Positions 1 to 38,423 of a stretch of 38,423 nt of DNA are shown here, piece after piece. The number at the start of each line of letters is the position of its first letter. The stretch's first letter is position 1. Source of the DNA: a virus; IMG/VR virus record IMGVR_UViG_3300025131_000146, positions 1-38,423 of that record; one strand, given 5' to 3'. Both the position numbers and the translations under genes were made by a program. The notes under the pieces are model-generated. The model was given only the letters and a program-made list of their open reading frames with translations. It ran no database searches and had not been told where the DNA came from.

Positions 1-1
1 T

Positions 2-160
2 GGTTGTCCAAAGTCTTTAAAAAGAGATGTAAGAAAAAGATGGTTAAAAGAAAAGGCAAAAGAATTGTATCCTGATATTAAAAGAGTAACACTTAAAACA
101 TCAGATGCAATATTAATAGTACATTATGCGAAAGGAGAATATTTTAATGAGAGCAACTGA
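2..160 (+). CDS. C-terminal fragment of an unidentified protein
   Basis: The reading frame is open at the window edge and encodes 52 residues up to TGA at 158-160. It is rich in lysine and arginine, with a fragment reading DAILIVHYAKGEYF near the end. The DAILIVHYA stretch faintly recalls the last catalytic block of RuvC-like resolvases (an Asp followed by Ala and aliphatic residues). This is too little to name a function. It overlaps the next gene by 14 nt, the packing seen throughout this arm. The start lies outside the window. Confidence 0.6.
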   Translation, partial: GCPKSLKRDVRKRWLKEKAKELYPDIKRVTLKTSDAILIVHYAKGEYFNESN

Positions 161-332
161 GTTTTTTGATTATATAAATAGAAAAAACAAACCATTAAAA
201 AAAGAAACTGATGAATTATATTCACATTTATCTATAGAATATGAAACGATAGAAAAAGATGGTAAGAAAATAACACGATTAACTAAAAAATGTCAAAAAT
301 ACGAAGACATAAGGAGATTAAATGAAAAATAA
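147..332 (+). CDS. Small hypothetical phage protein (61 aa)
   Basis: This is a charged, soluble-looking protein beginning MRATEFFDYINRK, with no recognisable domain. I chose ATG 147 because AAGGAG at 132-137 sits 9 nt upstream. An in-frame ATG at 126 would put that ribosome site inside the gene. It overlaps the end of the preceding frame and is itself overlapped by the next start at 322, so the three are likely one transcript. A regulatory or accessory early protein is possible but cannot be shown. Confidence 0.7.
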   Translation: MRATEFFDYINRKNKPLKKETDELYSHLSIEYETIEKDGKKITRLTKKCQKYEDIRRLNEK

Positions 333-516
333 CTTAAAAAATAAAGATTATAAGGGTTTTATAAGGTCTACATCAAATGTTATGACTACCACTAATAGTT
401 ACCAAGTTAGTCTTCCACCTCATATATGGACAAAAATGAAATGGAAATTAAATGAACCTATTAGAATTATTATAGATAAAGAAAATGATTGTTTAAAATT
501 AATAAAGGAAAAATAA
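322..516 (+). CDS. AbrB/SpoVT-like small DNA-binding protein (64 aa, tentative)
   Basis: From about residue 20 the sequence reads like a swapped-hairpin AbrB module: a Ser/Thr-rich strand, NSYQVSLPPHIWTKM, a turn around KLNEP, then strands IRIIIDKENDC and LKLIKEK. Family members dimerise and bind DNA as transition-state regulators or antitoxins. Nothing resembling a toxin partner is adjacent, so a transcriptional role is the simpler guess. AAGGAG at 311-316 lies 5 nt before ATG 322. The gene overlaps its upstream neighbour by 11 nt and shares the stop/start TAATG with the next gene. The fold call rests on pattern only. Confidence 0.6.
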   Translation: MKNNLKNKDYKGFIRSTSNVMTTTNSYQVSLPPHIWTKMKWKLNEPIRIIIDKENDCLKLIKEK

Positions 517-692
517 TGGCTTATAATTATAAGAAATGCAGATTTATAAAAATGAGTGGAAAGGGTAGAAATACTGGAAGAAAAAAGAAGTTAGAGGCAG
601 GATATAAGCAGAATCAAAAAGCAAAAGCGCTAAGTGATTGGAGAAATAGTTGGTTCAAAGGGGAATATGAATTAAGTGAATCAGAACAATAA
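516..692 (+). CDS. Small basic hypothetical protein (58 aa)
   Basis: The protein is very lysine/arginine-rich (MSGKGRNTGRKKKLEAG and following) with a mildly acidic tail ending ESEQ. No domain is recognised. The composition suggests nucleic-acid binding or ribosome association, but this is inference. Start 516 overlaps the previous stop (TAATG) and has AAAGGAA at 504-510. An in-frame ATG at 489 is rejected because it has no ribosome site. Confidence 0.65.
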   Translation: MAYNYKKCRFIKMSGKGRNTGRKKKLEAGYKQNQKAKALSDWRNSWFKGEYELSESEQ

Positions 693-721
693 GTTAACAT
701 TATTAATAGCATTGTGGGTAC

Positions 722-749
722 TGGACAAGATAATTATTTTATTTATGTT
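722..749 (+). promoter_or_regulatory. Possible sigma70-like promoter for the nuclease gene
   Basis: TGGACA at 722-727 is followed after 16 nt by TATGTT at 744-749, in the only gap of this arm. Transcription would start near 757 and give a short leader to ATG 803. The hexamers are imperfect and the region is AT-rich, so a chance match is quite possible. Confidence 0.3.
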
Positions 750-802
750 TTATTTCATTGGTTAAAATGATGGACATATATAAATTGGGTGGTGGTGAAG
801 CA

Positions 803-1225
803 ATGATAGAAAGAGAGGGTGTTTGGATGCCATTAGCAGAGGGATATTGTAAAGAATATGATTTACATGTAAAAGAAGATATGTTGTTTGGAAAGATTGG
901 TGAGGACTTCACAAAAGATTTGTTTGAAGGAAACACCAAAATGGAAATAAAAACAGAAAGAGACATCTGGAAAACTACTGGGAATATTGCCATTGAAATT
1001 AGGTATAAAGGTAAGCCATCAGGCATTTCTACGACAAAATCAAGTGTTTGGATACATTTATTGTCTCATAAAGGGGTCATAGAGGGCGGATTCATACTTA
1101 AGGTAGACCAACTTAGGGGTAAGATAAAAAAGCTCCAAAAAAGCGGTAATTTAAAGATGGTCATGGGGGGAGACTTTAATGCAAGTCAGATGGTATTACT
1201 TCCAATTAAGGATTTATTTTCTTGA
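803..1225 (+). CDS. PD-(D/E)XK-type phage endonuclease (140 aa)
   Basis: The central segment carries GKIGEDF, then MEIKTERDIW, TTGNIAIE and KPSGISTTKSSVWIH. The E48-x-K50 pair in the EIK motif, an earlier Glu (E34) and the TGN...IE and SGI...W blocks match small phage nucleases of the PD-(D/E)XK superfamily, which cut or trim DNA in replication, recombination or host-DNA breakdown. ATG 803 is preferred because GGTGA at 794-798 is well placed. TTG 758 and ATG 767/770 lack a ribosome site. It is the last gene of the rightward arm and overlaps the oppositely transcribed giant gene by 12 nt. The substrate (Holliday junction, single-stranded end or other) cannot be told. Confidence 0.72.
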   Translation: MIEREGVWMPLAEGYCKEYDLHVKEDMLFGKIGEDFTKDLFEGNTKMEIKTERDIWKTTGNIAIEIRYKGKPSGISTTKSSVWIHLLSHKGVIEGGFILKVDQLRGKIKKLQKSGNLKMVMGGDFNASQMVLLPIKDLFS

Positions 1226-4200
1226 TTCTATAAAATCATCAAGAGCTTTTTTTATTCTTGGGTCAAGAATTGTTTTTCCATTTTTATCTGTTATAAATCC
1301 TAATTCTTTTAAGTTTGATTTTTTTATATTATGTAATTTTTGGACATAATCTTTATCTTTATAGTTCTTTCTTAACTTAAATCTTAAAGTATCTACAACA
1401 GTATTTCTCTTTACTTTATATTCGTCTACTCCTTTAAATACCTTTTTAACATAGATTAAAGGGTCTTTTGTTTTAATAATCCCTTTTTCCATTTGATTAT
1501 AAGCTCTTTTTGTTAAAAATAAAAGAAATTCTTCATCTAGAGATAAATTTGTAACTCTTCCATCTCTATCTGTTCCTATTGACAAAGGACATAGCTTGTT
1601 AAGCAAATCTTCGCATTGGATTAATGCTAGATTCTCTGCTTCTTTGTCTGTCTTTCCAGCCGCTTTATATCCTGTATAATGAACTTCATACTTTTCAATC
1701 ATTCTCTCTGTAATTTCTCCAATATTATCGCTTTCATTAAAAGATTTTGAAACTGCGAAATTATAAGGAGTGGCTATCCCTGGAGATTTTATATTAGCTT
1801 TTGTAGTTGGTGTTGATTGAAGAAATATTTTTTCAAAATTCTTTATATCTTCCTGAAGAATATTATAAGGGTGTTTAATGTTTGTATACATTTTAACAAC
1901 ATTCTTAACAAAATATTGTGTATTTAAAACCAAATCTGTTAAATTGTGCATAGGAAGTTTTTTATATAAAATTTGTTGTTGAAGAGGAGTTCCTTTTGAC
2001 ATTTTTAAACCAAGTTTACTAGCAGTTCCTTTTGCTATATCAAAGATTGAAGCCATTACTTCATATGCTTTTACATAAGGAACAAGTGGAACAAAATCTG
2101 AAGCTTGTGGCATTTCACCTTTAAAAATTTTTAAAGCAGGAGTAGCAAGAGAAAGCCATTCTCCTATGATTAAATATCTCAACATTATTTTCCAATGTTT
2201 ATCGTCAAGTTCTCCTTCATTGGCGGCTGTTCTTAGAAGCATAGCGAGTGTTACACGACCCCAACCAGTAAATCCAGCACCAGCTGTGGCAGTTCCTGCC
2301 AATTTTAAAAGAGATGGCCCAGCTTGTATTAAATTTTTATTCTTTTTATTCATTCTAATTATTTTCATCATATTGAAAACATGAGAAGCAGCCATTTTTT
2401 GAAACTGAAATGCTCCACCAGCCCATGGGTTTAAAAATATAGGATGTTGTAAAACTTCTGCTGTTGCGCCTTGAGAATTTATATGAGCCATTGTTATTAT
2501 TTTTTGATGAAGTTCATTAAGCTTTGAAATCTCATTAGCAATATCATATGCTGATGTTAATGTTTTACCTTCAAAAGTTACAATATCTGATTTTTGAGTG
2601 ATGTCAAATCTTTTTGCTGATACTCTATCGCCTAAATATTGACTTGCATCAAGGCTATTAAGACCATATCTTTGGGCTAAATATATCTCTTCATCATTTA
2701 AATCATAAATTTCAGTTGCTTTATTAATAACATTTATTAGCTCAATAGGAGAACCTTTTGCAATAGAAGAAGCAGGTAATTTATAATTTAAAATAGGAGA
2801 TTTTTGTAAAACATCAACCATCTTTGGAGAATCAACTAAAGCCATTAAAGCAGAAACGAGTCTTGTAAAAACTTCTGATTGTTGAAATCCACCTAGATTA
2901 AATAAAAAATCATTAATTTTTACGTTTGCTAAAGCTCCTTCTGTTTCTATAGCAGAAAGAGCTAAAGATATTAATCCTTTTCCTTTTGCATCAAGCCTTG
3001 TTTCAAAGTCTAATGCTCTTGCCATGTTAACTGCTAAATCTTTAGCTTGGTCACTCCATATATTTACATTCATAGTAGTTCCAAGTCCAGCATTTTTAAG
3101 AGCAGACGTATACCATGATAAGTAAGATTTATTTAAAAAATGCATAGTTTGAGCCACATATCCCAATGTCTTTTTTGGATAATAAGGCATATTTATATTC
3201 CTTATTCCAATTCTTGAATGAATCATTTGCTTGATATAGTCTGCAATTATTTTAGTTTGTTCGTTTGGAGCTTTTAAATGTAATTCTGCAACTAATTTAG
3301 GCATATTTTTAAAATTTCCAGGCAATCCTTTTAAATCAGCAAATTCAGGAAACCATCTTATTGTTGCAGATACTTTACCTTGACCTGCTACTCCTTTGTT
3401 TCCAATAGTATCATAAGATGTATCCCAAACTTGAACAGGTTTTCCTTCTATCAATAAAAATGGAGGTAAGTTTAATTTTCTTTCAAGAAGGTATCTTGCT
3501 TTTGTTTTAGAAGGAGAATTGTATTTCATTGATATAGCAAGAGTATTTAATATCTCTATTTTAGCAGCATCTTTTTCTGCTTCTATTTGTTCTAAGGTTG
3601 CGCCTTTACCATGTTTTTCATAAGCTCTATCGGTAGCAAATGGAATTATATTTTTATCAAGTTCTTTTTGTAAAGACATTGTAGTTAAATTTGCTTTTGC
3701 TATAAAATCAGAGTTTAATGATTTAGACATATAAAATGTTTTTTCTATCCATTTAATACCATGTTCTTTCATAAAAGTTTTATATTGCATTTCAGTCATA
3801 TTTGCTTTTAAACCTCTTATATAAGACTCTTTTATTCTATTTGTCATTCTATACCAAGCCCTTGCAACATAACTTTCAGGAGTATCTATTCTTAAAACAC
3901 CTTTTTTATCATAAATTTTATCCATAAACTTTTTTGCATCATTATAAATCTTCACAACATTTTTTTGTTCAGGATAAGTTTCTACAAATTTTTTAAGACC
4001 AAACCATTGGTCTTCTTGTAACCACCATAGATGTTTTTTTATTTTAGTAAATTTTCTTTTTCCAATATTGTATTTACCAGCAACTTGCCTTGGGTTAAAT
4101 GTTAATTTATTATCAGCTAAAGCACGAAAAGCTTCAGTTTCAAACTGAGTTAAATAATTCTGAACTTCATGTTCCCATACAACATGATTAAGAGCTCTGT

Positions 4201-7200
4201 GTGCTAAATCTTTAGCTCCTTTTATTCCATACTTATCTTCAAGAGTAGTCATAACAGCTTTAAATTGACCACCATGTATATTCGTCATTCTTGCAGCTTT
4301 TCCTACACTTATCTTACTAGCAAGTTCTGAAAATGTATCTCCATCTATCGGAGTCCCTCTCCAAACTCCAACTTCTCTTGCATCTTGATTTAAAGCCATT
4401 TCTGTTAAATATTCCTTTGCTTCATCTAAAGTAAGTGAAAATTTACTTGTTTTTCTAAATTTCAATCTTAATATATCTTTTCTTTCATCCATTGATATAT
4501 TAGCTCTATCTGCCAATGCATCAGCTTTATCTAATATTGATAGTATTTTTGATTTAATTTTCTTTTGTTCAATAACCTCTTGTTTTCCTACTAATATTTC
4601 TTTTGAAAATGCTATTAATTCTTCATATGTTGCTTCTTTTAGGTTAAATTCAGTAAAATTACTTATACTTGCTTTATCAGCATAATATAGAAGAAATTCT
4701 TCTTTATTTGTAACACTCATGCCAACACTTTGTCTGTTAAATTCTTTTATAATTGCTTTTCTATATTCTTTTAAAAATGTTTTAGATACCTTTGGAGGAT
4801 TAGAATCTGCTACTTTTTGAACAATTTGTTTGTCTGATTTTCCTTTAATATCCTCAATTGACAAACCTAATTTAGGAGGTTTTTTACTTAAAACTTTCCC
4901 AACAATTTTTCCTGCTACTGGAGTTTGAGGCTTAGAAGGAACTACAACTGGAATATTGCTTTTAGGTGGATTTAATATTGCATCAATTCTTTTATTAACC
5001 TTGTCTGTTACTTGCTTTGCTATTTCAAAGAAATCAGTAAGATTTTGTTGCTCAATATAAAATTTAGTTATTTTATCATCAGCCTTAGTTGCGTGCCCAG
5101 CAAGAATACCATACATTTGTTTTTCATCTATTAATACACTTCCTTGGACAGGTAATTGATAAGCGGCATCTGGTAATAATCCAGCTTGATTTTCAGCTAT
5201 TTGTTTAAGTTGTGATTTAAATTCTTTTGCTGTGGATTTTGTTCCAAGAGTAGACTGAAGAATTTTTGTTACTAAACCAGCATAATCAGGAAATATTTCT
5301 TTTTGCATCATTTGAAGTTCTTTTCCGTGATTAATTATTTTTAATGCTAAATCTTCAGGAATAGGTAATGCTCTTGGAGTACCTCTTTTTTTTCTTCCGC
5401 CGCCCAATTTTCTAGGTAAACGTAAATCTATATACCATGTTCCATCATCATGCTTAAAAATATCAGTTGGTTTAATAGCATTAATTTCTTGGTCTCTTAT
5501 AGGACTTTTATAAAAAAGGTCTAAAACAGTAGAAAGCCTTCCTTTATCATTTTTTAAAGCCTTTAAAGGTATTTTAGTTTCTTTACTAATTTTCTTTAAA
5601 TCTTTTATATCTTTTTCAGCAAGATTTTTAATATTGCTTAATTTTTTAATACTACTTGCTATATCTTTCATTTTATAAATATTTTGGAAAAAATCAACAA
5701 TTCCTACATTTTGTTTTTTATATATAGGTCTTAAATCATTAAAATCACTCGCAAAATCCATTATTCTTTTATCATTTTTATCATAAGGATTTTCAATAAT
5801 AGCACCCTTTTTTTCTAAAGTTTCAAAAAATCTAAAAAATGAACTTCTTTCATCATCACTTAAAGTAGGTGTATACTTTTTCTTTTTCTTATTAGCTATT
5901 CTTTCATTAAAATAATCTACAATATCATCTGTTGTAATTTCACTAAAACTATCTTTACCTGAATCAATTAATAATCTATTTATATTAAACTTTTTCATTT
6001 CAAGTAAAGTTTTCTCTGGTAATTGAGAAATAACCTTAATATCTATAACATCATTAATTCCTTCTATAATCCTATCTGGAATTATTCTGTTATTTTTTTT
6101 ATCTACAATATTTTCAATTCTTATTTGAAGAACATTATTTCCAATGCTTTCAGTTTTCCATGTTATAGGATTAACATCAGCTTCAAGCTCATCTATCCAT
6201 TGAACGTGCTGTGCTTCTGATATTTGTGTATCTAATTTTGCTGGTGTACCACTTTTTAACATTTTTTCTATTTTAGCTAATCTACTATCATCACCAACGC
6301 TGTTATTTTGAGAATTGCCAACTGGAATATTATTATTTTTTGCAAAAGAAACTTTCATTGCTCTTTTTAAGTCTATTAATTTATCTGCTTCTGATTTATT
6401 TAATGATAAAACTTCTCCATTAATAGGAAGTCCATTTTCATCTAGTAATATTACTTTTTCATATTTGGCAGCAGAAGAAGCTTTATTATTTTTATTTTTA
6501 ATTGAAGGCTGTTCATTCTCTCCAAATCCTTCAAGTTTTGTTCTATTTAAATAATCTCTTATTTCATCTAATTGTTCATTTTGAGATTTTGCCACATCTA
6601 TTAATAATTTTTTTTGCTTGTCATTAAGCTTAACGTTATTTTCAATTTCATATCTTGTAATATAAGCCTCTTGACCTTCATCTGAATTAAGATATGTATC
6701 TCTATATCCTTGATAAGCTGGTATAACAGAAGGAGCATATGCTTGCAAAAAGAATATATCATCATCTGTTGCTTTTCCATTATTAACTCCTATAACCTCA
6801 CCTTTATCATTTTTTATGGATATTCTATCTATTATTTCTAATGATTTATTTGCTATATCATAAATGGATTTTAATCCATCACCCATATCAACAGATTCGC
6901 TTAAATCAGTTATAGTTTTTTCAAAAAATTCATAAGGAACTTTACCTTTTAAATCAGCAGAAACATTATTTAAGCTTTCTGTTAATAATTTAGCTTGATT
7001 AGATTGAAGATTTACATTTGTTTTTTTATTATTTTCATAAGCTATATCTCCTTTTAAATCATTCTTAATATTTTTTAATACTTTAGGTAAGTTTATATTA
7101 TCTGGCAATGGTTCTGAAAATATTTTAGCATTTCTTTCCCATGGCATTTTAGGTCGAAATCCAATATTAGAAGTTAATTTTTCCCATAAATTAACAGATA

Positions 7201-8815
7201 CCTTAGCTTTACCTTTCATTAAATTAGCCAATTGTCCTTTATCAAGAGATTTAACCCAATCTTCAAAAGTAACATCTTTTTTACCTTTTCCAGCTGAAGC
7301 TTGTTGAGTTTCTATCCATTTCTTTCTTAAAATTTTTGTCTCTTCTTTATTTAGCCTTAAAGTTTTATAATTAACGTACTTTTTACCAAGTTTTGATTCT
7401 TCGAAAGCATATCTTTTTGCATTTCCTAAATTTCCAATCGATTGACTAGCACCAACAAGAACAAGAGAATATCCACCCATAACAGTTACATCAGCCCAAT
7501 ATTTACTAAAGTTTATATTTCCATTTTTATCAATGTATGTTTTTCTTCTTTCTTTATCCCATAGAAGAGGCATTGTTGTATATGTTATACCATGAGATGC
7601 ATATTTAGTAGGAGGACTAGCTACTGCATTTTTTACCATATTTATTTTACTTGGATTTTTTCTAACAAGACTACTTGTATATTTAAAAGCAGAATCAAAT
7701 ATATTATTTGTCCAACCAACAATGCTTCCAACTGCAACTCCTTCTGCATAATATTTACCCATATCAAGGCTCATATCCCATAGATTAACAGTTCCATCTT
7801 TTTTGTCTTTATATTTACCAAGACCAAACATTTGGTCATGATGAGACTGGACTGCTCCATGATAAGAGAATACCATACCATTTATTTGGCTAATAGTAAA
7901 CATTTGGTCAGCAGCTTTATATTTGTCAAAATTTTTAAATATAGTATTTTTAGCCATTAAACCTACTTTAGTATTAGGTAATGTTTTTGTAATAAACTCA
8001 GGAGTTCTTGATGCCATCCATTGAAAAATTTTGTTATTTTCAACTGCCTTTAATACTGTTGAACCTACTTTTGGATTAACTGCTTTCATTATATTTCCTG
8101 CTATATAAAATGAAGCAACGTCTGCTACTGATAAAGATAAAACTTGATTAACAAGATTTTCTCTAACTCCTGGGCTATATTGTTCCATTCCACCCATTTC
8201 AACAGGCATATCATCTATTTTATATTTATCTTCTCCATCATTTCTAGTTCTATAGGAAAGACCAGCAGTCGATTCATTTATTCGTCTTTGGAGGCTTTTT
8301 TTTCTTTCATCAGACATTGCATGCATAGCAATATCGCCTAATTGAATATTTCCTATTTTTGCAATATTATCACCCCAGTATTTATTTAATTCATCCCCAA
8401 ATTCAGTTAAAGATAATACTTTCCCAATCTGTCTACCTGTTGAAGTTGGAAGAATATCCCATATATTAAGATTAGGGTCTTTTTTATGCTCTTCTATTAT
8501 TTTTACTTTATCCGAATCTGATATTTGACTTACTAAATTTTGAACATTAGTATCTGAAAATTCAAAAGAATTTAAAGTATCAGGGGATGTATCTACGCTA
8601 AAAGCATCTGAATTGTAATCATAATTATGCTCATCTTCATCCCAAGATTCATACTCATAATCTGGATAGTATTCTTGTGCGAGTTTGTAGACTGAACTAT
8701 CTTGTTTTATAGTTGAAGTTATATCTGGAAATTCTTTTCTCATCCAATCTACTAAACGAGTTTTTTTATCTCCTTCTATATAAATATCTTTATTTTCGTT
8801 TTGAGTATTAGGCAT
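1214..8815 (-). CDS. Giant (2533 aa) virion/ejection-type protein with an embedded, degenerate tyrosine-recombinase domain
   Basis: This is the last gene of the late operon. Glycine/alanine-rich hydrophobic stretches lie near residues 230-250, 439-465, 2168-2197 and 2209-2231. The C-terminal third has a FLNPWAGGAFQFQKMAAS block (about 2126-2143) like the ends of phage polyvalent or ejected proteins. Residues 957-1013 look like an integrase core-binding domain (ITTDDIVDYFNERI ... RSSFFRFFETLEKKG ... ENPYDK). Residues 1095-1260 look like the catalytic domain: R1107 in SPIRDQEI, a lysine/arginine beta-hairpin at 1136-1148, GH at 1240-1241 and Y1253 in KFYIEQ. Box II HxxR is replaced by P1215-D-A-A1218, so DNA cleavage is unlikely. 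Size and position suggest a protein packaged in the head and injected. The start has only a weak site (AAGAGA). The reading frame is intact. Confidence 0.85.
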   Translation of the reverse strand: MPNTQNENKDIYIEGDKKTRLVDWMRKEFPDITSTIKQDSSVYKLAQEYYPDYEYESWDEDEHNYDYNSDAFSVDTSPDTLNSFEFSDTNVQNLVSQISDSDKVKIIEEHKKDPNLNIWDILPTSTGRQIGKVLSLTEFGDELNKYWGDNIAKIGNIQLGDIAMHAMSDERKKSLQRRINESTAGLSYRTRNDGEDKYKIDDMPVEMGGMEQYSPGVRENLVNQVLSLSVADVASFYIAGNIMKAVNPKVGSTVLKAVENNKIFQWMASRTPEFITKTLPNTKVGLMAKNTIFKNFDKYKAADQMFTISQINGMVFSYHGAVQSHHDQMFGLGKYKDKKDGTVNLWDMSLDMGKYYAEGVAVGSIVGWTNNIFDSAFKYTSSLVRKNPSKINMVKNAVASPPTKYASHGITYTTMPLLWDKERRKTYIDKNGNINFSKYWADVTVMGGYSLVLVGASQSIGNLGNAKRYAFEESKLGKKYVNYKTLRLNKEETKILRKKWIETQQASAGKGKKDVTFEDWVKSLDKGQLANLMKGKAKVSVNLWEKLTSNIGFRPKMPWERNAKIFSEPLPDNINLPKVLKNIKNDLKGDIAYENNKKTNVNLQSNQAKLLTESLNNVSADLKGKVPYEFFEKTITDLSESVDMGDGLKSIYDIANKSLEIIDRISIKNDKGEVIGVNNGKATDDDIFFLQAYAPSVIPAYQGYRDTYLNSDEGQEAYITRYEIENNVKLNDKQKKLLIDVAKSQNEQLDEIRDYLNRTKLEGFGENEQPSIKNKNNKASSAAKYEKVILLDENGLPINGEVLSLNKSEADKLIDLKRAMKVSFAKNNNIPVGNSQNNSVGDDSRLAKIEKMLKSGTPAKLDTQISEAQHVQWIDELEADVNPITWKTESIGNNVLQIRIENIVDKKNNRIIPDRIIEGINDVIDIKVISQLPEKTLLEMKKFNINRLLIDSGKDSFSEITTDDIVDYFNERIANKKKKKYTPTLSDDERSSFFRFFETLEKKGAIIENPYDKNDKRIMDFASDFNDLRPIYKKQNVGIVDFFQNIYKMKDIASSIKKLSNIKNLAEKDIKDLKKISKETKIPLKALKNDKGRLSTVLDLFYKSPIRDQEINAIKPTDIFKHDDGTWYIDLRLPRKLGGGRKKRGTPRALPIPEDLALKIINHGKELQMMQKEIFPDYAGLVTKILQSTLGTKSTAKEFKSQLKQIAENQAGLLPDAAYQLPVQGSVLIDEKQMYGILAGHATKADDKITKFYIEQQNLTDFFEIAKQVTDKVNKRIDAILNPPKSNIPVVVPSKPQTPVAGKIVGKVLSKKPPKLGLSIEDIKGKSDKQIVQKVADSNPPKVSKTFLKEYRKAIIKEFNRQSVGMSVTNKEEFLLYYADKASISNFTEFNLKEATYEELIAFSKEILVGKQEVIEQKKIKSKILSILDKADALADRANISMDERKDILRLKFRKTSKFSLTLDEAKEYLTEMALNQDAREVGVWRGTPIDGDTFSELASKISVGKAARMTNIHGGQFKAVMTTLEDKYGIKGAKDLAHRALNHVVWEHEVQNYLTQFETEAFRALADNKLTFNPRQVAGKYNIGKRKFTKIKKHLWWLQEDQWFGLKKFVETYPEQKNVVKIYNDAKKFMDKIYDKKGVLRIDTPESYVARAWYRMTNRIKESYIRGLKANMTEMQYKTFMKEHGIKWIEKTFYMSKSLNSDFIAKANLTTMSLQKELDKNIIPFATDRAYEKHGKGATLEQIEAEKDAAKIEILNTLAISMKYNSPSKTKARYLLERKLNLPPFLLIEGKPVQVWDTSYDTIGNKGVAGQGKVSATIRWFPEFADLKGLPGNFKNMPKLVAELHLKAPNEQTKIIADYIKQMIHSRIGIRNINMPYYPKKTLGYVAQTMHFLNKSYLSWYTSALKNAGLGTTMNVNIWSDQAKDLAVNMARALDFETRLDAKGKGLISLALSAIETEGALANVKINDFLFNLGGFQQSEVFTRLVSALMALVDSPKMVDVLQKSPILNYKLPASSIAKGSPIELINVINKATEIYDLNDEEIYLAQRYGLNSLDASQYLGDRVSAKRFDITQKSDIVTFEGKTLTSAYDIANEISKLNELHQKIITMAHINSQGATAEVLQHPIFLNPWAGGAFQFQKMAASHVFNMMKIIRMNKKNKNLIQAGPSLLKLAGTATAGAGFTGWGRVTLAMLLRTAANEGELDDKHWKIMLRYLIIGEWLSLATPALKIFKGEMPQASDFVPLVPYVKAYEVMASIFDIAKGTASKLGLKMSKGTPLQQQILYKKLPMHNLTDLVLNTQYFVKNVVKMYTNIKHPYNILQEDIKNFEKIFLQSTPTTKANIKSPGIATPYNFAVSKSFNESDNIGEITERMIEKYEVHYTGYKAAGKTDKEAENLALIQCEDLLNKLCPLSIGTDRDGRVTNLSLDEEFLLFLTKRAYNQMEKGIIKTKDPLIYVKKVFKGVDEYKVKRNTVVDTLRFKLRKNYKDKDYVQKLHNIKKSNLKELGFITDKNGKTILDPRIKKALDDFIESRK
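1221..1253 (+). terminator. Rightward intrinsic terminator inside the 3' end of the opposing gene
   Basis: CTTGAT (1221-1226) pairs with ATCAAG (1238-1243) around an 11-nt loop and is followed by AGC and seven T at 1247-1253. The stem includes the nuclease stop codon (1223-1225). On the other strand the same bases code for the last residues of the 2533-aa protein. The stem is only 6 bp and half AT, so efficiency is uncertain. Confidence 0.5.
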
Positions 8816-8828
8816 TATCTCTTAATTT

Positions 8829-10106
8829 TTAAAAATTAGAAAGAAGCTCATCTACTTTATTTCTATCGTAATATTTCCCAGTTTTTTGAGAATAATAACC
8901 TTTATCAGTAGAAACTAAATCAAGAGGAAGCTCTTCTATACTATTTGGAGTTTCTGGCTTAACAACATTAAACACAGTATTATACATGCTTTTTTCTTTT
9001 GATTCAAATGAATCTTTATCAAATCCACTTAAATTAGTACCACCCCATTTTTTTATTTCTAAATCAATTTTTTGATTATTAAATTCATATGCAGCAATTT
9101 CATCTAGCCATGAATCTAAAAGAACTTTTGGATTTGTAAGCATAGCAACTTCAATTTGTTGATTAATATATTCTTCTTCGTCTAAAAGAAGGTCACCTTT
9201 ATCATCTTTACCAAGTTCTATTGAGTTAAAATTAATATTATTATATTGTTCACTATAAAGTTTTCTAAGACCTTCATAGTTACTTAAACCTTTGTCTGTT
9301 TTAAGAATATAATCTTGCATATTAAAATCTGTAAATGCTGTTGAAGATTTACCCCTTGATTCTGTTATACCTGCCTTAACTGCCCATCCACGCATCTTTG
9401 CTACATTGCTCTTAATAGCCGCTATAGCTCTATTACCAGAATTTTTTACTTTAGTAAGTGATGCTAATTTAGATGTTCTTGCAGCTTTTAATCCTGCTGC
9501 ATCACCAGTTATTACATATATTAATTCATTATCAGTTATAAGGTTATCGCCTCTTACTGCCTCTAGCCCTGCTAAAAGCTTTTCTTCATATTTCCCAATT
9601 CTATCTTTTAGTTGAGAGGTTCTTATATTTTGATTGTTATAACTATTTATATCATAACTTTCATCTGTAAATATATTTTTAAAATCTCTAACTTTATTTA
9701 ATTCGCTTGATATATAATCATAATCATAAAATTTAAAATCATTTTTATCTAAATCTTGTATACCCTTTATTCCACCTGCACCTACATATTTTTTTGACAT
9801 ATCATCAATTTGTTTATGATAAAATTCAATCGTTTGTTTTCTATTCGTTGCATTAGATACAACATTACTACTTGCTGCTTTTGTGATGGGTTCATTATAG
9901 TTGGTACTATCAGATTGTATAACTGAAACTAAATTATTAATTACATCAGGGTCGCTAGTTTTATTTATAGTAGTATCAAGCGTAGTTATTTGGTCTAAAT
10001 CATTATTTATTTTAATATTATTAGTTGATTGAATGGAACTAATTAATTCCATCCATCCTTCAGCTTGTGTTACTGGGTTTCTTTTTTTAAAGTCTTCTAA
10101 TCCCAT
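8829..10106 (-). CDS. Putative internal virion protein (425 aa)
   Basis: This is a hydrophilic, largely helical protein with many Asn, Asp and Lys and no membrane segment. A central alanine-rich helical region (GLKAARTSKLASLTKVKN and following) resembles structural or internal core proteins rather than an enzyme. It lies 13 nt upstream of the giant gene in the late operon, after the tail genes, where T7- and P22-like phages keep ejected internal proteins. AAGGAG precedes ATG 10106. The family is not recognised; the role is inferred from position. Confidence 0.75.
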   Translation of the reverse strand: MGLEDFKKRNPVTQAEGWMELISSIQSTNNIKINNDLDQITTLDTTINKTSDPDVINNLVSVIQSDSTNYNEPITKAASSNVVSNATNRKQTIEFYHKQIDDMSKKYVGAGGIKGIQDLDKNDFKFYDYDYISSELNKVRDFKNIFTDESYDINSYNNQNIRTSQLKDRIGKYEEKLLAGLEAVRGDNLITDNELIYVITGDAAGLKAARTSKLASLTKVKNSGNRAIAAIKSNVAKMRGWAVKAGITESRGKSSTAFTDFNMQDYILKTDKGLSNYEGLRKLYSEQYNNINFNSIELGKDDKGDLLLDEEEYINQQIEVAMLTNPKVLLDSWLDEIAAYEFNNQKIDLEIKKWGGTNLSGFDKDSFESKEKSMYNTVFNVVKPETPNSIEELPLDLVSTDKGYYSQKTGKYYDRNKVDELLSNF

Positions 10107-10115
10107 TAAATCTCC

Positions 10116-10574
10116 TTATCCATATCTTACATCCATTCCTGTTTGTACATAGGATTGGATTTGGTCTAAAATAGAACTACCTGCGTGTAATTGTTTTTCT
10201 CTTGCTGAACCAATAATAGGTGCAACATCTCTTCCATATGCATCAGTAATTTTCTTTTTATATTGTTTTGCTCCATAACTACCTGCAAATCCTCCCTGAG
10301 CTTGTTCTGATTTTTTACCTTTTAATGGATTTAATAAATTAGTTAAAGCACTTTGAGTCCCAGACTCCATTCCTGGTGCATATGTTGCAAATTTAGATGA
10401 TTTAATTAAAGATTCAGAAATCCCAGGAAACATAGATTCATCTAAATTTTCTATATCTATACCAAACTTCTCTGATATAGCTTGCATCCAATCAGTCGGC
10501 TGATAATCTGTTAAGGTATCAAGAGATGCTCCTTCACCAAAATAACTTTGTAAAATACTCTCTATTTCACCCAT
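10116..10574 (-). CDS. Hypothetical late protein, probably virion-associated (152 aa)
   Basis: It has an acidic N-terminal half (GEIESILQSYFGEGASL) and a Gly/Ala/Gln-rich centre (KGKKSEQAQGGFAGSYG) followed by a helical C-terminus. No catalytic motif or membrane segment is visible. The strong site GGAGGAAG precedes ATG 10574, and the gene lies 2 nt from its upstream neighbour and 9 nt from the downstream one. Being sandwiched among tail and ejection genes suggests a minor virion or internal core component. It is unrecognised by sequence. Confidence 0.7.
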   Translation of the reverse strand: MGEIESILQSYFGEGASLDTLTDYQPTDWMQAISEKFGIDIENLDESMFPGISESLIKSSKFATYAPGMESGTQSALTNLLNPLKGKKSEQAQGGFAGSYGAKQYKKKITDAYGRDVAPIIGSAREKQLHAGSSILDQIQSYVQTGMDVRYG

Positions 10575-10576
10575 TA

Positions 10577-11107
10577 TTATCTTCCTCCAAAGGATGATAA
10601 TAATTTTTGAATAGCTGCAAGCTTTTCAAACTTACCTCCTTCTTCTTCAAAATCCATTCCTTTTATATTTTCTATTAAAGATTTAAGAGGAGTTCCTTTT
10701 TTGAACATACCACTAAACATATCTCCCATTACATCACCTGTCATTATATCCCCAAGAATATTTTGACCAAATTCTAATGGACTTACTTGGACATCTTTCA
10801 TTTGTTCTAAAAAATCTCCAGATTGCCTTCCTAAGAAAGTCTTGCCAAATTTTCCATGAATACCTTTAGCATCTTTATATCCTTTTCTTCTATCTATCAA
10901 GTCTTTAATTGAACCAATCCCAGGTATCAAATTAAGAATACTAAATGGTTTATCTGATGCTTGTTTTATTAATTCTTCTAAGTTTTCACGCATATCACCT
11001 TTTTTAATGCCTGTTGCTATATTTCCAGATTGAATTTGACCTCTAGAGCCGAATGCCGATTTAATTCTTTCAGATTCTATATTTGCTAATTGATATGGAT
11101 TTTCCAT
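10577..11107 (-). CDS. Hypothetical late protein with glycine-rich amphipathic segments (176 aa)
   Basis: The protein has a hydrophobic Gly/Pro stretch (ILNLIPGIGSIKDLIDRR) and a C-terminal part with repeated Gly-Asp-Met-Phe motifs (TGDVMGDMFSGMFKKGTPL). These might insert into membranes, as ejected proteins do, but no classical TM helix is clear. AAGGAG precedes ATG 11107. It is the first of four consecutive genes ending with the giant protein, so a shared ejection or core role is plausible. No family is recognised. Confidence 0.7.
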   Translation of the reverse strand: MENPYQLANIESERIKSAFGSRGQIQSGNIATGIKKGDMRENLEELIKQASDKPFSILNLIPGIGSIKDLIDRRKGYKDAKGIHGKFGKTFLGRQSGDFLEQMKDVQVSPLEFGQNILGDIMTGDVMGDMFSGMFKKGTPLKSLIENIKGMDFEEEGGKFEKLAAIQKLLSSFGGR

Positions 11108-11110
11108 ATA

Positions 11111-11185
11111 CTACTCCTTTTCCTTTGAATTTTTACTGTTTAATATATTACATTTTTCCTTCATATACAAATTCTTTAAATCCAT
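11111..11185 (-). CDS. Possible 24-residue peptide gene filling the gap
   Basis: ATG 11183-11185 directly follows the stop of the fibre gene, and the TAG at 11111-11113 falls 3 nt before the next ATG, so the ORF fits the gap exactly. The peptide begins MDLKNLYMKEK and is very lysine-rich. It has no ribosome site of its own and would rely on coupling. It may equally be untranslated spacer, because its 3' end also forms the AAGGAG site of the next gene. Confidence 0.28.
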   Translation of the reverse strand: MDLKNLYMKEKCNILNSKNSKEKE

Positions 11186-11818
11186 CTAAAAGTTTAATAT
11201 AGCAGAGCCATAGGCTTTACTTCTATCATTATTCCAATAAATAGAAATCATATCTACTTTACCTCCTGCTGTTGTTAATGTTGGAGCTGAACCACCTGCC
11301 CATAGAACTGTTGATTCATTTCCATCTGCATGGTCAAAAGTTTTCCAATTAGTGACTGTTCTACTACCACTACCATCTTGTTTTAATAATAGAAGACAGC
11401 TACAAGATACATTGGGAAAATATAAGTTTAAATCAGTTATACTACCACTGCCAAAAGTAAAAAATGATTTATTACTATTTCTTGAAAAATAAACATTTGT
11501 ATCTGTTGCATTATAAGTTGGTTCAAATTGAGTAAATCCAAGTGCTTTTGCTCCAAAGTCTACTATATTATCTCCTATAGTCATATCATTTATTTTAAGT
11601 CTATCTACTTTAAGGTCTTTAACTGATGTTTTTTCAATTTTACGCAATTCTTCCATTTTAGTAGATACATACCATCTACCATTAACTTTAGAACAAAGGT
11701 ATACTCCTCTTCCTTGTATTTGAGCTAATATAATATCTCCATCATTACCAACTAAACTCGAAGGAAGTGTTTTATATATTTGTGTTCTTGAGCCTTTACT
11801 ATGTAATAAATTAGCCAT
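11186..11818 (-). CDS. Tail fibre / receptor-binding-like structural protein (210 aa)
   Basis: The N-terminal part has short beta strands (GDIILAQIQGRGVYLCSKV, then NGRWYVS), a form common in phage fibre-anchor proteins. The C-terminal part carries an all-beta module ending SAPTLTTAGGKVDMISIYW and AYGSAILNF, which I associate with C-terminal domains of phage tail fibre and adhesin proteins. It follows the nozzle gene with overlapping TAATG and no ribosome site, so translation is probably coupled. A role in adsorption fits, but the receptor is unknown. Confidence 0.7.
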   Translation of the reverse strand: MANLLHSKGSRTQIYKTLPSSLVGNDGDIILAQIQGRGVYLCSKVNGRWYVSTKMEELRKIEKTSVKDLKVDRLKINDMTIGDNIVDFGAKALGFTQFEPTYNATDTNVYFSRNSNKSFFTFGSGSITDLNLYFPNVSCSCLLLLKQDGSGSRTVTNWKTFDHADGNESTVLWAGGSAPTLTTAGGKVDMISIYWNNDRSKAYGSAILNF

Positions 11819-14800
11819 TATTTAATACGCTTTGCTCTATATACTATTGATATATCATTAATTTTAAAATTAGGTGCTGGAAATGTATTAGGTGCAGCTG
11901 TATATGATAATTGAAATTGTATTGAATATATATTATTTATTGATGAAGATGGTTTTAAAATAGCAGTAGTCCAATTTTCTGCTGATGCAAATCCAGTTGA
12001 TGCGGAATAATTTGTACTATTATCTGAGAATGTTTCAGTAAAACTACCGCTAGCTCCATTAGTATTATATTTAATTAAAATCTTGGAATCTGTCGCACTT
12101 CCATCTTTATCTTCTGATTTATAAGTTATATAAACTTTATATATTTTATTTTTAGAAGTTATATTTCCAAAGGTAAAATCTTTGGTTGATGCATATACAT
12201 TTGTTGCATTTCTTTCATTACTTGGAGCACCTTTTTGAGTAGATAAATCAATATCATTCCCCTCTGTATGTTGCCATTTAAGTATATCATTAATACCATA
12301 ATCAATTGAAGCTTCAGATGAATTTGCATATGCATAAGATATTAAGTTTCCTTTTGAATCTGACGAAAAATTACTAAAATAAGGATTATTTGCATTTTTA
12401 GCAACACCTGCGAAAGCTTTATATGTCATATACATAGATTCGGATTCTAAATTATAAATATATCCATCTGGAATTGCTCCATTAGCAAGTGTCGTAACTC
12501 CTAATTTTACAACAATATCTTTAGTTAATGAATCATATCCTACAAGAGGTTTAAAATTTGAATTAGGGTCATTATCAAATCTCCAATAATTACCACCTAT
12601 TAAAGAATCTTTTGAATTATTAGGTATTTTATTTTGAATTAAATTAACTAAATTTTCACCATTATATAAATGTAAACCAGATTGATTTGCCCAAACAACA
12701 CCATATGGAGTTTTTGTAGTTTGATATGGATATTCAATTCCTATATTATCAAATGTATCTTCTAAAAATTCATAATCACCAGATGTATTAATTACAAATA
12801 CTTTATTCTTTTTAAATTGGATTATTTTATCTTTATAATATTCTAATGCTGTTATTTCATCTCCATCATTAATAGCAACATCTATGAAATTACTTTTTGG
12901 TAATATATTATATTTTCCAACAGGAGATTTAATCATTCTATCAGGGAATATTTGTCCATCTTGTCTTATATTCCCTACATATAATCTACTATTAGCAACA
13001 ATTGATGTTTTATAATCACATACAAGCTCACTAGCCTTTAAAGTATCAGGAAGAAGTGTTTGAGATTCATAACTATCTACTTCATTAAAGTTTAAAATCC
13101 TTTCTCTTGGAATTGTGAATGTATAACATTGACTTGTATAATTTTTTATTCCATTTGTTTTATAATTAGAGGTGGTTGAATATATTTGCATTTTTTCTAA
13201 ATTAACATAAAATTGTAGATACCAAATATCAGAATTTGTATCTTTCATATAATACTTTAATTCTTTTCTATAATCATCATGAGCTACATCAAATCCAATA
13301 TATACTGTAACATCTGGAGATTGACCTGATAATATAGAAGAAGTTGCTGTTGAAAGATTATCTGATATAGTACCACCAATATAACTTTCATTAACTTTTA
13401 AATGAGATTCTTCATCAAATATATTAACAGAAGATATTGCACTTGTAAAAACTCTTTCTCCCCAACCAAATGCTGTTTCTGTTGGAGTATCAAATGTATA
13501 ATTAACTTTTGTTCCTGTATTATCAGATGAATTAAATCCATCTAAAACAACAGTCCAATTCGTTGCTCTGAAACTTACGTCAATATTAGAGAAGTCAATA
13601 TAATCATATCTTGCTGTTTGTCCTGTAAGAGAAGTTCCATTACCTGCTGTATATCCTTCTTCAATCATAAAATCTCTTAATGTTACTTGAGTGCTACCTG
13701 GCCCCTGTGCGTTATTACTTGGATAAACTATTTGGATTCTTGCTATCATATCATCAGTTACTTCAATTTCACCATCTTCAAAAGATACTTCTGCCTCAAA
13801 TTCTTTAAAAGCATATGTCCTATTTGCAGACGAAGGCCCAATAAACAACATTGAAGCATCACTCCATATATCATCTTGCAATGTTCCAGATGTTTCTCCA
13901 TTATATTCTTCACCATCCAAAGTTTTAACTATAGCTTCTTTAGAATTTGATACATTATAAACAGTATCCGCATCTCCAAGGCTTATATTCTTTCTATCTG
14001 TAGCTGTCGGAACACCATCTGCTTCATTAAATACATCTGTACCGCCAGATGTTCTTTTTCCAACAGTAATAATAAAATATGGCATTCTAACGTATGCTAC
14101 ATTAAAATTATTACCAGTATAAGAAGCAGTTGGATAAAACTCATCTAAAGCTTGAAATTTATATAAAAATTTAAAATTAACTCTTGAAATACTACCAGAG
14201 GAATACGCTGCAACAGTTGTTTGCATATCTGTTGTTGCAGCATCTCCACTACCAGTTGCTGCACCAGCCCAAGTTAAATAAAATGGATTAGCAGTGAAGG
14301 TATTAGTTGATGTTAATACTACAGGAGTTGAAGCATTATCAAGTAGAACTCCACTTATATTATCAGAACCTGGATTATAATAACTAATAACTTTTCTAGT
14401 CATATCTAAAGGCCAATTTGATTCAGTATCCGCATCAAAATATTGATGTGCTCCATCCATAGTAATATCATTTATATATTTTAATGCATCAAATTTTTGA
14501 GCAATTTCTTCACCATTTCCACTTGTGCTTGTTATTAATGAAGGCGGTTGTGATAATATATCATCTCTAACATGATGTTTTAAATTATGATAATAGAAAA
14601 GTTTACTTTTATTGCCTGATTGAAAATTTGCATCTGATATTTTGAGCATTCCATTAATATAATTATATACAGGTTTCATATTAATACCATCCCATGTTAA
14701 TCCTGTATTTTCTATCCAATTATCATCCTTTATATCATATATATTTATTTTAGAATTAGACGATGTATTATCATTCAGAAATATTAAATCACCACCAAGA

Positions 14801-17193
14801 GAAGATGTTTCTATTTTAATTGAATCAAAATAAACTGCATGAGAATTAACATTAGAATCTGCACCACTTTGAAATCCTCTTGAACCTGCATTTAAATTAA
14901 TAACCCAATCGCTTGCTTCATTAAACTCTGATGGTATTTTAAATTTAAATTTATATTCATTCCAATCAGTAACTAAATCACTTCTTGGTGTTAAACTTCC
15001 ATCAGGTTCAATTAATGATGCTAAATCTGGAAATGATTTTTTAACTGATATTCCATCAAGTCTTATAGTATGATTTGCTCCAAAGAGAGAGCTAAATGCA
15101 ATTCTTATTACTTTAGGTGTTCCACTATTATCTGGAACAAAAAATTTATTTTTATTAATATTCATACCATCATTTCCTATACCAGCTTGTCCAAGACTAT
15201 CAATAGGAAAATGTTTCCAATTAGTAGCTCCTGTAGAATTTGTCAATAGTGAATCAGTCCATGGAACTATATAATTAGCTATATATAATATATCATTATT
15301 TGTTATAGTAGCCGCAGTTCCACCTCCAAAAACAATAGTTGTAGTATTTGTAACTGCTGTACAAACACCTAGAAATGTCCCATCTGATTTATATACCTCT
15401 TGAGCTGCTAATAAATTTGTTGTTGCAACAGATGCTGAGCCACTTCCATCATCAACTGTTAATGTGACAGAACTATCGCTAGCTGCTGTGGTTCCACCTC
15501 CTCCTATTACTGCATATACAGCTGTACTTGTTAAATTACCTGTATCTAATATTGAATATGTAATCATTGGAGAAGTATTATTCCTTGAATAGATAAATGA
15601 TAAATCATACCATTGGTTATCTTCTAATGTTAAATCTTGATATAAATAGCATTCTGGTAAAGCTACTTGTTTATATCCATAATTAGTTTTTGCATTTTGT
15701 GGTTTATGACTAAATGAACTTCCAAATGCCATATTTAAACTATTTCCATCTCCTCCATAAATATCTTCAGTAAAAGTAAGAGTTCCATCAGTTACTGCTC
15801 CACCAGTAGTAGAAACAGGGTCTCCAGCTGCATCTTTTAATTCAAATGAAGTTACCGCTATACCATCTCCACCAGTAACAGCTCCAACTAATGAACCAGC
15901 TGGTATTCCAGTTCCAGATACTGCTTGGTTAGTATGTATTAATTTAGTTGCATCACAAGCTATAGTAGGGTCATTATTATAATCACATGTATCATCTGTA
16001 AATGAGGGAGCTGCATATGAATAACTTATTGCATGATTATTATCATCATCAAAACCATCATAAGCCATCCATTCCGTGGGTGGGTCATATGTTGAACTTC
16101 TACCTCCATCACCACCTGTAGCAGAACTACTTCCTTGTTCAAAACTTCCGTTATTAACATATTGTTTTGTTATATTTTGAGCATATTGATATGAACTATC
16201 AGAACCTTTCATAAATTCAGATTCATCTCTACCTTGAAATAAATATAATCCTGTGCTTGTACCATCAGTTACACTATCAGAATATATTTGAATAAATGGA
16301 TATATATCTCCATGACCGACATCTGATACATAACCATAATATTGTGCAGATGATTTTGCCCAAAATGAAAGAACATATTCTATTCCTGGTTTTAATGTTG
16401 TATTCCCAACTGTTCCTGAATTTGCATCTAATGCATCGCCAGCTGCCCATGAATGGTCTTTTGATGGATTATATGTAACAAATCCTAAATCAGATGATTG
16501 CTCTGTAGTTATACTTCCAACTTTAGTTCTAAAGAAATAAGAATTACTATAATTAGTATCATGAGATTGAATTTCATCCATCCAATGACCTGATGATATT
16601 CCTCCTTTATCTATATAATTTAAATCTGTCGTAGTATCTGAATCTCCAAATGAAGCATTATCTCCAGCCCAAGAAAATATTTTATATTTTGAACTAGTAT
16701 TAGGTATAGTAGAAGTAAATGCTTCTGTTATTGTAGCAACATATGTAGAACCATTATAATCTACTATTCTTCTTGATTGACCTGCTCCATTACCATCATA
16801 AATTAATATTGTCTTATTATTATAAAAATCATTAGTACTATGATTAGCGACTGATTGAATTGATGGAGTAGTAGCTAGAGTTATTACTGTGGCACTTGAA
16901 CTATATGCAGCAACAGTACCTTCTTCAAAACCACCTTCTAATTGTCCTTCTATTACTGTGGGGGTTGTATCTACCGAAGTTGCAAATAAACCATAACCTG
17001 ATTGAAAATTTGAATTATTATGAGGGAGTCCAAAGATATGTTGAACCAATGAACCCCCTATTTTTAAAATTCCAGCTTGAGATGATGAAAAATTCCATAA
17101 TTGAGCAAATTGGTCATCTTTTATATCTCTAGCATCTGCATAAGCATTAAGACCACCAGAAAAATCCTTTATTTCTAATGATTGTTTAGGCAT
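11818..17193 (-). CDS. Tail nozzle / stabilisation-like protein with large inserted adhesive domains (1791 aa)
   Basis: The N-terminus (SLEIKDFSGGLNAYADA, then QLWNFSSSQAGILKIGG) and a C-terminal propeller-like region at about 1380-1600 (DEITALEYYKDKIIQFKKNK, GVVWANQSGLHLYN) match the plan of podoviral nozzle/stabilisation proteins (P22 gp10, T7 gp12 type). Those are usually 450-850 aa, so much of this protein is insertion. Inserts include a GQSRRIVDYNGSTY module near 130-160, a jelly-roll carbohydrate-binding-like domain around 190-330 (YVLSFWAKS), and a second around 345-715 (NGSFEQG ... WYDLSFIYS ... IRLDGISVKKSF) that is itself interrupted by SGTGIPAGS-type and glycine-rich loops. It likely joins the head-tail channel and displays sugar-binding surfaces. 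Confidence 0.8.
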   Translation of the reverse strand: MPKQSLEIKDFSGGLNAYADARDIKDDQFAQLWNFSSSQAGILKIGGSLVQHIFGLPHNNSNFQSGYGLFATSVDTTPTVIEGQLEGGFEEGTVAAYSSSATVITLATTPSIQSVANHSTNDFYNNKTILIYDGNGAGQSRRIVDYNGSTYVATITEAFTSTIPNTSSKYKIFSWAGDNASFGDSDTTTDLNYIDKGGISSGHWMDEIQSHDTNYSNSYFFRTKVGSITTEQSSDLGFVTYNPSKDHSWAAGDALDANSGTVGNTTLKPGIEYVLSFWAKSSAQYYGYVSDVGHGDIYPFIQIYSDSVTDGTSTGLYLFQGRDESEFMKGSDSSYQYAQNITKQYVNNGSFEQGSSSATGGDGGRSSTYDPPTEWMAYDGFDDDNNHAISYSYAAPSFTDDTCDYNNDPTIACDATKLIHTNQAVSGTGIPAGSLVGAVTGGDGIAVTSFELKDAAGDPVSTTGGAVTDGTLTFTEDIYGGDGNSLNMAFGSSFSHKPQNAKTNYGYKQVALPECYLYQDLTLEDNQWYDLSFIYSRNNTSPMITYSILDTGNLTSTAVYAVIGGGGTTAASDSSVTLTVDDGSGSASVATTNLLAAQEVYKSDGTFLGVCTAVTNTTTIVFGGGTAATITNNDILYIANYIVPWTDSLLTNSTGATNWKHFPIDSLGQAGIGNDGMNINKNKFFVPDNSGTPKVIRIAFSSLFGANHTIRLDGISVKKSFPDLASLIEPDGSLTPRSDLVTDWNEYKFKFKIPSEFNEASDWVINLNAGSRGFQSGADSNVNSHAVYFDSIKIETSSLGGDLIFLNDNTSSNSKINIYDIKDDNWIENTGLTWDGINMKPVYNYINGMLKISDANFQSGNKSKLFYYHNLKHHVRDDILSQPPSLITSTSGNGEEIAQKFDALKYINDITMDGAHQYFDADTESNWPLDMTRKVISYYNPGSDNISGVLLDNASTPVVLTSTNTFTANPFYLTWAGAATGSGDAATTDMQTTVAAYSSGSISRVNFKFLYKFQALDEFYPTASYTGNNFNVAYVRMPYFIITVGKRTSGGTDVFNEADGVPTATDRKNISLGDADTVYNVSNSKEAIVKTLDGEEYNGETSGTLQDDIWSDASMLFIGPSSANRTYAFKEFEAEVSFEDGEIEVTDDMIARIQIVYPSNNAQGPGSTQVTLRDFMIEEGYTAGNGTSLTGQTARYDYIDFSNIDVSFRATNWTVVLDGFNSSDNTGTKVNYTFDTPTETAFGWGERVFTSAISSVNIFDEESHLKVNESYIGGTISDNLSTATSSILSGQSPDVTVYIGFDVAHDDYRKELKYYMKDTNSDIWYLQFYVNLEKMQIYSTTSNYKTNGIKNYTSQCYTFTIPRERILNFNEVDSYESQTLLPDTLKASELVCDYKTSIVANSRLYVGNIRQDGQIFPDRMIKSPVGKYNILPKSNFIDVAINDGDEITALEYYKDKIIQFKKNKVFVINTSGDYEFLEDTFDNIGIEYPYQTTKTPYGVVWANQSGLHLYNGENLVNLIQNKIPNNSKDSLIGGNYWRFDNDPNSNFKPLVGYDSLTKDIVVKLGVTTLANGAIPDGYIYNLESESMYMTYKAFAGVAKNANNPYFSNFSSDSKGNLISYAYANSSEASIDYGINDILKWQHTEGNDIDLSTQKGAPSNERNATNVYASTKDFTFGNITSKNKIYKVYITYKSEDKDGSATDSKILIKYNTNGASGSFTETFSDNSTNYSASTGFASAENWTTAILKPSSSINNIYSIQFQLSYTAAPNTFPAPNFKINDISIVYRAKRIK

Positions 17194-17342
17194 TATCTTC
17201 CTTTTATTTTATCAACAATAGGTTTTAATACCATGTCCCAAACTAAATCATCTTTTTTAGATGGACTTAATTTGATTACTTTTTCTACTACATATAGGGC
17301 TAATAATAAATATTCCCAATTTGCTGTAATAAGTGACATCAT
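17193..17342 (-). CDS. Small hydrophobic phage protein (49 aa)
   Basis: The ORF begins MMSLITANWEYLLLALYVVE and continues with a charged tail (KLSPSKKDD, then KPIVDKIKGR). One short hydrophobic helix at about residues 4-20 suggests membrane association. The pattern of NW, a hydrophobic run, then KLSPSKKDD is familiar from small unnamed proteins in late regions of many phages. Start 17342 has GGAG at 17346-17349 and overlaps the previous stop as TAATG. Its own TAA overlaps the next ATG. A membrane or lysis role is possible but unproven. Confidence 0.65.
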   Translation of the reverse strand: MMSLITANWEYLLLALYVVEKVIKLSPSKKDDLVWDMVLKPIVDKIKGR

Positions 17343-17542
17343 TATTTTTCTCCTTTTTTTATTTTTCTTTTAGCTTTACAACCACATTCAGTACAAACAA
17401 AGTCCGCAACTGGATGTGCAAGTTTTTCTAATTTTGTAATTCTTTCTTCATGATTACTTGCAATTCTTTTATCTTCCGCTTTTTCTATTGCTTTTATAAC
17501 TTGATTAATAAGTACTTTCCCAATTATTTTTTGTCCTATCAT
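17342..17542 (-). CDS. Small helical protein with C-terminal CxxCxC zinc-knuckle-like motif (66 aa)
   Basis: It has an amphipathic N-terminus (KIIGKVLINQVIKAIEKAED), a short coiled-coil-like part (EERITKLEKLAHPVAD), then FVCTECGCKAKRKIKK. Only three or four Cys ligands are present, so zinc binding would need a partner or dimer. ATG 17542 overlaps the previous TGA as ATGA, favouring it over TTG 17551. It sits inside the run of small membrane proteins between the metallophosphoesterase and nozzle genes. Function unknown. Confidence 0.6.
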   Translation of the reverse strand: MIGQKIIGKVLINQVIKAIEKAEDKRIASNHEERITKLEKLAHPVADFVCTECGCKAKRKIKKGEK

Positions 17543-17667
17543 TCTAACCAATCCTCTCCATCATCTAAATAAAAATCAATAAATCTATCTTTCATAATAA
17601 AAGCTCCTATTCCAAATACTAATAGAAATCCTAATATAAAATATAATATTCCAATAACGTAATACAC
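17539..17667 (-). CDS. Single-TM mini-protein (42 aa, GTG start)
   Basis: The frame starts at GTG 17667, gives VYYVIGILYFILGFLLVFGI and then GAFIMKDRFIDFYLDDGEDWLE: one clear transmembrane helix with an acidic cytoplasmic-type tail. AAGGAT lies 7 nt upstream. The competing ATG in the overlapping frame stops after 12 codons. It begins 1 nt after the previous stop and ends in an ATGA overlap. This architecture and position fit accessory lysis proteins such as small antiholins or holin partners, but no family is recognised. Confidence 0.55.
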   Translation of the reverse strand: MYYVIGILYFILGFLLVFGIGAFIMKDRFIDFYLDDGEDWLE

Positions 17668-17668
17668 A

Positions 17669-17842
17669 TCAATCCTTAAATTTAGCATATAAGGTCATTA
17701 AACCAATAATTATACCTATTGATAATGACACAAATGTTATTATAGGGTTTAAAACGTTTAAAAAGCCTATTAACGTTGATAAAAAGCTTGTACCCATACC
17801 TAGCTCAGGATAACTCGATAAAACTCTTAAAGTGTCCTTCAT
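17669..17842 (-). CDS. Holin-like small membrane protein (57 aa, two hydrophobic segments)
   Basis: After a soluble N-terminus (MKDTLRVLSSYPELGMG) come two hydrophobic stretches, around residues 19-37 (SFLSTLIGFLNVLNPIITF) and 38-52 (VSLSIGIIIGLMTLY), ending AKFKD. Size, charged ends and the neighbouring membrane proteins suggest a small holin that forms inner-membrane lesions. The start overlaps the upstream stop as ATGA, so synthesis is coupled to the MscS-like gene. The endolysin is about 15 kb away in the same operon, so the lysis assignment is an inference. Confidence 0.6.
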   Translation of the reverse strand: MKDTLRVLSSYPELGMGTSFLSTLIGFLNVLNPIITFVSLSIGIIIGLMTLYAKFKD

Positions 17843-18207
17843 TTATTCTCCTTACAATTATCCCATTTTTTTAAGTCAAGCATTGGTAATGGCTTTTCTA
17901 TCATATGGTCTTTCAATTTAGTATTCTGTATTGACAATTTATTTCCACCTTTTATATATGGTTTACCATTTTCCTGACATCCAACATCATAAACAAAAAC
18001 TGTAGTTTTCCATAATGATATTCTTGTAATACGAGCTGGTCTACCATTTAAAATTATTGTGTCGTCTACATTAAGGTCGTTTCCAGCCATTACTTTTAAC
18101 CCTTCTATTGCAGATTCTATAGTACTTTTTCCTAATAAAAAAAGAAATGCTCCTAATACCATCCATCCATATTCGCCTATAAGATGCTCTATAACTTCTT
18201 TTTCCAT
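17839..18207 (-). CDS. Mini MscS-like membrane protein (122 aa)
   Basis: One TM helix (GWMVLGAFLFLLG, about 14-27) runs into an amphipathic stretch (STIESAIEGLKVMAG) and a beta-domain at 45-105: LNVDDTIILNGRPARITRIS, WKTTVFVYD, then KLSIQNTKLKDHMI. This follows the order of the MscS family: end of the pore helix, GD-x-I, G-x-V-x-x-I, T-x-x, and IPN-like SIQN. Bacterial MscS proteins have at least three TM helices and about 280 residues, so this is the pore-to-beta core only. GGAG precedes ATG 18207, and it overlaps the holin-like gene by 4 nt. A role in membrane permeability during lysis or infection is plausible but untested. Confidence 0.6.
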   Translation of the reverse strand: MEKEVIEHLIGEYGWMVLGAFLFLLGKSTIESAIEGLKVMAGNDLNVDDTIILNGRPARITRISLWKTTVFVYDVGCQENGKPYIKGGNKLSIQNTKLKDHMIEKPLPMLDLKKWDNCKENK

Positions 18208-18216
18208 TATTCTCCA

Positions 18217-19005
18217 TTATTTATTACCATCTAAATATTTACCCCATAAAGAGGTTTTCCCATTAATTATTTCTACTACTTCTACTTTAAAATCTCCACC
18301 TTTAAACCAATCTACTATAGCAAATCCATGATTCCAATTATGAAGATTACCTCTTAACCATTCATTAGCTTCTGAGGACATATCCTTTAAACATCCCATA
18401 CTCCAAGCACTTATTGTTCCACCCCATTTTGTATCTGTGAATCTTTGGAAATCATGAGTATGTCCATATATAACACTTTGTCCACCTTTTTCTAAATGTT
18501 TTTTTGCGTGATGAATAGGAGTATATTTACCATGTATAAAATTAAGCTTTCCTATTTTTAATGGTTTATTAGATAAATATCTAAGATACTTATATCCTCT
18601 TTCTTTAATTTTTAATGCATTCTTAGTCATATATTGCGGTAAATAAGGATGTCTTACTACAAAGTTATCCAACCATAATTCGTGATTACCTTGTATAAAA
18701 TGTCTTTTTTTACATTTAGCTTTATCTAACGATGCATCTATTATATCCATACCTTCATTAACAAGAGCAATTTCTTTATCAAGCATTGGTATTAAAACTT
18801 CTAATGGTGGTTTTTCTTTATCTTTCCAATAATGCTTACTAAATAATTCCCATTCTCCTGTATCACCTAAATCAATATAAGTATCAGGTTTTATCATTTC
18901 AATTGCTTGACATACTACATTAATTGCTGCATCATCATGCAAAGGAAAATGCTTATCAGGAGTTACTATAGCTCTACTAATAATACCTTTATCTAACTTC
19001 GCCAT
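18217..19005 (-). CDS. Calcineurin-like metallophosphoesterase (262 aa)
   Basis: The metal-binding blocks appear in the proper order: D17-K-H19, G47-D48, G-N107-H108-E109, H158 (NFIHGKY) and G181-H182-T183-H184. These define the two-metal phosphoesterase fold, which hydrolyses phosphodiesters or phosphomonoesters. Phage members are of varied or unknown substrate. AGAGG precedes ATG 19005. It is unusual to see an enzyme between head-completion genes and the membrane/lysis cluster. It may process nucleotides, nucleic acid or a host signal late in infection. There is no signal peptide, so cytoplasmic action is likely. Confidence 0.88.
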   Translation of the reverse strand: MAKLDKGIISRAIVTPDKHFPLHDDAAINVVCQAIEMIKPDTYIDLGDTGEWELFSKHYWKDKEKPPLEVLIPMLDKEIALVNEGMDIIDASLDKAKCKKRHFIQGNHELWLDNFVVRHPYLPQYMTKNALKIKERGYKYLRYLSNKPLKIGKLNFIHGKYTPIHHAKKHLEKGGQSVIYGHTHDFQRFTDTKWGGTISAWSMGCLKDMSSEANEWLRGNLHNWNHGFAIVDWFKGGDFKVEVVEIINGKTSLWGKYLDGNK

Positions 19006-19080
19006 CTTAACCTCTTTTTATTTCAAAAAACTATCTACCGATTAACTTCTTTTTCAAAGTTTCCATATTATTCCTTTTTA

Positions 19081-19479
19081 TTACATTCTAGGTACTGATA
19101 ATGTCCTTACACCACTTTTTCTTAAAGGATATTGTTTTACCATCTTATCATACATTGCTCTAAAATATTGAGCTCTTTGTACATCTCCTGAATCTTCAAA
19201 CATTCTTGATTTCATATAACATACTACTGCAGGATGTAATCCTGAATCTAAACCAGCTTCTGTTTTTAAATCTTCTGTTTGAGCATCAATTGTTCCATAT
19301 TTTGATTTATATGTAATTCTTATTCCTGCAGTTACATCATCTCCTTGGTAAGTATCATATTTTTCTTTTGTTCTTTCTCCTGACGTAGCAGTTGTATCTT
19401 CAGATAATATAGCAAGTCTATTGTCATCATTATACCATACAAAATAATCATTTGGATATGTTCTTTTATTTGTTGCCAT
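19081..19479 (-). CDS. Probable head-tail connector/completion protein (132 aa)
   Basis: The C-terminal half (HPAVVCYMKSRMFEDSGDVQ ... RAQYFRAMYDKMV ... RSGVRTLSVPRM in outline) has the conserved style of small virion assembly proteins found beside the adaptor gene in podovirus-like genomes. The N-terminus is beta-rich. AGGAG precedes ATG 19479, and the gene is 7 nt from the next one upstream. A 75-nt spacer follows before the metallophosphoesterase. The exact role (connector, neck or tail stopper) cannot be told from sequence. Confidence 0.6.
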   Translation of the reverse strand: MATNKRTYPNDYFVWYNDDNRLAILSEDTTATSGERTKEKYDTYQGDDVTAGIRITYKSKYGTIDAQTEDLKTEAGLDSGLHPAVVCYMKSRMFEDSGDVQRAQYFRAMYDKMVKQYPLRKSGVRTLSVPRM

Positions 19480-19486
19480 AATTCTC

Positions 19487-19825
19487 CTAAGTTAATGTGT
19501 GAGTTGTTGTATCTGTGTCTGAACCCATACTAGTAACGTCTCCGTCAGTATCTCCTCTTAATATTTTATGTGGGTCTGCTAATTTTGGAATCATTACATA
19601 TCTATCATTTGTATCTTTTATTTCAACTTTTTGTACATCTATTACATCATCATGAAGAGTATACCATCTATCGTAACCTATTAAATTAGTTGTTTTTGAC
19701 ACTGTGTTATTTCTTTTATGGGATGCAATATCATCTAATGCATCATTCATTAATTGAAACATATATTGTTCTTGTTGTCTTCCAAATAGTTTTTCTATTT
19801 GTTCTATAATATTTTTAGCTGTCAT
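19487..19825 (-). CDS. Small structural/assembly protein (112 aa)
   Basis: An N-terminal helix with Gln/Glu (MTAKNIIEQIEKLFGRQQEQ) precedes beta-rich sequence (WYTLHDDVIDVQKVEIKD) and a Thr/Asp-rich tail that ends TTTHTLT. The IEQIEKLF ... LMNDALDDIA helices resemble the start of gp6-like adaptor proteins, so it may be a shortened paralogue or partner of the adaptor encoded just upstream. The ATG overlaps the adaptor stop, with AAGGGAA upstream. Confidence 0.6.
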   Translation of the reverse strand: MTAKNIIEQIEKLFGRQQEQYMFQLMNDALDDIASHKRNNTVSKTTNLIGYDRWYTLHDDVIDVQKVEIKDTNDRYVMIPKLADPHKILRGDTDGDVTSMGSDTDTTTHTLT

Positions 19826-20532
19826 TATTTAGTTCCCTTTTCTTGTGCAATTCTAACATCTTTTTTAGGAGCTGCTAAATTACCTGTTTTTAATGCATAT
19901 ACACCTTCTTGATATTGAGCTTTTAAACTTGATAAAATTGGAACATATAATTCAATATCTTCTTCAATTGCTAATAAATGTTGAGTGGCTGATATTGCAG
20001 CTTTTAAAACAACTAAATATTCAGCTTCATCTGGAAAATTTGCAATAACTGTATCATTATGAAAATTTGCAGGACTCGGATAACCAATATGATATACAAT
20101 TGCAGTTTGATTTGCAGTTGGTGTTGGTATTACATTTAAAATTGCAGCATCACCTGAACTTAAAATCCAATATACAGGGTCAGTAACACTTGCTTTATAC
20201 AAACTATTTGAATCATTTGCTAATTCTCCATACATTGATGGTATTTTCCTACATGGAATTCTACTCCCACCAGAATCAGCAGAAAGCCTATTTACATACA
20301 AAATTTCACCTTTACCATCCATATCCATAGTTGGAGTAGAATTATTTAAGGTAGTTTCTGTCATACACTTTTGTTTTAATTTATCTGGTAATAAATGTGT
20401 AACTTCTTTTGCCGCATCTTTTAACCATTGATTTGTATGAATATAAAAATCCTCTCCACTTACAGAATCATCACTTCCCATGGCATCATAACCTGTTAAA
20501 ACTTTTATTTCATCTCCAAATGTCCACGCCAT
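19825..20532 (-). CDS. Head-tail adaptor-like protein (235 aa)
   Basis: Two helical blocks flank a beta-rich insert: an N-terminal helix region (YIHTNQWLKDAAKEVTHLLP), a central strand/loop part (PVYWILSSGDAAILNVIPTP), then DEAEYLVVLKAAISATQHLL and EEDIELYVPILSSLKAQYQ. That arrangement, with a plate-shaped bundle fed by the two helix sets, is typical of gp6/gp11-type adaptors that sit below the portal. The gene is coupled on both sides by TAATG overlaps. No direct homologue is identified here, so the family call is moderate. Confidence 0.68.
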   Translation of the reverse strand: MAWTFGDEIKVLTGYDAMGSDDSVSGEDFYIHTNQWLKDAAKEVTHLLPDKLKQKCMTETTLNNSTPTMDMDGKGEILYVNRLSADSGGSRIPCRKIPSMYGELANDSNSLYKASVTDPVYWILSSGDAAILNVIPTPTANQTAIVYHIGYPSPANFHNDTVIANFPDEAEYLVVLKAAISATQHLLAIEEDIELYVPILSSLKAQYQEGVYALKTGNLAAPKKDVRIAQEKGTK

Positions 20533-20747
20533 TATCTTCTATTCCTATCTGCTATATCATCATCAATTGTTGTTTGACTAAATTCGACCTTTGTTTGTCC
20601 ACTCCATGTTGTTCTCATATTAATACCATTTTTTATATTAACTGTTTTACCGAAAATATATCCACACTTACATATATGGTCATCATTTGCTTTAAAGTCA
20701 ATACATTCTTTACAAGAGTTGCAATAATATGTTCTATTTCTTTTCAT
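20532..20747 (-). CDS. Small zinc-ribbon protein (71 aa)
   Basis: The N-terminal half has two cysteine knuckles: YYCNSCKECID and HICKCGYIFGK, giving four or five candidate ligands for one zinc. The C-terminal half is polar (WSGQTKVEFSQTTIDDDIAD). GAGGGAA precedes ATG 20747, and the stop overlaps the adaptor start. Its place among head-completion genes is unexpected for a nucleic-acid-binding ribbon; it may have a structural role. Function not recognised. Confidence 0.65.
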   Translation of the reverse strand: MKRNRTYYCNSCKECIDFKANDDHICKCGYIFGKTVNIKNGINMRTTWSGQTKVEFSQTTIDDDIADRNRR

Positions 20748-20770
20748 AAATTCCCTCTAATTTAATATAA

Positions 20771-21124
20771 TTAGTCTTCACTTACAAATGTATCACTATT
20801 AGCCAAAGTTTGTGCTTCTGACTTAGTTAATACACTAAAATTAGGATATGCTTTACTTGCTCCTAATGCTATAAGCTCTGATAATACTCCATCTTTTGCT
20901 GACCATTCACCTTTGATAATACAATATGCTTTATCGTGTGAATATCTTGGAGCTCCTACTTTACCTGCAAATATTATATCGTGCCAAGTAGGTGCAGATA
21001 CATAAGTAATATTATCATCCTCATCTACTGATTCTACTATTGGATATAGTTCTTTTATTTTGGTACCAACAGCACTATCATATGCACTGCTTGGTAGACA
21101 AAAATACATTTCATAATGTGCCAT
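20771..21124 (-). CDS. Hypothetical late protein (117 aa)
   Basis: A mixed alpha/beta protein starting MAHYEMYFCLPSSAYDSAVG and ending SEAQTLANSDTFVSED, with no membrane segment or catalytic motif. AAAGGAG lies upstream of the LamG gene that precedes it, while this ATG overlaps that gene's stop (TAATG). Position between the adhesin and adaptor genes suggests a minor virion or assembly factor. Not recognised. Confidence 0.65.
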   Translation of the reverse strand: MAHYEMYFCLPSSAYDSAVGTKIKELYPIVESVDEDDNITYVSAPTWHDIIFAGKVGAPRYSHDKAYCIIKGEWSAKDGVLSELIALGASKAYPNFSVLTKSEAQTLANSDTFVSED

Positions 21125-24036
21125 TATCTGTGACTCCTTTTTCCTGCGTTAAAGTTTCTTGTTATTTCTGCTAATGTTAATGTTTTGCTATATACGCATA
21201 CATCATCTATTTCTCCAACAAATTTTCTTCCACTTGCTTTTTCTCCACCTATCCACATAGAATTATCTTCCATGCCACTGGTTGGACTACCAGTTTGAGT
21301 TCCAGCATTAGTTTGAAGAGATACTGCATTATCTTCATTACCTACATAACACAATGCTCTATTTGCATCTGTATCAGCATCATGGTCTAAGGCAAATGCT
21401 ACAAAAGTCCATTTATCAGTTGAAAATACACTAGAATTAGTTTGATGTCTTGCACTACCACTAAATCCGTCAATTTCATATGTCCATCTGAATCTTCCAT
21501 TACCAGCGACTTGAGCTATAAACTCAGCAGCACCATCGACAACTACATTGACTAATGCATCAGTATTAGAATAATCAGGAGATTTAAACCAAAGAGTTAC
21601 AGTCATTGCTTCTAATTGAGCTTCAGTTAATGGACTTCCAGAAACTTTTGTTTGAGCTCCAATATTTAAATTTGAACCACCTCCTACATCTGGATAATAA
21701 TTCAAACTATTAGTAACCCTTTGTCTATTCATTAGAAATCCTTGAGAATCTCTTGTAGCGTCTGCTCCTGCTGTAATTAACATTATTTCTGTTAAACTTG
21801 TTGGAGTACCATCTCTATTATTAGCTGTTAAATCTTGCCAAGTTGCAAGTCCATTATTTCTCCAATAACCTTGAAGAGCTGTTCGGTTAGAATGATTATA
21901 AGCATCGAAAGCTTTACCATCATTATATAGTTCATTTATTTCTGTTTGAGATAATTCTGTTCCCCATATAGATACTTCATTTATAGTTCCATTAGCATAA
22001 TTACTATCACCTAAATTTGCTCCTATTGTAACAGCTCCACTTTTATTTTCCATTGCTACATAACTACCATTATCTGTAACTGCAAGTGTTTTAGATTCTC
22101 CGTTTATATATATTTTTATTCCATTAGGATGCTCTGTTGCATCGTAAGTAGATACTACATGTAACCATTGTCCTTCAAATGAGGTTAATGCTGTATCATA
22201 CTGTCCAATAAGATATACACTTGCACTCTGGTCATATAATTTAAGATAAAGTTTATCACTACCATCAGTAAGAAATACCCATTCTCTATGACTACTAGAA
22301 AACTTACCTATCACTGGAAATAAAGTAGCATCATTCATATTTATCCATGCAGATATGCTAAATGCCGAATCCTCACTACCATCTCCAAAACTAAAATCAT
22401 TATGGTCGGCTATTTGAACATTATCAGCTACTCCATCAAACCAAGCCAATTGATTATAAGATTGTAAAGCTGTTTGTGGTATTTGAAGTTGTTGGTCTGC
22501 ATCTGTCCAGCCTGTTGCTGTACCTACTTCTTTAATAGATACATTATCTATTGACCCTACAACATTTGAATCTGCGTTTATATATAAATAACCATTACCT
22601 TCGCATGTTTGTGTAACAGTATGTGTAGCAACAGAAGTTACTGGAGTACTATAACTACTACCACTACCAACTCTTACTGCAAATCCTCCACCAGATGTAT
22701 AAGCTGTTATATCAAAAGATATTATGTATTGTCTACCTATTGTTAATCCAGCATTTTGATTAATATTATTACTTGAAGTACCATCAGCTGTTGCAACACC
22801 ACTACCTATTGACCAATTACTATTTTTATTCCAATCACTATCAGCGCTAAAACTACCATTAGTAACTAACTCATCACCATGAAATACAGTTGTTGCATGA
22901 TTTTTGTTGTTTACAGGCTTTATTGACAAATTATCAAATGTGATGTCGTTTGCTGCGGAACCATCTCCACGAACTACTTTTAAGTCTGCATGAGTTGCTG
23001 TAAAGGTTCCAGTAAATGTTCCAGTAGTATCAGTAGTGCCTACAAAAAAAGGAGCACTTCCACTTTGCATTTTTATAAAGCCATCTGCTGATGTTATAAC
23101 GGTAATTGAATATTTATATGTAATGCCTATTGTTAAAATAGATTGTTTAATAGTCGTAGCAGTTCCATCATTAGTAACAAGCCTACACTGTTCATTTGTA
23201 ATTTCCCAATAATGAGTTCCATCGTGAGTGCTTTCATTTGTCCACCCAGCTAAGTTACTTCCTCCACTTGTAGTAGTAACTGAAGCATCACTAAAATCTC
23301 CATTAGTTACTGTATCGTCCCCCAACCCTGTATTTGAAGCATCAAGTATATATGATTGTTGCCCTCTATGTCCATCATTCATTGGATACCATATCTTAAG
23401 ATTAGAGTTTGTTAGTGATGTACCACCTCTATTTAAAGCTAATTGTTCTGGATTATTGTAATCGTATAATACATCGTCTGCTGTCCATGCTGCATCCCAT
23501 ACTTGAACATCAGATAGCATCCCAGTAAAATAACTACTACCACCTGAACCTTTTCTATTTCCAATATAAAAATTAGAAGTATATGAATCTAATCCATCAG
23601 CGATAGAAGAACCACTTCCAACTAATACTCCATTAAGATATAATTTTACTGCTAAACTATCTATAACCATCGTTACTCTATACCAAGTATTATCATTAAT
23701 TGTAGTGGCATAAAATGATTCATCTCCTCCGCCTACATCATCAAATATTAATATAGTATCACTATTTATTTTTAAACCTACAGCATTACTTGTACTTTGA
23801 TAAAAATTAAATGGGTATTGACTTGTAGCTGCATCTGTAGATTTTACCCAACAAGCAACTGTAACATCATTAGTTATTCCTAAAGTAGCAGCTGTAACTC
23901 CTGCATCTAAATAATCTGTAACCCCATCAAACTCTAATCCTCTACCTGAATATATTTGTCCATGATTATTATTACCAGAGGTATCTAATGCTCTAGCTTT
24001 TGTTGGTTTTTGAATGGTTTGTATAGTAGCAGCCAT
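21124..24036 (-). CDS. Multidomain LamG / carbohydrate-binding virion adhesin (970 aa)
   Basis: Three concanavalin A-like (LamG) modules are visible: about 17-215 (GLEFDGVTDYLDAG ... VTVACWVKS ... NTWYRVTMVID ... KLYLNGVLVGSG), 533-729 (LAWFDGVADNVQIA ... FSISAWINM ... YINGESKTL) and 783-970 (EAMTVTLWFKSPDYS ... DKWTFVAFALD). Between the first two lie two jelly-roll CBM-like modules, at about 244-374 and 383-505, each starting VTNGDFS or VTNGSFS and ending DN-x-S-I-K. Such proteins bind glycans and probably decorate the head or form fibres. No hydrolase motif is seen. It is coupled to the 241-aa LamG gene (TAATG). Confidence 0.85.
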   Translation of the reverse strand: MAATIQTIQKPTKARALDTSGNNNHGQIYSGRGLEFDGVTDYLDAGVTAATLGITNDVTVACWVKSTDAATSQYPFNFYQSTSNAVGLKINSDTILIFDDVGGGDESFYATTINDNTWYRVTMVIDSLAVKLYLNGVLVGSGSSIADGLDSYTSNFYIGNRKGSGGSSYFTGMLSDVQVWDAAWTADDVLYDYNNPEQLALNRGGTSLTNSNLKIWYPMNDGHRGQQSYILDASNTGLGDDTVTNGDFSDASVTTTSGGSNLAGWTNESTHDGTHYWEITNEQCRLVTNDGTATTIKQSILTIGITYKYSITVITSADGFIKMQSGSAPFFVGTTDTTGTFTGTFTATHADLKVVRGDGSAANDITFDNLSIKPVNNKNHATTVFHGDELVTNGSFSADSDWNKNSNWSIGSGVATADGTSSNNINQNAGLTIGRQYIISFDITAYTSGGGFAVRVGSGSSYSTPVTSVATHTVTQTCEGNGYLYINADSNVVGSIDNVSIKEVGTATGWTDADQQLQIPQTALQSYNQLAWFDGVADNVQIADHNDFSFGDGSEDSAFSISAWINMNDATLFPVIGKFSSSHREWVFLTDGSDKLYLKLYDQSASVYLIGQYDTALTSFEGQWLHVVSTYDATEHPNGIKIYINGESKTLAVTDNGSYVAMENKSGAVTIGANLGDSNYANGTINEVSIWGTELSQTEINELYNDGKAFDAYNHSNRTALQGYWRNNGLATWQDLTANNRDGTPTSLTEIMLITAGADATRDSQGFLMNRQRVTNSLNYYPDVGGGSNLNIGAQTKVSGSPLTEAQLEAMTVTLWFKSPDYSNTDALVNVVVDGAAEFIAQVAGNGRFRWTYEIDGFSGSARHQTNSSVFSTDKWTFVAFALDHDADTDANRALCYVGNEDNAVSLQTNAGTQTGSPTSGMEDNSMWIGGEKASGRKFVGEIDDVCVYSKTLTLAEITRNFNAGKRSHR

Positions 24037-24761
24037 TATGTTAATGTCCCATTATTTGAACCATGTGAATCATTTGCATCTGCACTAAGATTCCACCATG
24101 ATACTAAATTTGTTTTTTCACTATCTGATAAACCTGCATAGTTTTTATTCATAATAGATTTGATTTGTGCTTGAGTTAAAACTTCAGACCAATATCCTAC
24201 ATTAGATATATATCCATTCATCTCAAGAGAAGTAGGTGCACTTGCATAATACGCTCCAATTATAAAATTTTCAGTAGATACAGTATAATTAGCATAAGAA
24301 TCTGAATCTTCTAAAACTCCATCTATATAACCTTTTTGAGTACTACCATCATAAGTTAGAGCCACATGATACCATCTATTTGCCTCTAATTTAGTATTTG
24401 AAGTGCTTCCCTGTAAATCTGTAGTATATCCAGTCCTCCATTCTACTTCATTATTACTTTTTTTTGTCATGCTAAACCCTGACCTATTATTTGTATCAGC
24501 ATTATCAATAGAGCTTACAATCCCAGTATAAACATCAAGAACAGGGAACCAAACCCAAGCTGATACTGTAAAACTAGCTGTTCTTAATGATGCATCATCC
24601 CCACAATCTATATATTCACTACTACCATCAAAATAAGCAGCACCATCACTTATAGGTACAACGCTAGCTGCATTATAATTATGTTTTAATACGAGATTAT
24701 CAGTTACGATTCCAGGTGTAACTATACCACTTTTTGTTAAACTAGAGCCTAATCCTAACAT
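24036..24761 (-). CDS. Single-domain LamG virion protein (241 aa)
   Basis: The LamG core runs through AYFDGSSEYIDCGDDASL, ASFTVSAWVWF, NRWYHVALTYDGSTQKGYID and NFIIGAYY, then a C-terminal extension with EKTNLVSWWNLSAD. It resembles the LamG domains of the 970-aa neighbour and may have arisen by duplication. The gene likely encodes a glycan-binding decoration or fibre component. The ATG follows the previous stop by 3 nt, with AGG upstream. Confidence 0.8.
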   Translation of the reverse strand: MLGLGSSLTKSGIVTPGIVTDNLVLKHNYNAASVVPISDGAAYFDGSSEYIDCGDDASLRTASFTVSAWVWFPVLDVYTGIVSSIDNADTNNRSGFSMTKKSNNEVEWRTGYTTDLQGSTSNTKLEANRWYHVALTYDGSTQKGYIDGVLEDSDSYANYTVSTENFIIGAYYASAPTSLEMNGYISNVGYWSEVLTQAQIKSIMNKNYAGLSDSEKTNLVSWWNLSADANDSHGSNNGTLT

Positions 24762-24764
24762 GGC

Positions 24765-25064
24765 TTAACCTATATACGCTATAACTAATCCTGAAGTTAA
24801 ATCTACAGTAGTCCATCTACCATATATAACTATTCCTGCAGGAATTGTTTCAGATGCCATTGTATTTCCATTATATGAGCCAACACCATATCCGTTTGTT
24901 GTATCAGATGGAGTTAATGTCGCAAATACTGTATCTTCTAAGCATTGTATTGCTATAAAACTACCTGTATGTTCTGCATTGTCTGATATGAATTTAGCGC
25001 CTGCTTGACCCATTCCTGCATTTTGAGCCTCGGCTACTGTGAATTTATGTAAACTTGATGCCAT
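24765..25064 (-). CDS. Small structural protein, probably head or fibre-associated (99 aa)
   Basis: The sequence is beta-rich: KFISDNAEHTGSFIAIQCLE, DTVFATLTPSD, GNTMASETIPAGIVIYGRW, then LTSGLVIAYIG. This pattern (interaction with an all-beta partner, Gly/Thr-rich turns) is one I associate with small virion proteins next to capsid genes in environmental phages. AAGGAG precedes ATG 25064. It is the first gene after the structured spacer that follows the capsid genes, so its level may be set separately from theirs. Confidence 0.6.
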   Translation of the reverse strand: MASSLHKFTVAEAQNAGMGQAGAKFISDNAEHTGSFIAIQCLEDTVFATLTPSDTTNGYGVGSYNGNTMASETIPAGIVIYGRWTTVDLTSGLVIAYIG

Positions 25065-25074
25065 TTTATTCTCC

Positions 25075-25208
25075 TTTGTGAGTGTACTTAAAGCTCTGGC
25101 TAGAGCATGAATGTACTTTTATTATTAAAAAATCTTAGTAGATTCGGAGGCCACCCTTTATACGATAGCCTCCATAGTTCTACAAAACTATCAAACCCTA
25201 TTGATTAG
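25075..25208 (-). promoter_or_regulatory. Structured intergenic segment with up to five hairpins and a weak terminator
   Basis: Read on the minus strand after the 190-aa gene: AAACCT/GGGTTT hairpin, ATAGTT/AACTAT hairpin (loop TTGTAG), GGAGGC ... GCCTCC (16-nt loop), AATCT-ACTA-AGATT followed by TTTT, then GCTCT-AGCC-AGAGC enclosed by a second GTAC pair. The AATCT hairpin plus T-run looks like a partial intrinsic terminator. The rest could stabilise capsid mRNA 3' ends or be a processing site. No promoter with good hexamers is seen. Confidence 0.5.
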
Positions 25209-25210
25209 GT

Positions 25211-25783
25211 TTAAAGAACAGTATAGTAAACTGCTAAGTTCCATCTACCAGCATCAAAGTTAGTTGCATGATTTATAGTTGTGGTTACACACGCATATAA
25301 ATATTTAGTAGCAACTGGAAGTATGATATTTGGAGCTGACCAAGCAATTGTAGCTGAATTATAATTCAAATCATCAGCTTCTGTAGCAGTTGTAGCTAAT
25401 GCATATCCCTCTGGGGATAATTGTGTAGCACCTGCGCCAAACAATTCAACTGCCCCTGTAGGAGCTGCATTAACAGCTTCATTAGCTGCAGTACCAGCTG
25501 TAATATGACCAATCATTGCATTACCAGTAACAACTGATGTGCATACCATTACTTTATCGATTAGTATCTTTACTGGGTCATGCATACCTTCTGGAACAGT
25601 AACATCTAATGCTCCACAATATTGTATTATATCACCAGCACTATACTGAGTAGTTGCAGAATCTAATCTAGATTCTTTACAATCACCAGCAAAAGTTAAT
25701 ACCTTACTAACTCCGCCAACTTCACTAAACCCATCATTTGAAACATTTGATGAGCTGTTTACATTCAATAAATCACTTCTCAT
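25211..25783 (-). CDS. Capsid-associated (decoration-like) protein (190 aa)
   Basis: An all-beta-looking protein rich in Ala, Thr and Val (VPEGMHDPVKILIDKVMV, IILPVATKYLYACV, RWNLAVYYTVL) immediately after the major capsid gene. Its very strong site GGAGGG lies in the final codons of the capsid gene, consistent with high synthesis. Position, size and composition fit a head decoration or capsid-stabilising protein, although no family motif is recognised. Confidence 0.65.
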   Translation of the reverse strand: MRSDLLNVNSSSNVSNDGFSEVGGVSKVLTFAGDCKESRLDSATTQYSAGDIIQYCGALDVTVPEGMHDPVKILIDKVMVCTSVVTGNAMIGHITAGTAANEAVNAAPTGAVELFGAGATQLSPEGYALATTATEADDLNYNSATIAWSAPNIILPVATKYLYACVTTTINHATNFDAGRWNLAVYYTVL

Positions 25784-25784
25784 T

Positions 25785-27140
25785 TTACACGCCCTCCAAA
25801 TTAATCAGTGCATGAGTTTCAGGAAGAGAAACTTCAAGACCTGCTTCTGTAAGAATCATGTCTTTTCGTAAATCTTCGTCTGCTTGTTGCACGTTTGTTG
25901 TTATTGATGTATCTCTGTTAACACCGTTGCCAACTAGAGGTCTATATGATACATGGTCTAAATCAACAAGAGCTAAGAATCCAGATGAAAATCCTCTAAA
26001 TAATGGTTCTTTAACTAAACTTAAATCACCATGAATAGTATCAATCTTCATTATCTTATGTCCAAATGAACCATTAGATTGATTAAAGTTATATCTAAAT
26101 GGATTATCTTCGGAAGCTGTTCCTGCTGTTCCAGCAACAAAACCAGATGAAGTACCCAACTTATTAAAGAAAGATATTACTGGTAATGATGCTAATCCTA
26201 ATTTAGAAGAAGAACCACCCCTTGCAGGGTCATACATAACTTCAAAATCACTAAGTAAATCATCATATGTCCATTGAGCTGCTGTATTTGATTTATAATA
26301 AGATTTGTCTTTAGTGTATGATACTTGACCACCACCACCTTCAACTGTTGAATTTCTTATTATTTGACCAACGACACCATCAGTATATTGAATACCACTT
26401 TGTGATGCTTGTTGTCCAAAAAGCATTGCTCTTTCAATGTCAACCTTATGTTCTCTTAATTTAAGATTCCATAATCTTGACCATTCATCAGCATATCCAC
26501 GATATACTGTTGCTCTTGCAGTATTAGACATTTCACAAGCTGTTTTAAAGATTTGAGTATACCCATATCCATTATCAAGTGATTCTGACCATACATCTGG
26601 AGCACCTGAACCTTCAACAAATGAAGTTCCAATTACTGTACATTGAGCATTATCCGTAATAGACATTGAAGCACCACCAACAGTTGATACAGATATAACA
26701 TTACATGTTGATTGACTAGTATCTGTTGTGTGGTCTACACTATTTATACGAACATTACCAAATGATGGGGTTGTTCCTGCTCCTGATGCATTTAAAGAAA
26801 CTGCTACAACCATACCTGGAACTAACCATGAAACTGCTGCTCCACCTGATGTATCAAAGACAAGATTCATTGAACTATCTTCTGCAACAAGTGTTTGAGC
26901 ACCTTTCGCTAAAAAACTTCTATCAGCGATTGCTATCTTTGTTCTATCTTCCAAAAATCTAAATTGACTATCGGAAGTTGGAACTTTACCTACTTTTGAC
27001 AAATATACAAAAAATGGAGATTCTTCTGGTGCTAAGTCTGCGACCCTATCGCTAAAATCATACAGTCTTCTTGATGGTATAGTACTATCAATAACTGCAC
27101 CAGGAGTTCCAAATTTCACTTGCCCACTATTGTAAGCCAT
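25785..27140 (-). CDS. Major capsid protein, HK97 fold, SU10-like family (451 aa)
   Basis: The N-terminal block DRVADLAPEESPFFVYLSKV followed by a FRFLEDR motif, and the later WNLKLREHKVDIERAMLFGQ with SGIQYTDGVVG, match the SU10-type major capsid family with an HK97 fold. Variable beta-rich insertion around residues 95-190 probably makes a surface domain. It forms the icosahedral or prolate shell. AAGGAG precedes ATG 27140, and it directly follows the scaffold. The ending overlaps the ribosome site of the next gene. Confidence 0.85.
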   Translation of the reverse strand: MAYNSGQVKFGTPGAVIDSTIPSRRLYDFSDRVADLAPEESPFFVYLSKVGKVPTSDSQFRFLEDRTKIAIADRSFLAKGAQTLVAEDSSMNLVFDTSGGAAVSWLVPGMVVAVSLNASGAGTTPSFGNVRINSVDHTTDTSQSTCNVISVSTVGGASMSITDNAQCTVIGTSFVEGSGAPDVWSESLDNGYGYTQIFKTACEMSNTARATVYRGYADEWSRLWNLKLREHKVDIERAMLFGQQASQSGIQYTDGVVGQIIRNSTVEGGGGQVSYTKDKSYYKSNTAAQWTYDDLLSDFEVMYDPARGGSSSKLGLASLPVISFFNKLGTSSGFVAGTAGTASEDNPFRYNFNQSNGSFGHKIMKIDTIHGDLSLVKEPLFRGFSSGFLALVDLDHVSYRPLVGNGVNRDTSITTNVQQADEDLRKDMILTEAGLEVSLPETHALINLEGV

Positions 27141-27163
27141 TTTATTTTCTCCTTAGTTATAAT

Positions 27164-27892
27164 TTATAAAACATTAGTCCGACTTCCAGCTTTCAATATA
27201 TTATCCCACATTGAATCTTTATCGTCTTTCTTCACAGGTTTCTCACCATTTAAAATACCAGCTTGTTGAGGAACTGATTGATTTTGACGAATTGCATCAA
27301 GTGGGTTATTCGTATTACTTTCACCTTCAGTCGGCTTTTGAGTTACAGATTGCCACATATTAATAACACCATCAATACCATATTCCGCAGGATTCTTACT
27401 AGCAAAATCCATAAAAGATGTAATTTGCTCTTGGTTTAATCCTTTATTAGCAAGTTCAGTCTGAAGTTTAGTCATACCAACTTCTTTCTTTACATCACCA
27501 ACTTGGCTTTGAACAGCAGTATTAATTGTTTCTTGTAACTCTTGTTGTCGAAATTTATACGACTTAGACGATGGGTCATTATAGGCTTCCCAAGGGTCAA
27601 ACTCATCCTTAGATAATTCAACACGTTGTTCTTGAACTGCTGGTTGACCACCCTGAACCATACCACTAATGGTATTTACAATATCAGGTCGTGATTCCAA
27701 CATTTGTCCAACTTGTTCGTATTGCTTTAACTTTTGATTTTCAGCTTGAAGTTTATCTTTTTCTGATTGGAAATACTTAGCTTGTGATTCCCAATCACCT
27801 TTAGACTCTTGCTGCTGAGTTGCTTCATCTTGCCCTACATTATCATTAACTTGACCTTCTTCAAGATTGTTATTTTCTAATGCGTTATCCAT
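27164..27892 (-). CDS. Capsid scaffold protein (242 aa)
   Basis: It is acidic and Gln/Glu-rich with a coiled coil (YFQSEKDKLQAENQKLKQY) and a helical C-terminus ending SMWDNILKAGSRTNVL, like scaffolds that fill procapsids and are released on maturation. Gene order portal-scaffold-capsid supports this. ATG 27892 is chosen because AAGGAG lies just upstream. An in-frame ATG at 27979 would extend 29 residues into the portal gene without a ribosome site. It begins 2 nt after the portal stop. Confidence 0.82.
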   Translation of the reverse strand: MDNALENNNLEEGQVNDNVGQDEATQQQESKGDWESQAKYFQSEKDKLQAENQKLKQYEQVGQMLESRPDIVNTISGMVQGGQPAVQEQRVELSKDEFDPWEAYNDPSSKSYKFRQQELQETINTAVQSQVGDVKKEVGMTKLQTELANKGLNQEQITSFMDFASKNPAEYGIDGVINMWQSVTQKPTEGESNTNNPLDAIRQNQSVPQQAGILNGEKPVKKDDKDSMWDNILKAGSRTNVL

Positions 27893-27893
27893 T

Positions 27894-29915
27894 TTACTCT
27901 CCTTTTCTTTGCAATCTCTCTTGCTTATCTTGAGATTGGCCACGTAAACGTAACTTCTCTGCTTCGAGTTTAACTGCACTTTCTAGTTTTCCAACCGCTA
28001 ACTTATTAGCTGACTTGGATTGTGATTCTTGTGATTTAAGCTCAGATTTGAATTTCTCAACTTCTGTACGTTTCCTTGATGAGATTGACTCTCTGTGAGC
28101 TGTTTGTAAATCACCCTGTAAATTCTTAATTGCTTCTTGAGACTGTTGTAATTGTTGTTGTAATTGTTGAACAATATCCATTCTTTGTAATACTCCCTCT
28201 TTATCAAATATATCTGTTTTCATTAAAGCTTCAGTTCTATCAATAAGTCCTGCTTGGTAAGCTTCCATATAAATTGACCATTCACCCCATCTATTTGATG
28301 GCATTGTTGAATTACCAATTATATTTACATCATATTGTCCAATTGTTAAATCATTAATCATTTCACCAATCGCTTGAGATTTATCATTGTAATGATTAAC
28401 CATATATTCACTCATATCATTATTCGGTTGTGCTACTCTAAATACTTTTTTATAAGTATAATGTTCTTTAGAGAAATTATATATTACTTGACCTAAACGT
28501 CTAAGTGAACCTTCAATATCTCTTAATTTTGATTTGCTTCTCCTTTGACCAAAATCCTCCATCATCATTGTAGCTGAAGATGTTTTTGGAGCAACTGCGC
28601 TATTTCCTTGCATCATTTCAAATATTCCCATATTTAAATCAATATACTTTTCAATAAGTTGAGGCAATTGCATAATTGAATTAGATAAAGGTTGAGGAGA
28701 GGGGAAATGAGGTTCACCAAAAGATGGGTCATATTCAATAGTTGCATTTGGATTAGCCCAATTTCTTTCAAGTTCTTCAATATCATCAACACTCCCTTGT
28801 GGTATAAGTAGTTTTAATCCAGATGATGCTTGCGCATGAGAGGTTATTAATGACATTGTTTTATTTAAAAATCTTTGAAAATCTTTATTCTTTCTTACAT
28901 CACTCATTGGATATGGTGTATTAGTCCAAATATTAGGCACAGGTACAATAGGATATTTATCAGTATTTAATATATATTCATACAAAACTATTTGCCCAAT
29001 AGTACATGTTAATTTAATTCTTGGTTGTTCAACTTCCACAACATCAATAAGTCCTTTTTCTAATGCTTTTGACATTTGTTTATCAGCTAAGAATTTTTCC
29101 ATATTTTTAGAATCAAGTATTCTTTCTTCACCTGACTCAAGATTTAATATTCTATAATAAGGAACTTTAATTTTTGAAAAATGTTCAATTAATTGATATT
29201 TTTGTGAACCTTCACCAGTATCTTTATCTTTAATATAATCAGGAGTGAATGTACCAACAGTTCTTTGATTCATTGGAGATGGATATGTATCATCTTCGCT
29301 ATATCCTTCTATTAAATCAATGAGTAATTTTCCATCTTCTTGTTCTTCAGATAATTGTGGATATAAATCTAATAATTGAAATTTTGTAAATATAGTAGAT
29401 AACATCATTCCTGTTGCATCATCAAAGTATTTACTTCTTGCATTAGGGTCTACTACTACTCTAAATGGGTCAACGTATGTAAATTTAACTTCTCCTCTTC
29501 CATAATCAGCTTCTCTATCTACATATGCATAAAAATAACCAAGACCTGTTACAGAATAATCATGCACAGTTTGTTTAAATACTTCATTACCATCAGAAAT
29601 ATTCCATATATATTCAAGTATTGTTTTCCATACATTTGCTAAATCACTATCAGAGTCTTCCCTTGGCATAGCTGAAAATTTAGGTGGTTTAGAAGTTATG
29701 ATAGCCTTAAACTGCTCAATAGCAGAATAAATTCTATCTAAAGGTATACTTGATTGATTTCTTGATGCAAGTTCATCAGATTCTTCTTGACTAAAATGAT
29801 TACCTAAATAAAAGTCAATATCTTCCCTAGCATGGTCTTCCCACTCTTTACGAGCATCATGCCATCGCTTCCATAACTCCTTTGTATATTCTGCCTTTTT
29901 ATCTGTCTCTATCAT
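27894..29915 (-). CDS. Portal protein, P22-like type (673 aa)
   Basis: The N-terminal half (KRWHDARKEWEDHAREDIDF, SSIPLDRIYSAIEQFKAIIT, then KFTYVDPFRVVVDPNA) and the wing/stem region (PIVPVPNIWTNTPYPMSDVR, FLNKTMSLITSHAQAS) match large portals of short-tailed phages. A long Gln-rich coiled coil from about residue 580 to the end (QQLQQSQEAIKNLQGDL) corresponds to the C-terminal barrel. The ring of 12 copies forms the DNA entry vertex, docks terminase and later the adaptor. The 33-nt spacer after terminase is extremely AT-rich and the start has only a GAG-type site. Confidence 0.88.
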   Translation of the reverse strand: MIETDKKAEYTKELWKRWHDARKEWEDHAREDIDFYLGNHFSQEESDELASRNQSSIPLDRIYSAIEQFKAIITSKPPKFSAMPREDSDSDLANVWKTILEYIWNISDGNEVFKQTVHDYSVTGLGYFYAYVDREADYGRGEVKFTYVDPFRVVVDPNARSKYFDDATGMMLSTIFTKFQLLDLYPQLSEEQEDGKLLIDLIEGYSEDDTYPSPMNQRTVGTFTPDYIKDKDTGEGSQKYQLIEHFSKIKVPYYRILNLESGEERILDSKNMEKFLADKQMSKALEKGLIDVVEVEQPRIKLTCTIGQIVLYEYILNTDKYPIVPVPNIWTNTPYPMSDVRKNKDFQRFLNKTMSLITSHAQASSGLKLLIPQGSVDDIEELERNWANPNATIEYDPSFGEPHFPSPQPLSNSIMQLPQLIEKYIDLNMGIFEMMQGNSAVAPKTSSATMMMEDFGQRRSKSKLRDIEGSLRRLGQVIYNFSKEHYTYKKVFRVAQPNNDMSEYMVNHYNDKSQAIGEMINDLTIGQYDVNIIGNSTMPSNRWGEWSIYMEAYQAGLIDRTEALMKTDIFDKEGVLQRMDIVQQLQQQLQQSQEAIKNLQGDLQTAHRESISSRKRTEVEKFKSELKSQESQSKSANKLAVGKLESAVKLEAEKLRLRGQSQDKQERLQRKGE

Positions 29916-29948
29916 AACTCATAATATATAATATTTTTATAATACAAA

Positions 29949-31517
29949 TCAACCCCTTGCTCCTGTAATCCAATTGTATGTTTTTTTTGGTTTTTCCCAT
30001 TCATTATCTCTGTTTTTAACTTTTTTGATTTTACTAGCAGATTTACTGCCCTTTGCAAATTGTGTTGATAACCAAAATGCATCTATTGTATCATCATGTG
30101 AACCTTTTGGAAAATCAAGTAATTCTCCAATAAATTCATGCATATCCTTTTTTAAATGTACAGCACCAGCTTTAAACATAGGTTGTAATCCTTCAAATAA
30201 TCTATCTTTCTTTTTTTGATTTCCATATCCTTTAATACCTTGTTCAATACCTGGTAAAAACTTTCCTTCTTTTTTACTTCTTTTATGTATATAATCTCTT
30301 AACATCTCTTGATATGATATTGTTTCAATATTTATTCTTTTAATTGGTCTATATCGTTCAGCGATTTTAAATATCTCATCTGCACAGTCCATGGGTAATA
30401 CTCTCTGTCTCCAATATTCAATAATGTAATAATCATAATCAGCGGTAACACCAATAACCATAATAACACTATAATCATTCCTAACAGAAAGTGTTGAAGC
30501 AGGGTCAACACCCATGTAAATATTAACATATTCAGTCCTCCCATCATCTAATTTTAAATACCAAGAATTTCTACTTTCATCAAATTTGATTCCACCTTTA
30601 TAAAAATTATCAGTTATATCTCCTTCATCAAATATTTGGTCTTCAGGAGATTTAGCTTGATTCATGTATTCTTGATAAAACTTAGATGGAGTACCAGAAT
30701 CTATATAAAATTGCTTTCTTTCTTCTAATTTCTTTAAAGGCCATCTTGAAGGCCATAATGGAACACCACTATCAAGTATTGCTTTATATGTTGTTATATC
30801 CCAAGAATACTCTTCTCCATTATTCATAGCTTCTTTATAATTTTTTACAAGTCCATTTAAAAATGAATCATAATGAACAATAGTCCCATTACACCATAAA
30901 AAACCACCTTTATCAAAATCAATAGCAGGATATACTGCTGCTGTAACCCAGTTCTTTATTTGCATTCTTGCTTCAGGAGTTTTAGTATTTAACTCTGATT
31001 CAAAGTCATCAAGTACAATTCCAGTATATCTTGTTGATAATTGTTTTTTACCTCTTAATCTTTGAGCTGTTCCTTTAGCAATTAGTCTACAATTGTTTTT
31101 TAATACAATTTCAGTTTTAGTCCACTTATCACCTTCTAAATCACCAAAGTAATAATGAATCGCAGGATTATTGTATATATGATTTGAAATCCAATTAAGA
31201 TTATCTGTTGCTTGGTCTTGTGCCTCGCCAACCCAAGCGATAAATTCTGGGCTTTCTTTATTCGCAAATAAGAACCGATGTAAAACCGCAGTTGCAGCTA
31301 AGGTTGACTTTGCGTGGTCACGAGGCAATACAAGAGCCAATTGTTGATTTTTCTTATCTAAAAGCTTTTTACCTACTAAATTGTGGAAATCAGGTGTTGC
31401 AGAAGCTAAATAATCTTGTGGTGAGAATAATTTACCAAATACAATAAGGTCTTTATATGCCATCTCAAGAACCTTTTCATTATTTGATACATTTCCATTA
31501 AGATTTAAATTAGCCAT
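29949..31517 (-). CDS. terL: Terminase large subunit, ATPase plus nuclease (522 aa)
   Basis: The ATPase has a variant Walker A, LPRDHAKST (residues 64-72), and Walker B with catalytic Glu, IVLDDFE (about 167-173). The RNase H-like nuclease has D338 in YMGVDPAS and D475/D479 in SHDDTIDAF. It cuts concatemeric DNA and pumps it through the portal. The start lacks a clear Shine-Dalgarno site and follows the previous stop by 7 nt. The nearby EFIAWVGEAQDQA helix is the conserved region after Walker A. The length is normal for the family. Confidence 0.95.
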   Translation of the reverse strand: MANLNLNGNVSNNEKVLEMAYKDLIVFGKLFSPQDYLASATPDFHNLVGKKLLDKKNQQLALVLPRDHAKSTLAATAVLHRFLFANKESPEFIAWVGEAQDQATDNLNWISNHIYNNPAIHYYFGDLEGDKWTKTEIVLKNNCRLIAKGTAQRLRGKKQLSTRYTGIVLDDFESELNTKTPEARMQIKNWVTAAVYPAIDFDKGGFLWCNGTIVHYDSFLNGLVKNYKEAMNNGEEYSWDITTYKAILDSGVPLWPSRWPLKKLEERKQFYIDSGTPSKFYQEYMNQAKSPEDQIFDEGDITDNFYKGGIKFDESRNSWYLKLDDGRTEYVNIYMGVDPASTLSVRNDYSVIMVIGVTADYDYYIIEYWRQRVLPMDCADEIFKIAERYRPIKRINIETISYQEMLRDYIHKRSKKEGKFLPGIEQGIKGYGNQKKKDRLFEGLQPMFKAGAVHLKKDMHEFIGELLDFPKGSHDDTIDAFWLSTQFAKGSKSASKIKKVKNRDNEWEKPKKTYNWITGARG

Positions 31518-31524
31518 TATTTAT

Positions 31525-31833
31525 TTAATAAGTTTTTTTACTTCTATTCCTTGCATCATTAACCCTTGAAGCTTCTTCTTTATATCCACCTGAACCTAAA
31601 GTAGCAGAAGATTTTTTAACATAATCATGAGCTTTTTTATATCCAGGTTTTTTTGCTTCTAAAGCACCTCCTTTAACAAGTTCTTTTATCTTTTTTAATC
31701 TTCCATGCTTAGCTGGGCTTCCTGCTTTTTTATATTTTTTACCAGCTTTAACTAATTCTTTTAGTTTTCTTTGTTTTTTTGGGTTACTTGGTCTTCCTAC
31801 TTTACTTCCGTATGTTCCTTTACCTTGTGGCAT
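31525..31833 (-). CDS. Small, very basic phage protein (102 aa)
   Basis: It starts MPQGKGTYGSKVGRPSNPKK and remains lysine-rich throughout (KELVKAGKKYKKAGSPAK, repeated as KELVKGGALEAKK), giving two similar KELVK-x-G helices. The GRP tripeptide resembles an AT-hook core that could contact the minor groove of DNA. Location beside terminase suggests a packaging accessory or internal DNA-associated protein. AAGGAG precedes ATG 31833. Function is not established. Confidence 0.65.
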   Translation of the reverse strand: MPQGKGTYGSKVGRPSNPKKQRKLKELVKAGKKYKKAGSPAKHGRLKKIKELVKGGALEAKKPGYKKAHDYVKKSSATLGSGGYKEEASRVNDARNRSKKTY

Positions 31834-31842
31834 ATTATCTCC

Positions 31843-32091
31843 TTATTCTAAATCCATTAATAATTCTTCTATTCTATTAAATCTCTCATCTAATTTGGTT
31901 TCTATCTTAGCAACACTAACTTCTAAGGTTTGTATTTTTTTATTATTAGACATAATCTTTTGTGAATTACTAGAACCATTAGATTCCATTGATTCTATCT
32001 TTTGTGCAAATATACCTTGAGTATATACAAATGTACCAATAATAGTACCCAATGTAATTAATGTTCCTAGAGATATTTTTTTATCTATCAT
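31843..32091 (-). CDS. Membrane-anchored coiled-coil protein (82 aa), spanin/lysis-accessory-like
   Basis: One N-terminal TM or signal-anchor segment (ISLGTLITLGTIIGTFVY, about 6-23) is followed by a coiled coil (KIQTLEVSVAKIETKLDERF, then NRIEELLMDLE). This is the architecture of inner-membrane spanins and of XhlA-type holin partners. It lies two genes downstream of the endolysin, which supports a lysis role. ATG directly follows the previous TAA and has no ribosome site, so translation is coupled. No outer-membrane lipoprotein partner is seen. Confidence 0.6.
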   Translation of the reverse strand: MIDKKISLGTLITLGTIIGTFVYTQGIFAQKIESMESNGSSNSQKIMSNNKKIQTLEVSVAKIETKLDERFNRIEELLMDLE

Positions 32092-32682
32092 TTAATTTGA
32101 TTGTTCACGTAATAATTGTAATAAAATTTCATTAGTATCTCTAGGCTCAGCTCTTAAAAACCCTTCTTCATCAGCAGGATACCCTTGTCCTGTTTGTTTT
32201 AAATATTTAAGTTCTGCTTCTGGACTCATTATTTTTACTAACATATCCATATCTTCATCATGCTGTTCTTTTGTTCCCATTTTAGGGTCAGGTCTTAACC
32301 ATTTAGAAATTTTACCTGACAAATCAAATTTTTGGTTAATGCCTGTGCCTATAGCACCGCCACTCAATAATGCAGTTAAAATACCTATTGGGAGTGAGGA
32401 TGCACTTGCGCCTACTCCACCTCTAAGATTCTTTATCGAAGATTTATTTTTTTTCAAAATTTTATCCAATATAGATTTTCCTTCTGGTGTTTTTGCTTCA
32501 TTAAATACATCTTTAGTTTCCCAAATTTGTGGAGCCATACCTTTTGGAGTAACGCTATGTATACCACTTAATACTCCTAATATATCGTTTTTATTTATTT
32601 CTTTATCAATATTTTCATGTGCTCTTGGATATGAAATATATTCTTCTCCTCCACCTTTCAACATATCTATTAAATTTGCCAT
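32092..32682 (-). CDS. Hypothetical late protein with a glycine-rich hydrophobic core (196 aa)
   Basis: A polar N-terminal half is followed by LRGGVGASASSLPIGILTAL and LSGGAIGTGI (about 85-115), a flexible hydrophobic stretch that could insert in a membrane, then an acidic helical end. AAGGAAT precedes ATG 32682. Between the endolysin and the coiled-coil membrane protein, it could belong to the lysis set or be an ejected virion protein. No family is recognised. Confidence 0.6.
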   Translation of the reverse strand: MANLIDMLKGGGEEYISYPRAHENIDKEINKNDILGVLSGIHSVTPKGMAPQIWETKDVFNEAKTPEGKSILDKILKKNKSSIKNLRGGVGASASSLPIGILTALLSGGAIGTGINQKFDLSGKISKWLRPDPKMGTKEQHDEDMDMLVKIMSPEAELKYLKQTGQGYPADEEGFLRAEPRDTNEILLQLLREQSN

Positions 32683-32683
32683 C

Positions 32684-33079
32684 TTATTCCTTTCTTAATT
32701 CAAAATGAGGGAAATCATCAAATCGATTATCCTTTACATCAAAGTTCATATTCCAGTCCCCTCCCCATCTAAGTTTAATGCCCATGCCACGAGCCACGCC
32801 CAACACAAAACCAGCAAAAAGAGTCTGTCTTTCTCTGTCAGTCCAATTAACTGGATAGGGAGTAACATCAGCAGCACGAGAAGGAGAACTATTATGCCTC
32901 CCCATAGGATAGTGTACTTTTGTTTTTCCTTCTTCAAAAAGTTTTTCTTGTCGTCTTTCATCCCTGTGTCCCTCCAATACAGAGCAATCAACATATTTGA
33001 TTACTTCATTAAAGACTTTTTGTAGTTTTTCATCGCAAGTTTTAAGTCTTTCTTTTGATTTACTACCAAATTTAGCCAT
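32684..33079 (-). CDS. Endolysin, M15-type peptidase (131 aa)
   Basis: Zinc-ligand and catalytic blocks of the VanY/M15 peptidases are visible: EGHRD (36-40), RHNSSPSRAADVTPYP with H62 and D71, and DFPHFEL with H125. The family cuts peptide cross-links of murein. It has no signal peptide, so a holin is required for export. ATG 33079 is chosen over GTG 33091 because GGAAG lies 5-9 nt upstream and the ATG overlaps the previous TAA. Local G+C (about 48% across 32749-32880) is far above the neighbours, consistent with either transfer or the overprinted frame within it. Confidence 0.87.
   Translation of the reverse strand: MAKFGSKSKERLKTCDEKLQKVFNEVIKYVDCSVLEGHRDERRQEKLFEEGKTKVHYPMGRHNSSPSRAADVTPYPVNWTDRERQTLFAGFVLGVARGMGIKLRWGGDWNMNFDVKDNRFDDFPHFELRKE
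32746..32961 (-). CDS. Possible overprinted holin inside the endolysin gene (71 aa)
   Basis: This ORF uses another frame of the same strand. ATG 32961 has its own GGAGG (32971-32975) 9 nt upstream. The product has a lysine-rich N-terminus (MKDDKKNFLKKEKQK), a hydrophobic helix at about 16-41 (LLVLLMLLPIQLIG within it), a charged turn TEKDR, and a second helix at 46-62 (LFLLVLCWAWLVAWAL). That is a typical two-TM holin plan. G+C in the coding stretch is raised, as expected if two frames are constrained. Against it: shifted frames of T-ending codons tend to look hydrophobic, and a similar shadow occurs in terminase. Confidence 0.42.
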   Translation of the reverse strand: MKDDKKNFLKKEKQKYTILWGGIIVLLLVLLMLLPIQLIGLTEKDRLFLLVLCWAWLVAWALNLDGEGTGI

Positions 33080-33216
33080 TAATCTTCCCACATAGAAAAA
33101 TTAGAATTATCAGCCACAAATGAAGATGGGTATAGAGTATAGTTAACAAAAGAAGGGGATAGTGAGGTGTTTGTTTCTTCTCCATCTGTGGCTAAATGTG
33201 TATAAATTATTTCCAT
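33079..33216 (-). CDS. Small hypothetical protein (45 aa)
   Basis: It starts MEIIYTHLATDGEETNTSLS and ends NSNFSMWED. It has no TM helix or motif. AAGGAA precedes ATG 33216, which overlaps the zinc-ribbon stop (TAATG), while its own TAA overlaps the endolysin start. The exact packing and ribosome site support a real gene. Function unknown. Confidence 0.55.
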   Translation of the reverse strand: MEIIYTHLATDGEETNTSLSPSFVNYTLYPSSFVADNSNFSMWED

Positions 33217-33461
33217 TAAGTGTTTCCTTGCATTGAATCTTCGCCGTAAATATACATAATATTATCTTTATTATCAAATTCACTCTTACATCTTGGACAA
33301 GCCCACCCAATTATCTCGTGGTCAGCACTCTCCATGTCAAATAACCCAATCCTTTTAGAATAATACTTGTTATAGTACAATTCTCTCTCGCAAATAGGAC
33401 AAGGGTCTTTAATCTTCGTCTTTTTCTTTGTGTGCGATAAGCTTTGTATCTGCTTTTCCAC
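33216..33461 (-). CDS. Zinc-ribbon mini-protein starting at GTG inside terS (81 aa)
   Basis: Two cysteine knuckles, PCPICERELYY and WACPRCKSEF, make a four-Cys zinc ribbon. GTG 33461 is the only plausible start; a strong GGAGG lies 6 nt upstream, inside the terS coding region. The first 17 codons overlap terS by 53 nt in another frame. Single zinc ribbons in phage genomes may bind nucleic acid or mediate protein contacts. Nothing specific can be said of its partner, but neighbours are packaging and lysis genes. Confidence 0.65.
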   Translation of the reverse strand: MEKQIQSLSHTKKKTKIKDPCPICERELYYNKYYSKRIGLFDMESADHEIIGWACPRCKSEFDNKDNIMYIYGEDSMQGNT

Positions 33462-34176
33462 TTAGAGCCTCCATTTGTTCAGGTGTAAATCCTTGAAATA
33501 CTGTTAATTGCTCTTGTTTCTTCTCTGTTTCAAATAATCCAGACATTTTAGACAACGCTTCTAATGAACGAAGCTTATCAGTGTCTCTATCCGATAAATC
33601 AGCGATTAATTTATACTTTTGAACAATCCATTCAGGTGAAACACCCTCATCAGCTAATATTTTCTTTACTTCCTCTTTAACCATAGTTCTAACTTTCTCT
33701 TTTTTTAATAAAACATTCGTTTTCTTCTTAATATAGTTTTCATCTTTTGCCTTTGGATACGCTTTCTTATACGCTGAAACCGCACCCTCACCTGCTGCAA
33801 CGTATTGAGCAAATAGAAATTCACGATTATTTAACTTTCTTTCTTTTGCCCTCTCATAAATGGCTTTATAGTTACCAGAGAATGAATAGATGTTTTCCGC
33901 AACTCCATGCTCACCGAGTATTTGATGAGTCTTTTGTTCAATGATGAATGAACCACATACAGTCAAAACAACATTCCTTGGCGATTTATAGCCAGGATGC
34001 TTTAATGCACTACGTTTAATGATTTGAATAACATAATCATCATCAGTATACACCCAATCTCCTGTTACTCCCTCTCTCCAGTTACCAACAATCTTAACTC
34101 CAGGATTAAATGCCCTAAATTCAATATCATCATCATATAAATAATTCTCTACGCCTTTTATAGTTTTAATATCCAT
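33409..34176 (-). CDS. terS: Terminase small subunit-like protein with N-terminal extension (255 aa)
   Basis: From about residue 115 it has the TerS helix-turn-helix pattern: NREFLFAQYVAAGEGAVSAY, KKAYPKA, then LLKKEKVRTMVKEEVKKIL and an oligomerisation-type helical region ending near LTVFQGFTPEQME. The first 100 or so residues (GDWVYTDDDYVIQIIKRSAL and so on) are an additional domain not usual for TerS. TerS recognises the packaging start and stimulates TerL. AAGGATT precedes ATG 34176. TerL is separated by five to six small genes, not directly adjacent. Confidence 0.75.
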   Translation of the reverse strand: MDIKTIKGVENYLYDDDIEFRAFNPGVKIVGNWREGVTGDWVYTDDDYVIQIIKRSALKHPGYKSPRNVVLTVCGSFIIEQKTHQILGEHGVAENIYSFSGNYKAIYERAKERKLNNREFLFAQYVAAGEGAVSAYKKAYPKAKDENYIKKKTNVLLKKEKVRTMVKEEVKKILADEGVSPEWIVQKYKLIADLSDRDTDKLRSLEALSKMSGLFETEKKQEQLTVFQGFTPEQMEALSGKADTKLIAHKEKDED

Positions 34177-34178
34177 AA

Positions 34179-34985
34179 TTAATCCTTAATACCCCAAGAT
34201 TTTCTTAGCCATTTATCTTCTTTCTCTTTATTTCCTATTTTTTTCCAAAGATTATACATTGCACTATTAAATGTTTTTTCTGAATCTTCTTTTATTAACT
34301 TTAAAAGTAAAGAAGCATGCCCACCATATTTTTCTTTTTCATCTGGTATTTCAGAATATCTTTCTAAATTTTCTTTCCATGGTTTTAATCTTGGTGTATA
34401 TTTAGGATAATCTTCTTTCATAGCATCAACTAAAGATTTTGCTAACGTTGGTTGATATTTAGAATGAGCATCATGCTCCATTGTTCCTTCAATATTATAT
34501 ACATCCTCTCCACTAGCTCTACGTTCCTCACCAGCAGCTATACTTAAAAATTCTCTTATTTCCTCTGGTTTACTATATTGTATTGAATGAGAAATCTCTG
34601 CTAAAAAATCACTCAAAGGATTTTTAGTACCACCAAAATACTTACCGCTTATATGAAGAGTGTCTGGCTCAGTTCTTGGGATAAATGATGATATAAACTT
34701 ATCTAAAGTTGAATTTTCTTCTATTAACCCAAATAGATTTGGATATTCTTTTTTTTCTTCACTTCTGATAAAATTAGCTCTTATTGGCTTTATATAAGGC
34801 TGCTCCTGTTGCCATATGTCCAAGTCATCGTGAGATTGAATGTATGGCATTCCACCTGCTAAAAATGCAGCTCTAAGTATCTTAGTTGATTTATCATCCT
34901 CTTCCAATTGAGCCCTATCAATCATATCATAAAATGTACTATCAGCTGGATTTATATATTCAGTTTTTTTAGATTTATTAGACAT
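34179..34985 (-). CDS. First late-operon protein; possible metalloprotease-like, unknown (268 aa)
   Basis: Soluble, with segments TLHISGKYFGGTKN, DFLAEISHSIQYSKPEE and EGTMEHDAHSKYQPTLAKSL. The E-I-S-H and E-H-D-A-H pieces lie about 45 residues apart and look like metal-ligand clusters in zincin-like proteins, although a standard HExxH is absent. Could process scaffold, capsid or host wall, or not be an enzyme. It lacks a Shine-Dalgarno site: the leader before ATG 34985 is almost all A and T, so translation may be of a short or leaderless mRNA. Confidence 0.65.
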   Translation of the reverse strand: MSNKSKKTEYINPADSTFYDMIDRAQLEEDDKSTKILRAAFLAGGMPYIQSHDDLDIWQQEQPYIKPIRANFIRSEEKKEYPNLFGLIEENSTLDKFISSFIPRTEPDTLHISGKYFGGTKNPLSDFLAEISHSIQYSKPEEIREFLSIAAGEERRASGEDVYNIEGTMEHDAHSKYQPTLAKSLVDAMKEDYPKYTPRLKPWKENLERYSEIPDEKEKYGGHASLLLKLIKEDSEKTFNSAMYNLWKKIGNKEKEDKWLRKSWGIKD

Positions 34986-35056
34986 GTATTAATATAAAAA
35001 ATATTTACCGAAAAAAAAAGTCTTGCATTTCTCATTTATTTGATTATATTTATCTA

Positions 35057-35089
35057 TATAATAGAGATATAGTAGAGATATAATAGAGA
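35057..35089. repeat. Three tandem 11-bp repeats, TATARTAGAGA
   Basis: Copies at 35057-35067, 35068-35078 and 35079-35089 are TATAATAGAGA, TATAGTAGAGA and TATAATAGAGA. The 11-bp period places each on the same face of the helix, as for tandem operator or iteron sites, about 70 nt upstream of the late genes. Confidence 0.75.
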
Positions 35090-35175
35090 TTCTATATGTT
35101 AGCTATATTATATAGAAAGAAAAATTAATAATAAAAAGAAAGATTGTTACAAAGTTTCAAAAATAGGGTCAGAAT

Positions 35176-35199
35176 GGGTGTGAGTGTTTTTTCACGCCC
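35176..35199. repeat. GC-containing inverted repeat beside a C-tract
   Basis: GGGTGTGA (35176-35183) faces TCACGCCC (35192-35199) with an 8-nt loop and one G-T wobble. A tract of C7-A-C5 follows at 35197-35209. It is not followed by a T-run on either strand, so it does not look like a terminator. It stands out in an otherwise A/T-only region and may be a protein-binding site. Confidence 0.5.
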
Positions 35200-35301
35200 C
35201 CCCACCCCCAAAACAACTTGCTAGGCTCTTCGATTAGGTTGAAAATTGGATTATAATTGAATTAGATTATAATTCTATTTGATTTTTAGAGATTTAAAAA
35301 G

Positions 35302-35333
35302 AAAACAAAAACGCCCCGAATAAATCGAGGCGT
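35302..35333 (-). terminator. Intrinsic terminator after the small leftward gene block
   Basis: On the minus strand ACGCCTCGA (35333-35325) pairs with TCGGGGCGT (35319-35311) through 9 positions with one G-U wobble and a 5-nt loop, followed by TTTTGTTTTC. This is a strong terminator 30 nt beyond the stop of the 60-aa gene. It separates that block from the late operon. Confidence 0.85.
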
Positions 35334-35362
35334 CTATTGTAAACAATCCGCAACCTTATTAA

Positions 35363-35545
35363 CTAATCATTACAAGCCTCAAAGAACTTATCATAATTAA
35401 ATAAGTAATTATCATCTTTAAACATAGTGCTTAATCTATTAATAAGTGTTACTTTGTTTAATGTAGGTAATAACATATCACTATTACTATTAGTGCTATC
35501 TTTAATAATACTCGCTATCTTTATATAATGTTTTCTACTTAGCAT
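35363..35545 (-). CDS. Small phage protein, MLSRKHY-type (60 aa)
   Basis: It begins MLSRKHYIKIASIIKDST and ends NYLFNYDKFFEACND. Proteins of this plan (start SRKHY, helix, asparagine/acidic loop, final F-x-x-A-C) recur as unnamed small proteins in phage early regions. All-helical and soluble. A G-rich site (GGGGG) precedes ATG 35545, and the gene ends shortly before the terminator at 35302-35333. Function unknown. Confidence 0.72.
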   Translation of the reverse strand: MLSRKHYIKIASIIKDSTNSNSDMLLPTLNKVTLINRLSTMFKDDNYLFNYDKFFEACND

Positions 35546-35557
35546 TTTAAACCCCCT

Positions 35558-36211
35558 TTATTTAGTTAAGTTAATATGTTTAGTTATTAATCTTTTTACA
35601 TCATCAATAAAATAATCATCATCACCACCAACGCCGTTATTATCTACTAAATAATGATATTTATTAACTAATTTAATTACATCATTTGCGCAATTATCAA
35701 GATTATCATCATCTTTAAATGGTGTATCAATTAACTTATTCGCTAATCTAAACGCGTTTTCTTTTTCGTCAAACTCATTTTCAAGATTTAAAACTTTCTC
35801 CGCTTTTTCTTTTAATGTTCTTAACTCGAAATCTTCCAACTTCAAGAGCCTTTCTCTAACATCAAAGGCTAAATTATTATGAACATTTTTTAATTTCTCG
35901 TGTTCCTCTTTCGCCAAATTAACGCATATTTCAACCGCTTTTATATCATCTTTCAAATCACTTACATCATTTTTTAATGTTTTGAATTTATGCAACCCAA
36001 CTTTATACTCTCTTATTGCTTTTATATCATCTTGATTTTGTTCTATATCCACTTTATACCCTATTAAATGATAACCGACTTTTTCAAACATACTATCTAT
36101 TATATTACTTATTTTATTATATATTGCTTTTATTAATTTCATTGTTTTAACTCCTTGATTATTATTTATTATTGACATACCTATATTATACCTTTTAATT
36201 ATCTCATTCAT
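35558..36211 (-). CDS. Coiled-coil protein of unknown role (217 aa; alternative start at 36142)
   Basis: Residues about 50-160 form a long coiled coil (DIEQNQDDIKAIREYKVGL, LKNDVSDLKDDIKAVEICV, KAEKVLNLENEFDEKENAF). The ending is acidic (NGVGGDDDYFIDDVKRLITK). Two in-frame starts each have an AAGGAG site: ATG 36211 and ATG 36142 (residue 24, MKLIKAIYNK). The second site is encoded by the QGV codons. Either two forms are made or the N-terminal 23 codons are a former separate peptide. No domain is recognised. Confidence 0.7.
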   Translation of the reverse strand: MNEIIKRYNIGMSIINNNQGVKTMKLIKAIYNKISNIIDSMFEKVGYHLIGYKVDIEQNQDDIKAIREYKVGLHKFKTLKNDVSDLKDDIKAVEICVNLAKEEHEKLKNVHNNLAFDVRERLLKLEDFELRTLKEKAEKVLNLENEFDEKENAFRLANKLIDTPFKDDDNLDNCANDVIKLVNKYHYLVDNNGVGGDDDYFIDDVKRLITKHINLTK

Positions 36212-36212
36212 T

Positions 36213-36362
36213 TTAAATACTCCTTTTATTTTTTGGATATTTTAACAAATTATTAAAAATATTTAAAGTCGCTTCATCATACTTAAAAGCTTCTTTGTAT
36301 ATTCTATAATATTTATCGGTAAACTCTTTTTTACTTAATGAGCCTTTTAATAATGGATTCAT
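36213..36362 (-). CDS. Small early-type protein (49 aa)
   Basis: The product begins MNPLLKGSLSKKEFTDKYYR and ends KYPKNKRSI: basic, helical, with no motif. ATG 36362 is 2 nt after the previous stop and preceded by GGGAGAG. Its last codons contain the AAAGGAG site of the next gene, a sign of coupled translation. Function unknown. Confidence 0.6.
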   Translation of the reverse strand: MNPLLKGSLSKKEFTDKYYRIYKEAFKYDEATLNIFNNLLKYPKNKRSI

Positions 36363-36364
36363 TT

Positions 36365-36553
36365 TTATGCTCTCCCTATTTTTAATGATATATATATCTT
36401 ATATGTATTGTCTTTTTCTTCAATGTGGCTAATTTCTAAGCCTTTATTTAATCGGCTTTCTATACTCTTTATTTTAACAATATTAGTTAAGTTGTATTCT
36501 CCCTTAATAATTGTTATTACTTGCGGTTTACCGCTTAATATGGCTCTATCCAT
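36365..36553 (-). CDS. Small early-type protein (62 aa)
   Basis: The protein is beta-rich (KPQVITIIKGEYNLTNIVKI, then TYKIYISLKIGRA), with no recognised domain. ATG 36553 is chosen because AAAGGAG stands just upstream. The longer ATG 36589 would start right at the AT-rich promoter region and contain that site. It is the first gene of the leftward small-gene block, hence expressed directly from the divergent region. Confidence 0.62.
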   Translation of the reverse strand: MDRAILSGKPQVITIIKGEYNLTNIVKIKSIESRLNKGLEISHIEEKDNTYKIYISLKIGRA

Positions 36554-36589
36554 GATTAGAACTCCTTTTGTTTTATTTTGTGTTGTCAT

Positions 36590-36732
36590 ATATATAATAT
36601 AGCATATTATTTGTATATATCTATATATATTTATTATTTTTATATTGTTTATTATATTTAATGATTATATATTTATTTATCGCTTTGGCGATTGCTTTTT
36701 GAAATCTAAGTTAAAATAAAAGGAAAAATGTT
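36590..36732 (+). promoter_or_regulatory. Divergent AT-rich promoter region with a leader hairpin
   Basis: Nearly all A and T between leftward and rightward blocks. A rightward candidate is TTGTTT (36645-36650), 17 nt, TATATT (36668-36673), starting near 36680. Immediately downstream ATCGC (36679-36683) pairs with GCGAT (36688-36692), then TGCTTTTTG, like a small attenuator before the ribosome site AAAAGGAA of the 133-aa gene. A leftward promoter is likely too, but several TATA-like boxes make it impossible to choose. Confidence 0.45.
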
Positions 36733-37134
36733 ATGAAAAATGCAAAAAAACCAACACAAATAACAAACATTGAAGAATTATCAAAAACTTTTAACATAGA
36801 GCCAACACAAGAGATAAAAACAAGTAATAAGAAATTATCTTTAAAGGCTCAAATAATGAAAAAAGTTAATGATAAAATGCATAAATTCCTTGTTACTGAA
36901 TTTGGAGAATACTACAAAGAAATTGAAACAAGTGTAGTAATTACAAATAAAGATAAACAACAAAGAATAGAAAATGTTAGAGGTTATTATTTGTTACTAC
37001 CTAAAACAAATATTGTTAATAATGAAAAAGTGAAAGCATATGATATTTGTAAACCAACAACTTATGTTAAAGGTGGTAAAACTTTCGAGTGTTATTTTTA
37101 TAAAGAAGTAGGAACAACAACATTTGAAAAATAA
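36733..37134 (+). CDS. Early-type hypothetical protein (133 aa)
   Basis: A basic N-terminal half (KKPTQITNIEELSKTFNI) is followed by a beta-rich part (YYKEIETSVVITNKDKQQRI, GYYLLLPKTN, KTFECYFYKEVG). No domain is recognised. AAAAGGAA precedes ATG 36733. It is the first rightward gene after the divergent region and is followed by a strong terminator, so it is probably expressed as a single-gene unit. Such placement suits an early host-takeover or regulatory protein, by inference. Confidence 0.72.
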   Translation: MKNAKKPTQITNIEELSKTFNIEPTQEIKTSNKKLSLKAQIMKKVNDKMHKFLVTEFGEYYKEIETSVVITNKDKQQRIENVRGYYLLLPKTNIVNNEKVKAYDICKPTTYVKGGKTFECYFYKEVGTTTFEK

Positions 37135-37156
37135 ATCATAACACAAGTAAAAAACA

Positions 37157-37194
37157 CAAAGCCCCATTGAACAATTGTTCTTTGGGGTTTTTTG
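37157..37194 (+). terminator. Intrinsic terminator after the 133-aa gene
   Basis: GCCCCA (37161-37166) pairs with TGGGGT (37183-37188), and the inner GAACAATTGTTC is self-complementary, making one continuous long stem with small internal mismatches, followed by six T at 37188-37193. It also looks usable on the other strand (AAAG/CTTT flanks), but there is no gene there to end. Confidence 0.88.
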
Positions 37195-37243
37195 TTATCC
37201 CAAACATTTTAACTTAACACAAAATTATAATGAAAGGAAAGGA

Positions 37244-37495
37244 ATGAAATTAAACATTGATGAAAAGAAATACAAAGTAAAAAGAAAAGAAGGTTTCCAG
37301 GGAAATTTTAGTTATACCGCAACACAAAAGAAAAGGACTTGCAAAGCCTGTGGAAAAGGATTTGAATCCACTGGAAATGAAACACTGTCTTGGTATGATG
37401 ATGATGGTTTTTTTAGAATTGGATATTTTTGCAAAACAGATTATATAAATGCAAGTAGATATTTGAAAGCAATGGAAAGAAAAGGATTGAATTAA
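37244..37495 (+). CDS. Small zinc-finger-like protein (83 aa)
   Basis: A basic N-terminus (NIDEKKYKVKRKEGFQGNFS) precedes RTCKACGKGFESTGNE, then SWYDDDGFFRIGYFCKTDY, giving three Cys plus possible fourth ligands for a zinc site. ATG 37244 is chosen since AAAGGAAAGGA lies right upstream, while the ATG at 37175 falls within the terminator stem. Single zinc fingers of this form may modify RNA polymerase or bind DNA, but no target is known. Confidence 0.65.
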   Translation: MKLNIDEKKYKVKRKEGFQGNFSYTATQKKRTCKACGKGFESTGNETLSWYDDDGFFRIGYFCKTDYINASRYLKAMERKGLN

Positions 37496-37497
37496 TA

Positions 37498-37561
37498 ATA
37501 TCAGTGCGACAAGTAAATAAACTATGTGTATGGAATTGTCCGTGAAATCACACGCTGATAT
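37498..37561 (+). repeat. Nested inverted repeats between two early genes
   Basis: ATATCAG (37498-37504) pairs with CTGATAT (37555-37561), and GACAA (37508-37512) pairs with TTGTC (37536-37540) within it. This gives a two-tier hairpin in the 85-nt gap before the 57-aa gene. No T-run follows. It could be a regulatory or processing structure, or chance. Confidence 0.35.
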
Positions 37562-37580
37562 AAAAGAAAAGGAAAAGAAA

Positions 37581-37754
37581 ATGAAGAAATATAGTATAAG
37601 TGGTTGGTTAGATGATACTTGGGGAAAACCAATGACTGCAAATGAGCTAAGACATAGATTTTGGTGTTTAGAAGATAACAGAACAATACATTATAAAGAT
37701 TTTACTATAAAGTGGATAGAGATGTGCTGGAATGTAAAGTTTATTAAAAGATAA
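37581..37754 (+). CDS. Small early-type protein (57 aa)
   Basis: The protein begins MKKYSISGWLDDTWGKPMTA and is rich in Trp, Arg and Lys (ELRHRFWCLED, FTIKWIEMCWNVKF). ATG 37581 follows AAAAGGAAAAG. The upstream in-frame ATG at 37524 lacks a site and lies in the nested repeat. Small, Trp-rich and basic, like other unnamed early phage proteins. No domain recognised. Confidence 0.58.
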   Translation: MKKYSISGWLDDTWGKPMTANELRHRFWCLEDNRTIHYKDFTIKWIEMCWNVKFIKR

Positions 37755-37776
37755 AGAAAAGGAAAGGCAAAAGCAA

Positions 37777-38181
37777 ATGGAAATGAAAAAAACTGCTGCA
37801 AAGAAAATAGCATCAGATGTTAATTCTATATTATCTGTTGCAAAACCTGCAAGGAAAAAGAAAAGGTGGGAAGTTGTTTGTGATTTGGTTGACTGCTGGA
37901 TTGATGAAGAAATAACACAAGATGAATTGGTAGACAAACTGATGAAACTTGTTGGTAAACCAATCATAACAATATCAGAGATTGAATTTAGAGTAACTGA
38001 ATGGAAAGAAAATCTGTATTTAGAAAGTAGACAAGAGTTAACAAATGGTTGCAGAGATAATTGGTGTCAAGTGGAAGATTTAACAGAGCTGAGAGTATGG
38101 GAATACAATCTACTTGTAGAAAAGTTAAACATTCATTATCCTGATTATCCAATTGAACGACTTGAAAGTAGGTTTGTGTAA
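37777..38181 (+). CDS. Helical hypothetical protein (134 aa)
   Basis: A Lys/Ala N-terminus (MEMKKTAAKKIASDVNSILS) is followed by helices with Cys and Trp (RWEVVCDLVDCWIDEEITQD, DELVDKLMKLVG, EFRVTEWKENLYLESRQELT). No domain is recognised. AAGGAAAGG precedes ATG 37777, and the gene ends in an overlap with the next start. Part of the rightward early-type arm. Confidence 0.7.
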   Translation: MEMKKTAAKKIASDVNSILSVAKPARKKKRWEVVCDLVDCWIDEEITQDELVDKLMKLVGKPIITISEIEFRVTEWKENLYLESRQELTNGCRDNWCQVEDLTELRVWEYNLLVEKLNIHYPDYPIERLESRFV

Positions 38182-38345
38182 TGAAAATATCAGATGATTG
38201 TTACAACACTATTGATTATAAAGACGCATTCAATCATATCAGAGCATTAGCTGATTTGGAATGGAATGGAAGTATAACAATAGCAGAGTTTAGAGAAAGA
38301 GTAGATGAAATAATAACAGTAATAAGTGAGAAGGAGAGCAAATGA
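38181..38345 (+). CDS. Small early-type protein (54 aa)
   Basis: The ORF starts at the ATG overlapping the previous TAA (TAATG) and reads MKISDDCYNTIDYKDAFNHI and on to ERVDEIITVISEKESK. Acidic and helical, with no motif. Its last codons contain AAGGAG for the next gene and it overlaps that start by 4 nt. Gene packing supports it as real. Function unknown. Confidence 0.65.
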   Translation: MKISDDCYNTIDYKDAFNHIRALADLEWNGSITIAEFRERVDEIITVISEKESK

Positions 38346-38423
38346 AAATAAAATGGATTGATGACAGAAAAGGAAAACAGAAAGTAATAATACATATTAA
38401 TGGACACACTATTGAAGTATCAG
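38342..38423 (+). CDS. N-terminal fragment of an unidentified small protein, cut by the window end
   Basis: ATG 38342 overlaps the previous TGA (ATGA) and has AAGGAG just upstream. The visible residues read MKIKWIDDRKGKQKVIIHIN and on to TIEVS, beta-rich and basic. The frame is open at the window edge. Too short to classify. Confidence 0.6.
   Translation, partial: MKIKWIDDRKGKQKVIIHINGHTIEVS

Follow-up and report, generated by a model that had tools for sequence, protein, structure and literature searches.

Cargo known to be injected by phages includes polymerases, ADP-ribosyltransferases and anti-restriction proteins. Polyvalent proteins are phage effectors that are packaged and injected with the DNA and that are accompanied by processing zincins (PMC5512222). 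N4 vRNAP, P1 DdrB and the Bcep22-like DarB giants are large late proteins of this type, and their genes close the virion operon. In podovirus JC1, the gene of the 4,515-aa protein gp69 lies close to the end of the virion module, and mass spectrometry of purified virions detected the protein (PMC9144972). The main text of the paper that defined polyvalent proteins does not mention an integrase or recombinase domain (PMC5512222), and we found no described case of a recombinase module in such a giant in the open-access literature. The tyrosine recombinases provide a second point of comparison. Cre, lambda Int, P2 Int, Brujita Int and XerH combine a core-binding domain with the catalytic fold, type IB topoisomerases carry K-x-x-R at box II, and the SPbeta-type phage repressors MrpR/YopR and SroF have the recombinase fold although their active site is not intact. 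MrpR represents a recombinase fold that turned into a pure DNA binder (PMC10516654). Here, we describe a giant late phage protein in which a module of this fold is embedded.

The stretch of DNA analyzed here (the window) comprises positions 1 to 38,423 of the 38.4-kb record IMGVR_UViG_3300025131_000146 and derives from an uncultured, probably marine, tailed virus. Its head and packaging module consists of TerS, TerL, a P22-type portal and a major head protein, and an endolysin and virion structural proteins are also encoded. The TerS-like protein (33409-34176, minus strand) matched its PHROG with the C-terminal half only and has an extra N-terminal domain. The 268-aa ORF adjoining the terminase genes (34179-34985, minus strand) contains the stretch FLAEISHSIQ...GTMEHDAH, which by eye resembles a degenerate metallopeptidase. 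Two neighboring ORFs of 970 and 241 aa (21124-24761, minus strand) share the PHROG virion structural families phrog_8510 and phrog_3545 and, by eye, LamG-like repeats, and a metallophosphoesterase gene (18217-19005, minus strand; phrog_221, E value of 1.5e-24) lies within the late operon. TerL had more than 400 relatives in IMG/VR, and a host search with TerL among 84,980 genomes returned no relative.

The last gene of the late operon, downstream of tail-type genes, is an ORF of 2533 aa (1214-8815, minus strand), and all residues quoted for it in the original prediction were found at the numbers given. An identical giant is encoded on a second IMG/VR contig (L002), and the giants of long relative contigs measure approximately 2100 to 2800 aa, partial ORFs being shorter. 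Searches with tblastn against 50,697 phage records, using the window protein, its group B and group C relatives (defined below) and the short giants as queries, retrieved no relatives, and the recombinase domain alone gave only chance matches. A sequence search of the PDB was likewise without a match. The backbone outside the module matched no known family, LPD38 and other polyvalent domains were searched for and not found, and the recombinase module was the sole domain identified in the window giant. With the full-length protein, a Pfam scan gave no match; matches appeared only when the domain segment was cut out. The giant is probably a virion protein that is ejected, and the phages encoding it form a large, uncultured, podovirus-like clade; as a giant of the late operon, it is of the type typical for ejected proteins, as had been predicted. 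We infer this from gene order and from analogy, since the backbone belongs to no known family; its carriage in the head, put forward in the original prediction, is likewise an inference. Gene position and architecture resemble those of JC1 gp69.

Residues ~925 to 1265 of the giant constitute a tyrosine-recombinase domain with core-binding and catalytic parts. The window segment matched the PHROG integrase family phrog_1 with an E value of 5.3e-6, and relatives matched phrog_1 (L151, 2.6e-7) and phrog_216 (L153, 1.2e-5). Core-binding Pfam families matched the segments of relatives below the cut-off, and the window module also stayed below the curated cut-off of PF00589. When six group A proteins (see below) were combined into a profile, hhalign aligned it to 12 phage integrases over 252 columns with a probability of 97.1 and an E value of 5.8e-11. 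The score of 84 for the domain compared with at most approximately 22 for non-overlapping parts of the giant and at most 15.5 for column shuffles. An AlphaFold2 model of the module, built from 10 sequences, had a mean pLDDT of 72, with values mostly between 80 and 90 in the catalytic part. Cre, Xer and integrases led the PDB matches of this model in Foldseek (best E value of 1e-3, probability of up to 1.0), and VIA-align returned Brujita Int with a Z value of 9.3 and Cre with a Z value of 8.6 over 240 residues, followed by P2, HP1 and lambda Int, topoisomerase IB and the repressors SroF and YopR. Free-standing integrases were the top named matches in a library of viral models. As these Z values are modest, it is the concordance between sequence profile, fold and conserved residues that carries the case. 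By sequence and structure, the module belongs to the tyrosine recombinase superfamily in fold and descent, as the original prediction had proposed for residues 957 to 1260. The domain lies there, but its start is nearer to residue 920: the core-binding (SAM-like) subdomain spans residues ~920 to 1020 (5756..6058, minus strand), as placed by PHROG and Pfam matches, modeled helices and hhalign, and the catalytic-type subdomain spans residues ~1075 to 1275 (4991..5593, minus strand), as placed by the model, its matches to Cre, Xer, Int and TopoIB, and hhalign.

The module was present in all 20 distinct full or near-full giants covering the region, boxes II and III being hard to place in L155 and L156. 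We sorted the giants into group A (the window, L150 to L153 and L171), group B (L154 to L157 and L169) and group C (L158, L160, L163, L166, L168, L178, L179, L181 and L183). In two close pairs, the module was under purifying selection, with dN/dS values of 0.23 (L151/L171) and 0.35 (L166/L181). Two giants of approximately 1330 aa (L188:1477-5469 and L189:9646-13632) share the N-terminal region with the others and contain neither the recombinase module nor HExxH; they may be an ancestral or a reduced form. An HExxH motif (e.g., DTLPHEVSHHV), a candidate zincin, follows directly after the module in group C and in L155 to L157 and L169, whereas the window, the rest of group A and L154 have none. 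In these relatives, a metallopeptidase-like motif thus stands beside the effector module as it does in polyvalent proteins. The window protein differs from polyvalent proteins in lacking HExxH, the zincin being common but not universal there, and in having no known LPD domain. Among 21 clade contigs, all incomplete, there was no ordinary integrase with a PF00589 match above the cut-off, which argues against a role in lysogeny. Of the two weak PF00589 matches, one fell within the module, and the other, probably due to chance, fell in a different part of a giant; an integrase elsewhere in the genome is possible, the contigs being incomplete.

Next to the fold, the active-site positions are conserved. 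R1107 and E1110 of box I (RxxE; 5486..5497), the hairpin lysine K1142 (5390..5392), H1241 of the box III GH (5093..5095) and the nucleophile position Y1253 (5057..5059; all minus strand) were invariant in a five-member group A alignment with approximately 25% identity. The box I pair was also invariant in the A5 alignment (10 sequences), in which K1142 was conserved to at least 90%. These residues agree with the original prediction that Arg I, Lys, His and Tyr remain. The prediction had also named in advance two outcomes that would count against it, an unrelated fold and a lack of conservation of R1107 and Y1253; both tests were run, and both favored it. Of the residues defining a catalytic tyrosine recombinase, Arg I, the hairpin Lys, His/Trp III and Tyr are all present in the window, and box II (H/K)xxR with its Arg II is absent. 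Its place is taken by K1197-E-F-K1200 (5216..5227, minus strand), with Lys at both the His II and the Arg II positions; it was located by the aligned columns of relatives and by the start of a helix in the model. The earlier placement of box II at P1215 to A1218 did not hold: this stretch belongs to a lineage-specific insertion (residues 1214 to 1229; 5129..5176, minus strand) that is missing in all group A relatives and is modeled as a beta-hairpin. It forms two strands (313-317 and 321-325 in the model), while K1197-E-F-K1200 opens helix 292-306. Counting back from His to box II without a gap, the basis of that placement, fails in the relatives too. The hhalign alignment itself puts the integrase box II near the insertion; we prefer the register given by the insertion-free relatives.

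In group A relatives, the box II columns read KAYK, KAFK, KDYK and KALR (family form KxPhi[K/R]), and elsewhere they read KAFR (L154), FDLR (L157) and YDLR (L169). Lys replaces Arg II in the window and in L150 to L152; L153, L154, L157, L169 and every member of group C retain the Arg, so that, in this alignment, Arg II is lost in the window and not in the family. The canonical HxxR is gone from the window as had been predicted, but "degenerate" does not describe the family as a whole. Judged by these residues, the window module is probably crippled, and many relatives probably have a competent one. With phage tyrosine recombinases it shares Arg I, Glu, Lys, His III and Tyr, in addition to the core-binding and catalytic fold; it differs from them in being embedded in a 2533-aa late protein, in having KxxK instead of HxxR, in the permuted order of some relatives (see below) and in family scores that are all weak. 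The first-position Lys of box II, and the complete KxxR of L153 and L154, are shared with type IB topoisomerases, which the module also matches in fold. However, the module has an integrase-like core-binding domain, and with KxxK the window lacks the Arg of KxxR, so that its likeness to type IB topoisomerases is one of fold only.

Group C and L154 differ from the other members in the order of the motifs: the core-binding part, Lys hairpin, box II, GH and Tyr are followed by a box I-type segment, which lies ~80 to 110 residues past the Tyr (TGPRLNEI in L160). In the 10 permuted sequences, only five columns were invariant: both named residues of RxxE (Arg and Glu), Arg II, the Tyr and one Lys of the core-binding part. 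The region ahead of the relocated box I matched integrases with a probability of 89 and an E value of 2.2e-6. When 54 segments were compared with the box I region of integrases, the three that cover the relocated box I came first; their absolute scores were weak. Relocating the box I segment within the profile gave an hhalign score of 47 instead of 38. Because one of 22 control inserts scored 47.3, this test is only suggestive of a permutation. AlphaFold2 modeled the relocated box I part of group C with pLDDT values of ~85 to 95. The best matches of this model were recombinases and were weak (Z values of at most 6.7, high rmsd), which would be expected when sequence-order aligners meet a permuted fold and is not proof of one. 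In a tree built from the C-terminal backbone, two changes are needed to explain the permuted order, L154 standing among members with the standard order; therefore, the module has moved between backbones, was permuted twice or has reverted. Taking these lines together, we consider a circular permutation of the catalytic domain in group C and L154 likely. More tentatively, and with some doubt, these modules could be naturally permuted, active tyrosine recombinases or topoisomerases that are carried in the virion and injected with the genome.

We propose, with a probability of roughly 0.55, that the giant is an ejected virion protein of the polyvalent type that carries a DNA strand-handling module. 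A complete module with the recombinase/type IB topoisomerase fold would be embedded mid-protein as cargo, and the giant would most likely enter the host together with the DNA. Inside the host, the module would clamp phage (or host) DNA. In most relatives, which retain Arg I, Lys, Arg II and Tyr, a phosphotyrosyl nick would probably be made and resealed in order to handle the incoming genome, by joining or circularizing its ends or by relieving torsion. In the lineage of the window, DNA binding is the probable function, with weak cleavage at most, because Arg II is Lys.

The fold could instead have been kept for DNA binding without catalysis, so as to condense the genome, protect its ends or act as a repressor after entry. 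The replacement of the box II Arg by Lys in the window and in L150 to L152, the loss of GH in several family members and the appearance of SroF and YopR among the structural matches are in line with this explanation, and MrpR retains K and Y yet does not recombine (PMC10516654). However, MrpR has lost Arg I, whereas no member of groups A and C departs from Arg I, Glu and Tyr, and most relatives retain Arg II, a pattern that binding alone does not need. MrpR/YopR and SroF, which share with the window an active site that is not intact, are moreover free-standing regulators, while the window module sits within a late giant. We consider a purely DNA-binding role less likely for the family as a whole. 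The original prediction of a DNA-binding or structural role is likely to apply to the lineage of the window, and only there, since most relatives keep Arg II.

A late enzyme that is not ejected and acts in the producing cell, in concatemer or dimer resolution or in packaging, would fit the late operon position and the conserved active site. This explanation is improbable: the module lies inside a structural-looking protein of 2100 to 2800 aa instead of being a free-standing enzyme, and the architecture is like that of injected polyvalent proteins. A functionless remnant of a captured integrase gene, as the missing canonical HxxR and the insertion of the window might suggest, is strongly disfavored and very improbable given the module in all 20 informative relatives, the low dN/dS values and active-site columns that are the best conserved of the module.

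DNA target sites were not apparent in the window: its inverted repeats, considered as recombination sites, were no more numerous than in shuffled sequence. At a gene junction (10573-10604) lies one inverted repeat, whose 14-nt arms contain one mismatch and are separated by 4 nt.

If the ejected protein indeed carries this module, a recombinase/topoisomerase fold would be a new class of injected cargo and would hint at how a virus that lacks an ordinary integrase manages its DNA during the first minutes of infection. A natural circular permutation with a conserved active site, if true, would be a rare experiment of nature in a much-used enzyme family. These results suggest that the particle may deliver a DNA-handling machine together with the genome.
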